A DNA stretch of 64,000 nt, from assembly GCF_900240945.1 (NCBI RefSeq), contig NZ_OESG01000014.1, positions 62,001 through 126,000 of the forward strand, read 5' to 3'. The DNA is from Mycobacterium sp. 3519A. GTDB lineage: Bacteria > Actinomycetota > Actinomycetes > Mycobacteriales > Mycobacteriaceae. Position 1 is the first letter of the stretch, and every line of letters starts with the position of its first letter. The notes under the pieces were generated by a model that was given only the letters and a program-made list of their open reading frames with translations, was not told the origin of the DNA and did not search any database. The translations under genes were made by a program, and so were the position numbers. This document shows, piece after piece, positions 1-64,000 of the stretch.

Positions 1-1229
1 ACGGTCGGCCTGCCTGCAAGTGCCCCCGCGATCGCGTCGAACGCGCGCAGCGTGTCTTGCAGGTAACCGGGATTCTGGGGATCCGGCCATGTAGATAGTT
101 TGACGGACACTGTGCGGGTACGGCGGGTGACGTGGATGAGTTGGCCATAGATGCCTTGGCAAAGCAACACATCGCCGTATGGTCCTGGGCGGAACCAGAA
201 TTGGTTGCGATACCAGCCGCCCGGCATGGACACCTCGGCGGGAGAGGCGAGAAAGGCGGAACGCGCATCGGCGTCGACCGCCCAGGCGTCGCGCAGCCAC
301 CGCGATGCGACCACAGTTCGGCTGCCGCCGCCTTCGTCTGGCACGGAGCCGCCGTCAAGTAGCATCTGGCCGAATCTCGCCAAATCCCTTGCGGTCGCAC
401 ATAACCCTCCGTCATGCACGGCCGTGCCGAGCCTGTCGCAAATGATCTCTGCATCGAATTCGGCGCCGAGCGGCTGCCAGATCAGCGTGGCTATCAACTC
501 AGCCATCGATTGGCCGCCTGCGCGTTCACACACCCAACCCAGCACGTCGGTTTCGGCCGACCGGTAGAGGAAGCGTTGGCCGTGCGGTGCGTCGGCGGAG
601 AGCCCGACGAGGTATGAGTAGATTCCATGCGGCGATGCGTCTGCCGGTGCCGGCGCCTGGCCGATGCATCGTGCGAGCGCCCTCACCTCAGCGTCGGGAT
701 CGAGGTAGTCCTCACGGAACCGGACCCCGCTGCGCATGTCGAGCACGTGGCGCACCGTCGCACCGTTATAGCCACTGGCGGACAACTCGGGCACATAGTC
801 GGTCACCAGCCGATCGACATCTAGAAGATTGCGGTCGGACAGTGCGGCCGCGACACATCCCACCACCGACTTCGAGATCGACATCACCGCATGCGTTCGG
901 TCCGGGGCCCCTTCCGGCGCATACCATTCCGCGACCAACGCGCCGTCTTGCATCACGACATAGGCGTCGGTGTACGTGTTGGTCATCACCTGTCCGGCCG
1001 TCACGACTGATCCGTCCACGCTGGTCAGTGTCACGTCGGTGACATCGGCAGATGCGTGCGCCGCGATCAACTGCCGGACCTTGCCGGTGTGGCGTGGAAT
1101 CGGTGTCGTTGGCAGGATCTCGTTGACGTGCCAGTACGCCCAGCGATTGAACGGCGGCAGCTGCCAGTTTTCGGCGGTCACCGTAGGGCCGCCGGTCGAC
1201 CCGGTCGACATAAGACCGATCGTAGGCAC
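1..1229 (-). CDS. Serine hydrolase, beta-lactamase/EstB (class C-like) family, 3' end cut by window
   Basis: About 409 residues are visible and the frame is still open at base 1, so the C-terminus is missing. The class C beta-lactamase/esterase SxxK motif is SISK at about residues 117-120, and a YRS motif in FLYRSAETD matches the YxN/YxS tyrosine. Families with this layout are 6-aminohexanoate-dimer hydrolase or EstB-type esterases rather than resistance enzymes, because the N-terminus lacks an obvious signal peptide. I chose GTG 1229 because AAGGAA lies about 9 nt upstream; the in-frame ATG at 1211 lacks a ribosome site. Substrate is unknown. It lies downstream of fadB2 on the same strand, 99 bp away, so co-transcription is possible but not shown. 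Confidence 0.85.
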   Translation of the reverse strand, partial: MPTIGLMSTGSTGGPTVTAENWQLPPFNRWAYWHVNEILPTTPIPRHTGKVRQLIAAHASADVTDVTLTSVDGSVVTAGQVMTNTYTDAYVVMQDGALVAEWYAPEGAPDRTHAVMSISKSVVGCVAAALSDRNLLDVDRLVTDYVPELSASGYNGATVRHVLDMRSGVRFREDYLDPDAEVRALARCIGQAPAPADASPHGIYSYLVGLSADAPHGQRFLYRSAETDVLGWVCERAGGQSMAELIATLIWQPLGAEFDAEIICDRLGTAVHDGGLCATARDLARFGQMLLDGGSVPDEGGGSRTVVASRWLRDAWAVDADARSAFLASPAEVSMPGGWYRNQFWFRPGPYGDVLLCQGIYGQLIHVTRRTRTVSVKLSTWPDPQNPGYLQDTLRAFDAIAGALAGRPT

Positions 1230-1328
1230 CGCCGTGCGTTCCTTGGCCTTCCTTGCGCGAACAGACGCAGAATGTCCCGACACGCCGTGGATTTGGAACA
1301 CTTTGCGTCTGCTCGCGCAGGGGAGAAC

Positions 1329-2183
1329 TCAGTACGTGTAGAAGCCCTGGCCCGACTTCTTGCCGAGCTGACCGGCCTCCACCATCCGCAGCAGCAGCGG
1401 CGGCGGCGCGTAGTGCGCGTCCTTGAGTTCGGCGTACATCGAGTCCGCGATCAGCTTCATGGTGTCCAGACCGATCAGGTCCGAAAGCCGCAGCGGCCCC
1501 ATCGGATGCGACAGCCCGGCCACGATCGCCTTGTCGACGTCCTCGACCGTCGCGACGCCCGCCTCGACCATGCGGATCGCCGACAGCAGATACGGCACCA
1601 GCAGCGCGTTGACCACGAAGCCCGAGCGGTCGCTGCAGCGCACCACCTGCTTGCCCAGCACGTCGCTCGCGAACTTCTCCGTCCGCACGATCGCCGCGTC
1701 GGAGGTGACGAGCGTGTTGACCAGTTCGACGAGCGGCAGCACCGGCACCGGGTTGAAGAAGTGCAGACCGAGCACCCGTGCCGGATTCTTCGTCGCCGCA
1801 GCGATTTTCATGATCGGGATGCTCGAACTGTTCGACGCCAGCACCGCATCGGGATCGGTGATGATCTCGTCGAGTTGCGCGAAGATCTTGCCCTTGACGG
1901 TCTCGTCCTCGACGACGGCCTCGATGACCAACTGGCGGTCCGCCAGGTCGGTCAGCTTGGTGGTGTAGGTCAACCGGCCCAGCGTGGCGTCGCGGTCGGC
2001 CTCCGACAGCTTGCCCTTGCTCGCCGCCCGCTCGAGTGATCCGGTGATGCGTTTGCGGCCCGCCTCGACCAGTTCCTCGGCCGGTTCGTAGACGACGACG
2101 TTCGCGCCCGCCTTGGCGCATACCTCCGCGATGCCCGAGCCCATCTGCCCGGCCCCGACCACACCTACCCGTTCAATGCTCAC
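1329..2183 (-). CDS. fadB2: 3-hydroxybutyryl-CoA dehydrogenase FadB2
   Basis: This 284-residue NAD-dependent 3-hydroxyacyl-CoA dehydrogenase should convert 3-hydroxybutyryl-CoA and acetoacetyl-CoA in beta-oxidation or C4 metabolism. The N-terminal Rossmann motif GAGQMGSGIA is at residues 10-19, and the C-terminal helical domain carries the usual SDRSGFVVNALLVPYL and LSHPMGPL segments. The length is that of the single-function short family (about 280-285). GTG at 2183 has GAGGAG 7 nt upstream. It follows isocitrate lyase as in M. tuberculosis (icl1-fadB2), but an intrinsic terminator sits directly before its ribosome site, so it may be only partly co-expressed with aceA. Confidence 0.95.
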   Translation of the reverse strand: MSIERVGVVGAGQMGSGIAEVCAKAGANVVVYEPAEELVEAGRKRITGSLERAASKGKLSEADRDATLGRLTYTTKLTDLADRQLVIEAVVEDETVKGKIFAQLDEIITDPDAVLASNSSSIPIMKIAAATKNPARVLGLHFFNPVPVLPLVELVNTLVTSDAAIVRTEKFASDVLGKQVVRCSDRSGFVVNALLVPYLLSAIRMVEAGVATVEDVDKAIVAGLSHPMGPLRLSDLIGLDTMKLIADSMYAELKDAHYAPPPLLLRMVEAGQLGKKSGQGFYTY

Positions 2184-2194
2184 TGCATCTCCTC

Positions 2195-2237
2195 AAAAAG
2201 CCTCAAGCCCCGCCCAAGCATGGACGGGGCCTGAGGC
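2195..2237 (-). terminator. Intrinsic terminator after aceA, directly upstream of the fadB2 ribosome site
   Basis: Read on the minus strand, a GC-rich hairpin (arms 2200-2215 and 2222-2237, 14 pairs with two mismatches, loop AAGCAT on the plus strand) is followed at once by five T (2195-2199). That is a canonical rho-independent terminator, which is rare in mycobacteria. The T run is immediately followed by GAGGAG, the fadB2 ribosome site. Confidence 0.85.
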
Positions 2238-2245
2238 TACCAACT

Positions 2246-2422
2246 CAGTGGCTCCGGTCTTCGGTTCCGCTTCCTCACCGCGGGCTACACCCGCTTGATC
2301 GTCAGTGGAACTGGTCTTCGGTTCCACTTCCTCACCGCGGGCTACACCCGCTTGATCGTCAGTGGCTCCGGTCTTCGGTTCCACTTCCTCACCGCGGGCT
2401 ACGCCCGCTTGATCGTCAGTGG
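2246..2422. repeat. 57-bp tandem repeat, about 3.1 copies, at the 3' end of aceA
   Basis: CAGTGG anchors recur at 2246, 2303, 2360 and 2417, giving an exact 57-bp period. The copies differ at a few positions (AACTG or CTCCG after the anchor; CTACA or CTACG). Each unit contains the small hairpin GCGGG-TGTAG-CCCGC on the minus strand. The last unit overlaps the aceA stop codon (2416-2418). On the minus strand the repeat could encode a 19-residue acidic repeat, but it has no good start and lies in the 3' UTR. It resembles a mycobacterial VNTR/MIRU-type locus. Confidence 0.9.
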
Positions 2423-3702
2423 AACTGGCCCTCTTCGGTCGAACCGCTCAGCGCCGTGGTCGACGAGGTCGGGTCGACGGTGGTGGCGATCCGGTCGAAG
2501 TAGCCGGCACCCACCTCGCGCTGGTGCTTGGTCGCGGTGTAGCCGCGCTCTTCGGCGTCGAATTCGCGCTCCTGCAGCTCGACGTAGGCGCTCATCTGGT
2601 TGCGGGCGTAGCCGTAGGCCAGGTCGAACATCGAGTAGTTCAGCGCGTGGAAGCCGGCCAGCGTGATGAACTGGAACTTGAAGCCCATCGCGCCGAGCTC
2701 CTTCTGGAACTTCGCGATCGTCGCGTCGTCCAGGTGCTTCTTCCAGTTGAACGACGGCGAGCAGTTGTAGGCCAGCATCTGGTCGGGAAACTCCGCCTTG
2801 ACGCCCTCAGCGAACTTCGCCGCCAGCTCCAGATCCGGCGTGCCGGTCTCCATCCAGATCAGATCCGAGTATGGCGCGTAGGCCTTGGCGCGGGCGATGC
2901 ACGGCTCGAGCCCGTTGCGCACCCGGTAGAAGCCCTCGGCGGTGCGCTCACCGGTGATGAACGGCTGATCGCGCTCATCCACATCGGAGGTGATCAGCGT
3001 CGCGGCCTCGGCGTCGGTGCGGGCGATCACCAGGGTCGGCACGTCGGAGACGTCGGCAGCCAGCCGGGCCGAGGTCAGCGTGCGGATGTGCTGCTGGGTC
3101 GGGATCAGCACCTTGCCGCCCAGGTGGCCGCACTTCTTCTCCGAGGCCAGCTGGTCCTCCCAGTGCGAGCCTGCGACACCGGCCGCGATCATGGCCTTCT
3201 GCAGCTCGTAGACGTTCAGCGCGCCACCGAAGCCCGCCTCACCGTCGGCGACGATCGGGGCAAGCCAGTTCTCGACGGACGTGTCGCCCTCGACCTTGGC
3301 GATCTGGTCCGCGCGCATCAGCGCGTTGTTGATGCGGCGCACCACCTGGGGCACCGAGTTGGCCGGGTAGAGGCTCTGGTCCGGGTAGGTGTGGCCGGAC
3401 AGGTTCGCGTCACCGGCGACCTGCCAACCCGACAGGTAGATGGCCTTCAGGCCGGCGCGGACCTGCTGGACCGCCATGTTGCCGGTCAGCGCGCCGAGCG
3501 AGTTCACGAACTCCATCTCGTGCAGCTGCTTCCACAGCACCTCCGCGCCGCGGCGGGCCAGCGTGGCCTCCTCGACCACCGAACCCTGCAGAGCCACCAC
3601 ATCTTCGGCGGAATACGTGCGTTCGATGCCCTTCCACCGCGGATTGGTGTCCCAGTCCTTCTGGATCTCTTCGGCAGACCTCGGCTGGCCAACGGTCGAC
3701 AT
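2416..3702 (-). CDS. aceA: Isocitrate lyase
   Basis: This 428-residue protein matches the short bacterial isocitrate lyase (Icl1) that splits isocitrate into glyoxylate and succinate, the first glyoxylate-shunt step needed on acetate and fatty acids. The catalytic signature KKCGHLGGK (residues about 189-197) is intact, as are metal and substrate segments VARTDAEAA and NCSPSFNW. I chose ATG 3702 because AAAGGAG precedes it by 7 nt; a 7-residue upstream extension in the same frame has no such site. The gene is followed by a 57-bp tandem repeat and a terminator. Upstream, RamB-like boxes and the nearby ramB gene imply regulation by carbon source. Confidence 0.97.
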
Positions 3703-3830
3703 TGGTGCTCCTTTACGTTGCAAGTCGCTGGAACTGTTCCCAACCCGATGGTTTGTTAACCCTCCAGCACCTTCACTGTTGTGCTAAGTCGAGGATGCAC
3801 TACGGCATAACCGCAGGTCCACCCGTTTCA

Positions 3831-3873
3831 TTTGTAAACTTTCGCCAACAGCCCGCATTAACTTGCAAAGTTT
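3831..3873. promoter_or_regulatory. Two probable RamB boxes in the aceA promoter
   Basis: The minus strand of 3862-3873 reads AAACTTTGCAAG, very close to the RamB consensus AAACTTTGCAAA known from Corynebacterium. A second related site, TTTGTAAACTTT, is at 3831-3842. Both lie 130-170 bp upstream of the aceA start. RamB controls icl1 in M. tuberculosis, and ramB lies 1 kb away here. The assignment rests on motif similarity and context. Confidence 0.65.
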
Positions 3874-3936
3874 GCGAAGACGGCAATGCGCTTAACCGGT
3901 TCAGTAGCTACTCGCCGGTAGGTGGTTTTCGCTGGT

Positions 3937-3952
3937 CAGTACGCTCGTACTG
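3937..3952. other. Perfect 16-bp palindrome between the thioesterase stop and the aceA promoter
   Basis: CAGTACG-CT-CGTACTG (7-bp arms, 2-nt centre) abuts the stop codon of the thioesterase gene at 3953-3955. It could be an operator for aceA or a short RNA hairpin after the thioesterase gene. There is no T tract, so it is not a normal intrinsic terminator. Confidence 0.45.
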
Positions 3953-4783
3953 TTAAAGCTCGCCGTCCGACAGGGCGAAGATCGCCGCGACCGCTTTTGT
4001 CTCGTCGCCGACGGCATATGTGAGCGTTCTAACAGTGCGATCGGACAGCTCGGCGCCGAATTGTTCGGTCGAGCCTGCCGGGTGCACGTGCGAGATGATC
4101 TCGAGCTTGTCGCCGAGCGCCACTGCCGCGTCGTGCTCGATGGTCACCCGGATCGGCTTGTGCAGAAGCTCCGGCGTATTGAAGAGGTAGTCCTCGATCA
4201 CACTCCAGTACACGGAGTTGTTCATGTGGTCGAAGATGTCGATGTCGCTGACCCGCACCGGGAACTCGCGGATCTGTGCGGCATCCTCGCGGCTACCCGC
4301 CTTCAGATACGGCTTCCAGCGCAGCCGGTCGACGTCGGTGGTCCGCTGCAGGCCCTCGATGAAGTCGTCGGAGATGCGGGCGGGCCCCTGCGTCTCGCGG
4401 TTGATGTTGATCCAGAACGCCTCGGATTCCATCAGGCCGCCCTTGCGGCCGTCGATCCGGACCCGCATCTCGCACCACCGGTTCGAGGTGCCCGAGCACC
4501 ACCGCCGCATCCGCAGCATGTCCTGGAATTCGACGGGCTTGATCAGGTCGATCATCGTGCGGCGCACGATCCACAGCGGGTGGGTCTCCTCGAAGCCCAT
4601 CTCGCGGAGCTGATCGGAGCCGATGTCCTGAATGTGGCGGGTGGCGGCGTCGAACCGCAGCCTGCCTTCCCGGTCGATGTCGGCCACCCGCAGCGGCCAT
4701 TGCCGGTCGAAGACGTCAGGGTGCGGATCGGGCACCGGCATCATTGCTTTCGCCAGACCGGTGCTGCCCGCAATTCCCGCCAT
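3953..4783 (-). CDS. Acyl-ACP thioesterase family protein (Rv0466-like)
   Basis: This 276-residue protein has the double hot-dog layout of FatA-type acyl-ACP thioesterases: repeat 1 around LRVADIDREGRLRFDAATRH, and repeat 2 around FPVRVSDIDIFDHMNNSVYW, which holds the HMNN active-site segment. The likely reaction is release of fatty acid from acyl-ACP or acyl-CoA. I chose ATG 4783 because AGGGAGAA lies about 8 nt upstream; a 17-residue extension is possible but lacks a site. It is transcribed divergently from ramB and precedes aceA, matching the Rv0465c-Rv0466-icl1 order. The ramB palindrome lies in the shared promoter, so both genes may be RamB targets. Confidence 0.85.
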   Translation of the reverse strand: MAGIAGSTGLAKAMMPVPDPHPDVFDRQWPLRVADIDREGRLRFDAATRHIQDIGSDQLREMGFEETHPLWIVRRTMIDLIKPVEFQDMLRMRRWCSGTSNRWCEMRVRIDGRKGGLMESEAFWININRETQGPARISDDFIEGLQRTTDVDRLRWKPYLKAGSREDAAQIREFPVRVSDIDIFDHMNNSVYWSVIEDYLFNTPELLHKPIRVTIEHDAAVALGDKLEIISHVHPAGSTEQFGAELSDRTVRTLTYAVGDETKAVAAIFALSDGEL

Positions 4784-4845
4784 CAGTGGTTCTCCCTGTC
4801 GCTGCAATCGGCCCGATCCTGCCACAGCCCGCAATCTGCCAACAA

Positions 4846-4887
4846 TGCGAAGCTGCCCTTCGCAACTGTGCTAGCCCTCGGTAGGCT
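4846..4887 (+). promoter_or_regulatory. ramB promoter with palindromic operator
   Basis: A perfect inverted repeat TGCGAAG-N5-CTTCGCA occupies 4846-4864. Its right arm supplies a -35-like TTCGCA (4859-4864). The -10 element TAGGCT (4882-4887) follows after 17 bp and lies 8 nt before the ramB GTG, so the transcript should be leaderless or almost so. TGCGAAG also occurs beside the aceA RamB box at 3873-3879. The overlap of palindrome and -35 suggests autorepression. Confidence 0.6.
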
Positions 4888-4895
4888 CGCTTACC

Positions 4896-6311
4896 GTGGC
4901 GAAAACATTCGTCGGCTCGAGGGTCAGGCAACTCCGCAGCGAGCGCGGGTTCAGCCAGGCGGCACTGGCGCAGATGTTGGAGATCTCGCCCAGTTATCTC
5001 AATCAGATCGAGCACGACGTTCGACCGCTGACGGTCGCGGTGCTGCTGCGAATCACCGAAGTGTTCGGGGTCGACGCGACGTTCTTCGCGTCTCAGGACG
5101 ACACCCGCCTCGTCGCCGAACTGCGCGAGGTGCTGATGGACCGCGACCTCGACGTCGACGTCGACCTCGCCGAGGTCGCCGACATGGTCGGCGCGCATCC
5201 GGCGTTGGCGCGCGCGATGGTGAACCTGCACAGCCGCTACCGGCTGACCGCCGCGCAACTGGCCAACGCGACGGAGGACCGCAATTCCGACGGCAGCGGG
5301 TCGGGGGCGATCACCATGCCGCACGAGGAAGTCCGCGACTACTTCTACCAACGGCAGAACTATCTGCACGAACTCGACACTGCCGCCGAGGATTTGACCA
5401 TCCGGATGCGCATGCACCGCGCCGAGTTGGCCCGTGAGCTGTCGGATCGGCTGACCCGCGTCCACGGCGTGCACATCATCCGTCGCATCGATCTCGGCGA
5501 CACCGTGTTGCACCGCTTCGATCCGGCGACCAAGACGTTGGAGATCAGCGGTCACCTGTCGTCGGGTCAGACGGTGTTCAAGATGGCGACCGAGTTGGCC
5601 TACCTCGAATTCGGCGACCTGATCGACAAACTCGTCGACGACGGCAAATTCACCAGCCAGGAGTCGACCAAGCTCGCCCGGCTGGGGCTGGCCAATTACT
5701 TCGCCGCGGCCACCGTGCTGCCGTACGGACAGTTCCACGACGTCGCCGAGAACTTCCGCTACGACATCGAACGGTTGTCGGCGTTCTACTCGGTCAGCTA
5801 CGAAACCATCGCGCACCGGCTGTCCACGCTGCAGCGGCCGTCGATGCGCGGGGTGCCGCTGTCCTTCGTCCGCGTGGACCGGGCGGGAAACATGTCGAAA
5901 CGCCAGTCCGCCACCGGCTTTCACTTCTCGTCGTCGGGCGGCACCTGCCCGCTGTGGAACGTCTACGAGACATTCGCCAACCCGGGCAAAATCGTCGTGC
6001 AGATCGCGCAGATGCCCGACGGGCGCAACTACATGTGGGTGGCACGCACGGTGGAGCGTCGCGCATCGCGCTATGGTCAGCCGGGTAAGACGTTCGCGAT
6101 CGGCCTCGGCTGTGAGCTCCGGCACGCGCACCGGCTGGTCTACTCGGAGGGACTGGACTTGTCCGGTGACAACGCGACACCGATCGGCGCGGGCTGCCGG
6201 GTCTGCGAACGTGACAACTGCCCGCAGCGGGCGTTCCCGGCGCTGGGCCGCGCACTGGACATCGACGAACACCGCAGCACGGTGTCGCCCTACCTGGTGA
6301 AGCAGTCATGA
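4896..6311 (+). CDS. ramB: XRE-family short-chain fatty acyl regulator RamB
   Basis: This 471-residue regulator has an N-terminal XRE helix-turn-helix (residues about 8-62, FSQAALAQMLEISPSYLNQIE), a central IrrE/DUF955-like region and the C-terminal ScfR domain with conserved cysteines (GAGCRVCERDNCPQRAFPA). RamB proteins control the glyoxylate shunt and acetate metabolism according to acyl-CoA status. The GTG start at 4896 is supported by a -10 element only 8 nt upstream and the conserved opening MAKTFVGSRVRQLR. It is next to its expected target aceA and overlaps the following gene by ATGA. A palindrome in its promoter suggests self-control. Confidence 0.93.
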   Translation: MAKTFVGSRVRQLRSERGFSQAALAQMLEISPSYLNQIEHDVRPLTVAVLLRITEVFGVDATFFASQDDTRLVAELREVLMDRDLDVDVDLAEVADMVGAHPALARAMVNLHSRYRLTAAQLANATEDRNSDGSGSGAITMPHEEVRDYFYQRQNYLHELDTAAEDLTIRMRMHRAELARELSDRLTRVHGVHIIRRIDLGDTVLHRFDPATKTLEISGHLSSGQTVFKMATELAYLEFGDLIDKLVDDGKFTSQESTKLARLGLANYFAAATVLPYGQFHDVAENFRYDIERLSAFYSVSYETIAHRLSTLQRPSMRGVPLSFVRVDRAGNMSKRQSATGFHFSSSGGTCPLWNVYETFANPGKIVVQIAQMPDGRNYMWVARTVERRASRYGQPGKTFAIGLGCELRHAHRLVYSEGLDLSGDNATPIGAGCRVCERDNCPQRAFPALGRALDIDEHRSTVSPYLVKQS

Positions 6312-6850
6312 GTGCGCTCCCGCGGATCCCGCCGGGCGGGTTCAAGGAACTCGGGCCCGTCAACTGGGCCATCGCCAAGCTCGGCGCCCGCGGTATCCGT
6401 GCCCCGAAGTTTCACCTGTTCAACGTGCTCGGGCAGCACAAACTGCTGTTCCTCGCATGGCTGCCGTTCTCGGGTTACCTGCTGTACGCGGGCAAGCTGT
6501 CGCGCCGGGACGCCGAACTGGTCATCCTGCGGGTCGGCCACCTGCGGGACTGCGAATACGAACTGCAGCAGCACCGCCGGCTGGCGAAAAGCCGGGGCGT
6601 CGACGCCGCATTGCAGGCCAGGATCTTCGAGGGGCCGGACGCCGAAGGGCTGACCGACCGGCAGAGAGTGCTCATCACGGCGACCGACGAGTTCGTGATC
6701 ACCCGCTCGATGTCGCCGGAGACCTGGTCGGCGCTTTCCGGCCTGCTCAGCCGTGCGCAGCTGATCGAATTCTGCACGCTGGCAGGGCAATACGATGCGC
6801 TGGCCGCCACCATGGCGACGTTGCGAATTCCGCTGGACTTTCCCGACTGA
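6308..6850 (+). CDS. Carboxymuconolactone decarboxylase (CMD/AhpD-like) family protein (Rv0464c-like)
   Basis: This 180-residue protein carries the CMD signature around residues 64-98: ELVILRVGHLRDCEYELQQH, with the Glu, Arg, Cys and His of the family. Only one cysteine is present in the motif, so it lacks the CxxC pair of AhpD-type peroxidases and its activity is uncertain. The start ATG overlaps the ramB stop (ATGA), so it is co-translated with ramB. The same pair (Rv0465c-Rv0464c) is conserved in M. tuberculosis, which suggests a linked but unknown role. Confidence 0.85.
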   Translation: MSALPRIPPGGFKELGPVNWAIAKLGARGIRAPKFHLFNVLGQHKLLFLAWLPFSGYLLYAGKLSRRDAELVILRVGHLRDCEYELQQHRRLAKSRGVDAALQARIFEGPDAEGLTDRQRVLITATDEFVITRSMSPETWSALSGLLSRAQLIEFCTLAGQYDALAATMATLRIPLDFPD

Positions 6851-6919
6851 GATAGGGAACAATCCGCTTCCTCGCCGCGTTTGGCGGTTTATCTGACTTG
6901 ATAGGAAGGGGCATGTCGC

Positions 6920-7216
6920 ATGGCCACTGACTACGACGCACCCCGCGTCACCGAGACCGATGGCGATGAGTCGCTGGAGGAGATCACCAGCCGTCGCAAG
7001 AACGACGCCGCGACCGCGGTCATCGACGTCGACGACGGCGACGGCGCCGATTCGTTCGAGCTGCCCGACGCCGATCTCACCGGTGAGGAGCTCACCGTCC
7101 GCGTCGTGCCCAAGCAGGCCGACGAGTTCGTCTGCTCGAGCTGCTTCCTGGTGCAGCACACCAGCCGGTTGGCGCTACGCAAGGACGGCGAGCAGTACTG
7201 CACCGAGTGCGTGTGA
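6920..7216 (+). CDS. DUF4193 zinc-ribbon-like small acidic protein
   Basis: This 98-residue protein has an acidic N-terminal half (DVDDGDGADSFELPDADL) and a C-terminal four-cysteine knuckle, VCSSC and YCTEC, in which zinc could be bound. It matches the actinobacterial DUF4193 family, whose members are about 100 residues and of unknown function. The start ATG at 6920 is preceded by GGAAGGGG about 9 nt away; an ATG 7 nt upstream is out of frame. It is the last gene of the ramB strand before a convergent gene. Confidence 0.88.
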   Translation: MATDYDAPRVTETDGDESLEEITSRRKNDAATAVIDVDDGDGADSFELPDADLTGEELTVRVVPKQADEFVCSSCFLVQHTSRLALRKDGEQYCTECV

Positions 7217-7217
7217 T

Positions 7218-7523
7218 CTAGCCGCCCGTTGGCGGCACTGGAGCAGGCTCCTCACCGAACGGCCCCGGCTCTGCGGGCGGCGGCACCTCGGCGGGCAGCG
7301 GCGGCGCGACGTCGTTGACCGGAGCGGCGGCAGGCTGGTCCGGTGGCGGCGGGACGTCGGGGGCCGGTGCCTGACAGGCAAGCACAGGCTGCGGCGTCAT
7401 CGACAGCAGGAACGGATCGCAGTTGTCGGCCTGCGCAGTGGCAGCGAATCCCACCGCAGATCCGGCCAGGACTGCGCCGACAAAGGTGATTCCGGCGTAC
7501 TTCCCTGCTTTCCAAGCTGCCAC
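7218..7523 (-). CDS. Small secreted proline-rich protein
   Basis: The 101-residue product begins VAAWKAGKYAGITFVGAVL, a positively charged end followed by a hydrophobic helix and an AQA cleavage site, so a Sec signal peptide of about 32 residues is likely. The mature part is short and dominated by Pro, Ala and Glu, with two cysteines near its start (NCDPF, LAC) that could form a disulfide. I chose GTG 7523 because GGAGG lies 8 nt upstream; a 13-residue extension to 7562 is less likely. No function is recognised. It ends 1 bp from the convergent DUF4193 gene. Confidence 0.75.
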   Translation of the reverse strand: MAAWKAGKYAGITFVGAVLAGSAVGFAATAQADNCDPFLLSMTPQPVLACQAPAPDVPPPPDQPAAAPVNDVAPPLPAEVPPPAEPGPFGEEPAPVPPTGG

Positions 7524-7623
7524 GTTTGCGTCCTCCAGATCGTCTGCGGTGCAGCAGACCATATCCCGGCGGGCAGTCCGCCGCTAGCGCACTTCACAGC
7601 GATCGTTCAGACTCGCGGTCCGG

Positions 7624-7914
7624 CTACAGGTAGGTCACCCCGAGCACGGTCAGCGACAACAAAACCGGGGACACCGGCAGCAGGAAGAGGAACGCCGCCC
7701 AGATCTCGGACTTGCGCTGATAACAGCGCCAGCCGAAATAGGCCGCGACGCCGCCCACGACGAACGACACCGCGGCGATCACCAACACCCAGGTGCTGAT
7801 CGAACTCGTCGCGATCGCGACGGAAATCCCGGCCAACCACAGGATGTGGCCGACCACCAGTCCGCCGATCCCGGCGACCCAGATCGCTCTCGCTGGGCTG
7901 CCCGTGGAGACCAC
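7624..7914 (-). CDS. Small conserved membrane protein (Rv0463-like)
   Basis: This 96-residue protein has three predicted membrane helices: IWVAGIGGLVVGHILWLAGI, VLVIAAVSFVVGGVAAYFGW and AAFLFLLPVSPVLLSLTVLG. The GTG start at 7914 lies 2 bp after the lpdC stop, so it is translationally coupled to lpdC, as Rv0462-Rv0463 are in M. tuberculosis. There are no catalytic motifs. It may be an accessory to lipoamide-dependent membrane metabolism, but no function is established. Confidence 0.8.
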   Translation of the reverse strand: MVSTGSPARAIWVAGIGGLVVGHILWLAGISVAIATSSISTWVLVIAAVSFVVGGVAAYFGWRCYQRKSEIWAAFLFLLPVSPVLLSLTVLGVTYL

Positions 7915-7916
7915 GT

Positions 7917-9311
7917 TCAGAAGTTGATCATGTGTCCGATGAGACCGTGGAAGCACTCCTGTAGCGCCTCGGACATCGTCGGATGGGTGTGCACATTTCT
8001 GGCCAGTTCGGTGGCTGTCAGATCCCACTTCTGCGCCAGCGTCAGCTCGGGCAGCAACTCGGAGACGTCATGGCCGACCAGGTGGCCGCCGAGCAACTCG
8101 CCGTACTTGGCGTCGGCGATCAGCTTCACGAAGCCGCTCGGGTCGCCGACGCCGTGCGCCTTGGCGTTGGCCGTGAACGGGAACTTGGCCACCTTCACGT
8201 CGTAGCCCTCGGCGCGCGCCTGCTCCTCGGTCAGCCCGAAGCTGGCCACCTGCGGCTGGCAGAACGTCGCGCGCGGCAGCATCCGGTAATCGCCGAGCGG
8301 CAAAGTCTCTGCGCCGGCGATGGTTTCGGCCGCGACCACGCCCTGGGCCTCGGCCACGTGGGCCAGTTGCAACATGCCGGTGACGTCGCCGATGGCGTAG
8401 ATGTGCGGCACGTTGGTGCGCATGTAGTCGTCGATGCCGATCGCCTTGCGGTCGGTGATCTGCACACCGGCTTTGTCCAGGCCGTAGCCCTCGATGTTGG
8501 GAGCGAAGCCGATGGCCTGCAGCACCTTCTCGGCCTTGAGCTCCTCGTTCTTGCCGTCCTTGCTGACGGTGACCACAACCTCGCCGCCGCTGTCTTTGAT
8601 CGACTCGACCTTGGTGCCGAGCATCACCTTGACGCCGAGCTTCTTGAACTGCTTCTCGACCTCCTTGGAAACCTCGGCATCCTCATTGGGCAGCGCGCGC
8701 GCCAGGAACTCCACGATGGTCACGTCGACGCCGTAGTTCTTCAGCACATAACCGAACTCCATGCCGATCGCGCCACACCCGGCGATGACGATCGAGGACG
8801 GCAGTTCGCGCGACAGGATCAACTCTTCGTAGGTGACCACGTTCTCCGACAGCGACGTGCCGGGCACCAACCGGGTGCTGCTGCCGGTGGCGATGATGAT
8901 GTTGTCGAACGTCACCGTCTCGGTTCCGCCCTCATTGAGCTTGACCGACAACGTGTTCGGATCGGTGAACGTGCCGTACCCGTGGATCTCGGTGATCTTG
9001 TTCTTCTTCATCAGGAAGTGCACGCCCGCGACGCGGCCCTCGGCGACCTTGCGGCTCCGGTCGAACGCGGCGCCGTAGTCGAACGTCGCCTCACCATTGA
9101 TGCCGAACTGCTTGGCCTCCTTGGTGAAGATGTGGACGAGTTCCGCGTTGCGCAGCAGCGCCTTGGACGGGATACAGCCGACATTGAGGCATACGCCGCC
9201 CCAGTACTTGGGTTCGACGACTGCGGTGTTCAGTCCGAGCTGGGCGGCGCGGATGGCCGCGACGTATCCGCCGGGGCCTGCTCCGAGAACGACGACGTCA
9301 TAGTGGGTCAC
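7917..9311 (-). CDS. lpdC: Dihydrolipoyl dehydrogenase
   Basis: This 464-residue flavoprotein reoxidises dihydrolipoamide in E3 of 2-oxoacid dehydrogenases, and in mycobacteria also in the AhpCD/SucB peroxidase system. The FAD motif [10 protein letters not shown] is at residues 10-19, the redox disulfide CLNVGC at about 41-46, the NAD motif [11 protein letters not shown] near 178, the second FAD motif with AIGDV near 310, and the catalytic HTHPTMSE near residue 445 at the C-terminus. The length is normal for the family. It heads a gene pair with the small membrane protein that follows. Confidence 0.96.
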
Positions 9312-9321
9312 CCGCCCAACC

Positions 9322-9840
9322 CTAGTAGGGGATGAGCCCGACGAAACAGCGGCTCACGTGTTGGCAGAAGTAGGTGCCGTGCAACACCGCCGCGGCGCCG
9401 AGCGCGGCCAGCGGCGCCGACATCAGCCCGATCGCCAGTGCCGCGACAAGCGGCTTGTCGACCACCATCGCGGCCAACACCGCGCCGACCGTGCAGACGA
9501 TCACGAAGATCAGCACCACGAACACCGGCGGCGTCTTGTCCAGCGAGTGGAACCACCAGTAATAGAGCCCCCACCCGGCCGCGGCGCCGAGAATCCACAC
9601 CCCCGCCACCACAAGGACGAAGGTCCAGCGCTTTAGGTACTTGTAGGTGCCTTCGACGACCTCCGGATGCACGACGGGAGGCAGCGGCCCGGTCGGGGTG
9701 TCCGCGCCGTTTGCGGGGTCACGTTCGGCGGCCAACGGCTGCACCGGATCGGGCATCGCCGGAAATTCGCCGGTGAACACCGGCGAATACGGCTGCGTGG
9801 GGTCACCCGGCAGCGTTTCTTGTTCGGTCGGATTAAGCAC
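9322..9840 (-). CDS. Membrane protein with Pro-rich N-terminus (Rv0461-like)
   Basis: This 172-residue protein has a hydrophilic cytoplasmic N-terminal part (about 75 residues, rich in Pro, Asp and Thr) followed by three hydrophobic helices: [40 protein letters not shown] and [20 protein letters not shown]. The GTG start at 9840 overlaps the upstream gene by 8 bp, as Rv0460-Rv0461 do in arrangement. It sits 10 bp upstream of lpdC, so the three genes could form one transcript. No function is recognised. Confidence 0.82.
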
Positions 9841-10111
9841 CGTGCACCACCTGGATCGTGACCAGCACCGAGAACCACCCCGGCGCGATGGCCAGCACGA
9901 AGGCACCGAGCGCGGTCAGCCAGCGTCGCCCGGACAGCAGGATCGTCAGCATGCCGATCACGCTGGGCACCGCGATCACGAGTGCGACCACGATGTCGGG
10001 CCGGATCGCGGCCTTCACCAGCAGCGTCGAGGCGATCCCCGCGATCTGTCCGACCGCGAGACCCACAAGCATTGCGCCGGCCAGCAGCCACGCGCGCGGG
10101 AGGGCTATCAC
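9833..10111 (-). CDS. Small membrane protein (Rv0460-like)
   Basis: This 92-residue protein consists almost wholly of hydrophobic segments (AWLLAGAMLVGLAVGQIAGI, IVVALVIAVPSVIGMLTILL, GAFVLAIAPGWFSVLVTIQV), giving three likely membrane helices. It is the first gene of the minus-strand run ending in lpdC and overlaps the next gene by 8 bp. It is divergent from the cox-like cluster with about 100 bp between starts. Function unknown. Confidence 0.78.
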   Translation of the reverse strand: MIALPRAWLLAGAMLVGLAVGQIAGIASTLLVKAAIRPDIVVALVIAVPSVIGMLTILLSGRRWLTALGAFVLAIAPGWFSVLVTIQVVHGA

Positions 10112-10202
10112 GTTTGGAACGATAGGCGCGCCGCCGCGGTCCTCGGCGGTCCGCCACGCAAGGTCACGGACGAAGATGCGCAGCTGTGATCAAGCCCTGA
10201 CC

Positions 10203-10208
10203 TAGGCT
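10203..10208 (+). promoter_or_regulatory. -10 element of a leaderless promoter for the MoxR gene
   Basis: TAGGCT lies 6 nt before the GTG start at 10215 and there is no ribosome site, the usual mark of a leaderless mycobacterial transcript. The same hexamer precedes ramB (4882), the cupin gene (42156) and the helicase gene (42716). Confidence 0.55.
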
Positions 10209-10214
10209 CGCTGG

Positions 10215-11102
10215 GTGAGCGTTTCCACCTCCGGTGCCGGGTCGCCGTCGGAACTCGCGCAAGCACTGGAGGGCACCGGCTACCTGGCCGACGAGGGTGT
10301 CGCGACGGCCGCCTACCTGGCGCTGCGGATGGGTCGGCCGCTGTTCTGCGAGGGCGAGCCGGGCACCGGCAAGACGTCACTGGCCGCCGCGTTGGCCGAG
10401 GCGTTGGGCCTGCCGTTGATCCGGTTGCAGTGCCACGAAGGCATCGACGCCGCCCAAGCGCTCTACGACTGGGACTTCCCGCGGCAGTTGCTGCATCTGC
10501 GGACGCTGGAGGCGGCGGGACATCTGGACGCCGACTCCGCGGAACGCTCGCTCTACACCGAGCGGTTCCTGCTCGCGCGGCCGCTGCTGCGGGCGCTCAC
10601 CGAGGCACCCTGCGTGCTGCTGGTCGACGAAATCGACAGGGCCGACGACGAATTCGAGGCGTTCCTGCTCGAAGTGCTCGACGAGAACGCCGTCACGATC
10701 CCCGAACTCGGCGAGGTGCGGGCCGCCACGCCGCCGCTGGTGGTGCTGACGTCGAACCGGACCCGCGACGTGCACGACGCGCTCAAGCGGCGCTGCCTGT
10801 ACCACTGGCTCGAGCACCCCGACCTGGCGCGCGAGATCGCGATCCTGCGTCGCCGCATCCCCGGCATCGCCGAGGCGCTCGCCGATCAGGTGGCCCGCGC
10901 GGTGCACGCGCTGCGGGCGATGGAACTGGTCAAGCCGCCTGGTGTCGCCGAATCCCTCGACTGGGCGCGTGCGTTGCGTGAACTCGACCGCGATGCGCTC
11001 GACGCGCAGACCGCCGCGGCGACCCTCGGCGCGGTGGTCAAGTATCACGAGGACGCCGAGCGGGTGGTGCGGGCCGGACTGGACCGACTGCTGGCCGGCT
11101 GA
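10215..11102 (+). CDS. MoxR-family AAA ATPase (CoxD-like)
   Basis: This 295-residue AAA+ ATPase has Walker A GEPGTGKTS near residue 51, Walker B LLVDEIDRADDEF near 136, and sensor 1 LTSNRTRD near 178. MoxR proteins act as chaperones with a VWA partner to insert metal or cofactor; beside aerobic CO dehydrogenase genes the protein is called CoxD and helps build the active site. The next gene, 1 bp away, is the expected VWA partner. The GTG start is leaderless, judging by TAGGCT 6 nt upstream. It opens the molybdenum hydroxylase cluster. Confidence 0.9.
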   Translation: MSVSTSGAGSPSELAQALEGTGYLADEGVATAAYLALRMGRPLFCEGEPGTGKTSLAAALAEALGLPLIRLQCHEGIDAAQALYDWDFPRQLLHLRTLEAAGHLDADSAERSLYTERFLLARPLLRALTEAPCVLLVDEIDRADDEFEAFLLEVLDENAVTIPELGEVRAATPPLVVLTSNRTRDVHDALKRRCLYHWLEHPDLAREIAILRRRIPGIAEALADQVARAVHALRAMELVKPPGVAESLDWARALRELDRDALDAQTAAATLGAVVKYHEDAERVVRAGLDRLLAG

Positions 11103-11103
11103 C

Positions 11104-12189
11104 ATGGCGGCACTGGTCGGTTTCGCCGGATTCGCGCACGCGCTCGCGGTCGCGGGGCTGCCTGCCGACGCCGTCGACACCTACACCAGGGCGCTGCGCG
11201 AGGTCGACGTCGCCGACCCGCGGCAGGTGTACTGGGCCGGCCGCGCGACGCTGTGCCGCGACCCCGACGACATCCCCCGCTACGACCTGGTGTTCGAGAA
11301 CTGGTTCGGCGGCACGGTGCCGGTCCGCGCGCCGCACCGCAGCCAGCCCCAGCGCCGCGCTCGCATCGCCGCGCTGGACACCACCGGCGACACCGACACC
11401 GACGGCGAGCCGCCGCACCTGCGGGTCGCCGCGGCCGACACCGAGATCCTGCGACACCGCGACATCGCCGAACTGACCGCCGCCGAGCGGGCGCATCTTG
11501 CCGAGCTGCTCGCCGCACTGCGGCCACAGTCCGCGACCCGGTCCGCGCTGCGGATGCGGCCGTCGCGCCGCGGCCGCGTCGACCCGCGGCGCACCCTGCG
11601 CCGCATGCTCGCCGCGGGCGGCGAACCGGTCCGGCCCCGGCACCACCGCAAGGACACCAGGCCACGGCGCATCGTGCTGCTGCTCGACGTGTCCGGCTCG
11701 ATGAGCCCGTACGCCGACGCGCTGCTGCGCTTCGCGCACGTCGTGGCCCGCAAAAGCCCTGCCACCGAAGTGTTTTCGCTCGGCACCAGAATGACGAGAC
11801 TGTCGCGGGCGCTGCGGGCCCGTGACCCCGAGACGGCGTTGGCCGCCGCGGGCCGCGCGGTGCCCGACTGGGCCGGCGGCACCCGACTCGGTGAGACGAT
11901 GCGCGCGTTCCTGGACCGGTGGGGCAGGCGCGGCATGGCCCGCGGCGCGGTGGTGGTGGTCTTCTCCGACGGCTGGGAGCGCGGCGAGCCCACCCTGCTC
12001 ACCGAGCAGATGGCGGCGCTGCGGCGACTCGCCCACACCGTGCTGTGGGTGAACCCGCACGCGGGCGTCGACGGCTATCAGCCGGTGCAATCGGGGATCG
12101 CCGCCGCGCTGCCCTACGTCGACCGGTTGCTCGCAGGCCACAGCCTGGCGACACTGCAGGATTTGCTCGACGAAATCCGCACCGCCTGA
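11104..12189 (+). CDS. VWA domain protein, CoxE-like maturation factor
   Basis: This 361-residue protein has a charged N-terminal half and a C-terminal von Willebrand A domain with an intact MIDAS motif LLLDVSGSMSPY (about residues 197-208) and a second acidic motif VVFSDGWERGE. It matches the CoxE family (VWA, CoxE), which works with the MoxR ATPase in maturation of the molybdenum enzyme. The start ATG follows the preceding stop with a single base between, so the pair is co-translated. It is strongly Arg/Ala rich and has no signal peptide, so it is cytoplasmic. Confidence 0.9.
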   Translation: MAALVGFAGFAHALAVAGLPADAVDTYTRALREVDVADPRQVYWAGRATLCRDPDDIPRYDLVFENWFGGTVPVRAPHRSQPQRRARIAALDTTGDTDTDGEPPHLRVAAADTEILRHRDIAELTAAERAHLAELLAALRPQSATRSALRMRPSRRGRVDPRRTLRRMLAAGGEPVRPRHHRKDTRPRRIVLLLDVSGSMSPYADALLRFAHVVARKSPATEVFSLGTRMTRLSRALRARDPETALAAAGRAVPDWAGGTRLGETMRAFLDRWGRRGMARGAVVVVFSDGWERGEPTLLTEQMAALRRLAHTVLWVNPHAGVDGYQPVQSGIAAALPYVDRLLAGHSLATLQDLLDEIRTA

Positions 12190-12252
12190 ACATTCTGGTG
12201 CGCAACCGGTTTCGCGATTCTGCGGGTTCCCGGCGGCCAGCCAGAGCAGAGT

Positions 12253-12765
12253 ATGCCTATGCGTATCACTGTCACCGTCGACGGAACCACGTACACCGAC
12301 GACGTGGAACCCCGACTTCTTCTCGTCCATTACCTTCGCGACCGGCTCGGCAAGGTCGGCACCGTGATCGGCTGCGACACCAGCAACTGCGGTGCCTGCA
12401 CCGTCCACCTCAACGGCTACAGCGTCAAGTCGTGCTCCGTGCTGGCCGTACAGGCCGACGGCGGTGACGTGACCACCGTCGAAGGGCTGGCACGAGACGG
12501 CAAACTGCACCCCGTGCAGGAGGCGTTCCGCGACAACCACGCGCTGCAGTGCGGCTTCTGCACCCCCGGCATGATCATGCAGACCATCGATCTGCTCGCC
12601 GAGCACCCGCATCCCGACGAAGAGGCGGTGCGGCACGGCCTGGAGGGCAACCTATGCCGGTGCACCGGATACCAGAACATCGTCAGGGCCGTGCAGGACG
12701 CGGCCAGCCGGCTGGAGGCGAAACCGGCTGCGCCCAAGACTGATTCGGCGGAGGCCGTCCGATGA
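12253..12765 (+). CDS. coxS: Molybdenum hydroxylase small subunit, two [2Fe-2S] clusters
   Basis: This 170-residue subunit has the plant-ferredoxin cluster motif [10 protein letters not shown] plus a distal Cys (SCSV), and the helical-domain cluster motifs QCGFCTPGM and CRCTGY. It passes electrons from the Mo site on the large subunit to FAD. The order small-large-medium that starts here is typical of form II enzymes, unlike medium-small-large of true CO dehydrogenase. Its stop overlaps the large-subunit start (ATGA). A second ATG two codons downstream is a possible start. Confidence 0.94.
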
Positions 12766-15128
12766 CCGCGACCGTTGAACCCGAGATCGGCAAGGCGCGG
12801 GTCCGCAAGGAGGACGAGCATCTGATCACCGGCCGCACCCGGTGGACCGACAACATCGTGCTGCCGGGCCTGCAGCACCTCGCCATCCTGCGCAGCCCCG
12901 TCGCACACGCCCGCATCACCAACATCGACACCAGCGCCGCGCGCAGCATGCCCGGCGTCATCGCCGTCTTCACCGGAGCCGATCTGGCGGCCGAACAGGG
13001 CAGCCTGCCCAACGCCTGGCAGATCACCGAGGACATGAAGGCGCCTGCCGCCCCGTCGCTGGCGGTGGACACCGTGAACTTCGCAGGCGAAGCGGTGGCA
13101 GTCGTGGTGGCCCGCACCGCGTACGAGGCCCAGGACGCGCTCGAACACATCGACGTCGACTACGACGACCTGCCGGTGGTGCTCGACCTCGCGGCCGCCG
13201 CCGACGACGCCGAGGTGATCTACCCGGACCTCGGCACCAACGTCAGCGCGGTGTGGACGTTCGACTCCGCGCAAGCAGGCACCGGCGGCGACGCCGAGGA
13301 CGCCATCCGCGACGCCGAGATCGTGCTGGAGCGCACCTTCCGCCAGCAGCGGCTGATCCCCGCGTTCATGGAGCCCCGCTCGGTCGTCGTCGATCCGACG
13401 GGCCCACAGCTGACCGTGTGGTCGGCCACGCAGATCCCGCACATCCTCAAGCTGATGCTGGCGATGACGCTGGAGATCCCCGAGCACAAGGTGCGCGTGA
13501 TCGCCCCCGACGTCGGCGGCGGATTCGGCGGCAAACTCCAGGTGACGCCGGAAGAGGTGATCGCGCTGCTGGTGGCGCGGCGGATCGGAAAGCCGGTGAA
13601 GTACACCGAATCCCGCAGCGAATCGATGCTCGCGGCGCACCACGGCCGCGACCAGATCCAGAAGCTGACGCTGGCCGCGCGCCGCGACGGCACGGTCACC
13701 GGCCTGAAGGTGGAACTGCTCGCCGACATGGGCGCTTATCTGCGGCTGGTCACCTCGGGCATCCCGATTTTGGGTGCCTTCATGTTCAACGGCATCTATA
13801 AATTCGGTTCGTACCACTTCACGTGTACCAACGTGTTCACCAACAAGACGCCCACCGACGCCTACCGCGGCGCCGGGCGCCCGGAGGCGACGTTCGCGAT
13901 CGAACGGATGATGGACGACCTCGCGGCGGAGTTGGGCCGTGATCCGCTCGAATTGCGTGCGCAGAACTGGATCAAACACGAGGAGTTCCCGTTCGACACC
14001 GTCGCGGGCCTGACCTACGACTCGGGTAACTACGAGGCCGCCACCGCGCAGGCGCGCGAGTTGTTCGACTACGACGGGTTGCGCCGCGAACAAGCCGAGC
14101 GCCGCGAACGCAACGACCCGGTGCAACTGGGCATCGGCGTCTCGACCTTCACCGAGATGTGCGGCCTCGCGCCGTCGCGGGTGCTCGGCTCGTTGTCCTA
14201 CGGGGCGGGCGGCTGGGAGCACGCCGCCATCCGGATGCTGCCCACCGGCAAGGTCGAGGTGGTCACCGGTTCGTCGCCGCACGGGCAGGGCCACGAGACA
14301 GCGTGGAGCCAGATCGTCGCCGACCAACTCGGTGTCCCGTTCGAGGACGTCGAGGTCATCCACGGCGACACCCAGAGCTCCCCGCGGGGTCTTGACACCT
14401 ACGGGTCGCGCTCGCTGGCTGTCGGCGCGATCGCGGTGGTGAAGGCCGCCGATAAGGTGATCGCCAAGGCGAAACCCTTTGCGGCACACATGATGGAGTG
14501 CTCCGAGGACGACCTCGAGTTCACCGGAGGCCGGTTCCGCGTCGCGGGCACCGAGAAGGCGGTCACCCTCGCCGAAGTCGCACTGGCCGTGTTCGCCGCG
14601 CACGATCTGCCCGAAGGGCTGGAACCGAACCTGGACGCCGAGGCGACCTACGACCCGGACAACTTCTCGTTCCCGCACGGCACCCATCTGTGCGCGACGG
14701 AGGTGGACACCGAGACCGGGCAGGTGCGGATTCGCCGCTATGTCTGCGTCGACGACATCGGGCACGTGGTCAATCCGCTGATCGTGGACGGGCAGGTGCA
14801 TGGCGGGCTGGCTCAGGGCATCGCGCAGGCGCTGTACGAGGAGGCCGTGCACGACGAGTCGGGCACGCTGATCAACGCATCGTTCGCGGAGTACCTGGTC
14901 CCGTCGGCGGTGGATCTGCCGACCTTCATCACCGGTCGCACCGAGACACCCGCGACGTCGAATCCGCTTGGCGTCAAAGGAGTTGGCGAAGCGGGCACCA
15001 TCGCGTCGACACCGGCGGTGGTCAACGCCGTCATCGACGCGGTGCGCCATCTCGGCGTCAATGACATCGAAATGCCGTGCAGCCCAATGAGAGTCTGGCA
15101 CGCCATCAACCAGGGAGGTGCCCGATGA
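12762..15128 (+). CDS. coxL: Molybdenum hydroxylase large subunit, form II CoxL-like
   Basis: This 788-residue molybdopterin-binding subunit belongs to the xanthine oxidase/CO dehydrogenase family. The loop that in true (form I) CoxL is AYxCSFR reads AYRGAGR here (residues 367-373), so the Cys that holds copper is absent. The catalytic Glu motif GVGEAG is present near the C-terminus, as is GGGFGGK near residue 250. CO oxidation by form II is disputed; an aldehyde, purine or other heterocycle hydroxylase is equally likely. The gene overlaps both neighbours by 4 bp, and moeA for cofactor synthesis lies 42 kb downstream in the window. Confidence 0.93.
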
Positions 15129-15979
15129 TTCCGTCGAACTTCGACTACGTCGCCCCGACCACCGTCGACGACGCGGTGGCCGCACTGGCCGAGGCCGGCG
15201 AGGACGCCAAGGTGATCGCGGGCGGGCAGAGTCTGATGCCGGTGCTGCGGTTGCGGCTGGCCGCGCCCACCGTGCTGGTCGACCTCAACCGGATCGACGA
15301 GTTGCGCGGGGTGCGCGACGACGGCGACGCCCTCGTGATCGGCGCGATGACAACCTATTACAGCCTGCTGGGCAACCCGATGATCAGCAAGCACGCGTTG
15401 CTGCTCGCCGACGCCACCCACACCGTCGCCGATCCGCAGATCCGGCACCGGGGCACGCTGGGCGGCAACCTCGCACACGCCGATCCGGCAGGCGATCTGG
15501 CCGCGCCGACGCTGGCGCTCGACGCGACACTGACCGTCGCTGGGCCGTCGGGTCGACGCAACATCCCCGTCGCGGATTTCTTCGTCGACTACTTCACGAC
15601 CGCGCTGCAGCCGAACGAAATCCTCACGGAGATACGCATTCCCAAGCACACCGACTGGGCAGCCCACTACGAGAAGCTGCACCGGGTGGCGCAGGCGTGG
15701 TCGATCGTCGCGGTGGCGGCGACCGTCGCGGTCGACGGCGGGACGATCCGGCAGGCCAAGGTCGCGTTGACCAACATGGCAGCGGTGCCGATGCGCGCCC
15801 GCGCTGTCGAGGAGGCGCTGATCGGCCAGCAGGCCAGCGTGGAGTCGATTCGGGCGGCCGCCGAACACGCCGCCGATGGCATGAACCCGATGTCCGACGG
15901 CAACGCCGACGCCGAATATCGCAGCCACCTGGCCAAGGTGCTGACCCGTCGCGCCGTGACGACGGCGATCGGCGCGTAG
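15125..15979 (+). CDS. coxM: Molybdenum hydroxylase medium subunit, FAD-binding
   Basis: This 284-residue FAD subunit shows both flavin motifs of the family: [13 protein letters not shown] (about residues 32-44) and [14 protein letters not shown] (about 110-123). It takes electrons from the iron-sulfur subunit to the final acceptor. ATG 15125 overlaps the large-subunit TGA (ATGA), which makes it the better start than an upstream in-frame ATG within coxL. The C-terminal CO_deh_flav_C region (residues about 175-280) is complete. Confidence 0.94.
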
Positions 15980-15981
15980 GG

Positions 15982-16626
15982 ATGCAACTCGAACACCAGT
16001 TGTCCGTCCCTGCCCCGATCGATGTGGTGTGGCCCGCGGTGTTGGATCCCGAGCGGGTGGCGCCGTGCGTGCCCGGCGCGACACTCACCGGCGTTGACGG
16101 CGATTCGTTCACCGGCACCGTCAAGATCAAGGTCGGCCCGATCACGTTGCTGTACAAGGGAACCGGCATGTTCGTCGAGACCGACGAGGCCGCCCGCCGG
16201 GCGGTGCTCAAGGCGCACGCCAAGGACACCCGCGGCAACGGCACCGTCAAGGCCACCGTCACTTTGACGCTGACCGCCGACGGGGACCGCACCGCGGGGG
16301 TGGTGGCCACGGACCTGTCCATCACCGGCAAACCCGCCCAGTTCGGTCGCGGCATGATCGCCGACGTCGGTGGGAAGATCATCGAGCAGTTCACCGCGTG
16401 CCTTTCGGAAAAACTCGCCGTCCCCGTCACGGCAGCCGAGACCGCGGCGCCCACACCTACTCCCGAGACGTCAACGGCTCCAGAGACTCCGGAGGTCGAA
16501 CCGCTGAACCTGGTGCATTACGCGCAGCGATCGGCCCTCAAGCGGATCGGCCCACTGGCCGCGGCCGCCATGGCGATCCTGGCCATCGGAGCCTTGCTGC
16601 GACGCCTGCGGCCGCGGTCAGCCTGA
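15982..16626 (+). CDS. coxG: CoxG-like SRPBCC protein with C-terminal membrane anchor
   Basis: This 214-residue protein begins with a SRPBCC/CoxG fold (QLEHQLSVPAPIDVVWPAVL, then residues to about 145). A Pro/Thr/Glu linker and a C-terminal helix IGPLAAAAMAILAIGALLRR follow, which would fix it to the inner membrane. CoxG proteins tether the CO dehydrogenase-type enzyme to the membrane. The start is 2 bp after the medium-subunit stop. Its last 9 bp overlap the end of the convergent GAF regulator gene. Confidence 0.9.
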   Translation: MQLEHQLSVPAPIDVVWPAVLDPERVAPCVPGATLTGVDGDSFTGTVKIKVGPITLLYKGTGMFVETDEAARRAVLKAHAKDTRGNGTVKATVTLTLTADGDRTAGVVATDLSITGKPAQFGRGMIADVGGKIIEQFTACLSEKLAVPVTAAETAAPTPTPETSTAPETPEVEPLNLVHYAQRSALKRIGPLAAAAMAILAIGALLRRLRPRSA

Positions 16627-17910
16627 CTGAAGCCGCGCAGCACAGACAAAAGGAGCAGTCGAGGACGGCAACAACGCGGCCCGATCGTCGGGGTACTCGA
16701 CGCTGAAGCGGACCGACCCGGCGATGCGGTACGGCTGGGCGGCAAGCAGACTGGCGTACTGCTTTCGTAGCCGCGACAATTCGGCGCGCACTGTCACCAC
16801 GCGCGATGAGTCGCCGTACAGGTCGGCCGCCAATTCCGGCGCGGATCGCCCTTCCGGGAACAGCGCAAGAGCGAGCAGAATCTCGGCATGTCGAAGTGAC
16901 AATTGGCTTCGCCAGCAACCGAATTGGCCGTCCATCTGCAGCGAGGGAGCGTCGGGGTCGTGCAGATCCAGGGTCGCGTGCACAAGCTGGCCGTCGGCCT
17001 CGGCGACCTCGGGGATCAGCCGCACCAACCACCCGCCCGGCAGCGGCTCGACGTCGCACGCCCCCAGGGTCGGGAACCACAGGCGCCCAGCGGAGATTTC
17101 GCGCGGCATAGCGATTCGGTTGTGCGGCGGCAGCGAATCCACCGCGGCCACCCAGCCCTGCGGATCGACGGCCAGGGCCGGGCTGGCGATCCGGGCGAGG
17201 ATCGGCGCGGCCACCGTGCGCAGCCGGTTCAGTATGCGGTCGTGTTCTTCCCGCAGATGGGCCTCGGCCAGCCGAGCCACCGCGTCGACCAGTGCGACGG
17301 TCGTGGGGTGCACCGTCGCTGCCGGGCCCGAGACGTCCACCACGCCGATCGCCTGGCCGGTTCTCGGGTCCTTGATCGGGGCCCCGGCACAGGTCCAGGC
17401 GTGGTGGCTGCGCGCGTAGTGCTCGGCGGAGAACACCTGCACCGCGGAGTTGGACATCAATGCGGTGCCGATGGCGTTTGTCCCGACCGCGTGCTCGCCC
17501 CAGTGCGCGCCCTCGACGAAGCCCAACCGGTCGGCTTGGCCGAGTACAGACCGCGACCCGGAGCGCCACAGCACCCGCCCCTGCGCGTCGGCGATGACGA
17601 GAATGTTGTCGCCTTCGGCGACCAACGAGTCCAGCCCGCGAGTGATCTCATTGAGCACGGCAACCAGCCCGGAGGAATGGCGCAACAAGTCGAGCGTGCT
17701 GTCCTCCACCTCAGGAGCGGGCAGCGCATCCGGGTGGATGCCCCGCGCCATCAACCGGTGCCAGGAGTCTTCGATGACCTTGCGCGGTCGTGCAGGGGCA
17801 CGATCACCGGCCATCGTGGCGTCGTACACCACAGACATCAGCCGGGCGTAGCGGCGTGGATCCTCACCCACCGCGACCGCGGGCTCGGGGACAGACGAAC
17901 GGGGCATCAC
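16618..17910 (-). CDS. GAF-domain transcriptional regulator (AcoR-like, without a sigma-54 AAA domain)
   Basis: This 430-residue regulator has an N-terminal segment typical of AcoR-family activators (RPRKVIEDSWHRLMARGIHPD), a GAF domain (about residues 75-215, with WGEHAVGTNAIGTAL and the CAGAPIKDPRTGQAIGVVDVSG stretch), and a C-terminal helix-turn-helix region near residues 335-395. There is no AAA+/sigma-54 domain, so it should work with ordinary sigma factors. It lies 43 bp downstream of the alcohol dehydrogenase gene on the same strand. The large inverted repeat between that gene and the FMO gene is its probable target. Start is GTG 17910 or ATG 17907. Confidence 0.87.
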   Translation of the reverse strand: MMPRSSVPEPAVAVGEDPRRYARLMSVVYDATMAGDRAPARPRKVIEDSWHRLMARGIHPDALPAPEVEDSTLDLLRHSSGLVAVLNEITRGLDSLVAEGDNILVIADAQGRVLWRSGSRSVLGQADRLGFVEGAHWGEHAVGTNAIGTALMSNSAVQVFSAEHYARSHHAWTCAGAPIKDPRTGQAIGVVDVSGPAATVHPTTVALVDAVARLAEAHLREEHDRILNRLRTVAAPILARIASPALAVDPQGWVAAVDSLPPHNRIAMPREISAGRLWFPTLGACDVEPLPGGWLVRLIPEVAEADGQLVHATLDLHDPDAPSLQMDGQFGCWRSQLSLRHAEILLALALFPEGRSAPELAADLYGDSSRVVTVRAELSRLRKQYASLLAAQPYRIAGSVRFSVEYPDDRAALLPSSTAPFVCAARLQSG

Positions 17911-17953
17911 CGACGATTGTGCTCCTGATCACACCAGGGGGCCAGCACACGCA

Positions 17954-19003
17954 TCACGCGGTGGCGGGATCGACGAGCACCTTCATCTTCGTCCCCGCGT
18001 GCAGCGCTTCGAACCCTTCGTCGACGACGTCGCCGATCGCGATCGCGGTCACCCAGCCCGCAGTGTCGTAGGCACCTTGCGCCATCAGCCCGATCACCGC
18101 TTCGAAATCGGCACCGGTGTAGCACAGCGAACCCTGGATCCGGGATTCGTTCATGACCAGGTTCAGCAACGGCGTCGTCAGTGGCTTCTCGTAGATCGCC
18201 ACGCTGACCATGGGCCGCCGGGCACCGACGCACGCGAGTGCGGTCTCGACCGCAGGTGCCACTCCGGCGGCGTCGAACACGGCACCTGCGCCACGCCCGC
18301 CAGTGCGGTCCGCGATGAACGACGGTACGTCCGTTTCGGTGGGATCCAGGGTGTGTGCGCCGAGCGCTTCGATCGCCGCGCGACGGGTCGCCGACGGTTC
18401 GACGACGAGCACGTCCTCAATACCCTTGCCCCGCAATGCAAACCACAGACCGATGCCGATCGGTCCAGCACCGAACACGACGGCCGTGTCCCCGGCGGCT
18501 GGTTCTCCCAGAGTCGCCGCGTGATACGCGACCGACATCGGCTCGACAAGCGCGCCCAGTTGCAGCGACACGTTGTCCGGCAGCCTGTGCAGCATGTTCG
18601 TTGGGACGACGGTGTATTCGGCCATGCCACCGTCGGACATCAACCCGTGAAATCCGATTGTCGCGCAGATGTTGTAGTTGCCTGCCAGGCACGGCGCGCA
18701 CCGACCACATTTGTAGATCGGCTCCACCGCGACGCGGTCACCTACTTCCCAATCCGTGACGCCGGCGCCGAGATCGGTGATGACGCCGGAGAATTCGTGC
18801 CCGATCGTCAGCGGCAGCTCACGCCCGGTGAGCGGATGCGGTTCGGTCGGAATGAAGATGGGGCCCGCGTAGTACTCGTGCAGATCGGTGCCGCAGATGC
18901 CGTTGAAACCGACCTTCAGCTTCACGGTGCCCGGGCCCGGGTCCGGCTCGGGCACGTCGGCGACCTCGACCTTGTTCGGTCCGTAATAAACAGCTGCTTT
19001 CAT
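17954..19003 (-). CDS. Zinc-dependent alcohol dehydrogenase (2,3-butanediol/sorbitol type)
   Basis: This 349-residue medium-chain dehydrogenase has the catalytic-zinc Cys and GHEFSGVI motif near residue 70, a four-Cys structural zinc loop (CGRCAPCLAGNYNIC), and the NAD-binding GAGPIGIG motif near 180. It matches (R,R)-butanediol dehydrogenase-like proteins, which oxidise secondary alcohols or diols to ketones. It is divergent from a flavin monooxygenase that could be a Baeyer-Villiger enzyme, so an alcohol-ketone-ester route is plausible. ATG 19003 is the start of the conserved MKAAVYYG opening. It is probably co-transcribed with the GAF regulator. Confidence 0.92.
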   Translation of the reverse strand: MKAAVYYGPNKVEVADVPEPDPGPGTVKLKVGFNGICGTDLHEYYAGPIFIPTEPHPLTGRELPLTIGHEFSGVITDLGAGVTDWEVGDRVAVEPIYKCGRCAPCLAGNYNICATIGFHGLMSDGGMAEYTVVPTNMLHRLPDNVSLQLGALVEPMSVAYHAATLGEPAAGDTAVVFGAGPIGIGLWFALRGKGIEDVLVVEPSATRRAAIEALGAHTLDPTETDVPSFIADRTGGRGAGAVFDAAGVAPAVETALACVGARRPMVSVAIYEKPLTTPLLNLVMNESRIQGSLCYTGADFEAVIGLMAQGAYDTAGWVTAIAIGDVVDEGFEALHAGTKMKVLVDPATA

Positions 19004-19017
19004 GGCTGCAGTTGTAT

Positions 19018-19125
19018 GTGACCGCGGACACACCGTGGAAGAGTTGCATCGCGTTGCAAGAGTCACCGAACTGCAACGCGCTGCAACTCTTGTGCACTGC
19101 ACGACCGCGGTGTGTCCTGGGTCAC
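19018..19125. promoter_or_regulatory. Nested long inverted repeat, operator region between alcohol dehydrogenase and FMO genes
   Basis: The inner repeat has 20-bp arms (19039-19058 and 19072-19091, 19 of 20 paired) around a 13-nt loop. The outer repeat has 17-bp arms (19018-19034 and 19109-19125, 15 of 17 paired). Each inner arm is itself a palindrome of the form TTGCA-N6-TGCA(A). The outer right arm touches the FMO ATG. Such two-fold symmetric sites are typical for an oligomeric regulator acting on both divergent genes, and the GAF regulator is the natural candidate. Confidence 0.75.
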
Positions 19126-20940
19126 ATGACACAAATTCTGGATTCCGCCACCGCCACGACGCCGCAGCAGCGGGTTGACGCCTGGCTCGCCGATTTCGAG
19201 GCTGCGCTGGCGGCTCGGGACATCGACCGAGTGGTGCAGAAGTTCGCCGTCGACAGCTTTTGGCGCGACCTGGTGGCTTTCACCTGGAACATCAAGACCG
19301 TCGAGGGCCGCGATGAGATTGCCGACATGCTCGGCGCTCGGTTGTCGGACACCGACCCGTCCGGCTTCCGGACGCGGGAGGCCCCGACCGAAGACGGCGA
19401 CGTCACGTCGGCGTTCATCGAGTTCGAGACCGCGGTGGGACGCGGCATCGGGCATCTTCGGCTCAAGGACGACCAGGCCTGGACGTTGCTGACCGCCATG
19501 CAGGAGCTCAAGGGGCACGAGGAGCGAAAGGGCGCGACCCGCGTGCTGGGCGCTGTACACGGCGACGACCCCGATCCGCGGTCCTGGGCCGAGAAGCGCG
19601 CCGAGGAGGACGCGTCGCTGGGACAGACGGTGCAGCCCTATGTGGTCGTGGTCGGCGGCGGGCAGGGCGGCATCGCGCTCGGCGCCCGGCTGCGCCAGTT
19701 GGGCGTGCCCGCGATCGTGATGGACAAGCATGACCGGCCGGGCGATCAGTGGCGCAAGCGGTACAAGTCGCTGTGCCTGCACGATCCGGTGTGGTACGAC
19801 CACTTGCCCTACCTGCCGTTCCCGCCGAACTGGCCGGTGTTCTCGCCCAAGGACAAGATCGGCGACTGGCTGGAGTTCTACACCCGCGTGATGGAGGTCC
19901 CGTACTGGTCGAAGACCACGTGCCTGTCGGCGTCGTTCGACTCCGCTGCCGGTCGCTGGACCGTCGAGGTGGACCGCGACGGCGAACGGCTGACGCTGCA
20001 CCCGGCCCACCTGGTGCTCGCGACCGGGATGTCGGGTAAACCCAACGTGCCGACGCTGCCCGGCCAGGACCTGTTTCGCGGCGATCAACACCACTCGAGC
20101 GCGCACCCCGGTCCGGACCGCTACGTCGGCAAGAAGGCGGTCGTCATCGGGTCGAACAACTCGGCACACGACATCTGCAAGGCGCTCTACGAGAACGGCG
20201 TCGACGTCACCATGGTGCAGCGGTCCTCGACGCACATCGTCAGGTCGGACACCCTGATGGACATCGGCCTCGGCGACCTCTACTCCGAACGCGCCGTCGC
20301 CGCCGGGATGACAACGGAGAAGGCCGATCTGACGTTTGCCTCGCTGCCGTACCGGATCCTGCACGAGTTCCAGATTCCGCTCTACAACGCGATGCGTGAA
20401 CGGGACAAGGAGTTCTACGACCGGCTGACCGCCGCAGGCTTCGAGCTCGACTGGGGCGACGACGAATCCGGACTCTTCATGAAGTATCTGCGCCGCGGGT
20501 CCGGCTACTACATCGACGTCGGAGCGTGCGACCTGGTCGCCGACGGCAGGATCAAACTGGCGCACGGCCAAGTCGACCGGTTGACCGAGGATTCGGTTGT
20601 GCTCGCCGACGGCACGGAACTGCCCGCGGATCTGGTGGTCTATGCGACGGGGTACGGCTCGATGAACGGCTGGGCGGCCGACCTGATCGGACAGGACGTC
20701 GCCGACAAGGTCGGCAAGGTGTGGGGCCTTGGCAGTGACACCACCAAAGATCCCGGCCCGTGGGAGGGCGAGCAGCGCAACATGTGGAAGCCGACCCAGC
20801 AGCCCAACCTGTGGTTTCACGGCGGCAACCTGCACCAGTCGCGGCACTACTCGCTGTACCTGGCGCTGCAACTCAAGGCCCGCCACGAGGGAATCCCGAC
20901 GCCGGTGTACGGCCTGCAGGAGGTGCACCACCTGAGCTGA
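19126..20940 (+). CDS. Flavin-containing monooxygenase with N-terminal SnoaL/NTF2-like domain
   Basis: This 604-residue protein starts with a SnoaL/NTF2-like domain (about residues 12-130). An FAD Rossmann motif VVGGGQGGIALGARL follows at about 174-188, then an FMO-like FRGDQHHSSAH segment, and a second dinucleotide motif IGSNNSAHDI at about 341-350. FMO and Baeyer-Villiger enzymes use NADPH and oxygen to oxygenate ketones or heteroatoms. The ATG at 19126 abuts the long inverted repeat and has no ribosome site, so translation may be leaderless. Its divergence from an alcohol dehydrogenase suggests that the ketone product is the substrate. Confidence 0.9.
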   Translation: MTQILDSATATTPQQRVDAWLADFEAALAARDIDRVVQKFAVDSFWRDLVAFTWNIKTVEGRDEIADMLGARLSDTDPSGFRTREAPTEDGDVTSAFIEFETAVGRGIGHLRLKDDQAWTLLTAMQELKGHEERKGATRVLGAVHGDDPDPRSWAEKRAEEDASLGQTVQPYVVVVGGGQGGIALGARLRQLGVPAIVMDKHDRPGDQWRKRYKSLCLHDPVWYDHLPYLPFPPNWPVFSPKDKIGDWLEFYTRVMEVPYWSKTTCLSASFDSAAGRWTVEVDRDGERLTLHPAHLVLATGMSGKPNVPTLPGQDLFRGDQHHSSAHPGPDRYVGKKAVVIGSNNSAHDICKALYENGVDVTMVQRSSTHIVRSDTLMDIGLGDLYSERAVAAGMTTEKADLTFASLPYRILHEFQIPLYNAMRERDKEFYDRLTAAGFELDWGDDESGLFMKYLRRGSGYYIDVGACDLVADGRIKLAHGQVDRLTEDSVVLADGTELPADLVVYATGYGSMNGWAADLIGQDVADKVGKVWGLGSDTTKDPGPWEGEQRNMWKPTQQPNLWFHGGNLHQSRHYSLYLALQLKARHEGIPTPVYGLQEVHHLS

Positions 20941-20965
20941 TCGGGCCGCCCGGCAAGATGGGAGC

Positions 20966-22999
20966 GTGGAACGCGATGAGCGCTTGCGCGAAGAGCAGAC
21001 GGACGACGATCCCTATCTCTGGCTCGAGGACATCACCGGCGACGATGCGCTGGCCTGGGTGCGCAGCCACAACGAGCCGACCGTCGCGGAGTTCGCGGGC
21101 GACCGCTTCGAGCAGATGCGCGCCGAGGCGCTGGAGATCCTCGACACCGACACCCGCATCCCGTATGTGCGGCGGCGCGGCGAGTATCTGTACAACTTCT
21201 GGCGCGATGCGAAGAACACGCGCGGGCTGTGGCGGCGCACGACGCTGGAGAGCTACCGCACCGAGCAGCCCGACTGGGACGTCATCCTCGACGTCGACGA
21301 ACTCGCGCGCGCCGACGGCGAGAACTGGGTGTGGGCGGGCGCCGAGGTCATCGAGCCCGACTACACGCTGGCGCTGATCGAGCTGTCGCGCGGCGGCGCC
21401 GACGCCACCGTCGTGCGCGAATTCGACATGGTGAAACGGGAATTCGTGTCCGACGGCTTCCAGCTGCCGGAGGCCAAGTCCGGGCTGTCGTGGGAAGACC
21501 ACGACACCGTGCTGGTGGGCACCGACTTCGGTGAGGGCTCGCTGACCGAATCCGGCTATCCGCGCATCGTGAAGCGGTGGCGGCGCGGTCAGCCGCTCGC
21601 GGAAGCGCAGACCCTGTTCACCGGCGATCCGTCGGATGTCAGCGTCGGCGGCGGGTACGACCGCACCCCGGGCTTCGAACGGCTGCTGATCACCCGGTCC
21701 CTCGACTTCTTCAACCGCGAGCGCTACGAGTTGCGTGGCAACGAGTTGATCCGCATCGACGTTCCCACCGACGCCAACATCTCGCTGCACCGCGAGTGGT
21801 TGCTGATCCGGCCGCGCACCGAGTGGGCGGTGGGCACGACGATCTACCCGGCGGGCTGCCTGCTGGCCGCGAAGTACGAGGAATTCCTCGCGGGCACAGC
21901 CGAATTGAGCGTGGTCTTCGAACCCGACGAGCATTCCAGCCTGGAGAATTACGCGTGGACGCGCGACCACCTGATACTGGTCAGCCTCGTCGACGTGGCC
22001 AGCAAGGTGGACGTGGTCACCCCCGGGTCGTGGCAGGCCGAACCGATCCGGGGCATCCCGCCGAACACCCACACCGTGCTGGTCGACGTCGACGAGTACG
22101 GCGACGAGATGTTCCTCGACTCGAGCGGCTTCGACCTGCCGTCGCGCCTGCTGTGGGGCCACGCCGGCGGCGAAGTGACGGAGATCAAGAGCGCCCCTGC
22201 GTTCTTCGACGCCTCCGATATCGAGGTGACACAGCACTTCGTCGCGTCGGCCCACGGCACGATGATCCCGTATTTCGTGGTGGGACACCGCAGTTCGACC
22301 GGTCCGACCAAGACGCTGCTGAACGGCTACGGCGGCTTCGAAAGCTCGAGCACACCAGGCTACGCCGGGGTGCTCGGTCGGCTGTGGCTGTCCCGAGGCG
22401 GCACGTACGTGCTGGCCAACATCCGCGGCGGCGGCGAATACGGGCCGCGCTGGCACACGCAGGCGATGCGTGAGGGCAGGCACCTGGTGCACGAGGACTT
22501 CGCCGCGGTGGCAGCCGATCTGGTGCGGCGCGGGATCACCACCGTCGAGCAACTGGGCGCGCAGGGCGGAAGCAACGGCGGCCTGCTGATGGGCATCATG
22601 CTGACCAAGTACCCGGAACTGTTCGGTGCGCTGGTGTGCAGTGTGCCGCTGCTCGACATGCGCCGCTTCCACTTACTGCTGGCCGGGGCGTCGTGGGTGG
22701 CCGAGTACGGCGATCCCGACAATCCCGACGACTGGGCGTTCATCTCGAAATACTCGCCGTATCAGAACATTTCGTCAGAGCGGCGATATCCGCCGGTGTT
22801 GATCACGACGTCGACGCGCGACGACCGGGTGCATCCCGGACACGCCAGAAAGATGACCGCGGCGCTCGAGGCGGCGGGCCAACCGGTGCGGTACTACGAG
22901 AACATCGAGGGTGGGCACGCCGGAGCGGCCGACAACTCACAGATCGCGTTCCGGTCGGCGTTGATCTACGAGTTCCTGCACCGGATGCTGGGCGACTAG
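20966..22999 (+). CDS. Prolyl oligopeptidase family serine peptidase (S9A)
   Basis: This 677-residue protein has an N-terminal beta-propeller (about residues 60-400) and a C-terminal alpha/beta-hydrolase domain with catalytic Ser in GGSNGGLLMG (about 535), Asp in TRDDRVHPGH (about 616), and His in EGGHAGAAD (about 652). It cleaves short Pro-containing peptides in the cytoplasm; there is no signal peptide. The start is GTG with GGGAGC close upstream. Its position next to echA2 matches Rv0457c-Rv0456c. A 60-bp dispersed repeat starts 4 bp after its stop. Confidence 0.92.
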   Translation: MERDERLREEQTDDDPYLWLEDITGDDALAWVRSHNEPTVAEFAGDRFEQMRAEALEILDTDTRIPYVRRRGEYLYNFWRDAKNTRGLWRRTTLESYRTEQPDWDVILDVDELARADGENWVWAGAEVIEPDYTLALIELSRGGADATVVREFDMVKREFVSDGFQLPEAKSGLSWEDHDTVLVGTDFGEGSLTESGYPRIVKRWRRGQPLAEAQTLFTGDPSDVSVGGGYDRTPGFERLLITRSLDFFNRERYELRGNELIRIDVPTDANISLHREWLLIRPRTEWAVGTTIYPAGCLLAAKYEEFLAGTAELSVVFEPDEHSSLENYAWTRDHLILVSLVDVASKVDVVTPGSWQAEPIRGIPPNTHTVLVDVDEYGDEMFLDSSGFDLPSRLLWGHAGGEVTEIKSAPAFFDASDIEVTQHFVASAHGTMIPYFVVGHRSSTGPTKTLLNGYGGFESSSTPGYAGVLGRLWLSRGGTYVLANIRGGGEYGPRWHTQAMREGRHLVHEDFAAVAADLVRRGITTVEQLGAQGGSNGGLLMGIMLTKYPELFGALVCSVPLLDMRRFHLLLAGASWVAEYGDPDNPDDWAFISKYSPYQNISSERRYPPVLITTSTRDDRVHPGHARKMTAALEAAGQPVRYYENIEGGHAGAADNSQIAFRSALIYEFLHRMLGD

Positions 23000-23002
23000 C
23001 GC

Positions 23003-23062
23003 CGAAACGGCATTCCGGCACGGTAGCACTCGGACTTTGCGTGCACAGTTCCAGTCTCGGCG
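23003..23062 (+). repeat. Dispersed 60-bp palindromic-ended repeat, diverged copy
   Basis: It starts CGAAAC and ends TCTCGGCG, with the core CACTCGGACTTT at the same offset as in the other two copies (23119 and 62388). The ends are imperfect inverted repeats. It begins immediately after the prolyl oligopeptidase stop. Confidence 0.6.
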
Positions 23063-23118
23063 CCTCAAGCAGTCAGCGGATGGCGATGACGCGCGCAGCG
23101 ACCTCGACGGCAGCGGCT

Positions 23119-23178
23119 CGAAACTGCAGTTATCGTGCACGTCACTCGAACTTTCGCGCGGTAACTACAGTTTCGGCG
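23119..23178 (+). repeat. Dispersed 60-bp palindromic-ended repeat, best-preserved copy
   Basis: The ends CGAAACTGCAGTTA and TAACTACAGTTTCG form an inverted repeat with one mismatch in 14, and the core is CACTCGAACTTT. The copy at 62388-62445 shares these ends and core in the same orientation. It lies about 24 bp upstream of the echA2 start, so it may also influence that promoter. Confidence 0.75.
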
Positions 23179-23201
23179 TTTGGCTCTGCCAGACTTCACC
23201 C

Positions 23202-24101
23202 ATGTCGACACAGTTCGAGACCCTGCTCTACAAGACCGACGGTCCCGTTGCGACGATCACGCTGAACCGCCCCGAGCACCTCAACACGATCGTCCCGCCG
23301 ATGCCCGACGAGATCGAAAAGGCCATCGGACTGGCGGAGCGCGATCCCGCGATCAAGGTGATCGTGCTGCGCGGTGCGGGTCGGGCGTTCTCCGGCGGCT
23401 ACGACTTCGGCGGCGGCTTCCAGCACTGGGGTGACGCGATGAACACCGATGGGCGATGGGATCCCGGCAAGGACTTCGCGATGGTCAGCGCCCGCGAGAC
23501 CGGCCCGACGCAGAAGTTCATGGCGATCTGGCGGGCGTCGAAACCCGTGATCGCCCAGGTGCACGGCTGGTGCGTCGGCGGCGCCAGCGATTACGCGCTG
23601 TGCGCCGACATCGTGATCGCCAGCGACGACGCGGTCATCGGCACGCCGTACGCCCGCATGTGGGGTGCCTATCTGACCGGTATGTGGCTTTACCGGTTGT
23701 CGCTGGCGAAGGTGAAGTGGCATTCGCTGACCGGTGAGCCGTTGACCGGAAAGGAAGCTGCCGCAGTTGAACTCATCAACGAGTCGGTGCCGTTCGAGAA
23801 TCTCGAGGCGCGTGTCGCCGAGATCGCCGCGAAGCTCGCGAACATCCCGCTGTCGCAATTGCAGGCGCAGAAACTGATCGTCAATCAGGCTTACGAGAAC
23901 ATGGGGCTCGCGTCGACGCAGACGCTCGGCGGCATCCTCGACGGGTTGATGCGCAACACCCCGGATGCGCTCGAATTCATCGACACCGCATCGAATCAGG
24001 GTGTGCGCGCCGCGATCGAGCGCCGGGACGGTCCGTGGGGCGACTACAGCCAGGCGCCTCCGGAGCGCAGGCCCGACCCGTCACACGTCATCGAGCCCTA
24101 G
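23202..24101 (+). CDS. echA2: Enoyl-CoA hydratase/crotonase family protein (EchA2-like)
   Basis: This 299-residue crotonase has the N-terminal beta strand VATITLNRPEHLNTI, the oxyanion segment GAGRAFSGGYDFGG near residue 62, and the second oxyanion region KPVIAQVHGWCVGGASDYAL. The usual catalytic Glu positions are not clearly present (an Asp-Tyr-Ala-Leu stretch occupies one), so classical hydratase activity is doubtful. The ATG at 23202 begins the conserved family start. It follows a prolyl oligopeptidase gene as in Rv0457c-Rv0456c. Its stop overlaps a convergent membrane protein gene at CTAG. Confidence 0.88.
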   Translation: MSTQFETLLYKTDGPVATITLNRPEHLNTIVPPMPDEIEKAIGLAERDPAIKVIVLRGAGRAFSGGYDFGGGFQHWGDAMNTDGRWDPGKDFAMVSARETGPTQKFMAIWRASKPVIAQVHGWCVGGASDYALCADIVIASDDAVIGTPYARMWGAYLTGMWLYRLSLAKVKWHSLTGEPLTGKEAAAVELINESVPFENLEARVAEIAAKLANIPLSQLQAQKLIVNQAYENMGLASTQTLGGILDGLMRNTPDALEFIDTASNQGVRAAIERRDGPWGDYSQAPPERRPDPSHVIEP

Positions 24102-24949
24102 TCGCGTCGGCGCAACCCGCCGAGCATGGAAACCAGCACCCCGAACACCACCAGCGCACCGCCCGCGGCCAGCGTCAGGTTCAGCCACTGATGCATGCTG
24201 TCCTCGGCGTGGCTGACCATGGCCTCGGCGACCTGACGGATGTCGCCTGTGGTGCGGTCCAGCGCGCGGTTGACGAACCGGCGTGCCACCTCCAGTCCCG
24301 CCCAGCCAGCTGCGCCCACGATCAGCGCTGAAACACCCAGCGCGGCAAGGGCTTTACCGCGGGCACGGGCAGCCGCCAACGTCAGCAGTGCGAAAACCGC
24401 GGCCAACACCGTCGTACCGATGCTCACCCACGGGCCCCACGTCGACAACGGCCGCAACTGGCCCGGCCGCAACCCCGACGATTCAGGCACCGTGATTGGC
24501 ACGGTGAGCGTGGCGGGCACGTCGAGGTTGAGATTGCCCAGCGTCTCCTTCAGCGACGGGTCGGACAGCATCGGGGCGACGTCGATCAGCCAGCGGTCGT
24601 CGGTGCCCTCCTGTCGGCGGATCTCGTCGGTGAACATCCAGGTGTGCACGATCCGGTTCGCCTGCGCGAACTGGCCGGGGAATCCGGCGTTCTGGGTGTA
24701 CTGGGTGGTGACCCCGCGGACCAGGTCCGGGTTGAGGTCATAGCCCTCTTTCGACCCCAGCGACACGATCTGCGTGGTCAACTCCGAGGCCATCGCCTGC
24801 TGAAGGTTCGGGTCCTTGGCGGCCGACTGTGCGAACGACGCGTAGCCGTCGGCGTCGACGATGTTCTTCTGCGCCCACATGGCGGGCAACGCCGCCGCCA
24901 GCGCGACCGTCGTGACGAGCCACAGGAACACGGTCGCCACGAACCGCAC
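24098..24949 (-). CDS. Membrane protein of unknown function with large extracytoplasmic domain
   Basis: This 283-residue protein has an N-terminal membrane helix (RFVATVFLWLVTTVALAAAL), an extracytoplasmic region of about 140 residues, and then helices around residues 175-195, 200-217 and 255-275. The extracytoplasmic part is rich in Gln, Asp and Thr, with no cysteine and no known catalytic motif. I do not recognise the family. It is 45 bp downstream of the aldehyde dehydrogenase gene on the same strand and may be co-transcribed with it. It converges on echA2 with a 4-bp overlap. Confidence 0.8.
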   Translation of the reverse strand: MRFVATVFLWLVTTVALAAALPAMWAQKNIVDADGYASFAQSAAKDPNLQQAMASELTTQIVSLGSKEGYDLNPDLVRGVTTQYTQNAGFPGQFAQANRIVHTWMFTDEIRRQEGTDDRWLIDVAPMLSDPSLKETLGNLNLDVPATLTVPITVPESSGLRPGQLRPLSTWGPWVSIGTTVLAAVFALLTLAAARARGKALAALGVSALIVGAAGWAGLEVARRFVNRALDRTTGDIRQVAEAMVSHAEDSMHQWLNLTLAAGGALVVFGVLVSMLGGLRRRD

Positions 24950-24994
24950 GCGTCCTCCTTGTCGGGGCAGGCTCCTCTGTTGTCGTAGTCGAAC

Positions 24995-26512
24995 TTACTT
25001 GGCGATGCGGCGAGGGGTGATCAGCGCCAGCTTCGTCATCAGTTTGTTCATCCGCTTCAGCGCCTTCTGCGAATTGTTGTAGTAGTTGCCGCCCGCGCCG
25101 ACGTTGGTGCGGGGCGCCACCACGACCTCCTGGCGGCAGAATTTGCGCAGCCCGTCGGCGCCGCCGAACCGCGCCCCGATACCCGAGGTCTTCCAGCCAC
25201 CCATCGGGGCCGTCGTGCACATCAGGTTGGAGATCACGTCGTTGACGTTGACGGCACCGCAATCCAGTTGCACTGCAACGGCTTTAGCGCGTTCGATGTC
25301 TTTGGAGAACACCGAGGCGGACAACCCGTACGGGCTGTCGTTGGCCAACCGGACAGCCTCCTCGACGCTGGCGACCTTCATGATGGGCAGCGTCGGGCCG
25401 AAGGTCTCCTCGGTCATGCAGAGCATCGAGTGGTCGACGTCGACCAGCACCGTCGGCGGGTAGAAGCTGCCGGGACCGCCGGGCCGCTTGCCGCCGGTGA
25501 GCGCCCTGGCGCCCTTGGCTTTGGCGTCGGCGACGTGGCGGTCGGTGACCGCGACCTGGCTGTCGTCGATCTGCGCGCCGACGTCGTAGCCTTCGCCCGC
25601 GCCCATCTTCAGGTTGTTGACGTCACGCACGACCGCCTTGACGAACTGGTCGTACACGGACTCGAGCACGTACACCCGCTCGACCGACACACACGTCTGC
25701 CCGGCGTTGAAGAATGCGCCCCACACGGCGGCGTGCGCGGCGAGGTCGATGTCGGCATCGTCCAGCACGATCATCGGATCCTTGCCGCCGAGTTCCAGGC
25801 TGACCGGGGTGAGCCGACGCGCGGCGCGTTCCATCACCTTGGCGCCGGTCGCGCTGGACCCCGTGAACTGGATGTAATCAGAGTTGTCGACCACCGCTTC
25901 GACGGCTTCGCGTGCGCCCTGCACGATGGCCATCACCTCGGGTGCGCCGCAGTCGAGCCAGCCGCGCAGCAGCAACTCAGCGGTCAGCGGGGTGCGCTCC
26001 GACGGCTTGAGCAGCACCGCACATCCGGCGGCCAGGGCTGCGATGCCGTCCATCAGCAGGTTGGCGACCGGGTAGTTCCACGGCGCGACGATGCCGACCA
26101 CCGGGCGGGGCCGGTAGTGCACCTCGACCTTCTTGATCGCCAGGAACGGCAGCGACGCGGGCCGGGTTTCCGGCGCCAGCGCCTTCTCCATGGTCTTGAC
26201 GTAATAGGACGCAACCATGATCAGCAGCGGCACCTCTTGCGCGGCGTCGGTGGCCGACTTGCCGGTCTCCTTGATCAGTAGCGCCTCGATCTCGTCGCGG
26301 TGCTCACCCATCCACACGGCGTAGCGGGCCAGCACCTTGGCGCGGCTCTTCGCGCCGCGCGCTTCCCACTGCTTCTGCGCCTCGCGCAGGCCCGCCGCGA
26401 TGCGTGGCACGTCCGCGGGGTCGGTCCAGCGCACCTTTCCAGCCACCGCGCCGGTAGCGGGGTTGCGGATGGTGCTGGTGTCGGGCACGTCAACGTCAGG
26501 AGTCGCCGTCAT
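24995..26512 (-). CDS. Aldehyde dehydrogenase (succinate-semialdehyde dehydrogenase-like)
   Basis: This 505-residue NAD(P)-dependent dehydrogenase has the cofactor segment GIVAPWNYPVANLL, the catalytic Glu in LELGGKDPMIV and the catalytic Cys in NAGQTCVSVERV. The C-terminus carries an unusual basic tail (KALKRMNKLMTKLALITPRR) beyond the normal end of the fold, which may bind a membrane or partner. Substrate cannot be fixed from sequence. ATG 26512 opens the conserved domain, and longer open sequence upstream is out of keeping with the family length. Confidence 0.92.
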   Translation of the reverse strand: MTATPDVDVPDTSTIRNPATGAVAGKVRWTDPADVPRIAAGLREAQKQWEARGAKSRAKVLARYAVWMGEHRDEIEALLIKETGKSATDAAQEVPLLIMVASYYVKTMEKALAPETRPASLPFLAIKKVEVHYRPRPVVGIVAPWNYPVANLLMDGIAALAAGCAVLLKPSERTPLTAELLLRGWLDCGAPEVMAIVQGAREAVEAVVDNSDYIQFTGSSATGAKVMERAARRLTPVSLELGGKDPMIVLDDADIDLAAHAAVWGAFFNAGQTCVSVERVYVLESVYDQFVKAVVRDVNNLKMGAGEGYDVGAQIDDSQVAVTDRHVADAKAKGARALTGGKRPGGPGSFYPPTVLVDVDHSMLCMTEETFGPTLPIMKVASVEEAVRLANDSPYGLSASVFSKDIERAKAVAVQLDCGAVNVNDVISNLMCTTAPMGGWKTSGIGARFGGADGLRKFCRQEVVVAPRTNVGAGGNYYNNSQKALKRMNKLMTKLALITPRRIAK

Positions 26513-26565
26513 TGCCTCATGGTAACCATCGGCTGTGACCCAGATCGCACCGGGGTTGACAGGTG

Positions 26566-27069
26566 TCAAGTTCGGTGGGGTTTGCGTCCCAATACGAGGG
26601 CCGCCGTGCACACGATCGCCGTGCCGAGCAACGCACCGCCGACGGTGTCGGTGAAGTAGTGAAACGTCGCGCCGACACCCACGACGGCGAGTAGTGAATA
26701 CGCGCCAGCCAGCAGCACCGCCCACCACGCGGCGCCGGCCACCAGCAGGACCATGCCCAGCACCGCGACAACCGTCGCCGTATGTCCGCTGGGATACGCA
26801 TACGCCGGACCACGTTCACGGCCGAACAGGGGCTTGAGTAGGCGGGCCAGCGCCATCGCCAGGAGCGGACACGCCACCGTCGCCGCGGCCAGCCGCCATT
26901 GATGGCGGTAGTTCGTGACCGCCAGCGTGGCGAGCACGATCAGCACCAGCAGCCGCTGGTCGGCCAGGTACCGCAGCTGGCGTACCGGGCCACTGCCCGC
27001 GTGGTGAAACCAATCGTCCAACTCCGTAGAGCCGCTGCCCACCGCAAGGCCGAGGAACACCATGGCCAC
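26566..27069 (-). CDS. PAP2 superfamily phosphatase-like membrane protein
   Basis: This 167-residue integral membrane protein has four to five helices and PAP2 motifs: KPLFGRERG (variant of KxxxxxxRP), PSGHTA (intact), and GVGATFHYFTD, where the conserved Arg of the third motif SRxxxxxHxxxD is missing. PAP2 enzymes dephosphorylate lipid or prenyl phosphates outside the membrane; loss of that Arg makes activity uncertain. GTG 27069 and ATG 27063 are both possible starts. Both lie inside a perfect 13-bp inverted repeat (27061-27089). It follows a DinB-like gene on the same strand. Confidence 0.82.
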   Translation of the reverse strand: MAMVFLGLAVGSGSTELDDWFHHAGSGPVRQLRYLADQRLLVLIVLATLAVTNYRHQWRLAAATVACPLLAMALARLLKPLFGRERGPAYAYPSGHTATVVAVLGMVLLVAGAAWWAVLLAGAYSLLAVVGVGATFHYFTDTVGGALLGTAIVCTAALVLGRKPHRT

Positions 27070-27089
27070 CAGTGCAACTGGTGGCCATG
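27061..27089. promoter_or_regulatory. Perfect inverted repeat covering the PAP2-like gene start
   Basis: Arms of 13 bp (27061-27073 and 27077-27089, CATGGCCACCAGT and its complement) flank GCA. In RNA this would fold into a very stable hairpin that holds the start codon (GTG 27069 or ATG 27063). It could act in translational control, as an operator, or as a weak terminator after the DinB-like gene. Confidence 0.6.
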
Positions 27090-27110
27090 CGCGAATTGCG
27101 GTGTGCAGGC

Positions 27111-27626
27111 TCAGACGATTCCCCGCACGTACGCCGCCTGGCCGAGGTGCTGCGCTGAGTCGTCGATGATGCTGACCAGGCGGACGCTGGCGGTCACGGG
27201 CGGATTCCAGTTGGTGTCGACCACGCGGTTCAACTCCTCCGCGGTGACCGAGGCGATGTACTCCAGCGTCACCTTGTGCACCGCGTGGTAGTAGCCGGCC
27301 AACAGGTCGGCCGACGCGCGCACCTTGCCCACTTCCTCGGGGGTGTGGCCGTATCCGTGCGCATCCCGCGGCAGGTCGAGCCCGAACCGGTCCACCCAGC
27401 CGTCACGCGTCCACACCTGCTCGATGCCTGCGATATCGCAGAGTTGGGAGTCATGCTGGCGGGCGGCATGCCAGATGAGCCAGGCGATGCTGTTCGCGGT
27501 GCCGGTCGGGCGGAAGAACGCGACCTCGTCGGTCAGACCGTCGGTGAGGTCCTCGACGTGCTCGATGAGTCGGGTGAACGCGTCGCGCAACAGTTCTCTG
27601 ACCGCGGCCAGATCGGAATCAACCAT
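27111..27626 (-). CDS. DinB/DUF664 family putative metal-dependent protein
   Basis: This 171-residue protein has the four-helix DinB fold. The histidines expected to bind metal are in IWHAARQHDSQ (about residue 53), YYHAVHK (about 113) and DDSAQHLGQAAYVRG near the C-terminus. In actinobacteria members act as mycothiol-dependent transferases or isomerases, or as stress proteins, but the exact reaction cannot be told from sequence. It is preceded on the same strand by a VOC-family gene 18 bp away, and such pairs are often detoxification genes. Confidence 0.85.
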   Translation of the reverse strand: MVDSDLAAVRELLRDAFTRLIEHVEDLTDGLTDEVAFFRPTGTANSIAWLIWHAARQHDSQLCDIAGIEQVWTRDGWVDRFGLDLPRDAHGYGHTPEEVGKVRASADLLAGYYHAVHKVTLEYIASVTAEELNRVVDTNWNPPVTASVRLVSIIDDSAQHLGQAAYVRGIV

Positions 27627-27644
27627 GCCTCGACCGTACCGAGG

Positions 27645-28034
27645 TCACTCCTGTGGCCGCGCGCCGTGGAACACCGCCTCGACGTTGTTGCCGTCGGGAT
27701 CGCGAACGAACGCGCCGAAATAACCGGGGTGATACTCCGGCCAGAGCCGCGGTGCATGCAGCGATTCGGCCCCTAGTTCGAGCGCCGCGTCGTAGAACGC
27801 CTTGACGGCATCGGCGTCGGCGGCCTGGAAGGCGACATGGTTCTCCCGATTGGGCCCGGACGCGTCGCCCGCAGTCATATCGGCGATCCAGAAGTCCGGC
27901 TTGCCGTCGGTGCCGTATCCGATGGCGACCTGGAAATCCATCTGCCGGGAGTAGCCCAGCACGCCAAGTACCTTGTCGTAGAACGCCTTCGACTTGTCCC
28001 AGTCCGCGCAGTTGATTCCAAGGTGGTCGATCAT
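27645..28034 (-). CDS. VOC (glyoxalase/bleomycin resistance) family protein
   Basis: This 129-residue protein has two beta-alpha-beta-beta-beta units starting MIDHLGINCADWDKSKAFYD and ENHVAFQAADADAVKAFYDA, and the C-terminal FVRDPDGNNVEAVFH. The likely metal ligands are His4, His67 and Glu119. Function may be in thiol-dependent detoxification or ring cleavage. ATG 28034 lies 4 bp after the preceding crotonase stop with GGATGAG upstream, so it is co-translated with that gene. Confidence 0.88.
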   Translation of the reverse strand: MIDHLGINCADWDKSKAFYDKVLGVLGYSRQMDFQVAIGYGTDGKPDFWIADMTAGDASGPNRENHVAFQAADADAVKAFYDAALELGAESLHAPRLWPEYHPGYFGAFVRDPDGNNVEAVFHGARPQE

Positions 28035-28038
28035 CGGC

Positions 28039-28860
28039 TCATCCTTCCTGTCGGCCCAGGTGATAGCCCAGACGCATCTCGTAATCGCCGGCCTGGTTGC
28101 GCCCGGCAGCCAGCGCGGCCGGGAGCCGTCGCTGCGAACCGGGCCAACTGAAGGAGTCGAAGTAGATGTCGGAGGACGACTTGATGTCGTCGGCGGACGG
28201 CAGCGTGTACCGGTTGATCTGTTGTTTGACGGCCGCGATGGACTCCTTGTCGAAGGACGCGATCCGCCGGGCCAACGTGTCCACCAACCCGTCCAGTTCG
28301 CCGTCTTCGACGGTGCGGTTGACCCATCCGTACCGCTCGGCCAATTCACCGGAGTAGTCGTCGCTGGACAGCGCCACCTCAAGGGCTCGCGCCCGGCCGA
28401 GCAGGAGGGGCAGATGCTCGAGGCCACCGCCGCCGGGCAGATTCCCGTTCGCAGTTTCCGGCTGGCCGAACAACGCGAGCCGGCTGGCGAAGCGCATGTC
28501 CATCGCCTGGGTGAACTCGTTGCCAACGCCACGCAGCCTGCCGCGGATCTTGGCGATCGACACCACCGGCATCCGGGACAGCCGCACGTTGATGTCGATG
28601 ACCAACGGATATCCGGTCACGCCAAGGTCTTTGGGCGTCTCGGCCACCCGTGACGTATCGTAGTGGTTCAAGAAGTAGTCCGGATTCGCGGACTCGAAGA
28701 CGACCACCCGCAACTCGGGTGTGGATTCCATCCGGTCGATCAGCGCAGGCAAATCGACGAGCATCTCCGGGGTGACGAGGTTGATCGGCGGGTTGTCGAA
28801 CACGACCCGCCACAGCCGATCGCTCTCTTCGATTACCGAGAAATGTGTCCAGTGACTCAC
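28039..28860 (-). CDS. Enoyl-CoA hydratase/isomerase family protein
   Basis: This 273-residue crotonase-fold protein has WRVVFDNPPINLVTPEML at the N-terminus and the oxyanion-hole region SIAKIRGRLRGVGNEFTQAM, but the usual GxxFSAGxD motif is replaced by SANPDYFLNHYDTS. It is therefore distant from true hydratases and its substrate is unknown. The GTG 28860 start has GGAGGGAAGGGG about 5 nt upstream. It is the first gene of an operon with the VOC and perhaps DinB genes, and is divergent from the amidohydrolase with 60 bp between. Confidence 0.86.
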   Translation of the reverse strand: MSHWTHFSVIEESDRLWRVVFDNPPINLVTPEMLVDLPALIDRMESTPELRVVVFESANPDYFLNHYDTSRVAETPKDLGVTGYPLVIDINVRLSRMPVVSIAKIRGRLRGVGNEFTQAMDMRFASRLALFGQPETANGNLPGGGGLEHLPLLLGRARALEVALSSDDYSGELAERYGWVNRTVEDGELDGLVDTLARRIASFDKESIAAVKQQINRYTLPSADDIKSSSDIYFDSFSWPGSQRRLPAALAAGRNQAGDYEMRLGYHLGRQEG

Positions 28861-28908
28861 AGCTGACCCCTTCCCTCCGCATCCTGGCACGGGGGGCTGT
28901 GTGAGTCG

Positions 28909-28914
28909 TACATT
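28909..28914 (+). promoter_or_regulatory. -10 element of a leaderless promoter for the D-aminoacylase gene
   Basis: TACATT lies 6 nt before ATG 28921, no ribosome site is present, and a weak TGGCAC stands about 18 bp upstream. The divergent crotonase gene starts 49 bp away. Confidence 0.5.
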
Positions 28915-28920
28915 CAGCTC

Positions 28921-30654
28921 ATGGCGTACGAATTGATCATCCGAAACGGCACCATCGTCGACGGCCTCGGCGGGCAACCGTACGTCGGTGATGTGGCGGT
29001 TTCGGATGGCGTGATAGCGGCGGTCGGCACCGTCGAAGGCACGGGGACGCGCGAGATCGACGCAACCGGACTGCTGGTCACCCCCGGCTTCGTTGATCTG
29101 CATACGCACTACGACGGGCAGGCCATCTGGTCGGACCGCATGACACCGTCGTCGGCCCATGGGGTGACGACGGCCGTGATGGGCAACTGCGGCGTCGGAT
29201 TTGCGCCGTGCCGCCGCGAGGACCACGAGGTGCTGGTGGACGTGATGGCCGGTGTCGAAGACATCCCGGGTGTGGTGATGGTCGACGGGCTGCCGTGGGA
29301 CTGGGAGACGTTCCCGGAGTACCTCGACGCGCTGGATTCGCGCGCCCGCGATATCGACGTCGCGGCGTATCTGCCGCACTCCCCGCTGCGGGTGTATGTG
29401 ATGGGTCAGCGCGGCGCCGACCGGGAACCGGCGACCGACGACGACCTCAAGCAGATGCGGCTGCTGGCCAAAGAAGCCGTCGAGGTCGGTGCGCTTGGCT
29501 TCGCGTCGTCGCGGTTCTCGTTCCACAAGACCGCCAGCGGTGAGCTGATCCCGACTTACAACGCGGCGCAGGCCGAGATCGACGCGATCGCGTCCGGTAT
29601 CGCCGAGGGCGGCGGCGGGTTGATTCAGTTCGTGCCCGATATCGCGGCCGGTGGTTATGCCAATGTGCTGCAACAGGTTTTCGAGGCCGCGCAGGACAAC
29701 GGGTTGCCGGTGACGTTCACGCTGGCCACCGGAAACTCGGGAGACCCGATCTGGCCCGACGCCATCACGCTGGTCGAGAAGTACAACTCGGTCGGCGACC
29801 CCGACGCTGCGATCACCGCGCAAATGTTCCCGCGCCCAATCGGTTTGGTGATCGGGCTGGAGCTGACGGGCAATCCGTTCGTGTTCTATCCGAGCTACCA
29901 GGAGATCGCGGATCTGCCGCTCGCGGAGCGGGTCGCCGAGATGCGCAAGCCCGAGGTGCGGGCGCGCATCCTCGCCGACAAGCCCGCGGACGGCGGACAT
30001 CCGCTGCTGTACCTGGCGCAGGCCTGGAATTGGATCTTCCCGCTGACCGACGACCCGAACTACGAGCCGGATGCGTCGACGTCCATCGCGGCACGCGCTC
30101 AGGCCCGCGGCGTCAGCCCCATGGAGGAGGCGTACGACCGACTGCTCGACGACGACGGTCACGCGATGCTGCTGGTCGCGATGGCCAACTTCGAGAACAA
30201 CTCGCTGGACACCGTCGGTGAATTGATCCGTCGAGATGACGTCGTGCTCGGGCTCGGCGACGGCGGCGCGCACTACGGAATGATCTGCGACGCAAGCTAT
30301 CCCACGTTCGTGCTGGCGCACTGGGCGCGCGACAGGGCGAAGGGCAGGCTGGACGTCGCCGAAGCGGTCCGGATGATGACGTCGGTGCCGGCACGCGTCG
30401 CAGGACTGGCCGATCGCGGACGAATCGCGGTGGGCTACAAGGCGGATCTCAACGTGATCGACCATGCGGCGCTGCGGTTGCACAAGCCGGTGATCACCCA
30501 CGACCTGCCCGCGGGCGGGCGGCGGTTGGACCAGTCCGCGGACGGCTATGTGGCGACGGTGGTTTCCGGTCAGGTGATCGCGGAGAACGGCAAGCCGACC
30601 GATGCCCGGCCCGGCCGACTGGTGCGCGGTCGGCAGGCTGCGCCGGCGCGATGA
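28921..30654 (+). CDS. N-acyl-D-amino-acid deacylase family amidohydrolase
   Basis: This 577-residue metal-dependent hydrolase has the amidohydrolase metal motif DLHTHYD (residues 59-65), a GNCGVGFAP segment, and the distal LGDGGAHYG motif with the conserved Asp. The C-terminal [10 protein letters not shown] beta-sandwich end is present. The family cleaves N-acyl-D-amino acids or related cyclic amides in the cytoplasm. The start is leaderless in type. It overlaps the next gene by ATGA, so both are probably made together. Confidence 0.92.
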
Positions 30655-31025
30655 GCGTCAAGGTCGATGTCGATCAGCTGGCGGATGCGCTGGCCGACTT
30701 CACGTTCGCCTATCTGATCACCGTCGGCGACGATTTCCGGGCGCACACCGTCGCAGTGCAACCGCGGTTGGTGGACGGCGTCCTCGACGTCGGCTCGATC
30801 GGCAACAGCACGCGCAAAAACGTCGGCAAGCACGACGGCGTGACGTTGGTATGGCCGCCGAGTGAGCCGGGCGGTTACACGCTGATTGTCGACGGCCAGG
30901 GCCAGCCGACTGAGGATGCGCTGCACGTCGTGCCGACCCGCGCGGTGTTGCATCGGCCCGCCACGGCGGACACTCCGGCGACAAACCCAGGCTGCCTGCA
31001 CGATTGCGTCCCACTGGGGGGTTGA
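30651..31025 (+). CDS. Pyridoxamine 5'-phosphate oxidase-like (split beta-barrel) protein
   Basis: This 124-residue protein has the PNPOx-like flavin or deazaflavin fold: [21 protein letters not shown] at the start, a [22 protein letters not shown] core, and [11 protein letters not shown]. The C-terminus contains CLHDC, which could be redox-active or metal-binding. Cofactor and substrate are unknown. It is translationally coupled to the amidohydrolase gene (ATGA), so a shared metabolic role is likely. It converges on a secreted-protein gene with an inverted repeat between them. Confidence 0.83.
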
Positions 31026-31080
31026 GGGACCGACCCCCGGTAGTCAGAAGCAGTGCGCCACCAACCACCAGGGGTCAGTC

Positions 31081-31109
31081 CACGGGAAAGCTCAGGCCCC
31101 TTTCCCGTG
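31081..31109. terminator. Hairpin between convergent genes, possible bidirectional terminator
   Basis: CACGGGAAAG (31081-31090) pairs perfectly with CTTTCCCGTG (31100-31109) across a 9-nt loop. It lies after the PNPOx-like gene and covers the last codons and stop of the convergent secreted-protein gene. There is no T tract outside the stem, so termination is inferred. Confidence 0.5.
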
Positions 31110-31502
31110 ATGCGAATGCTCCGAGCCGCGACCCTTGTTCGGGTGCTCGGATCCCCGGCCGTTGTTGGGGTGGCCCGAGCCCTGACCGTTGCCGGGTTTG
31201 TTGGGCTGCGCCGGCGGAGCAACCGGTCCGGGCGCCTGCAACCCCGGCAACTGCGGCCCGGTCACCCGTGGCACCGAAGACCCAGGCGGAACCACCGGAC
31301 CCGGAGCCTGCAACCCCACCAACTGCGGCCCACTCACCGACGGCACCGAAGACCCAGGCGGAACCACCGGACCCGGCGCCTGCAACCCCGGCAACTGCGG
31401 ACCGTCGTTACCCGGCTCTGCAGCATGCGCGACGGACGACAACCCCAGCATTGCCAAGGCTGATGTCGCACCAGTGAATCCCCACAAAAGAACGCGCTTC
31501 AT
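31092..31502 (-). CDS. Secreted repetitive Pro/Gly-rich protein with a His-rich tail
   Basis: The 136-residue product has a Sec signal peptide (MKRVLLWGFTGATSALAMLG, cleavage near AHA-AEPG). A 24-residue unit GPQLPGLQAPGPVVPPGSSV follows about 2.6 times, encoded by a 72-bp DNA repeat that is nearly identical between copies. The C-terminus GRGSEHPNKGRGSEHSHHGKG is basic and His-rich and might bind metal or cell-wall polymers. I recognise no family. It is divergent from a methyltransferase gene with about 275 bp of more AT-rich DNA between. Confidence 0.82.
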   Translation of the reverse strand: MKRVLLWGFTGATSALAMLGLSSVAHAAEPGNDGPQLPGLQAPGPVVPPGSSVPSVSGPQLVGLQAPGPVVPPGSSVPRVTGPQLPGLQAPGPVAPPAQPNKPGNGQGSGHPNNGRGSEHPNKGRGSEHSHHGKGA

Positions 31503-31778
31503 GTCTCTCCTGATTTCTTGGTGTCAACTGTGGGTGCGCAGGCAGCTTCCTGCGTACCTCCGGTCTGCCGGCCGCAGCGTGCTCACCGCCGACACCTTCC
31601 TTAACCGCGGTCGCATCCGAATTGGCGCGCTGTTGAGGGTTTTGTCTCAAAAGCGGGCGAAGAGGTTTAAAACGCGAAAAGCCATGTCGAGCAAACCTAT
31701 TCGCGAAGATACTCTTCGATTGACGTTCTTTTTGTTCGTTTACTTGATTTTCTTGTTCGATTGCTGCATGCTGACTGT

Positions 31779-32576
31779 GTGCTCGAAACCCAGTACGCGA
31801 CCGGCGTCCCCCGGCGGAACATCGAGACAGCGCTCACCAACGCCGGCCTGGACCTCGCACGCCTCGAGGCCGCGGAACTGGCGCCGCTGGAGGACTTCCA
31901 CACCATGGGCCGCATTGCGACCCATCAACTGCTCGACCTGCTCGACATCAGTGGCCGCGAGCATGTGCTCGACGCCGGTTGCGGCGTGGGCGGTACGGCC
32001 CGGTTCGTCGCCGATCGCTACGAATGTCGGGTCAGCGCAGTGGATTTGACCGACGAGTACTGCGAGACCGCCCGCTGGCTCAACGGCCTCGTCGGATTGG
32101 ACGGTCGAATATCGGTTCCGCGAGCCGACGTGACGGATTTGCCGTTCGCCGATGCCACCTTCGACGTCGTCGTCAGCCAGCACGTGCAGATGAACGTCTT
32201 CGACAAGGGCCGACTCTATGCAGAAGCGGGCCGGGTGCTTGTCGACGGCGGGCGACTTGCGTTGTGGGACATCGCATCTGGCGGCAAAGGCGAACTCGAC
32301 TTCCCGCTGCCCTGGGCTGACCATCCCGGGCAGAGTCACCTCGTCACGCCGGACCAGCTGCGCGCCAGCGTCGAGGCCGCCGGGTTCACAGTCGAGCATT
32401 GGGCAGATCTCAGCGCTCAGGCCGCCACCGTGATGCAGACGTTTCTGACGCTGCCCACCAACCCGCTGGGGTTGCACGCGTTCGTTGCCGACTTCGCGAC
32501 CAAGGCCACGAACCTCGCGGCCGCGCTCGCCGACGGCAGGCTGCACGCCATCCAGGCCGTGGCCCGCCGAATGTGA
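31779..32576 (+). CDS. SAM-dependent class I methyltransferase
   Basis: This protein of about 265 residues has SAM motif I VLDAGCGVGGTARFVA (about residues 64-79), motif II VSAVDLTDEYCE and post motifs DLPFADATFDVVVSQHVQMN. It looks like small-molecule methyltransferases of the sarcosine/phosphoethanolamine/UbiE type, and the acceptor is unknown. I prefer GTG 31779 over a TTG at 31761, but neither has a ribosome site. The upstream 275 bp is AT-richer than the surroundings. A strong bidirectional terminator lies between it and groEL. Confidence 0.88.
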   Translation: MLETQYATGVPRRNIETALTNAGLDLARLEAAELAPLEDFHTMGRIATHQLLDLLDISGREHVLDAGCGVGGTARFVADRYECRVSAVDLTDEYCETARWLNGLVGLDGRISVPRADVTDLPFADATFDVVVSQHVQMNVFDKGRLYAEAGRVLVDGGRLALWDIASGGKGELDFPLPWADHPGQSHLVTPDQLRASVEAAGFTVEHWADLSAQAATVMQTFLTLPTNPLGLHAFVADFATKATNLAAALADGRLHAIQAVARRM

Positions 32577-32644
32577 GGTTGTGTCACGCGAATCGCGAAA
32601 AACGCGTGCGGGTAACCCACGTTCGCCGGAAAATAAGCCACACA

Positions 32645-32685
32645 CGAAAAGGCCCGGGGTGCCGAAGCACACCCGGGCCTTTTCG
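32645..32685. terminator. Bidirectional intrinsic terminator between methyltransferase and groEL
   Basis: Perfect 14-bp arms CGAAAAGGCCCGGG (32645-32658) and CCCGGGCCTTTTCG (32672-32685) flank a 13-nt loop. The A-rich and T-rich ends of the stem provide a U tract in either direction, fitting two convergent genes. Confidence 0.85.
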
Positions 32686-32693
32686 TAAAGGAC

Positions 32694-34452
<1,759 letters not shown>

Positions 34453-34461
34453 ACTGCATTC

Positions 34462-34488
34462 TTAGCACTCGACCAGGGCGAGTGCAAG
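34462..34488. promoter_or_regulatory. Second CIRCE operator distal to groEL
   Basis: TTAGCACTC-N9-GAGTGCAAG has a full left arm and a 6-bp right match. It is 9 bp from the first CIRCE and 1 bp from the stop of the PE-PPE-domain gene, giving a tandem HrcA operator. Confidence 0.85.
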
Positions 34489-34489
34489 G

Positions 34490-35593
34490 TCACTGAGGCT
34501 GTTCGGAGGCCCCACTCTTCGATTCAGCGCTCAGCGGACCCTTGCGCCGTTCGGCACGCCGTTCCGCGACCCTCGTCGTCGGCTCGCGCAGGCTGCGCTC
34601 CACCCGGTCGCGCAGGCGCTTGCGCCGCTTCGGAGTGTCGGCCGCCTTCTTCGACACCGACGCTTGCGCACCGTCGCGGGCCTGCTGCTGGCCCTGCACA
34701 TTGCGGTGAATTCCGCCGTTGGCGAGATACGGACGGGTGTCCCCCGGCTTGTCGTGGCGACGATATCCGGCGTCGACGATCGGACGAAGAATGCGATCGG
34801 CCTGATCGACGATCTTGTCGGGGACCCCGATGAGGCGGAACACCTGCGTCAGCGGCAGCTGTGGGGTCGGAACGAAATGCGTCACGACGGTCCCGCCCGC
34901 GCTGTTCGTCGTGGTGGTGGTGTTCGCCTTCGGCACGTTGGCCGGATTGGTGGCCGAGATCGGCGGCCCGTGCACGAAGGCCGCTCCCATCACCGCATTG
35001 GCGAGTGAGATCAGGTTCCACGGCCGATCGGGCGGGTCGGCCCAGAAGTCGTACTCACCGATGACGATCGTCGTGTGATACGGCGACTCAGGAACCCGGC
35101 TCACCCGGTAGTTCAGCAGCGGGATGAAGGTGCCCACCGTGAACCACTTCGCGACGCCGGCCTCGGGCGGAGCGATCAACACGAATCTGATGTCGTCCTT
35201 CGACGGGGGCTCGGCGCTGTCCGCGAGTTTCCTGGCGAGTCTGGACGCGACCACACTGCCCATCGATTCACCGATCACGACGACCGGGCCGTCGATCTTG
35301 TCGACGACGCGTTGCGCCCGCGCGACGCCCTCACGCAGCGCGCGGTCCGCGTCCAGCGCATTCTGCGAATATTCGACCAATTGCGGGTGGGGGTCGTCGT
35401 GGAAGTTGATGCCGATGACCGGATACGTCAGCGCGACCAACGGGTACAGCGGGTTGATCTCCTTGAAGACAGTCGCGCCCGGGATCAGCACCGCTTCCTC
35501 GGCGTGCCCGGCGGCACTCGTTGCGGTGACACCGCCCAGCGCGAGGAAGGCAACTGTTAGCGCGGAGACTGTCCGCTTCATCCAACTCGCCAT
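34490..35593 (-). CDS. Secreted PE-PPE-domain alpha/beta hydrolase
   Basis: This 367-residue protein has a signal peptide ([20 protein letters not shown], cleavage near GHA) followed by a PE-PPE-type hydrolase domain with nucleophile motif [17 protein letters not shown] at about residue 107-123. Partner residues are likely in [11 protein letters not shown]. The C-terminal 80 residues form a very basic tail ([17 protein letters not shown]) that could bind DNA, lipid or the cell wall. The family acts on lipid esters or transfers acyl chains in the envelope. ATG 35593 has GGGGGGCGAC upstream. It ends 1 bp from the distal groEL CIRCE site. Confidence 0.87.
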
Positions 35594-35661
35594 GTCGCCC
35601 CCCCAATGACGCCAGCGTCAACGATGTGAAGGGTAACCCGGCCGGCTGCCGCTACGTGGCG

Positions 35662-36222
35662 TTACGCCCGCAACCCGTCCAGGACGACCTCCGTCAGCCG
35701 CTCGGCCGCCTCGGCGTTGTAGCTTTGGATCGCCTGCGCCCCCACCATCAGCGCCTTCACATCGCGCACGTCCAGATCGCAGCGCACTGTGCCCGCCTTC
35801 TGCCCGGCCCGCAGCAAATCCCCGAGCAATCCCAGAAAGGCTTCTTCGGCTTCGGGCACGGCGGTCTTCACGTCGACGCAGATTCCGGCCAGCGCCTCGG
35901 CGAGGCCGCGGTCGGTCGCGCCCCATTGCAGCACCATCGACCGCAGGAAGGCATACAGCGCCTCGCCGGGGTCCTTGGAGGCCAACAGCTCGCGGCCCTC
36001 GGCGACGATGCGGTCGATGCGGTCCTCGACCACCGCGCGGTACAGGTCCTCCTTGGTCGGAAAGTGCCGGTAGACGGTGCCCGCACCGACGCCGGCCCGA
36101 CGGGCGATCTCGTCGATCGGCACGCCGAGTCCCTCGGCGGCGAAGGTGTCGTAGGCGACCTCCAGCACGCGCGCACGGTTGCGCGCCGCGTCAGCGCGCA
36201 TCGGGCGGGCGGTTTCAGTCAT
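35662..36222 (-). CDS. TetR-family transcriptional regulator
   Basis: This 186-residue regulator has an N-terminal TetR helix-turn-helix (residues about 15-60, with IDEIARRAGVGAGTVYRHFP) and a C-terminal ligand domain with the hydrophobic, SBP-like end typical of the family. It is transcribed divergently from the SDR gene at 36320, and an 11-bp inverted repeat lies between them, so it probably represses that SDR gene and itself. The ligand is unknown. Confidence 0.92.
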   Translation of the reverse strand: MTETARPMRADAARNRARVLEVAYDTFAAEGLGVPIDEIARRAGVGAGTVYRHFPTKEDLYRAVVEDRIDRIVAEGRELLASKDPGEALYAFLRSMVLQWGATDRGLAEALAGICVDVKTAVPEAEEAFLGLLGDLLRAGQKAGTVRCDLDVRDVKALMVGAQAIQSYNAEAAERLTEVVLDGLRA

Positions 36223-36242
36223 CTAAGCACCTAGGGAATAGA

Positions 36243-36298
36243 TAAACGGGGCGTGCGTTCCGTATATTCGACATCAAACGGAGCCGCCGCCCCGTTTA
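36243..36298. promoter_or_regulatory. Divergent operator/promoter between tetR and SDR genes
   Basis: TAAACGGGGCG (36243-36253) and CGCCCCGTTTA (36288-36298) form a perfect 11-bp inverted repeat with 34 bp between. Inside it lie a -10-like TATATT (36264-36269) and a smaller TCCGT/ACGGA repeat. This layout fits a TetR operator over the SDR promoter. Confidence 0.65.
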
Positions 36299-36319
36299 CC
36301 CACATTTTAGGAGATCGCC

Positions 36320-37231
36320 ATGAGCAGGTGGACCACAAACGACATCCCCGACCAGACGGGCCGCGTCGCCGTCGTCACCGGCGCCAACACCGGACTGGGT
36401 TACGAGACCGCGACCGCGCTCGCCGCCAAGGGTGCGCATGTGGTGATCGCCGTCCGCAATCTCGAGAAGGGCAAGGCCGCCGCCGACTTGATCGCACGGG
36501 CCAACCCCGGAGCCAGCGTCGCCATTCAAGAACTCGACCTGTCCGCACTGGACTCAGTGCGCGCGGCCGCCGACCAACTGCGCGCGGACTACTCGTCGAT
36601 CGACCTGCTGATCAACAACGCCGGGGTGATGATGCCGCCGAAGTCGACCACCAAGGACGGCTTCGAATTGCAGTTCGGCACCAACCATCTGGGCCACTTC
36701 GCGCTGACCAATCTGCTGCTCGACCGCCTGGTCACCACGCCCGGCTCGCGCGTGGTGACCGTCAGCAGCGTCGGGCACCGCTTCGCCAGGACCGGAATCA
36801 ACTTCGACGATCTGCAATCCGACCGCGAGTACAGCCGGCTGCGCGCGTACGGGCAGTCCAAGTTGGCCAATCTGATGTTCACCTATGAACTGCAGCGGCG
36901 CCTACAGGGCACCAACACCATCGCCGTCGCGGCGCATCCGGGCGGCTCTAAAACCGAACTGGTCCGCAACCTGCCGCCCCTCATTGCGGCGGCGGCCAGG
37001 CTCCTCGAGCCGGTGATGCAGGGCGCCGACATGGGTGCGCTGCCGACGCTGCGCGCAGCCACCGACCCCGGCGTGATCGGGGGACAGTACTTCGGGCCGG
37101 ACGGGTTCTCCGAGCAACGCGGTTACCCGAAGGTGGTGGCGTCCAGCAGGGTGTCGCACGACACCGACGCGCAGCGCAGGCTGTGGACGGTGTCGGAGGA
37201 ACTGACCTCGGTGATGGCGCCGGTCGGCTGA
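36320..37231 (+). CDS. Short-chain dehydrogenase/reductase (retinol-dehydrogenase-like), copy 1
   Basis: This 303-residue SDR has the cofactor motif [12 protein letters not shown] (residues 20-31), the NNAG motif (INNAGVMM) and the active site YGQSK with upstream Ser in VSSVGHR. It is a close paralogue of the SDR at 56436: the reading frames align over the whole length and a 40-bp DNA stretch is identical. It is controlled by the divergent TetR gene. A TAGGAG ribosome site precedes ATG 36320. It is the left edge of an accessory block that ends at the second copy. Confidence 0.93.
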
Positions 37232-37281
37232 GCTGAGCTGGGCCACAGCCGATTCCCAGCCCGGCGCGCCACAGTGAGGCG

Positions 37282-38277
37282 GTGAGCGTTCCGGGATTGG
37301 GTCCGTTGCCGCTGTCGGCTTTCGACGACCCGGCGTGGCTACTGCTGCTGCTCGCTCCGGCGGCGCTCCTGGGACTGTATGTCGCCACCCAGGCGCGGCG
37401 GCGGCGGCGACTGCGCCGGTTCGCCACCGTGGGCGCCACCGCACCGTCGTCACCGTGGCGACACCTTCCGATGACCGTACTGCTGATCGCGCTCATCCCG
37501 CTGAGCGTCGCACTGGCGCAACCCACCCGCGATGTCCGCGTGCCGCGCGATCGCGCCGTCATCATGCTCGTCATCGACGTGTCGCGGTCGATGATGGCGA
37601 CGGATCTGGCGCCAACCCGGTTGGTGGCCGCCGAGCACGCCGCGCAACAGTTCGCCAAGCAGGTCACACCGGGGGTGAATCTGGGCCTGATCGCGTTCGC
37701 CGGCACCCCCAACGTGCTGGTGGCGCCCAGCCCCGATCATCAGCTCACGATCGACGCGCTCGACAAGTTGCAGCCCGCCGACAGCACCGCCACCGGCGAA
37801 GCGATTTTCTCTGCGTTGCAGTCGATCACGACCGTCAACGCGGTGCTCAAAGGACCCGGTGACAAACCGGCGCCCGCCACCATCCTGCTGCTGTCCGACG
37901 GCAAGGAGAACAAGCCCGACAATCCCAACAACCCCGAAGGCGCCTACACCGCGGCGCGCGCCGCCAGCCAGCAGGGCGTCCCGATCTCCACGATCGCGTT
38001 CGGCACGCAGACCGGACATGTGGAACTCGAGAACGACAGGGTGGACGTGCCGGTCGATGACGACATGATGAAGATGATCGCGCACCTCTCGGGCGGCCAG
38101 ACGTCGGATGCGGCAACGATCGACGAGCTCAACTCCAGGTTTCGCGCCGCCGAGGACCAACTCGGCTACCAGACCCAGCGCGGTCCGGCCAGCGCTGGAT
38201 GGTTGCGCCTCACAGTCGTCATCCTCAGCATCGGTGCGGTTCTCAGCCTGGCCATCAACCGCCGCCTGCCTACTTAG
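37282..38277 (+). CDS. VWA-domain membrane protein (BatA/Rv1481-like), copy 1
   Basis: This 331-residue protein has an N-terminal membrane helix (WLLLLLAPAALLGLYVAT), a second helix near residue 60-80 (LPMTVLLIALIPLSVAL), a von Willebrand A domain with intact MIDAS DVSRSM (about 97-102) and SDGKE, and a C-terminal membrane helix. It matches the BatA-type family, which usually works with a MoxR ATPase, but no MoxR gene is adjacent. A second, similar protein is encoded at 40206-41213 on the other strand. GTG 37282 is the start, with GTGAGG upstream. Confidence 0.87.
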   Translation: MSVPGLGPLPLSAFDDPAWLLLLLAPAALLGLYVATQARRRRRLRRFATVGATAPSSPWRHLPMTVLLIALIPLSVALAQPTRDVRVPRDRAVIMLVIDVSRSMMATDLAPTRLVAAEHAAQQFAKQVTPGVNLGLIAFAGTPNVLVAPSPDHQLTIDALDKLQPADSTATGEAIFSALQSITTVNAVLKGPGDKPAPATILLLSDGKENKPDNPNNPEGAYTAARAASQQGVPISTIAFGTQTGHVELENDRVDVPVDDDMMKMIAHLSGGQTSDAATIDELNSRFRAAEDQLGYQTQRGPASAGWLRLTVVILSIGAVLSLAINRRLPT

Positions 38278-38636
38278 CCCGGCGGCCGGCGCGGCCATAA
38301 GCGCATCGTCGAATTACCTGAGAGCCAACCGGTCTCCGGCCGATCATGTGAACTAGCTGCGCCTTGGCTTGGGAAACCATGCGACCGTGGTTATTAGATT
38401 GCGATCGTCGTTCTAGGGTCGGCCACAGCCCGTTCGGTATGTCGGCGACACCCGCCTGGCGTTTCACCCATCCACGAATGGAGAGTCGATGGCCAGCAGG
38501 GAAACTCGGCGGATGTGATTGCCCGATAGCGATTTGGCAAATCGCTGGACAGTTATACCTTGCCGTTGCGTTTCCGCAGCGCAGTTCTGTGCGATGAAAT
38601 CTCTAGGCGCGCCGAGTAGTTGTGGATGTTGTGAAG
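38278..38636. other. AT-richer intergenic region with a perfect palindrome
   Basis: No convincing gene is seen in these 359 bp, and the short open frames lack start signals. The region holds a perfect 9-1-9 palindrome AGCGATTTG-G-CAAATCGCT (38528-38546) and a -10-like TTATAC at 38553-38558, so it probably contains the cyclase promoter and an operator. Confidence 0.5.
38528..38546. promoter_or_regulatory. Perfect 19-bp palindrome upstream of the adenylate cyclase gene
   Basis: AGCGATTTG and CAAATCGCT are perfect complements around a single G. It is 7 bp before a -10-like TTATAC, so a repressor or activator site is likely. I do not recognise the protein that would bind it. Confidence 0.55.
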
Positions 38637-39980
38637 ATGGCGGAAATGCCCGAAACGTTTTATGCCCAAAGTGCAGACACGCACTTGGCGTATCAGGTTA
38701 TCGGTGATCGCGGCCCCGATCTGCTGTTCATCCCGACGGCCTGCACTCCCATCGACTTGCTCTGGGACGAGCCTACTGTCGCTGCACATCTTCGACGTCT
38801 GGCGTCATTCTCTCGCCTCATCGTGACCGATCTGCTCGGAGTCGGTAGTTCGGACGCGGTGTCGACCAGGGACCTGCCCGCGTTGCAGTCATGGATAGAC
38901 GGACTCATCGCGGTGCTCGATTCGGTCGGAAGTGAGTGCGCCACCGTGTTCGCGGCTGCCGAATCTGCCTTACCCGCGATGTTGTTGACCGCTAGCCATC
39001 CCCATCGCGTCCGCTCCCTCATCCTGTGGGGGGCCTTCGCACGGTTTTCCAGAGGACCGGGCTACCCGTTCGGTATGCCGGAACATGCGCTCAACGAACA
39101 TGTGACTGCCGTTGGGCAAGCCTTCGGCACCGGTGCTACAGCGGATGTGCTGGCGCCCAGTTGGATTGATCTCGGCCAGCGGAGACGCTGGTGGGCGCGC
39201 GGCGAGCGCCTCTCTGGCGGTCCCGGATACTTCAAACAGATCTACGAGCTGTATGTGCGCAGCGATGTACGTCCAGCACTTGACAGTATTCAGGCTCCAA
39301 CGCTCCTGTTGCAGCGCCGGGGTGATCGCCATGTGCGTGCGGAGCATGGACGGTATCTCGCCAAGCGGATTCCACACGCTCGTCTTCTGAATCTGGAAGG
39401 CGAAGATCACATGTGGTTCGCCGGTGACGCTCACATTGCGTTCGACGAGATCGAAGCGTTCGTGACCGGGAGACGCAGTGTGACGCCCAGTGACAGAGTC
39501 CTGGCGACTGTCCTGTTCACTGACATCGTCGAATCAACCTCGCGGGCAGCGGAACTGGGCGACCACGCGTGGACCTCCACGCTGCGCGAGCACAATTCCA
39601 TCGTCGAAACGCACGTTGCCGATGCGAAAGGAAGAGTCGTGAAGTTCACCGGCGATGGTGTTTTCGCAACCTTCGACGGACCGGCGCGGGCGATTTCATG
39701 CGCGTGTGCAATTCGGGACTCGGTGCAAGAACTCGGGCTCAGTGTTCGTGTCGGGATGCACACAGGTGAGGTCGCGATGGTCGACGATGACGCGCACGGC
39801 ATCGCCGTGCACATCGCTGCACGGATCATGGCGCTTGCAGAACCTGGGGAGGTCTTGGTTTCCGCCGCCGTACCGCCGCTGGTCCTCGGATCTCGCATCA
39901 GATTCAGCGATCGCGGTTGCCACGCACTCAAGGGCGTGCCGGGCCGATGGGACGTGCACGCCGTGCAGAGTGCACGTTGA
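38637..39980 (+). CDS. Class III adenylate/guanylate cyclase fused to an alpha/beta hydrolase domain
   Basis: The 447-residue protein has an N-terminal alpha/beta-hydrolase-like domain (about residues 5-275), but the nucleophile motif reads AAAESA in place of GxSxG. A class III cyclase domain follows (about 285-440) with the metal-binding Asp in LFTDIVEST and FTGDGVFATFDG and the YAGREV-like region HIAARIMALA. The hydrolase part may be a sensor rather than an enzyme, as in other mycobacterial hydrolase-cyclases. ATG 38637 is chosen, with GTG 38622 and ATG 38646 as alternatives. Base composition is more even than in neighbours, which hints at acquisition by transfer. Confidence 0.88.
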   Translation: MAEMPETFYAQSADTHLAYQVIGDRGPDLLFIPTACTPIDLLWDEPTVAAHLRRLASFSRLIVTDLLGVGSSDAVSTRDLPALQSWIDGLIAVLDSVGSECATVFAAAESALPAMLLTASHPHRVRSLILWGAFARFSRGPGYPFGMPEHALNEHVTAVGQAFGTGATADVLAPSWIDLGQRRRWWARGERLSGGPGYFKQIYELYVRSDVRPALDSIQAPTLLLQRRGDRHVRAEHGRYLAKRIPHARLLNLEGEDHMWFAGDAHIAFDEIEAFVTGRRSVTPSDRVLATVLFTDIVESTSRAAELGDHAWTSTLREHNSIVETHVADAKGRVVKFTGDGVFATFDGPARAISCACAIRDSVQELGLSVRVGMHTGEVAMVDDDAHGIAVHIAARIMALAEPGEVLVSAAVPPLVLGSRIRFSDRGCHALKGVPGRWDVHAVQSAR

Positions 39981-40205
39981 GCGGGACAAAGGCGCCGCGG
40001 ACGGCGAAATCCCTTACTCACCTGAATCATCAGCCTTAGCGCCGTGCGCCGGGCCGAGTCGACGGCCTCCGTTTGCGCGTCTGCATCCGACATGGCGCGG
40101 GCGATCGAAATCGCTCCCACCATGAGCGACAGGCGTCGCCGATGCCTCCATCATGCTCGATCGCCGAGAAGGCGGCAGACCTGCGGAAAACCGAAGGCCG
40201 CCTGT

Positions 40206-41213
40206 CTAGTCCGGCAACCGTTGGTTGAGCAGTGCGGCGGCGGCCAACGCGGCGATCAACGCCAAGGCGCCCAATCGAATCCACCCGGCACTCGCGTCGC
40301 CTGCGACCACCTGGTAGCCGATGATCTGCTGCAGCGACGCGTACACGCTGTTCAGCTTGTCCAGACTGTCGGCGTGAAACGCTTCGCCGCCTGATATCTC
40401 GCTGATCTTCTGCAGGGTCGAATCGTCGACCGGCACCGGAATGTCCTGATCGTCGAGTTTGACTGTGCCATCCGGTGTTCCGAACGAAATGGTCGAGATG
40501 CCGACACCCTGTTCCTTGGCGGCGTGTGCGGCCGTGAACGCCCCGCGGGGGGCGTCGGGCTCACTCGGCACGGTCTCCTTGCCGTCGGACTCCAACACGA
40601 TGCGTGCCGGAGGCGGACCGTCGCCACCGCCGAGCACCGCCGTGGTGGCCGCGATCGCCTGCAGCGCGGTGAAGATGCCCTCCCCCGTCGCGGTGCGTTC
40701 GGCGGCCTTGAGGGTGTCGATGGCGGCCTTGACTGCGCCGCGGTCCGTCGTCGGCGCCATCAAAAGCGTTGCGGTGCCCGCGTACTCGACAAGTCCCAGA
40801 TTGATGCCTGGCGTCAGCTCATCGGCGAACCGCTTGCCCGCCTCTTTGGCTGCGGTCAACCGGTCGGGTGCGACGTCGGTGGCGACCATCGACTCGGAGA
40901 CGTCGATGACGAGCATCACCACCGCGCGGTTGCGCGGGACGCGGATGTCGTGCGTCGGGCCTGCCATCGCGGTGGTCAGCAGGGCCAGCGAGGCCACCAG
41001 CAGCGCGGCGGGCAGATGCCGCCACCGACGCTGGCGCCGCGGCGCCACCGACTGCAGCAACTCCAGGTTGGCGAAGCGCAGCACTCGCCGCCGCCGCACC
41101 CGCTGCGCCACAAGGTATCCCACGACCAGCGCGGCGATCGCGACGAAGAACAACAGGAACCACGCGTTGGCAAACCCCGACACCGCGAGCGTGCCGAGCA
41201 GCGGCACGGTCAT
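40206..41213 (-). CDS. VWA-domain membrane protein (BatA/Rv1481-like), copy 2
   Basis: This 335-residue protein has the same layout as the copy at 37282: two N-terminal membrane helices, a VWA domain with MIDAS DVSESM, and a C-terminal helix ([20 protein letters not shown]). The paired segment [20 protein letters not shown] matches DVRVPRDRAVIMLVIDVSRS in copy 1. The usual acidic loop reads [12 protein letters not shown] 41213 overlaps the upstream CtaG-like gene by ATGA, so both are made together. The duplication with inverted strand surrounds the cyclase gene. Confidence 0.88.
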
Positions 41214-42082
41214 GCCCGCCCCAGCCGGTCGCGCAGTTGCGGATCGTTCTGCCACCACAGCCCCGACGGCTCCTCGGCCGTCTCGAGTTGGGCGTCGACT
41301 TCGGCATCGACGATGGCCGCCCGGTTCTCCTCGTCCGCACGGAAGAACCGCATCAGCACGATGATGAACACGACTCCGAGCGCGTCACCGACGAGCCAGA
41401 GAATGCCCGCGCCGATCGCCTGGTCGACGTGCGTGCTCGGCCCCCACTGTCGCCGCGCGTAATAATCAGCGGCGACCACCGGGCCCAACCACAGCACGAT
41501 GCCCAGCAGACCGTCGCCGATCGACTCGACGATGCTGATCACCAGCGAGATCAGCTGGGAGTACCTGCGCGGCACCGGATCGGTCTGCAACCGCGCGTAG
41601 TAATAGCCAAAACCGACCAGCACCAACAACAGTCGGGTCGCTGCGGCGAGCGCATTGTTGTGCAGCGTGGCCGGATACCACGGGGTCAGGTACAGCAGCC
41701 ACGGCGTGGCCAGCATCGCCACCGACGTGGTCGCGGGATGAAAGACCACACGTGCCGCGGGTGTCGCGACCACTCGGTCCAACCGCCACACCGTGACCGG
41801 CCTGCCCATCGCCACGAAGAACGGCACGACGAACAGCAGCAGCAACACCTGCAGCGCCCGCACCCAGAACAACGTGCGGTCGTAGACGCCGACGAAGCTC
41901 ATGGTCGCCACCGCGATCAGCACCAGGCCGACGGCGAAACACCACGCACACCTGGCGGGCACCGCGGTGCGACGCCGCGCCCACGCGTAACCGACGCCTG
42001 CCGCGGCGATCAGCACCACCGCAGCGCCGTCCCATTGCCAACTGGTCAGGGCCGAGGACCACGTCAACGGCGCCGGTTCCAT
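41210..42082 (-). CDS. CtaG/COX-assembly-like polytopic membrane protein
   Basis: The 290-residue protein has about seven membrane helices and His/Trp/Tyr-rich segments such as [20 protein letters not shown] and the last-loop [20 protein letters not shown], resembling the caa3-type cytochrome c oxidase assembly family (CtaG). That family binds copper or helps insert it, but I see no CxxxC copper motif here. The cytoplasmic C-terminal end is acidic and hydrophilic. It is coupled by ATGA overlap to the VWA membrane protein. It is divergent from the cupin gene. Confidence 0.8.
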
Positions 42083-42155
42083 AGCACGCCACTATGCGTG
42101 CGCGACCTGTACGACTGCTGTGTCGGTGGTGCGCGGTTGCTCCAAGGCGCATCGC

Positions 42156-42161
42156 TAGGCT
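42156..42161 (+). promoter_or_regulatory. -10 element of a leaderless promoter for the cupin gene
   Basis: TAGGCT is 8 nt before ATG 42170, with no ribosome site in between, the same spacing as for ramB. Confidence 0.55.
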
Positions 42162-42169
42162 TGGTTGCG

Positions 42170-42667
42170 ATGTCTCTGATCGTGCCGCCGTACCCGCCAG
42201 CGCGTTACACCAAGGACCAACCCGAAGTCAGCGCATGGCTGCGCTCAGGGGATCAACCGCCGGACTACGAGTCCTTCGGGCTGGTGAAGTACCACTATCT
42301 GGCCAACCAGCAGGCCACCGGCGGCGACTACGGCCTGTACCGGGTGGACATCGCGCCCAACGGCGGCGGCCCCGGCCCCCACTTCCACCGCGCGATGTCC
42401 GAGGCGTTCTTCGTGCTGTCGGGGACGGTCAAGCTGTACGACGGCCGCGACTGGACCGACGGGCGTACGAACGATTTCCTCTACGTTCCGCCCGGCGGTA
42501 TCCACGGTTTCCGCAACGAGGCCGACGAGCCGACGTCGCTGCTGATGCTGTTTGCTCCCGGTGCGCCGCGTGAACACTACTTCGAGGGGTTCGCCCAGCT
42601 CGGCGAGATGTCGGACGAAGAGCGCAGGCAGTGGTTCATCGCCAACGACAACTTCTTCGTCGAGTGA
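42170..42667 (+). CDS. Cupin-domain protein
   Basis: This 165-residue protein has one cupin barrel: motif 1 GPHFHRAMSEAFFVLSGTVK (with His, His and Glu metal ligands near residues 64-71) and motif 2 YVPPGGIHGFRN (His near 108). A metal-bound dioxygenase, isomerase or sensor role is possible, and the substrate cannot be told. The C-terminal segment FEGFAQLGEMSDEERRQWF is acidic. The start appears leaderless. It is on the same strand as the helicase gene, 80 bp away, which has its own -10. Confidence 0.88.
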   Translation: MSLIVPPYPPARYTKDQPEVSAWLRSGDQPPDYESFGLVKYHYLANQQATGGDYGLYRVDIAPNGGGPGPHFHRAMSEAFFVLSGTVKLYDGRDWTDGRTNDFLYVPPGGIHGFRNEADEPTSLLMLFAPGAPREHYFEGFAQLGEMSDEERRQWFIANDNFFVE

Positions 42668-42747
42668 CACGCCGACGACACGCTACCGAACGTGCGCGGC
42701 CGTAAACCCTTGCGTTAGGCTGCTGTCCGATCAGTGAGGAGTCTTGG

Positions 42748-44430
42748 GTGCGGGCATATGCTGCGCCCGACACCCAGGCTTTGCGGGGCTGGCAGCGTCG
42801 GGCATTGGTGCGCTATCTGGGCGCCAAACCGCGCGACTTCCTCGCCGTCGCCACGCCGGGCGCGGGCAAGACGACGTTTGCCTTGCGGATCGCCGGCGAG
42901 CTGCTGGCCGACGGCACCGTCGAGCGCGTGACCGTCGTCGTACCCACCGAACACCTCAAGACGCAGTGGGCGCAGGCCGCCGCGAGGGTCGGCATCGCGC
43001 TCGACCCGAAGTTCTCCAACTCGTCGGCGCAGACGTCGTCGGAGTATCACGGTGTCGTCGTCACCTACGCACAGGTGGCCAGCCACCCGACCCGGCACCG
43101 GGTCCGCACCGAGAACTACCGCACGCTCGTGGTCTTCGACGAGATCCACCACGGCGGGGACGCGAAGAGTTGGGGCGACGCCATCCGGGAGGCCTACGCC
43201 GACGCGACCCGCCGCCTGGCGCTGACCGGGACGCCGTTCCGCAGCGACGACAGCCCCATCCCGTTCGTCACCTACGAACCCGACGGCGACGGCCTGATGC
43301 GTTCGCACGCCGACCACACCTACGGTTACGCCGAGGCGCTTGCCGACGGGGTGGTCCGGCCGGTGGTGTTCCTGGCCTACTCGGGGGAAGCGCGGTGGCG
43401 TGACAGCGCCGGCGAGGAACATTCCGCGCGCCTCGGTGAACCGCTGACCGCCGAGCAGACCGCACGGGCCTGGCGCACCGCGCTGAACCCGGCCGGCGAG
43501 TGGATCCCCGCCGTGCTGCAGGCCGCCAACACCCGCCTGACGCAGCTTCGCGAGGGCGGCATGCCCGACGCGGGCGCGATGGTGATCGCCTCGGACCAGA
43601 CCGCTGCCCGCGCCTACGCCGCGGAGTTGACGAAGCTGACGGGCCAGACGCCGACCGTGGTGCTCTCGGATGATCCCGGGTCGTCGGCACGCATTGCGGA
43701 GTACTCGGCGGGCACCAGCCCGTGGCTGGTGGCGGTGCGGATGGTGTCCGAGGGCGTCGACGTGCCCCGACTGGCGGTCGGGGTGTATGCGACCAGCGCG
43801 TCGACGCCGCTGTTCTTCGCCCAGGCGATCGGCCGGTTCGTCCGGTCGCGGCGACCCGGCGAGACGGCCAGCATCTTCCTGCCGTCGGTGCCCAACCTGC
43901 TGCTGCTGGCCAGTGAGATGGAGGCCCAGCGCAACCACGTGCTCGGCAAGCCGCACCGCGAGTCCGAAGGCGACGAGGAGTACGTCGAGCGGCGCAAGTC
44001 CGAGCCGAGCGAACTGGACAACGGCTTCGAATCGTTGGGCGCCGACGCCGAACTGGATCAGGTGATCTTCGACGGCTCGTCGTTCGGCACCGCTACTCCG
44101 GCGGGCAGCGAGGAGGAGGCCGACTATCTCGGCATCCCCGGGCTGCTCGATGCCGACCAGATGCGGGATCTGTTGCGGCGCAGGCAGGATGAGCAGTTGT
44201 CGAAGCGGACCGCGACGGGTGAGGTGCCGCGGCTGTCGACGCACAGCCAGCTGCGGGAACTGCGGCGCGAACTCAACACACTGGTGTCGATCGCGCACCA
44301 TCGCACCGGTAAGCCGCACGGCTGGATCCACAACGAGCTGCGCAGGTTGTGCGGCGGCCCGCCGATCGCGGCCGCGACGACCGATCAGCTCAAGGCCCGC
44401 ATCGAAGCGGTGCGCACCCTGCAGGCCTAG
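42748..44430 (+). CDS. DEAD/DEAH-box (superfamily II) helicase
   Basis: This 560-residue ATP-dependent helicase has motif I ATPGAGKTTFA (about residues 34-44), motif II VFDEIHHGGD (near 131), motif III LTGTPFRSD (near 158), and a C-terminal RecA fold with QAIGRFVRSRR as motif VI (near 360). The last 150 residues are helical and basic with no recognised domain. It resembles the XPB/ResIII group, so DNA unwinding is likely, but the target is unknown. GTG 42748 has GAGGAG 6 nt upstream and a TAGGCT -10 element at 42716. It ends 4 bp inside the convergent acidic repeat gene. Confidence 0.88.
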   Translation: MRAYAAPDTQALRGWQRRALVRYLGAKPRDFLAVATPGAGKTTFALRIAGELLADGTVERVTVVVPTEHLKTQWAQAAARVGIALDPKFSNSSAQTSSEYHGVVVTYAQVASHPTRHRVRTENYRTLVVFDEIHHGGDAKSWGDAIREAYADATRRLALTGTPFRSDDSPIPFVTYEPDGDGLMRSHADHTYGYAEALADGVVRPVVFLAYSGEARWRDSAGEEHSARLGEPLTAEQTARAWRTALNPAGEWIPAVLQAANTRLTQLREGGMPDAGAMVIASDQTAARAYAAELTKLTGQTPTVVLSDDPGSSARIAEYSAGTSPWLVAVRMVSEGVDVPRLAVGVYATSASTPLFFAQAIGRFVRSRRPGETASIFLPSVPNLLLLASEMEAQRNHVLGKPHRESEGDEEYVERRKSEPSELDNGFESLGADAELDQVIFDGSSFGTATPAGSEEEADYLGIPGLLDADQMRDLLRRRQDEQLSKRTATGEVPRLSTHSQLRELRRELNTLVSIAHHRTGKPHGWIHNELRRLCGGPPIAAATTDQLKARIEAVRTLQA

Positions 44431-45533
44431 AAGAAGCTGTCGTCCTCGGTGGTCACCTCGCCGCCCGCGCCTGCGAGTTCGCCCGTGGCGCCGGGGCCGT
44501 AGTCCGCCGCCGCGGGACCGTCCTCGCCGACCGGATTCAGCGAGTAGTTGGGGTCCGCACCGGGGCCGTACGCGCTGACGCCGGAGCCCGCCGCCTCCTC
44601 CGCGGCCGAACCACCGTAATCCGATGTACCCCAATAGCCGTCGGCACCGGAATACTGCGCCTGCTCACCGGCGGTCTGGTCGGGCTCAGCCTCTTCCGCA
44701 GGCCCGATGTCGACCTGCCAGTCGTTCTGCATAGAGTTCTCGCCGAGGCTGTAGCTTTCCGTCGCGCCCACTTCACCGCTCGCTCCTGCGAGCTCACCCG
44801 TGGCGCCGGGGCCGTAGTCCGGCGCCGCGGGACCGTCCTCGCCGACCGGGTTCAGCGAATAGTTCGGATCCGCACCCGGCCCGTATGCGCTCACGCCCGA
44901 GCCTGCCGCCTCCTCCGCGGCCGAACCACCGTAATCCGATGTCCCCCAATAACCATCGGCGCCCGAGTACTGCGCCTGCTCACCGGCGGTCTGGTCGGGC
45001 TCAGCCTCTTCCGCCGGCCCGATGTCGACCTGCCAGTCGTTTTTCATCGGGTTCTCGCCGAGCGTCCCGGCATCGCCGAACACATCGCTGCCCGCACTGG
45101 GCCCGCCGTCGTATTCGCCGCCTGCCCCATAACCTTGCGCCTGCTCGCCGGCGGTCTGAGCTATCCCGTCGGCCATCGGATCGGGATGGATGATGCCCGA
45201 GGGCGGCGAATCGGTACCGGGATGCGACGGTTCCATTGGGCCGTTGGTGTCCCAATTCTCCTTGTCGTCCACGATGATTCCGGCGGCCGACTTGAGGTCG
45301 GGTCCTGCGATACCGTGCTCGTTGACGTAGGTGCCGAGGTCGAAATTGGGGTCCGTGAAGTCGCTGCCACTGGCATTCGCATCCGGCGTCGTCGGATCGG
45401 CAACCGATTGCGCCATGCCGGCCAGCGTCTCCTTCGCCTCGTGCACGGTTTCCCGCACGCTGTCGGGGGCCAGGTCAGCCACGGCCCTGGCGGCCTCGCC
45501 GAACGGATCGTTGATGAAATCACTTATGGACAT
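44427..45533 (-). CDS. Acidic protein with internally duplicated 105-residue repeat
   Basis: The 368-residue protein is strongly acidic and rich in Gly, Asp, Glu, Ala and Ser. An N-terminal part (residues 1-155, SISDFINDPFGEAARAVADL) is followed by two copies of a 105-residue unit containing NDWQVDIGPAEEAEPDQTAG and YWGTSDYGGSAAEEAAGSG. The copies are nearly identical, so duplication is recent. There is no signal peptide, cysteine or known domain. It is the third gene of the IniB-like, IniA-like operon, 31 bp after the dynamin gene, and takes the place where iniC stands in M. tuberculosis. Function is unknown. Confidence 0.85.
   Translation of the reverse strand: MSISDFINDPFGEAARAVADLAPDSVRETVHEAKETLAGMAQSVADPTTPDANASGSDFTDPNFDLGTYVNEHGIAGPDLKSAAGIIVDDKENWDTNGPMEPSHPGTDSPPSGIIHPDPMADGIAQTAGEQAQGYGAGGEYDGGPSAGSDVFGDAGTLGENPMKNDWQVDIGPAEEAEPDQTAGEQAQYSGADGYWGTSDYGGSAAEEAAGSGVSAYGPGADPNYSLNPVGEDGPAAPDYGPGATGELAGASGEVGATESYSLGENSMQNDWQVDIGPAEEAEPDQTAGEQAQYSGADGYWGTSDYGGSAAEEAAGSGVSAYGPGADPNYSLNPVGEDGPAAADYGPGATGELAGAGGEVTTEDDSFF
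44461..45065. repeat. Tandem 315-bp period duplication inside the acidic protein gene
   Basis: The stretch starting CCGCCCGCGCCTGCGAG at 44461 recurs at 44776 (CCGCTCGCTCCTGCGAG). About 290 bp of each unit align without visible gaps. Differences are mainly silent third-position changes, with a few conservative ones. Confidence 0.9.
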
Positions 45534-45564
45534 CTGCGCTCTCCTATCGCGATGGATGTGTCAG

Positions 45565-47457
45565 TCATCCGACGGCCACCACCGCGGGTGCTGCTTGGGG
45601 TGATGCCGGGCTCCCGGCCGCGGCACCGGGCGACAACTTCGAAATGTGCTCGGAAACAGCACGCAAGATCTTGAGCTGCCGCTCGAGTTCCTTTACCCGC
45701 GTGTTGCTCTCGACTTCTTTCAACCGGGCCGAAGCGATCGTCGCCTGCAGCGATTCGTTCAGCGATCGGTTGGCTTGGTTCGCGATCTCGCGGTAGTGGT
45801 CGCGCAACTGACGTTGGACCACCTTGAGCCGGTCGCGCGATTCCTTGGTCACCACGAAGGAGACGTCGTCGATGAACTTACGCATGTTCATCTTCGCTTC
45901 GCCGCGGGCCCGGTTGAGCCGGTTCTCCTGATCCTCCCTGTAGGCTTTGCGGCCTAGTAGCACACCCGCTCCCACCGCAAGCGGGTTCATCAACGGCAGG
46001 CCGGCAAGCGATGTCAGCATGCCGAACATCATCATTCCGCCGTAGGAGCCCCTGACACCGGTTAGTACCTTGTGCCCCTTGCCAATCGGCTTGGCCTCGA
46101 GCTTGCCGACAGCTTTCACACCGCCGAAACTGGCGCCGATGTGACCGGCGTTGATCACCGGGGCGTCCACCGACTCGATGCCGGCCTCGGCGAACGTCAC
46201 ACCGACCTCGTCAGCCAGTGCCTGTGCCCGCTGGTACGCCCAGACGAAGTTGTCGCCGACCGCGGTCGCTACCGCGTCCTCCAACTCCGTGGCGAGCTGC
46301 ACCCAGCACACCGTCGGGTCGCAGCCGTCGATGACATGCTCCGTATGTTGGCTTATCGCTCGGAACCGGCTTCTCAGGTCGTGATCCACATCGCCGGTGA
46401 GATCAGCGATTCCGTCGTTGAGCACCTGTTGCCACAGCGCGGTCTGCGCCAGCGCGTCCTGCGCTTCCCGCTTGCGCCGCTCGAGATCCTCCGTCAACTG
46501 CTGACGCGCCTTGGGGTCATTGATCGCTTCGAGCTCGGTACTCAACGACAATGTCAAATGCTCAGCAGCCGAGGCGATTTCGTTAAGTACCTGGTCCCGG
46601 ATGCGATCGTTCTGGCGCGACAGCACCGAATCGGCGAGAAATCGGACGATGGCAGGGAAGTTCGACTCCTCGTTGATTTCGTTGTCGTTGGTCGCGCATG
46701 CGTGTGACCGCAGGATCGACGAAACCGGAATCAAGGGGGCGGCGATGCGGGCCCGCTGCAGATGCGTGGTGTTGGCGTAGACGACGTCACGCCAATGCGG
46801 GTAGATGTCCGTCTTCGTCGCGATGATCGCTGCGACAGGACACATTTCGAACGCCTGGCGCATGAACGTCATCTCTGGTTCGGTGAACTCCTGGCTCAGG
46901 TCGCTGACCATCAGCACGGCGTCGGCGTCGGGCAGCAGGCCGAGGGTCGCCGCCAGGTGCGGCTGCCCGTATCCGCCAACGCCCGGCGTGTCCACCAGAG
47001 CCAACCCGCTCTTCAACATCGGGCTCGGCGCGCCCACCTCGACCCGGATCACCTCTCGGCCGCCCGCTTGCGGCGCGCGGCGAAGGTCGCTGCCCAGTTC
47101 GTTGGTCGGGATGGCGATGACTTCGGGTTCGGAGTGTTCCGATTCGTCCGGTTGCGCTACGACCAAACGCGCCCAAGGCTTTTCGGAGTAGCTGACCACC
47201 GTGGCGACTGCGGTTGACTCGTCATCACCCACCTTGCAGACGTTGAGGTTCAACAAGGAGTTGACCAGCTGGCTTTTACCCTGCTTGAGCTGCCCCGCGA
47301 CGATCACGCGAATGCGGGGATCGGCTATCCGTGTCCGCGCCCTGGCCAGCCGCTCCGCGAGATCGCCGCGCTCGTTGAGGTCGGCGATCTTCGTGGTGTG
47401 GTCGATGAGCTCGACGATCAGCTTGACGTTGCGGGGATCGCCGGCCGGCGTGGTCAT
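45565..47457 (-). CDS. iniA: Dynamin-like GTPase of the IniA family
   Basis: This 630-residue protein has a dynamin-type GTPase: G1 GQLKQGKS (55-62), G2 Thr near 82, G3 DTPG (156-159) and G4 TKTD (214-217). A long helical middle region follows, then a hydrophobic paddle (about 471-501, MMMFGMLTSLAGLPLMNPLA) and a C-terminal coiled coil. IniA in M. tuberculosis remodels the inner membrane and is induced by cell-wall drugs such as isoniazid and ethambutol. Here it follows an IniB-like gene 27 bp away, as iniB-iniA do, but a short acidic protein replaces iniC. Length and sequence fit IniA well. Confidence 0.92.
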   Translation of the reverse strand: MTTPAGDPRNVKLIVELIDHTTKIADLNERGDLAERLARARTRIADPRIRVIVAGQLKQGKSQLVNSLLNLNVCKVGDDESTAVATVVSYSEKPWARLVVAQPDESEHSEPEVIAIPTNELGSDLRRAPQAGGREVIRVEVGAPSPMLKSGLALVDTPGVGGYGQPHLAATLGLLPDADAVLMVSDLSQEFTEPEMTFMRQAFEMCPVAAIIATKTDIYPHWRDVVYANTTHLQRARIAAPLIPVSSILRSHACATNDNEINEESNFPAIVRFLADSVLSRQNDRIRDQVLNEIASAAEHLTLSLSTELEAINDPKARQQLTEDLERRKREAQDALAQTALWQQVLNDGIADLTGDVDHDLRSRFRAISQHTEHVIDGCDPTVCWVQLATELEDAVATAVGDNFVWAYQRAQALADEVGVTFAEAGIESVDAPVINAGHIGASFGGVKAVGKLEAKPIGKGHKVLTGVRGSYGGMMMFGMLTSLAGLPLMNPLAVGAGVLLGRKAYREDQENRLNRARGEAKMNMRKFIDDVSFVVTKESRDRLKVVQRQLRDHYREIANQANRSLNESLQATIASARLKEVESNTRVKELERQLKILRAVSEHISKLSPGAAAGSPASPQAAPAVVAVG

Positions 47458-47484
47458 CGCCGTGTGGTGGGGAACGTTGGCCGA

Positions 47485-48471
47485 TCAGATGAGGCTGACA
47501 TCAGCCGAGACGTCGGTCGACACGTTCGGGTTGTGCTGGCTGTTGTCGTCGTGGCTGTCGACGTTGTGGCCGCTGGAGTAGTCGTTCGACGAGTTGTCGA
47601 CGGAGTTGTCGTCGGCGTGGCTGGTGTCCAGATCGCCACCGATGGAACCGATGTCGCCGCCGATGTCCGTGTTGTTCTCGTCGCCGTACACCGTGTGGCT
47701 GTTGTCGAGGCCGAGGCTGCCGCCGCCGGTGTCCACACCGTTGAGCACCGGCCCGTCATTGCCGCTGATCATGTCACCGCCGGCCTTCATCGACGTGGCG
47801 TCGGTGTCGTTGCCGTCGCCGAACGTGATCGGTGAACCGTCGCCTGCGTCGATGTCGCCGTTGAGGACGGTGTTGCCGTCGCCGAGCACCGCACCGTCGC
47901 CACTGACGATGCTGCCCGAGTTGTCACCGCTCATCGCCACCGCGCCGTCACCTGACGCGACGTTCTTGTCGCCGAGCGTGACGTCGCCGACGTCCACGCC
48001 GAGGTTGAAACCACCGCCGCCCTGTTGCACGCCGTCCATGTGCGGGCTCATGTAGTCGCCCATGCTGTTGTGGCTGTCGATGTTGGTTTCGTGGTTCGAC
48101 AAGTCGTTGGCCTGAGGCGCGTACGTGGTGTGTGTGACGTCGCCCTGACTGGATCCGCTCAGCCCGGACGGTCCGGAGGTATGCGTGATCGGCGCGGCGA
48201 CGTTGCCCTGCTGCGTGTGCTCGACGTGTTGCGGGGCGGGCGCGGGCATGCCGTGATGGCTGGCGACCGCTTGTTGGAGGCCGCTCATGCCCTGACCGGC
48301 GGGCAGCGCAGCACCTCCCGGCGCGGCCATCGCGGCGACGGCCTGGATCTGCTCGGGGCTGACGTTGCCGAGGCCGATCGAGGCCAACGCTGCCTGGGGA
48401 TTGTCAACAAACGACTCCGCTTTGCCCGGGTCCTTGAACAGATCCATGATGTAGTCGACGAGATTGGCCAT
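47485..48471 (-). CDS. IniB-N-terminal-domain protein with acidic Gly/Asp/Asn-rich repeats
   Basis: This 328-residue protein has an N-terminal IniB-like domain (residues 1-75, MANLVDYIMDLFKDPGKAES, then PQAALASIGLGNVSPEQIQA). After it come repeats like SGDGAVxxGDGNTV, likely a beta-solenoid, then an Asn/Ser/Asp/His-rich end. The Gly/Ala-rich C-terminus of M. tuberculosis IniB is absent. There is no signal peptide or catalytic motif. ATG 48471 has GGAAGG upstream. It heads the IniB-like, IniA-like, acidic-protein operon and is divergent from the Hsp70-like gene, suggesting a shared stress response. Confidence 0.87.
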   Translation of the reverse strand: MANLVDYIMDLFKDPGKAESFVDNPQAALASIGLGNVSPEQIQAVAAMAAPGGAALPAGQGMSGLQQAVASHHGMPAPAPQHVEHTQQGNVAAPITHTSGPSGLSGSSQGDVTHTTYAPQANDLSNHETNIDSHNSMGDYMSPHMDGVQQGGGGFNLGVDVGDVTLGDKNVASGDGAVAMSGDNSGSIVSGDGAVLGDGNTVLNGDIDAGDGSPITFGDGNDTDATSMKAGGDMISGNDGPVLNGVDTGGGSLGLDNSHTVYGDENNTDIGGDIGSIGGDLDTSHADDNSVDNSSNDYSSGHNVDSHDDNSQHNPNVSTDVSADVSLI

Positions 48472-48563
48472 GATGGTGCCTTCCAACGGATAGCGAAATT
48501 GCGCGCCGGCGCTACCCGGCCCCCTACTGCGCACGTTATGACCGCAGACGGCACCGAAGAAAT

Positions 48564-48577
48564 AAGGTATTTACCTT
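48564..48577. promoter_or_regulatory. Palindrome in the divergent IniB-like/Hsp70-like promoter
   Basis: AAGGTA-TT-TACCTT is a perfect 6-2-6 inverted repeat in the 187-bp divergent region, in an AT-rich patch. A TTGACC -35-like hexamer near 48600 points toward the Hsp70-like gene. It is a candidate regulator or Lsr2-type site. Confidence 0.45.
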
Positions 48578-48658
48578 CAATTCCGGCTTCGCCGTCCCCT
48601 TTGACCTGCGCTGGGTGCACACTTGTCGCCGCCAGCGGGCGCGGCGAGGGGGGTTTCG

Positions 48659-50494
48659 ATGACTAATTCGTTGGGGTTGTCGGCCGGCATGACGAACCTG
48701 GCAGCGGTGCCATCGGCCGGGCCACCGGCGCTGCATCGCTCGATTCTCACCCTTTTCCCCGGCCGGCCACCCGAAGTCGGGGCGCCCGGCCAGCGGGCTT
48801 CCGCCGAACATGGCATCGTGCTGGCGGGCTTCGTGGAGCGTGTGGGCGACCCGATTCCGTTGGTGGCCGCCGACGGTTCGACGCATCGCCCCGGCCGCCT
48901 GCTCGTCGAGGCACTCAACAGCATGGCCCACCTCACCGGCAACGGCCGCCCCCCTGAGGACGTTGCGGTTTCCGTTCCCGCGCATTGGGATTCGCGGGTC
49001 ATGTCGGCGTTCCACACCGATGTGGCCGCGAACGGCCGGCTCTGCAAGGCGGGCGCCTCGGCCCAGCTGATCTCCGACGCGACGGCCGCGCTGTCGGCCC
49101 TCTACGACAATCCGGGCTTGCCGTCGCGAGGCGTCGTCGCGCTGCTCGATCTGGGCGGGACCGGAACGAGCATCACGCTTTCCGACGCCGCCTCGGGCTG
49201 GGCACCGATCGTTGCCACCGTCCGTGACACCGATTTCGCCGGGCAGCAGATCGACCAGGCCGTGCTCGCGCGCGTGCTCGCAGGCGTCGCAGCGGCGGCG
49301 AACATCGATCCTGACAGCACCGGCGCGGTGCTGTCGTTGAGCCGATTACGCGATCAGTGCCGCGCTGCGAAGGAGGCGTTGTCGGCACAGACCGTCGCCA
49401 CGCTGACCGCCGAACTGCCGGGCTTCCGATCCAACGTCAGGCTGACCCGCACCGAACTCGAGGATGTGCTTGACGAGCCGCTCCGCGGACTGCTCACGAC
49501 GCTGGAAAATACGTTGGACCGCAACAGGATTCCGGTGGCCGAGATGGTTGCCATCGCAACCGTCGGGGGTGGCGCCAATATCCCACTGGTCACCCAGCGC
49601 CTATCGCAGCACTTCCGGATTCCGGTGGTGACATGTCCGCGTCCGGAACTCGCCGCGGCAGCGGGTGCGGCGCTGATCGCCGCTCGCGGCCCTGCCGCGC
49701 CTGCGACCACGTTGACACCGGCCGCGGCAGTGGCGACCGCGGCCGCGGCCACCGACGACAACAACCCTGCGAGCCAAACCTTCCGGGCGCTGGCCTGGTC
49801 GGAGGACGCCACGGGAGACGACGTCGCGCCGTATGCGGGTCAACCCGACGACCCACGACCTCAACTGGAGTACCTCCGCGACGAGGACAGCGTCGCCGAG
49901 GAAACCCCGCTGGCTTGGTACCGACGACCGACGTTGCTGTTCGGGGCGGCCGCCGCGGCGGTGTTGCTTGCCGGTGGCGGCCTGACGTACACGTTGACGA
50001 GCAGCAGCGGCCACACCGGCCCGGCGCCGGCGCCCGCGACATCTGTAGTGCCCGTTGCAGTCCCGCCCGAGGCGCCGCCCGCCGCACCCGCCCCCGGCGT
50101 GGTGCAGGCGCCCGCCCCGGTGATCGTTCGCCAGGCACCGGCACCGCCGCGGCGGGTGCAGCAGCGACCCGCGGCTCCCCAGGCGCCGAAGCCGGCAGTG
50201 CAGGCACCACCACCGGAGGCGACGACCACGACCACGCCCACCCCCACGTCGACTACGACCACCACGAGCACGACGCCGACGACCACCGAACCCACGTCCT
50301 CGCAGCCGCCCACTTCGTCGGCGCCGGTGAGCACCGAGCAGACGCCGGTGAGTACGCCGGCCGAGGTGGCGACGCCGGAGCCGACCGAGCAGGTACCCAC
50401 GGCCGTCCAAGCCCCGACCGACACTCAGGCGCCTGTCGACACCCCGCAGATCACGATCCCGCAGTTCACCCTGCCGCAGCTGCCCGGCATCTAG
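48659..50494 (+). CDS. Hsp70/actin-fold membrane protein with Pro/Thr-rich exported tail
   Basis: The 611-residue protein has an Hsp70-type ATPase domain (about 1-350) with phosphate 1 segment LGLSAGMTNLAA, phosphate 2 LLDLGGTGTSITLSD, and adenosine motif ATVGGGANIPLV. A membrane helix follows near residues 424-446 (LLFGAAAAAVLLAGGGLTYT), then a 160-residue Pro/Thr/Ala-rich tail ending ITIPQFTLPQLPGI. The substrate-binding beta-domain of DnaK is missing. A cytoplasmic ATPase may thus sense or move a cell-wall-facing tail. It is divergent from the ini-like operon. ATG 48659 is chosen over 48623 because GGGGGG precedes it. It converges on the next gene with a 4-bp overlap. Confidence 0.88.
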   Translation: MTNSLGLSAGMTNLAAVPSAGPPALHRSILTLFPGRPPEVGAPGQRASAEHGIVLAGFVERVGDPIPLVAADGSTHRPGRLLVEALNSMAHLTGNGRPPEDVAVSVPAHWDSRVMSAFHTDVAANGRLCKAGASAQLISDATAALSALYDNPGLPSRGVVALLDLGGTGTSITLSDAASGWAPIVATVRDTDFAGQQIDQAVLARVLAGVAAAANIDPDSTGAVLSLSRLRDQCRAAKEALSAQTVATLTAELPGFRSNVRLTRTELEDVLDEPLRGLLTTLENTLDRNRIPVAEMVAIATVGGGANIPLVTQRLSQHFRIPVVTCPRPELAAAAGAALIAARGPAAPATTLTPAAAVATAAAATDDNNPASQTFRALAWSEDATGDDVAPYAGQPDDPRPQLEYLRDEDSVAEETPLAWYRRPTLLFGAAAAAVLLAGGGLTYTLTSSSGHTGPAPAPATSVVPVAVPPEAPPAAPAPGVVQAPAPVIVRQAPAPPRRVQQRPAAPQAPKPAVQAPPPEATTTTTPTPTSTTTTTSTTPTTTEPTSSQPPTSSAPVSTEQTPVSTPAEVATPEPTEQVPTAVQAPTDTQAPVDTPQITIPQFTLPQLPGI

Positions 50495-50961
50495 CCGCTC
50501 GCCAGATCCGCCAGGTGCTTCAACGAGTTGTCCAGATGCGACATCTCGAACGGCGGGAAACCGATGTGCTCGCGGGTGGCGGCCGGCACCCCCGACCAGT
50601 CGTAGGTCAACGTGACCTCCGTCCGGTCGGGCCCGACCGGCTCGAGGTCGTAGCGCCAGATCCACCCGCCGAACTCCAGATTGGCGTCGTCGTCCCCTTG
50701 CCCGGGCAGCCAGGCGATGGCGCGCGGCGGCTCGAACACCTCGACCCGATTCGCCATCTCGTAGTGCATCCCGCCGTAGTTCTGGTGGTACATCGCCATC
50801 CGGAAGACCTGCCCGACATCGGTCAACGGCTTCCCGTCCAGCGATTCACGCACCCATCCGGTGCCGTCGATCGCCTGGTGCGTGGTCGGATCGGCCAGCA
50901 CGTCGAACACGGCATGTGCGGGCGCCTCGATCGTCACGGTTGCTTTCATGTTCTCAGTCAT
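50491..50961 (-). CDS. SRPBCC (START-like) family protein, copy 1
   Basis: This 156-residue protein has the helix-grip fold: VTIEAPAHAVFDVLADPTTH at the start, central AIAWLPGQGDDDANLEFGGW and the long C-terminal helix MSHLDNSLKHLADLASG. The fold binds hydrophobic ligands, and none can be named. A similar protein, sharing the RxxAWLP and GxxWRxxLEPxG pattern, is encoded at 62447. It is divergent from the peptidase E-like gene with only about 60 bp between, and convergent with the Hsp70-like gene. Confidence 0.87.
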   Translation of the reverse strand: MTENMKATVTIEAPAHAVFDVLADPTTHQAIDGTGWVRESLDGKPLTDVGQVFRMAMYHQNYGGMHYEMANRVEVFEPPRAIAWLPGQGDDDANLEFGGWIWRYDLEPVGPDRTEVTLTYDWSGVPAATREHIGFPPFEMSHLDNSLKHLADLASG

Positions 50962-51020
50962 GTGGATACAGACCGTCGCCGACGTGATAAGTAATCGGCA
51001 GGCCCGCCGATGCGCCCACC

Positions 51021-51713
51021 ATCCTCGCGACGAGCGGAGGATTCCGGGAGGGCAGGCGCACCCGCTACGAGCTCAGCGAACTGACCGAATTCGCGGTCGA
51101 GTTGGCCGGTGTCTCGGGCAGGGCGCCGCGCGTGTGCTTCGTGGCCACCGCGATCGGCGACAACCCACTGGTGCTGCACCGGCTGATCGACGCCGCGCAG
51201 ACCCGCGGGCTCGGCGCGTCGCATCTGACTCTGTTCCCGATGCCGAACGTCGACGACATCACCGCACATCTCCTCGACCATGACGTGGTGTGGGTGTTCG
51301 GCGGCAGCGCGGCGGGCCTGCTGGCGATGTGGCGGCTACACGGCGTGGACGCCGCGATGCGCGTCGCGTGGCAGAAAGGTGTTGTGCTGACCGGTATTTC
51401 GGCGGGCTCGATCTGCTGGCACGTCGGCGGCACCACCGACTCCTTCGGCCCGCAGCTCCGGCCGATCACCAACGGCCTGGCACTGGTGCCGTTCTCCAAC
51501 GGCGTGCACTACGACTCCGAACCGCAGCGCCGCCCGTTGTTTCAACGGCTGATCGGCGACGGCACGCTGCCCGCCGGTTATGCCACCGACGACGGCGCCG
51601 GGGTGCTCTACCGCGGGACGGGATTCGTCGAGGCGGTCAGCGAACGCGACGGCGCCGCAGCCTATTTCGTCGACAAGGACGGCGAAGTACGGCTACCAAC
51701 CCGTCGGTTATAG
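51021..51713 (+). CDS. Peptidase E family (S51, class I amidotransferase fold) protein with no normal start codon
   Basis: Coding similarity begins at ATC 51021 (ILATSGGFREGRRTRYELSE), the first beta strand of the S51 fold. No ATG, GTG or TTG exists in frame before TTG 51102, and a TGA stops the frame at 50985. Possible explanations are ATC or ATT initiation, a small deletion, or a sequencing error. The catalytic nucleophile is in TGISAGSICW (Ser) and a His is in FSNGVHYDSEPQRR. Peptidase E hydrolyses Asp-X dipeptides. Length from 51021 is about 230 residues, near the family size. It ends with a 6-bp overlap on the HAD gene. Confidence 0.8.
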   Translation: MLATSGGFREGRRTRYELSELTEFAVELAGVSGRAPRVCFVATAIGDNPLVLHRLIDAAQTRGLGASHLTLFPMPNVDDITAHLLDHDVVWVFGGSAAGLLAMWRLHGVDAAMRVAWQKGVVLTGISAGSICWHVGGTTDSFGPQLRPITNGLALVPFSNGVHYDSEPQRRPLFQRLIGDGTLPAGYATDDGAGVLYRGTGFVEAVSERDGAAAYFVDKDGEVRLPTRRL

Positions 51714-52523
51714 CCCCAGAAGTTCGGGCAGGTTCGCCGCCGAATCGATCACGTGATTCGGCTGCATCGCGAATTCGTCTGCGGCCCAACGGTCCAACGT
51801 GTCCTGGCGGAACTTGCCGGTGCGCACCAGCACCCCCGTCATGCCGACGACCTGCGCGGCCAGCACATCGTTGTTGAGATCGTCGCCGACCATGTACATC
51901 TCGTCGGGGTCGACGCCAAGACGGCTCGCCGCCGCCAGAAACCCTTCCGGCGCCGGCTTACCGACGGCGGTGGCCTTGCGACCCGACGTCTCCTCCATCC
52001 CGATCAGGTACATGCCGGTGTCGATGCGCAACCCGTCGGTGGTGGTCCACGCGGTGCTGCGGTGCATCGCCACCACCGGCACGCCCTGCGCCATCCAGTC
52101 GTAGACCCAGGACAGCGTCAGGTGGCTGTACTCCGGACCCGCGCCGCCGAGCAGCACCACATCGGGGGTGTCCGGCGCGCGGGGTCCGCTGAACTCGCTG
52201 GAGTAGACGATGTCGATCCCGGGCATGTCCTCGGCGATCTGCCCGCTGTTGACCAGGAAGCAGCGGGCGTCCGGATAGCGGTTGCGGACGTACTCCGCGG
52301 TCAGCACGGCCGCGGTGATCACCTCGTCCGCGCGCACGGCCATCCCGGCCTCGGTGAGCAGTTCAGCGATCTGCACCCTGGTCCGCGTCGTGGTGTTGGT
52401 CAGATACGAGCACGCGATCTGGTGCTCGGCCAGCGTTCGCAAAGTGTCCGACGCGCCGTCGATCGGCTTCCACGACGTCACCAGCACGCCGTCGATGTCG
52501 AACAGCACGCCACCAATCGCCAT
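51708..52523 (-). CDS. HAD superfamily IIA (NagD-like) phosphatase
   Basis: This 271-residue protein has HAD motif I LFDIDGVLVT (near residues 7-16), motif II TNTTTRT, and motif III-IV near KPAPEGFL and MVGDDLNNDVLAA. The insertion between motifs II and III is the C2 cap typical of NagD or p-nitrophenyl phosphatase. Substrates of this group are small sugar phosphates or nucleotides. ATG 52523 opens the motif I strand, and longer upstream frame is not conserved in type. It converges on the peptidase E gene. Confidence 0.92.
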   Translation of the reverse strand: MAIGGVLFDIDGVLVTSWKPIDGASDTLRTLAEHQIACSYLTNTTTRTRVQIAELLTEAGMAVRADEVITAAVLTAEYVRNRYPDARCFLVNSGQIAEDMPGIDIVYSSEFSGPRAPDTPDVVLLGGAGPEYSHLTLSWVYDWMAQGVPVVAMHRSTAWTTTDGLRIDTGMYLIGMEETSGRKATAVGKPAPEGFLAAASRLGVDPDEMYMVGDDLNNDVLAAQVVGMTGVLVRTGKFRQDTLDRWAADEFAMQPNHVIDSAANLPELLGL

Positions 52524-52671
52524 GGGCCCGACAGTAAACGGCAAACGAATCAGCGCAAATCGTGGTCGGTCTCCCGCGGCGCCGAAATACGAGTACCCGG
52601 GTACGCTATCGGCCCGCCGCCAACCCCCTGAAACTGTTCTCACCAGGCTTTATCGCGAGCAAGGGGGAGAC

Positions 52672-54099
52672 ATGCCGGTGCTGGGTGAGCGGGCAATAGT
52701 TCTTGGCGCGAGCATGGGCGGACTGCTGGCGGCCAGGGTTCTCTCGGAGAGCTACCGCACCGTCACGGTGGTGGAACGCGACGTGCTGCCCACCGATCCG
52801 GTGTGCCGCCGCGGAGTTCCGCAGGGCCGGCTGATACACGCGCTGCTGGCGCGTGGCGCGCAGATCCTCGACGAGTTGCTGCCGGGAGTGCTCGACGACT
52901 TGGTGGCCAACGGGGCGAGCAAGTGGGACGGCGACTACGCCAACCTGTGCTTCTCGGTCAGCGGGCACGAGTTCCTGAGGGCGGGCCGGACGCCGGACCC
53001 GGAGTCGATGCCGTTCTACTTCCAGAGCAGGCCGCTGCTCGAATGGCAAGTGCTGCAGCGAATGCGGGACATCGGCAATGTGTCCATCCTCGAGCATCAC
53101 GATGTGGTGGCACTGACGTCGACGGCCGACCGCAGCCGCGTGACGGGGGTCGAGGTTGTCGACCGCGACAACCAACACACAACGACGCTGAGCGGCGACC
53201 TCGTCGTCGACGCCACCGGGCGCGGTTCGCGCACCCCGGTCTTCCTCGAGCAACTGGGGTATGACCGGCCCGACGAGGACGAGGTGATCGTCCACCTGGC
53301 GTACGCCTGCCAACCGGTGCGCATTGCACCCGGTGCCGTCAAGGAGAACTTCATCGCCGTCATGCCGGAGCCGGGCAGGACCAAGATGTTCGCGGCGATC
53401 CGCTATGAAAACGACACGGCGATGTTCGCGGTGGGTGCCATGGCGGGGCTGGAGCCACCGCACACATCGGACGAGATGCTGGCTTTCGCAGATGGTTTGG
53501 CGCCCACCGGCGTGCTGGCAGCGTTCGCGGGCGCAGAACCGGTTGGCGAGGTCACCAATTACCGTGTGCCGTCCAACCGATGGCGACGCTACGACAAGAT
53601 GCGGCGACTGCCTGCCGGCCTGATCGTGCTCGGCGACGCGGTCTGCAGCTTCAACCCGATCTACGGACAAGGCATGACGGTCGCGGCGATCGAAGCGCTT
53701 GTGCTGCGAGAGTGTCTGCAGCGCGGCGACAAAGACCTTCCGCGACGGTACTTCCGCGCCACCGCGAAGAAGATCCGGATCGCGTGGCAGACCGCTGTCG
53801 GTTCAGATCTCGCGCTTCCCGAAGTCGACGGACAGGCACCGCTGTCGATCCGACTCAGTAATCGCTATCTGGACCGGGTGATGACTGCGGCCGAACGCGA
53901 TCCCGTCGTGACGCTGAGGTTTCTGCGGGTGATGGGCATGATGGACTCGCCGATGCAATTGTTGTTGCCGCACTTCATGTTCCGAGTGTTCCGGGCAGGT
54001 AGAGGCCGTCAGCGTTCCGCCCAGCTGCTCTCGGCGACCCACGGCGACGCGGAGCCCGCAATCGCCCAGGCCAGCTCGGCGGGCACGTCGATCACCTGA
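52672..54099 (+). CDS. FAD-dependent monooxygenase (aromatic hydroxylase-like)
   Basis: This 475-residue flavoprotein has GxGxxG motif VLGASMGGLLAARVL near residues 9-23, the DATGRG segment near 183, and the second FAD motif GLIVLGDAVCSFNPIYGQGM near 320-339. It resembles geranylgeranyl-reductase or p-hydroxybenzoate-hydroxylase-type oxygenases, with no clear substrate. AAGGGGGAG precedes ATG 52672. The last 91 bp overlap the end of the PH-domain gene on the other strand, an unusually long convergent overlap. Confidence 0.88.
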   Translation: MPVLGERAIVLGASMGGLLAARVLSESYRTVTVVERDVLPTDPVCRRGVPQGRLIHALLARGAQILDELLPGVLDDLVANGASKWDGDYANLCFSVSGHEFLRAGRTPDPESMPFYFQSRPLLEWQVLQRMRDIGNVSILEHHDVVALTSTADRSRVTGVEVVDRDNQHTTTLSGDLVVDATGRGSRTPVFLEQLGYDRPDEDEVIVHLAYACQPVRIAPGAVKENFIAVMPEPGRTKMFAAIRYENDTAMFAVGAMAGLEPPHTSDEMLAFADGLAPTGVLAAFAGAEPVGEVTNYRVPSNRWRRYDKMRRLPAGLIVLGDAVCSFNPIYGQGMTVAAIEALVLRECLQRGDKDLPRRYFRATAKKIRIAWQTAVGSDLALPEVDGQAPLSIRLSNRYLDRVMTAAERDPVVTLRFLRVMGMMDSPMQLLLPHFMFRVFRAGRGRQRSAQLLSATHGDAEPAIAQASSAGTSIT

Positions 54100-55439
54100 T
54101 ACCTCTTGACCCCCGCCGCCGTGGCCGCCACCAACGTGGCCACCCCCGCGCGGCGCTGCAGCAGGGTCTGGCGCACCGTCCACCCGATGATGCCGGCGGC
54201 GGCGATGCAGTCCCGGCGCCGGTCCAGGCTGCCTGCCCGCGCCACCAGCCAGTCGGTGTCGACCCGATGGCCGAGCGCGCGCGAGCGGTCGGCCGCCAGC
54301 AACACGCAACAGACCGTCAGCACCGCCCACAGCGGCCACACCCAGCCCGGCGTCGGCAGCAGCGCCATCGCGACGAGCAGCACCGCGGGCAGCGTCAACG
54401 CCCGCGTCCACCTCCTGCGGGTCGCCGCCGGCCCATGTGCGCGCAGTCCGCCGGTCACCACGTCGGGTCGCTCGATCAACCCCGACAGCACCGACTCGGC
54501 GGTCGCCCGCGGGCACGGCGGCAGCAGCACCGACGCCTCCCCCGCACCGCCCACACCGGTCATCACCGCGTCCAACCGCGCCCCGCCGAACATGCGCACC
54601 AACAGCGGCTCGCGCAGCGTTCCGCCCCGCAGCCTGCGCATGTCGAAGGTGTGCTCGCGCAGTCTCAGTAGGCCGTGCTGCAGATGCAGCACATCGGCGT
54701 CGCGGCGCAGCACCAGGTTTCCGTACGTCACCAACGAGCGCAGCACCGACAACACCACCGACGCGACCAGTATCGCCACGGCGGCCACCGTGATGCTCGC
54801 GGCGACGCCGAACCGCTGCGCAGCGTCCAGCCCGGACCGGGCCAACCGCGAATCTTGCAGTGCGGCACCGACTCCCGCTTGATAGATCACGCCTGCCGCG
54901 GCGGCGATCATCGCCAGTCCGGTGAAGCTCAGCGGGCTGTAGCGCAGCCAGGACGGCTGCCAGCGCGCCAACTCACGGCCGACGGCTTCTTCGACCGGCG
55001 CCAACGACTCCGCGAGCAGGATGGCCCTCAGCCGCGGCACCTGGCTCGCCTCGACGGCGTCGAGCGCGAACGCGGTGTCGCCGCTGGCTTCCTGACCCGT
55101 GCTCAGCCGCAGTACCGTCAACCCGAGCAGCCGGTGCAACAGCCGCGCATCGGTCGACACGGAGCGAATCCTGTTGCGCGGCACGGAGAGCACCTTGCGC
55201 TGCAGCACACCCGTGCGCAGTTGCACCTCCTCGGCGTCGATCCGGTAGCTGGTGGTGAACCACCTGGCCACGCCGTAGCCGAGAATCAGCGCGAGGCCGA
55301 ACAGCGTCCACAGCGGATTGCCCGTCGCCGAGCCCAGCACCACCGACCCGATCAACAGCGGTATCTGACGGAGCACCTCGTGCACCGGATGCACCAGCAG
55401 CATGCGCGGGCTGAGGCGTTGCCACTGCGGTGCGGTCAC
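54009..55439 (-). CDS. Membrane protein with bacterial PH domains (YdbT-like), long subunit
   Basis: This 476-residue protein alternates membrane helices with bPH2-type domains: FTTSYRIDAEEVQLRTGVLQ near residue 65-85, a second near 250-290 (LVLRRDADVLHLQHGLLRLR) and a third near 395-445. It matches the YdbT/YdbS pair found together in many bacteria, of unknown function, perhaps in membrane or stress sensing. GTG 55439 overlaps the upstream gene by GTGA. The convergent flavoprotein gene overlaps its 3' end by 91 bp. Confidence 0.85.
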   Translation of the reverse strand: MTAPQWQRLSPRMLLVHPVHEVLRQIPLLIGSVVLGSATGNPLWTLFGLALILGYGVARWFTTSYRIDAEEVQLRTGVLQRKVLSVPRNRIRSVSTDARLLHRLLGLTVLRLSTGQEASGDTAFALDAVEASQVPRLRAILLAESLAPVEEAVGRELARWQPSWLRYSPLSFTGLAMIAAAAGVIYQAGVGAALQDSRLARSGLDAAQRFGVAASITVAAVAILVASVVLSVLRSLVTYGNLVLRRDADVLHLQHGLLRLREHTFDMRRLRGGTLREPLLVRMFGGARLDAVMTGVGGAGEASVLLPPCPRATAESVLSGLIERPDVVTGGLRAHGPAATRRRWTRALTLPAVLLVAMALLPTPGWVWPLWAVLTVCCVLLAADRSRALGHRVDTDWLVARAGSLDRRRDCIAAAGIIGWTVRQTLLQRRAGVATLVAATAAGVKRYQVIDVPAELAWAIAGSASPWVAESSWAER

Positions 55440-55918
55440 GTCGCGTCCTCGCCGCCGAGCGCCGCGATGTCGGTCAGTTGCGCCACCACGCGTTCGGCCA
55501 CCTCGAAATCCAGTGCCACGATGCGCACCGCCCCCGCCGACGACGCCGTCGTCACCGTCACGTTCGCCAGCCCGAACAACTGGTCGAGCGGACCGCGTTC
55601 GGTGTCGACGGTCTGCACTCTGGAGATCGGCGCGATGCGGTGCTCCTGCACCAGCCAGCCTGTCCGGGTGTACACCGCTTTGGCGTCGATGTCCCAGCGG
55701 TGCACGCGATATCGCCACAGCGGGACCACCACCACGAACACGACGACGGCGAGCGCGGTCGCGACGGCCGCCACGACGTGCACCCACAGCGGTCGAGGGC
55801 TCAGGACGAACCACACCGCCTGTCCCGCCGCCAACATCAGCCAGGGGATCGCCGCACCGATCGCCCACACCAGAGGCGCCTTGCGGCTTGGCGGGTTCGC
55901 AGGCTCGATCAGGTTCAT
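55436..55918 (-). CDS. Membrane protein with a bacterial PH domain (YdbS-like), short subunit
   Basis: This 160-residue protein has two N-terminal membrane helices (LVWAIGAAIPWLMLAAGQAV and VVAAVATALAVVVFVVVVPL) and a C-terminal bPH2 domain (YRVHRWDIDAKAVYTRTGWL). It is the usual partner of the long PH protein encoded next. It overlaps both neighbours by 4 bp (ATGA, GTGA), so the three genes are co-translated. No enzymatic motif. Confidence 0.87.
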   Translation of the reverse strand: MNLIEPANPPSRKAPLVWAIGAAIPWLMLAAGQAVWFVLSPRPLWVHVVAAVATALAVVVFVVVVPLWRYRVHRWDIDAKAVYTRTGWLVQEHRIAPISRVQTVDTERGPLDQLFGLANVTVTTASSAGAVRIVALDFEVAERVVAQLTDIAALGGEDAT

Positions 55919-56391
55919 GACTTTTCGAGATGGAGGAACTGCCCGACGCCGAACAGCCGCAACATCCGCATCGTCCGCTTCGGAATCTGGTCCGCGACAT
56001 CCGCGGTGGCGACGACCGTCGGCCGGGTGACGGTGATGCGCCTGCCCTGCATCACGACGGTGGCGGACCCGGCGGCCTGCACATTGCGCAGCCAATCGGC
56101 GCGGGTGCGGTACGGCAGCGCGATCAGCAGACCTGTCGGCGTTTCGATGACGTCGACCGGCGTCTGATAACTGCGGCCCGAGTTGCGCCCGATGTGTTCG
56201 ATGACCGACGTCTGGGTCTGCGGGGTGCCCGCGGTGCGCATCACCCGCGGATTGGTCACCGACCGGTTCATCCGCCGGATCGCGTCCACGGCCGGTCCGA
56301 CCTGCCACCGCAGCCCCGCCAGCAGCACCGAGAGCAACACCACGACGGCACCGACCACGGTGCCGACCACCACCGCGACCGCTCGCATCCC
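55915..56391 (-). CDS. Nitroreductase/quinone reductase family protein (DUF385, F420-type) with membrane anchor
   Basis: This 158-residue protein starts with a membrane helix (AVAVVVGTVVGAVVVLLSVL), followed by a split beta-barrel of the Ddn/DUF385 family: VIEHIGRNSGRSYQTPVDVI and LLIALPYRTRADWLRNVQAA. These proteins use deazaflavin F420 to reduce quinones or nitro compounds. ATG 56391 is chosen, and GTG 56397 is possible. It heads the PH-protein operon and is divergent from the SDR gene. Confidence 0.87.
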   Translation of the reverse strand, partial: GMRAVAVVVGTVVGAVVVLLSVLLAGLRWQVGPAVDAIRRMNRSVTNPRVMRTAGTPQTQTSVIEHIGRNSGRSYQTPVDVIETPTGLLIALPYRTRADWLRNVQAAGSATVVMQGRRITVTRPTVVATADVADQIPKRTMRMLRLFGVGQFLHLEKS

Positions 56392-56435
56392 CACGACAAC
56401 GAAACTAACCGTTGGGGCCTGAGTATGTTGAGCGC

Positions 56436-57356
56436 ATGAGCAGCAAGTGGACCGCAGCCGACGTGCCGGACCAGTCCGACCGGGTTGCCATCGTGACGGG
56501 GGCGAACACCGGCATCGGTTACGCCGCCGCCGCCGTACTCGCAGGCAAGGGCGCGCACACCGTGCTGGCCGTGCGTAACCTCGACAAGGGCAACGACGCG
56601 GCCAACCGGATCCGCGCGGCACACCCCAACGCCGTGGTCACCGTGCAGGAACTAGACCTGACGTCGCTGGACAGCATCCGCAAGGCCGCCGACCAGTTGC
56701 GCGCCGACTTTCCCCGCATCGACCTGCTGATCAACAACGCAGGCGTGATGTACACCGAGAAGGCCGCCACCAAGGACGGCTTCGAATTGCAGTTCGGCAC
56801 CAACCACCTGGGCCACTTCGCGTTCACCGGTCAACTGCTCGACAACCTGCTGCCGGTCGAGGGTTCCCGCGTGGTGACGGTCAGCAGCGTCGGACACCGC
56901 ATCCGCGCCAAGATCCACTTCGACGACCTCAACCTGGACCGCAACTACAACCGCGTCGTCGCATACGGCCAGTCGAAACTCGCCAACCTGTTGTTCACCT
57001 ACGAGCTGGCCCGGCGGCTGACCGCCAAGGGCACCCCGACCGTCGCGCTCGCGGCCCATCCCGGCGCAGCCGATACCGACCTGCTGCGCAACATGCCCAC
57101 CGGCATCAGGCAGGTCAGCCAGTTCTTCTGGTCCAACTTCATCGCCCAGGGGCCGGAGATGGGCGCCGAGCCCACGCTGCGCGCCGCCACCGATCCGAGC
57201 GCGCGCAACGGCCAGTACTACGGGCCAGGCGGCTTCGCCGAACAGCGGGGCCATCCGAAAGTCGTTGCCTCCAGCGCACAGTCGCACGACGAGGACGTCC
57301 AGCGGCGGCTGTGGGCGGTGTCCGAAGAACTCACCGGCGTGAAGTTCCCCGTCTGA
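56436..57356 (+). CDS. Short-chain dehydrogenase/reductase, copy 2 (Rv0439c-like)
   Basis: This 306-residue SDR shares TGANTGIGYAAA, the LINNAGVM motif and YGQSKLANL active site with the copy at 36320. Both copies contain [17 protein letters not shown], and the DNA is identical over 40 bp (56767-56806). It lies at the head of the SDR-moeA-psd-pssA-ATPase set, matching Rv0439c-Rv0435c, so this one is the ancestral copy by position. A TATGTT -10 element 6 nt before ATG suggests a leaderless start. Its stop overlaps moeA (TGATG). Confidence 0.93.
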   Translation: MSSKWTAADVPDQSDRVAIVTGANTGIGYAAAAVLAGKGAHTVLAVRNLDKGNDAANRIRAAHPNAVVTVQELDLTSLDSIRKAADQLRADFPRIDLLINNAGVMYTEKAATKDGFELQFGTNHLGHFAFTGQLLDNLLPVEGSRVVTVSSVGHRIRAKIHFDDLNLDRNYNRVVAYGQSKLANLLFTYELARRLTAKGTPTVALAAHPGAADTDLLRNMPTGIRQVSQFFWSNFIAQGPEMGAEPTLRAATDPSARNGQYYGPGGFAEQRGHPKVVASSAQSHDEDVQRRLWAVSEELTGVKFPV

Positions 57357-58579
57357 TGCGCACCGTAGACGAACACCGGCGCGTGGTCGCCGGGCTGATC
57401 ACCGCGAAGCCCGCCGTCGCGCTGCCACTCGCAGAGACGCTCGGCATGGTGTTGGCGTCCGACGTGGTCGCGCCACTGTCGCTGCCGGGGTTCGACAACT
57501 CGGCGATGGACGGCTACGCCGTGCTTGCCGACGACGTCGCAGGCGCATCGCAGGAGCAGCCTGTGCTGCTTCCGGTCGTCGAGGACATCCCGGCCGGGCG
57601 TACCGATCCGCTGACGCTGAAACCCGGTACCGCACACCGCATCATGACCGGCGCACCGCTGCCTGCCGGCGCCACCGCGGTGGTGCCGGTCGAGGCCACC
57701 GACGGCGCTGTCGACACCGTGTCCGTCCGCGCGGCCGCCGCAGCGGGCCAACACGTCCGTCGCGCCGGTGAGGACGTCACGGCGGGCACCACCGTGCTGC
57801 GGGCCGATCAGGTGCTCAGCCCCGCCGCACTCGGCTTGGCGGCTGCGCTGGGGCTGGGTGAGCTGGAAGTCGTTCCGCGACAACGGGTTCTAGTGATGTC
57901 GACGGGCACCGAACTGGTGGCGCCAGGCACGCCGTTGCAGCCCGGCCAGATCTACGAGTCCAACGCGGTGATGCTCGCGGCGGCCGTGCGCGACGCAGGC
58001 GCAGTAGTGATCGCCGCGCCGATGGTCGGCGACGACGTGGCGGCGTTTCGTGAGGCGTTGACCGCGCACAGCGGCGACGCCGATCTGATCATCACCACCG
58101 GCGGCGTCAGCGCCGGGGCGTACGAGGTCGTCAAGGACTCGCTCGGAGCCGGAGGGCCGGCGACATCGGGCAGCGGCGGTGAGGTCGACTTCGTGAAGGT
58201 GGCGATGCAGCCCGGCATGCCGCAGGGCGCGGGCTCGGTGAACGGCACGCCGATCATCACGCTGCCCGGCAACCCGGTCAGCGCACTGGTGTCGTTCGAG
58301 GTGTTCGTCCGGGCACCGCTGCGCACCGCGATGGGGTTGCCGAACCCGGACCGGCCACGCCGCACCGCGGTGCTGGCCGAAGACCTGACCTCACCTCGCG
58401 GTAAGCGTCAGTTCCGGCGTGGCGTGCTGGACCGCGACGCGGGCACGGTCACCAGTTACGGTCCGCCCGCCTCACACCATCTGCGCTGGCTGGCATCGGC
58501 GGACTGCCTGCTGGAGATCGAGGAGGACGTCTCCGAATTGTCGGCGGGTTCGCCGGTGCACGTGTGGGACTTGGCCTAA
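57356..58579 (+). CDS. moeA: Molybdopterin molybdenumtransferase MoeA
   Basis: This 407-residue protein inserts molybdenum into adenylyl-molybdopterin. The conserved GFDNSAMDGYAV is at residues 44-55. The MoaB/MogA-like domain carries STGTELVAPG and TTGGVSAGAYE, and PGNPVSALVSFE is near 307. The length fits MoeA (about 400). It corresponds to moeA2 (Rv0438c). The molybdenum cofactor made is needed by the CoxL-like enzyme in this window. It is co-translated with the upstream SDR gene. Confidence 0.95.
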   Translation: MRTVDEHRRVVAGLITAKPAVALPLAETLGMVLASDVVAPLSLPGFDNSAMDGYAVLADDVAGASQEQPVLLPVVEDIPAGRTDPLTLKPGTAHRIMTGAPLPAGATAVVPVEATDGAVDTVSVRAAAAAGQHVRRAGEDVTAGTTVLRADQVLSPAALGLAAALGLGELEVVPRQRVLVMSTGTELVAPGTPLQPGQIYESNAVMLAAAVRDAGAVVIAAPMVGDDVAAFREALTAHSGDADLIITTGGVSAGAYEVVKDSLGAGGPATSGSGGEVDFVKVAMQPGMPQGAGSVNGTPIITLPGNPVSALVSFEVFVRAPLRTAMGLPNPDRPRRTAVLAEDLTSPRGKRQFRRGVLDRDAGTVTSYGPPASHHLRWLASADCLLEIEEDVSELSAGSPVHVWDLA

Positions 58580-58605
58580 GGCCGATCGGCGAAACGGCAC
58601 GCCCG

Positions 58606-58611
58606 TAGAAT
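58606..58611 (+). promoter_or_regulatory. -10 element of a possible leaderless promoter for psd
   Basis: TAGAAT lies 9 nt before ATG 58621 and no ribosome site is seen, so psd-pssA may also have their own start of transcription inside the operon. Confidence 0.45.
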
Positions 58612-58620
58612 CGGCGCACG

Positions 58621-59319
58621 ATGGCCAGACGCCCCGACCTCAAATCCGGCCCCGAGCGGCTTGCGGCGCTGGTGCGTACCACTGTTCCGCCGATGCACTC
58701 GGCGGGCCTGCCATTCGTCGGCGCCAGCCTGGCGCTCGCCGCGCTCGGCCGTAACCGACCATGGCTGCGCCGCGCAGGCCTGGCGTCGGCCGCGGCCAAT
58801 GCGGCGTTCTTCCGGCATCCGCCTCGGGTACCACCGACGCGCCCCGGTGTGATCGTCGCGCCCGCGGACGGCTTGATCTGTCTGATCGAGGAGGCGGCGC
58901 CGCCCGCCGAACTTGGCCTGCCCGCAACGCCGTTGCCGCGCATCAGCATTTTTCTTTCGATCTTCGACGCGCACGTGCAGCGGGCCCCGATCAGCGGTGA
59001 GGTGATCTCGGTCGTGCATCGGCCAGGGGCGTTCGGGTCCGCGGAGTTGGAGGCCGCCAGCGAGGACAACGAACGAAACAGCGTGCTGATCCGGACGCCG
59101 GAGGGCGTGGAGGTGATTGCGGTGCAGATCGCCGGCCTGGTGGCGCGGCGCATCGTGTGCGATGCCAAGCCGGGTGACAAGCTCACCATCGGCGACACCT
59201 ACGGCTTGATCCGCTACGGGTCGCGGCTGGACACCTACCTGCCCGCTGGCGCCAACATCATGGTGTCCACCGGGCAGCGCGCGCTGGCAGGCGAAACCGT
59301 ATTGGCCGAGTTGCCGTGA
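58621..59319 (+). CDS. psd: Phosphatidylserine decarboxylase proenzyme
   Basis: This 232-residue short-form (type A) decarboxylase makes phosphatidylethanolamine from phosphatidylserine. Its N-terminal part has a hydrophobic anchor, then [26 protein letters not shown] and the autocleavage site [11 protein letters not shown] near residue 195-205, where the Gly-Ser bond splits to give the pyruvoyl group. It stands directly before pssA (GTGA overlap), which makes its substrate. The gene corresponds to Rv0437c. Confidence 0.95.
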
Positions 59320-60170
59320 AGCCCCGCATCAAGGCGCCCGTCGTCAGCCTGAAGATCCTGCCGAGCGCCATGACGGTGGCAGCGATCTGCCTCGGGCTGA
59401 CGTCGGTGAAGATGGCGCTCGACAACCGCCCCACCGAGGCGATGGCGTTTCTGGCGGTGGCCGCGATCCTCGATGCGCTCGACGGCCGCATCGCCAGGAT
59501 CCTGAAGGCCACTTCGCGGATGGGCGAGGAGATCGACTCACTGGCCGATGCGGTGAATTTCGGTGTGGCGCCTGCGTTCATCGTGTACGGGACGCTGCTG
59601 TCGCAGTCGCGTATCGGGTGGATCGTCGTGCTGGTGTACTCCGTGTGCATCGTGCTGCGGCTGGCCCGGTTCAACGCGATGCTCGACGTCGACAAGCCCG
59701 CATACGAGAAGGAGTACTTCGTCGGCATGCCCGCCCCGGCGGGCGCGATCGGTGCCATCGGTCCGTTGGCCGCCAAGATGCAGTTCGGCGACGGCTGGTG
59801 GACGTCGGAGGCGGCGGTCGTGATCTGGACCATCGGCGTCTCGCTGCTGGTCGTCAGCACCCTGCCGATGCGCAAGATCCACACCTTCTCGGTGTCGCCC
59901 AACATGGTTCCGCTGCTGCTGCTCGGCGTGGTAGTCCTGGTCGCGGCGTCGATCTTCTACGGCTACCTGACGATCCTGGCGATCATCGCGGCCTACGTCA
60001 TCCACATCCCGTTCGCGATTCGCACCAGACGGTTTTTGGCCGAACATCCGGAGATATGGGACGACAAGCCACGACAACAGCGCGCCGCGCGGCGGGCGAT
60101 CCGGCGGGCGACAGGTCCGCAGCGCCGCCGGTCCAATCTGAGACTCGGCCTGCGCAGGCCGGGCCGCTGA
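59316..60170 (+). CDS. pssA: CDP-diacylglycerol-serine O-phosphatidyltransferase
   Basis: This 284-residue membrane enzyme makes phosphatidylserine from CDP-diacylglycerol and serine. The CDP-alcohol motif [20 protein letters not shown] continuing to LAD (near residues 52-74) is intact. About seven membrane helices follow. A cytoplasmic basic end ([20 protein letters not shown]) is present. GTG 59316 overlaps the psd stop. It corresponds to Rv0436c. Confidence 0.95.
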
Positions 60171-60171
60171 G

Positions 60172-62373
60172 ATGACTCAGACCGAGGCCGCGGCATCCGA
60201 TCCGCCGCTGAGCCATCTTCGGCTGACCGCCAGGCTGAACACGTCAGCACTGGACTCTCGGCGCGGCGTGGTCCGGCTGCATCCGGAAGCCATTGCGGCC
60301 CTTGGCATCCGGGAGTGGGACGCGGTCTCGCTGACCGGTTCACGCACCACCGCCGCGGTGGCAGGGGTCGCGCCAGCGGGCACGCCTGCGGGCACCGCAC
60401 TGCTCGACGACGTGACGCTGTCCAACGCGGGCCTGCGTGAGGACACCACCGTGATCGTCTCGGCCGTCACTGTCTACGGCGCCAAGTCGGTGACAGTCAG
60501 CGGCTCCAACCTTGCCACTCAGTCGATTTCGCCTGCGACGCTGCGCCAGGCCCTGCTCGGCAAGGTGATGACGGTCGGCGACACGGTCTCGCTGCTGCCG
60601 CGTGAGCTCGGCCCCGACATCCCGACATCCACAGCCACCGCGGCGCTGGCGTCGTCGGTCGGCATCACATGGACCTCCGAGCTGTTGACGGTCACCGGTG
60701 TGGACCCCGCGGGACCGGTGAGCGTGCAACCGAATTCGGTGGTCAGCTGGGGCGACGGGGTGGCGCCGAGCGGACCCGCGACCGCAGGCCAGCACACGGT
60801 GTCGACGCCGAAGAAGTCGGCAGCCGTCAACATCGACGACCTGAAGGGCTCACACGCACAGGCGTCGCGGCTTACGGAATGGCTGAAGCTCGCGCTCGAC
60901 CAACCCGAGCTGCTCGAAACGCTCGGCGCGACAAGCAATCTCGGTGTGCTGGTGTCGGGGCCCGCCGGCGTCGGCAAGGCCGCGCTGGTGCGCGCGGTGT
61001 GCGCGGACCGCAGGCTCGTCGAACTCGACGGCCCCGAGGTGGGCGCACTGCGCGCAGAAGACCGGCTCAAGAGCGTGTCGTCGGCGGTGGCCACCGTCCG
61101 CGACGGCGGTGGCGTGCTGCTGATCACCGATATCGACGCGCTGCTGCCGTCGGTCGCCGACCCGGTGTCCACGCTGATTCTGACCGAACTGCGCAACGCG
61201 GTCGGCACCAAAGGCGTGGCCTTCGTGGCCACCACGCAGCAACCCGACGGTGTCGACCCGCGACTGCGTGCCCCCGATCTGTGCGACCGCGAACTCGGAC
61301 TGACCCTGCCCGACGGGGCGGTCCGCAAGCAGTTGCTCGAGGTGCTGCTGCGCGACGTGCCGTCGAAGGACCTCAACCTCGACGAAGTCGCCGAGCGCAC
61401 ACCGGGTTTCGTCGTCGCGGATCTATCCGCGCTGGTGCGCGAGGCGGCGCTGCGGGCGGCGTCGCGGGCCAGCGCCGACGGTGCGCCGCCCGAGTTGACG
61501 CAGGACGATCTGATCGGCGCGACAACCGTCATCAGGCCGCTGTCACGCTCGGCCACCGAAGAGGTGTCGGTCGGGTCGGTGACACTCGACGACGTCGGCG
61601 ACATGGCGGCCACCAAACAGGCGCTGACCGAGGCGGTGCTGTGGCCGTTGCAGCATCCCGAGACGTTCCAGCGACTCGGCGTCGCCCCACCGCGCGGCGT
61701 GCTGCTCTACGGCCCGCCCGGCTGCGGTAAGACGTTCGTGGTGCGCGCGCTGGCCAGTTCGGGGCGGCTGTCGGTGCACGCCGTCAAGGGCGCCGAGTTG
61801 ATGGACAAATGGGTCGGCTCGTCGGAAAAGGCGGTGCGCGAACTGTTTCAGCGCGCCCGCGACTCCGCGCCGTCGCTGGTGTTCCTCGACGAGATCGACG
61901 CGCTGGCGCCGCGGCGCGGGCAGAGCTTCGACTCCGGCGTCACCGACCGTGTGGTCGCGGCGCTGCTGACCGAACTCGACGGCATCGAACCGCTACGCGA
62001 CGTCGTTGTGCTCGGCGCGACCAACCGGCCCGACCTGATCGACCCGGCGCTGCTGCGACCGGGCCGACTGGAGAAGCTGGTGTTCGTCGAGCCGCCCGAT
62101 GCCGAGGCGCGCCGCGAAATCCTGCGTACCGCAGGCAAATCCATTCCGCTGGCGGACGACGTCGACCTCGACACCCTGGCGGGCGAACTGGAGGGCTACA
62201 GCGCGGCCGACTGCGTGGCGCTGCTGCGCGAGGCCGCACTGACCGCGATGCGCCGGTCGATCGACGCCGCCGACGTCACCGCCGCCGACGTCGCCAAGGC
62301 ACGCGAAACCGTCCGGCCGTCACTGGATCCGGCGCAAGTCGAGTCGCTGCGGGCGTTCTCGGCCGCGCGCTGA
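60172..62373 (+). CDS. CDC48/p97-like tandem AAA+ ATPase (Rv0435c-like)
   Basis: This 733-residue protein has a CDC48-type double-psi-barrel N-domain (1-200) and two AAA modules. D1 has a degenerate Walker A GPAGVGKAALV (Ala in place of Thr/Ser after Lys) and Walker B LLITDIDALL, lacking the normal Glu. D2 has intact Walker A GPPGCGKTFV, Walker B LVFLDEIDALAPRRG and arginine finger region LLRPGRLEKL. Probably only D2 hydrolyses ATP. It may unfold proteins, but its partner is unknown. It starts 1 bp after pssA, in the same operon. A 57-bp dispersed repeat follows it. Confidence 0.93.
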   Translation: MTQTEAAASDPPLSHLRLTARLNTSALDSRRGVVRLHPEAIAALGIREWDAVSLTGSRTTAAVAGVAPAGTPAGTALLDDVTLSNAGLREDTTVIVSAVTVYGAKSVTVSGSNLATQSISPATLRQALLGKVMTVGDTVSLLPRELGPDIPTSTATAALASSVGITWTSELLTVTGVDPAGPVSVQPNSVVSWGDGVAPSGPATAGQHTVSTPKKSAAVNIDDLKGSHAQASRLTEWLKLALDQPELLETLGATSNLGVLVSGPAGVGKAALVRAVCADRRLVELDGPEVGALRAEDRLKSVSSAVATVRDGGGVLLITDIDALLPSVADPVSTLILTELRNAVGTKGVAFVATTQQPDGVDPRLRAPDLCDRELGLTLPDGAVRKQLLEVLLRDVPSKDLNLDEVAERTPGFVVADLSALVREAALRAASRASADGAPPELTQDDLIGATTVIRPLSRSATEEVSVGSVTLDDVGDMAATKQALTEAVLWPLQHPETFQRLGVAPPRGVLLYGPPGCGKTFVVRALASSGRLSVHAVKGAELMDKWVGSSEKAVRELFQRARDSAPSLVFLDEIDALAPRRGQSFDSGVTDRVVAALLTELDGIEPLRDVVVLGATNRPDLIDPALLRPGRLEKLVFVEPPDAEARREILRTAGKSIPLADDVDLDTLAGELEGYSAADCVALLREAALTAMRRSIDAADVTAADVAKARETVRPSLDPAQVESLRAFSAAR

Positions 62374-62387
62374 CCTGGCCGGCACCG

Positions 62388-62445
62388 CGAAACTGTAGTT
62401 ACCGCGCGGCTTACTCGCACTTTCACACGATAAGTGCAGCCTCGC
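62388..62445 (+). repeat. Dispersed palindromic-ended repeat, copy 3
   Basis: It starts CGAAACTGTAGTTACCG, has the core ACTCGCACTTT at the same offset as the copies at 23003 and 23119, and ends TAAGTGCAGCCTCG. It lies between the AAA ATPase stop and a convergent SRPBCC gene, so it could work as a transcription stop or be a mobile-element remnant. Confidence 0.7.
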
Positions 62446-62446
62446 A

Positions 62447-62905
62447 TCAACTCCGCTCGGCCAGCGCCGCCAACCGCTCGATCGACGCCAACAGCCGGTC
62501 GGCGGTCGTGGCCCGCGCCCTGGGCAACCGCTTCTCGTCGGTCAGCTGCGACCAGTCGTAGGTGTGGATGACCAGCGTGCGCGACCCGAGCGGTTCCAGC
62601 CGCCACCGCCACAGGTGACCGGGCGGTGGCTTACCGGGTTCCGACGGCAGCCACGCGATCAGCCTGCCCTCCTCGAATTCGATGACGTGGTTGGTGCGTT
62701 CGCTGCCTTCGGTCAGCCTCATGGTGAACACGTCACCGACTGTCCGAACCCGTTGACCGGTCGGCGCTTCCGCCAGGTTCTCGTTACCGTCCCACTGCGG
62801 CTGCAGTGCCGGGTCGGCGATGAGTTCGAAGATCTTGTCCGCGGGCGCCGAGATCTCGCGACTCGCAGTGACGACGGTGGAGGTCACATTCAGATTCAAC
62901 AACAT
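62447..62905 (-). CDS. SRPBCC (START-like) family protein, copy 2
   Basis: This 152-residue protein has the helix-grip fold: VVTASREISAPADKIFELIA, then IEFEEGRLIAWLPSEPGKPP, GHLWRWRLEPLGSRTLVIHTY and a C-terminal helix RLLASIERLAALAERS. It resembles the protein at 50491 in pattern. I chose ATG 62905; an upstream ATG at 62932 falls inside the -10 of the opposite promoter. It is divergent from the DUF1707 gene and shares a 13-bp inverted repeat with it. Confidence 0.85.
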   Translation of the reverse strand: MLLNLNVTSTVVTASREISAPADKIFELIADPALQPQWDGNENLAEAPTGQRVRTVGDVFTMRLTEGSERTNHVIEFEEGRLIAWLPSEPGKPPPGHLWRWRLEPLGSRTLVIHTYDWSQLTDEKRLPRARATTADRLLASIERLAALAERS

Positions 62906-62906
62906 C

Positions 62907-62957
62907 TTGACAGTGACAAGTTCGCGGGGCATAGTCGAGCCCGAGAACTTGTCACTG
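62907..62957 (+). promoter_or_regulatory. Sigma-A-type promoter with inverted-repeat operator, DUF1707 gene
   Basis: TTGACA (62907-62912) and CATAGT (62930-62935) are separated by 17 bp, a near-consensus promoter reading rightward. A perfect 13-bp inverted repeat (CAGTGACAAGTTC, 62911-62923, and its complement, 62945-62957) brackets the -10, so a repressor bound there would block both divergent genes. Confidence 0.7.
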
Positions 62958-62975
62958 CCTAGATCGGAGGGCCCC

Positions 62976-63440
62976 ATGACCGCACCCGCCGTCACGTCCG
63001 TTCGCGCCGGCGACCGCGACCGGGAAAGGACCGCCAAGCAGTTGGGGCTGGCGCTGTCCCAGGGCTACCTCGCCTTCGACGAGTACGACCACCGACTGCA
63101 GGCCACCTTCGCCGCGCACAGCACCGCTGAACTGCGTCAACTCGTCGCCGATCTACCGCTCGCGCAACTGCACCGCAACGACCCCGAGCGAAAGGCAGCG
63201 CGGCAGCGTGCCGCCCGACTCGGCGTGCGCATCCATCTGGGCGCCTACCTGGCGATGGTCGTCATCGTGCTGACGGTGTGGTTGGCGGTCGGCCTGACCG
63301 CGGGGGCGTGGTACTTCTGGCCGATCTGGCCGATCCTCGGCGCAGGCATCGGCGTGGCCGGCCACGCACTACCGATTCGATACGCGGTGCTGGCGCCGTG
63401 CCGGCGTCACGGCTCGATCAGCCCCGCCCGGATCGCATAG
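62976..63440 (+). CDS. DUF1707 and 2TM domain membrane protein
   Basis: The 154-residue protein has an N-terminal DUF1707 domain (VRAGDRDRERTAKQLGLALS, then YLAFDEYDHRLQATFAAHST) and two membrane helices (AYLAMVVIVLTVWLAVGLTA and FWPIWPILGAGIGVAGHALP). DUF1707 is a short SHOCT-like domain in actinobacteria with no known activity. GGAGGGCCCC precedes ATG 62976. Its final 34 bp overlap the convergent response-regulator gene, and the promoter is strong and palindromic. Confidence 0.88.
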   Translation: MTAPAVTSVRAGDRDRERTAKQLGLALSQGYLAFDEYDHRLQATFAAHSTAELRQLVADLPLAQLHRNDPERKAARQRAARLGVRIHLGAYLAMVVIVLTVWLAVGLTAGAWYFWPIWPILGAGIGVAGHALPIRYAVLAPCRRHGSISPARIA

Positions 63441-64000
63441 CGGGTCAACTCGAGGCGGTCCCTGAGGCCGAGTTTGGCCAGTGTGTTCGTCCGGTGCCGG
63501 TCGACGGTCTTGGCGCTGATGCCCAGCGTGTTGGCGATCTCCCGCGTCGAGTATCCCTCGGCGATCAGTTTGAGCACCTCTTCTTCGCGTGGCGTGAGAA
63601 TCGTGTCGGGCAGGTCGTCGCCCTGCCTGGCGCGGTGCAGGTAGTCACGGATCAGCGCCGTCACCGCACCGGCGTACAGGAACGGCTCACCGCGCAACGT
63701 CGCCCGGCACGCCTCGAGCAGGTCGCGGTCGGCCACCGATTTGAGCACGTACCCCGACGCGCCTGCCTTGAGCGCCTCGAAGAAGTACTGCTCGTTGTCG
63801 TACATCGACAGGATCAGGATCCGCAGGTGCGGATGCCTGCGGTTGATCTCGCGGGCAGCCTGCAGTCCGGTCATCCGCGGCATCGCGATGTCGAGGATGG
63901 CCAGGTCGGCCGGGGTGTGCTCGAGGACGTCCAGCGCCTCGTGCCCGTCGGCAGCCTCGGCCACCACCTGCAGATCGGGTTCGGCGTCGATGATCCTGCG
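63407..64000 (-). CDS. NarL/FixJ-family response regulator, 5' end cut by window
   Basis: About 198 residues are visible; the N-terminus lies beyond base 64000. The receiver domain has the phospho-acceptor Asp in LAILDIAMPR and the conserved Lys in GYVLKSVADR. A LuxR-type helix-turn-helix follows: LTPREEEVLKLIAEGYSTRE, then IANTLGISAKTVDRHRTNTL. It is presumably paired with a histidine kinase outside the window. Its 3' end overlaps the DUF1707 gene by 34 bp. Confidence 0.93.
   Translation of the reverse strand, partial: RRIIDAEPDLQVVAEAADGHEALDVLEHTPADLAILDIAMPRMTGLQAAREINRRHPHLRILILSMYDNEQYFFEALKAGASGYVLKSVADRDLLEACRATLRGEPFLYAGAVTALIRDYLHRARQGDDLPDTILTPREEEVLKLIAEGYSTREIANTLGISAKTVDRHRTNTLAKLGLRDRLELTRYAIRAGLIEP

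Follow-up and report, generated by a model that had tools for sequence, protein, structure and literature searches.

A second, reduced ini locus in Mycobacterium sp. 3519A combines the dynamin-like IniA with a putative membrane-anchored pseudo-Hsp70

The ini operon is a well-known mycobacterial response to cell-wall drugs. In Mycobacterium sp. 3519A, genes of this type are also present at a second site, where the gene for the dynamin-like GTPase IniA is accompanied by one for an Hsp70-like membrane protein, and this arrangement raises the question what a relative of Hsp70 contributes to a dynamin locus. The locus lies in the window, by which we mean the whole 64,000-nucleotide stretch of DNA that was analyzed. 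Three genes are read from the minus strand, those for an acidic Gly/Ala-rich protein (44427..45533; 368 amino acids), IniA (45565..47457; 630 amino acids) and an IniB-like protein (47485..48471; 328 amino acids from the ATG), and the gene for the Hsp70-like membrane-anchored protein (48659..50494; 611 amino acids from the ATG) diverges from them on the plus strand. Re-reading of the sequence upheld the positions of the four genes given in a first-pass annotation, including the gaps of 31 bp between the acidic protein and IniA genes and of 27 bp between those for IniA and the IniB-like protein; a divergent promoter region of 187 bp (48472..48658) separates the IniB-like from the Hsp70-like gene.

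To the left, a helicase gene (42748..44430; plus strand) converges with the acidic protein gene, with overlapping stop codons, and to the right lies an SRPBCC-fold gene (50491..50961; minus strand) recognized through a Pfam-type profile match and locus comparison. The helicase is present in all 59 genomes sampled from the genus, and both flanking genes are directly adjacent in 5 of the 16 examined loci without the four genes. As judged from sequence comparison, these were inserted between helicase and SRPBCC-fold gene as one cassette, a type that we found in two related genomes only, this one and G066. All four frames are open in both species, with dN/dS values of 0.05-0.25, which is the signature of genes under purifying selection.

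With the iniBAC operon and its regulator IniR, as known from M. tuberculosis, M. marinum and M. smegmatis, the cassette shares an IniB-type gene followed by iniA on one strand. It differs in its site, in the acidic protein gene that follows iniA, and in having neither IniC, IniB* or IniR genes beside it nor the ini promoter repeat. At locus L004, iniB, iniA and iniC are all present. A match of the IniR profile at 63410-64000 of the window (E 7e-19), considered as a candidate IniR, was rejected: in an open-ended reading, the sequence (63407-64000) encodes an ordinary response regulator with a LuxR-type domain. The canonical ini locus of the same genome is located 172 kb away and consists of iniC-iniA-iniB-iniB*, followed by a divergent Hsp70-like gene and iniR; this locus, with its IniC and IniR, was beyond the reach of the first-pass annotation. 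Both proteins could act in trans on the second locus.

The IniA protein of the cassette carries the Pfam domain Dynamin_N (E 4e-15), and residues 13-610 of its 630 residues match the solved IniA structure 6j72 (E 6e-277). GTPase motifs of the P-loop, DxxG and T/NKxD types are found as GQLKQGKS at 55, DTPG at 156 and TKTD at 214. These motifs and the extended match are held in common with the dynamin-like IniA of M. smegmatis (PDB 6j72/6j73), from which the second-locus protein is set apart by the missing adjacent IniC. It is 69% identical to the canonical IniA of the genome and falls inside the mycobacterial clade of our tree, on a long branch and with weakly supported neighbours. For IniA of M. 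smegmatis, PMC6715688 reports GTP-dependent membrane fission and a relatively low scission activity of the protein alone, with IniC as a suggested helper.

The IniB-like protein is identified by the NCBIfam profile IniB_NTERM (66.9 bits; cut-off 40), by alignment, and by a structure model of residues 1-327 (the last residue omitted), whose mean pLDDT of 44 leaves the N-terminal helices alone usable. A helical N-terminal domain spans approximately residues 4-49; the remainder is Asp/Gly-rich and predicted to be disordered. IniB proteins of the second-locus type form a group of nine with 71-100% identity, and the next relatives reach at most 52%. A Phe among the last five residues occurs in 33 of 52 open reading frames with an IniB-domain match, but in just 2/71 for IniA, 3/77 for IniC, 0/31 for IniR and 1/47 for the Hsp70-like protein, in sets that include IniA/IniC cross-matches and cut reading frames. 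As the second-locus IniB ends in DVSLI, such a Phe tail cannot be essential.

Within its 368 amino acids, the acidic protein possesses 68 Asp and Glu residues versus 6 Lys and Arg residues, along with a conserved N-terminus, MSISDFINDPFG, and an acidic C-terminus that ends in Phe. Its description as "duplicated" proved correct in the sense of an internal duplication: an alignment reveals two copies of 294 nt each on the minus strand, one nearer the stop codon (44454..44747) and one nearer the start codon (44769..45062), that are 90% identical. The second copy is missing from the ten other homologues of an alignment that left out P0001, the cluster of the acidic protein itself. Among 5.8 billion proteins searched, its family comprises 11 members including itself, and a survey that scored at most five candidates per genome (three in the companion survey, among the matches listed) found it in 2 of 396 genomes, with one additional marginal match. 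Searches with Pfam and NCBIfam profiles gave no match to a dynamin-type GTPase domain. The idea that the acidic protein generally stands in for IniC is therefore not supported, given its rarity, the missing GTPase domain and a layout closer to that of IniB. No NCBIfam match to the IniB N-terminal domain was obtained either, and the candidate assignment as a divergent IniB was rejected (hhalign probability 0.4%, E 0.15). Since the protein shares with IniB just a short N-terminal pattern and the Phe-ending acidic tail, we refer to it as IniB-styled and not as an IniB.

The Hsp70-like protein exceeds the Pfam HSP70 cut-off of 20.6 with 75.9 bits; the profile covers residues 100-342 only, and the fold of a nucleotide-binding domain (residues 1-344; 48659..49690, plus strand) is supported by a structure model. 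A disordered linker (349-417) leads to a single predicted transmembrane helix (residues 424-447; 49928..49999, plus strand) and a Pro/Thr-rich tail predicted to be disordered (residues 448-611; 50000..50491, plus strand), with 40 Pro and 32 Thr in the last 161 residues. The single helix and the Pro/Thr-rich tail noted previously for this 611-residue protein are thereby corroborated, and the topology would place the tail outside the cytoplasmic membrane. Neither profile search nor model revealed a substrate-binding domain; the linker and the tail are both disordered. In DnaK numbering, we take D8, K70, E171, T199 and D201 to be the catalytic residues of Hsp70. Their equivalents are all replaced (D8->S, K70->V, E171->D, T199->G, D201->S), and all five are replaced, identically or in similar ways, throughout the 27 aligned mycobacterial copies. 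A trimmed alignment of 15 additional copies, most of them from outside ini loci, shows K70, E171, T199 and D201 replaced as well, D8 not being confidently scorable there. Because the residues for hydrolysis are replaced, the protein is probably no ATPase, contrary to its initial label as an Hsp70-type ATPase. From DnaK/Hsc70 chaperones it thus differs in its catalytic residues, in the lack of a substrate-binding domain, and in its membrane helix and Pro/Thr tail. Among copies from other genera, the catalytic residues are all intact at L035, L049 and L050, and a clear membrane helix is missing at L036, L041, L042, L044 and L047; hence, anchoring is not a universal property, nor is the loss of ATPase activity. 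Judging by name and description, we assume that Rv0312 / MSMEG_0692 is a relative of the Hsp70-like protein, and its locus number indicates that its gene presumably does not adjoin iniA. By description alone, the layout is equal: two reports present a Pro/Thr-rich membrane protein with an Hsp70 domain (PMC11898655, PMC11126594), which would have one helix, and an FhaA interactome table includes it (PMC11898655).

Does the Hsp70 look-alike belong to the dynamin? Based on 150 listed matches to the Hsp70-like family, its gene is found at 44 of the 45 IniA loci, this one included, in a sample of 59 genomes of the genus; it is also present at 17 of 20 IniA loci read from other genera. The chance expectation is about 0.01 per locus. 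Of the gene set that the first-pass annotation expected to recur around IniA, the Hsp70-like gene does so and the acidic protein, present in so few genomes, does not. These numbers suggest that dynamin loci regularly include the look-alike. For M. smegmatis, one sentence of PMC5760070 mentions a dnaK-like neighbour of iniR; as this species alone is named there, the arrangement may be another in the tuberculosis group. By description, gene and neighbourhood resemble ours, which we have followed across the genus and into other genera, with catalytic residues missing in mycobacteria. Literature searches covering few subscription papers retrieved this report alone for iniBAC with a dnaK-like gene, none for iniBAC with an Hsp70 family protein, none on a dynamin/Hsp70 gene neighbourhood, and a single review for IniA/IniB with Hsp70.

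Canonical ini promoters are marked by the direct repeat CCCCTAAY, and the Hsp70-like gene faces it there. In the 187-bp divergent region of the second locus, exact CCCCTAAYG is not found; one copy with a single mismatch, CCCCTACTG at 48521-48529, is absent from G066. Our argument relies on this promoter region; the count of exact CCCCTAA over the whole window (0 versus 1.1 expected) is uninformative. With the repeat missing, co-induction through IniR is not expected, and the proposed shared stress induction of the genes is not supported, although IniR could use a degenerate site. An HpoR palindrome is described for the iniBAC promoter in PMC13413693; allowing two mismatches, we found none in the intergenic region and no excess either in the window (7 versus 16.9 expected) or at L004 (3 versus 3.7 expected). 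A literature search on CCCCTAA in mycobacteria, again covering few subscription papers, gave no paper on iniBAC among the titles listed.

The reading that we favor, with a probability of about one half, is that of a second, minimal ini locus outside IniR control, in which the pseudo-Hsp70 serves as membrane anchor or adaptor for IniB and IniA. As the second locus retains Hsp70-like protein, IniB and IniA without IniC, IniB* and IniR, these three probably make up the functional core, and expression of the copy probably does not depend on IniR; with two related genomes, this argument from missing genes rests on one event. In this scheme, IniA would be the enzyme that uses GTP to remodel membranes, and the Hsp70-like protein would be a pseudo-ATPase, with its cytoplasmic Hsp70-shaped domain anchored at the membrane and linked to the cell wall by the Pro/Thr tail. 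Helical co-chaperones, BAG and GrpE among them, are bound by Hsp70 domains; by analogy, the Hsp70-shaped domain may hold the helical N-terminus of IniB, and we infer such binding to IniB-IniA. The anchor could then bring IniA to damaged parts of the envelope or nucleate it there, with IniB and the acidic protein as disordered, strongly acidic arms that may concentrate or space the complex.

MalK and other proteins control MalT, an activator related to IniR, and the Hsp70-like protein could likewise be a membrane sensor that controls IniR and is tied to IniA through regulation only. At the canonical locus, a gap of 3 bp separates the stop codon of the Hsp70-like gene from iniR, which follows in the same orientation; both genes adjoin at 14 of the 17 mycobacterial loci that were read first, and IniR, which matches the IniR model, has a LuxR-type DNA-binding domain. 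In PMC5760070, an IniR domain is compared to MalT domain III. However, the cassettes here and in G066 keep the Hsp70-like gene with iniB and iniA and no iniR beside them, and at L018, L020, L023 (these three among the first 17 loci), L091 and L092 it follows iniC and does not face iniB*. We regard this explanation as doubtful. If the gene merely came along as one member of a multi-copy family, with no function alongside IniA, this would fit the occurrence of the family in all 59 genus genomes (1-7 matches each among those listed), 15 without IniA among them, which points to a use wider than the dynamin, as well as an additional listed copy at a distance of 20-90 kb from 22 of the 45 IniA loci and true dnaK near some ini loci. 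Such a passenger is nonetheless improbable, as the adjacency far exceeds chance and is kept in other genera, and as the gene, which at canonical loci lies opposite the ini promoter repeat, is found together with iniB and iniA at a new site. Slightly less credible still is a decaying duplicate without function: rarity, the missing promoter repeat and the private duplication in the acidic gene are countered by open, constrained frames in two species and by the distinct IniB group. The initial proposal, a working chaperone that would use ATP in sensing stress or in assembling the dynamin, has the clear Hsp70 fold and the intact copies of L035, L049 and L050 in its favor, but the replaced residues here and in other mycobacterial copies and the undetected substrate-binding domain make it the least probable of all.

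Taken together, and returning to the pseudo-Hsp70 as anchor, we tentatively envisage the ini system of Mycobacteriales as a machine beyond the three-gene operon, with a membrane-anchored pseudo-Hsp70 as fixed extra part. It might have originated from an ATP-competent Hsp70, which some other families still carry at their ini loci, and in mycobacteria have traded ATP hydrolysis for dynamin scaffolding; control might run via a CCCCTAAY direct-repeat operator common to IniB paralogues, with at least one reduction to a free-standing cassette of pseudo-Hsp70, IniB, IniA and acidic protein outside IniR control. Through its conserved promoter repeat, the ini regulon becomes accessible to sequence searches. 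The minimal cassette at the second site offers a natural experiment on the parts that must stay together, and the putative pseudo-Hsp70, as a conserved neighbour of IniA, is, beside IniC, another candidate for a missing factor in the placement of IniA or in scission.

The cassette at 44427..50494 has the composition that the first-pass annotation had given it: the genes for an acidic protein, an IniA and an IniB-like protein lie on the minus strand with gaps of 31 bp and 27 bp, and the gene for an Hsp70-like protein of 611 residues is encoded on the plus strand. The IniA protein is matched over residues 13-610 by the solved IniA of M. smegmatis and possesses the GTPase motifs. The IniB-like protein (328 residues) scores above the threshold of the IniB N-terminal domain model; its type forms a separate group of 9 proteins, itself included, with 71-100% identity, the remainder reaching at most 52%. 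The acidic protein does take the place of IniC with respect to position, but domain profile searches found no GTPase domain in it. It resembles IniB in a short pattern at the N-terminus, in an acidic middle part of low complexity and in a Phe-containing C-terminus; homology between the two was not detected. Its internal duplication is missing in all ten of the other homologues aligned.

This locus is an additional, reduced ini copy, since this genome (G000; 7.3 Mb over 14 contigs) contains a canonical ini locus on the same contig, 172 kb off, and neither iniC, iniB* nor iniR adjoins the window locus. At the canonical locus, iniC, iniA, iniB and an IniB*/Rv0340-type gene follow each other on one strand, and an Hsp70-like gene and then iniR, with 3 bp between them, occupy the opposite one. 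There, NCBIfam models confirmed IniR (1432 bits; cut-off 750) together with an Rv0340-family protein and an IniB domain. The single IniR-profile match in the rest of the window, a weak one at 63407-64000, was rejected as IniR; it is a response regulator with a LuxR-type domain whose gene is truncated by the window edge.

While IniA was found at E ≤1e-100 in 274 of 396 genomes of the genus, the window type was present, among the matches listed, only in G000 and the comparison genome G066 (94% identical); the other listed matches share at most 72% identity with it. Three further genomes (G076, G192, G245) have two IniA matches each in this search, those of G245 being two equal, canonical-type copies on a single contig. 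Among the 396 genomes, the acidic protein is confined to G000 and G066, plus a marginal match in G152 (E 1e-3), and a large protein search yielded 11 proteins, itself counted.

The helicase gene to the left of the cassette (42748..44430, plus strand) was found in each of the 59 genus genomes; its product resembles DNA-phosphorothioation restriction enzymes at 77 bits, far under the model cut-off of 600. Among 16 helicase loci that were retrieved, five (L069, L070, L074, L080, L081) have it directly adjoining the SRPBCC-fold gene (50491..50961, minus strand, in the window), with 12-65 bp between match ends; the distance is 1.2 kb in L067, and ten of the 16 loci had no SRPBCC match beside the helicase. 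As all four cassette genes lie, in the window and in G066, exactly between flanks that are adjacent in other loci, a joint arrival as a single unit is most likely. With dN/dS values between the two species of 0.13 for the acidic protein (260 codons aligned), 0.05 for IniA, 0.15 for IniB and 0.25 for the Hsp70-like protein, all four genes are under purifying selection. Synonymous divergence is higher in IniA (0.60) and the acidic protein (0.78) than in the Hsp70-like, IniB, helicase and SRPBCC genes (0.19-0.38), which suggests that the IniA-acidic half (44427-47457) was exchanged by recombination.

The Hsp70-like gene regularly accompanies IniA. It was found within 10 kb at no fewer than 43 of the 45 IniA loci in the 59 genus genomes (window locus counted), with a chance expectation of about 0.01 per locus. 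A further search detected an Hsp70-like fragment at a contig end beside IniA in G005, bringing the total to 44 of 45; the sole locus without this neighbour, in G028, is on a truncated contig. Of the canonical mycobacterial loci, the first 17 to be examined closely (L024, whose contig is cut, was excluded) all carry the gene, divergent and beside iniR in 14 and after iniC in three (L018, L020, L023), as also in L091 and L092, which were read later. Second Hsp70-like copies follow iniR or iniC at L012:17998-19785, L030:16641-18233, L017:13844-15772 and elsewhere, with CCCCTAAC boxes directly upstream of those in L012 and L030. The iniC match of G040 (L023:11548-13028) runs over three reading frames, so that either the gene is broken or the assembly contains an error.

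In a sample of the order, 55 of 150 genomes carried IniA, as did 18 of 46 genera when the home genus is counted. Other genera accounted for 43 matches, of which 20 were fetched, from 19 genomes, and these 20 loci contain a non-DnaK Hsp70-like gene (17), IniC (18), an IniB-domain gene (15) and IniR (13). In L032, which has no Hsp70-like gene, the contig begins just upstream of IniA and a true DnaK is the only match. L034 and L048, from two genomes of a single genus within the same family, each harbor a distant IniA-like gene; their fetched stretches gave no match to IniC, IniB, IniR or the Hsp70-like protein. Three Hsp70-like proteins near IniA in other families keep all catalytic residues (L035:6250-7818, L049:16946-19576, L050:10913-13540), the latter two open frames measuring about 877 aa, with about 367 residues beyond the predicted membrane helix. 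True dnaK genes around the ini locus in four genomes (L030:2-727, L031:987-2936, L032:10861-12765, L033:2880-4775) make it possible that a local dnaK copy gave rise to the Hsp70-like gene. Each of the 59 genus genomes, including the 15 that lack IniA, has one to seven matches to the Hsp70-like family, which speaks against an exclusive link to IniA. This wider family probably extends to Rv0312/MSMEG_0692, descriptions of which are given in PMC11898655 and PMC11126594.

The upstream regions of the canonical ini genes have a direct repeat, CCCCTAAY, in common. In the canonical-type locus L004, its copies are spaced by 8 and 11 bp ahead of iniB, and by 15 and 18 bp in the region separating iniB* from the Hsp70-like gene. 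Across the 7.3 Mb of G000, the pair pattern CCCCTA N(1-26) CCCCTAAYG has three matches, all at the canonical locus (reversed control pattern: one). It is found in 42 of the 44 genomes with IniA (the misses being G007 and G025) versus none of the 15 without, and its matches sum to 99 over the 59 genomes versus 18 for the control. Where G034 and G051 have pair matches on a separate contig, these represent the iniR side of the ini locus; in G028, the matches share a contig with the Hsp70-like match at its end, and G012 and G042 have matches on other contigs. Six matches are clearly distant from the ini locus (G003, G006, G015, G021, G023, G038); of these six, all except that of G023 stand directly upstream of a free-standing IniB-domain gene (around 5000 in L083, L084, L085, L089 and L090). 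This distribution strongly supports the repeat as a putative operator of the ini regulon. Its natural binder would be IniR, because ChIP-seq located IniR just upstream of iniBAC according to PMC5760070. Within one mycobacterial group, the free-standing IniB-domain genes likely constitute a second target of IniR. At least one exact CCCCTAA is located between the Hsp70-like gene and IniB in 13 of the 20 loci of other genera.

The 187-bp divergent region of the window holds no exact 9-mer CCCCTAAYG and a single one-mismatch copy that is not conserved in G066; the two canonical L004 regions have three and two exact copies. The canonical Hsp70-like gene is hence predicted to follow the common induction that the first-pass annotation had envisaged; no such prediction holds for the window copy, whose divergent region is devoid of the repeat.

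That a dnaK-like gene adjoins iniR has already been published in one sentence of PMC5760070, for M. smegmatis only. Within the literature searched, the constancy of the Hsp70-like gene at IniA loci in the genus and in other genera, the loss of its catalytic residues, the ini promoter repeat and the minimal ini cassette seem to be new. The main rival explanation for the Hsp70-like protein, whose canonical gene is next to iniR, regards it as a sensor for IniR; it is weakened by loci in which the gene is kept apart from iniR or occurs without it. At the new site, the Hsp70-like, IniB and IniA genes are found together. IniA would act as a membrane-remodelling GTPase, and the Hsp70-like protein with its replaced catalytic residues is best seen as a putative pseudo-Hsp70 that would serve IniB and IniA as a membrane anchor or adaptor.
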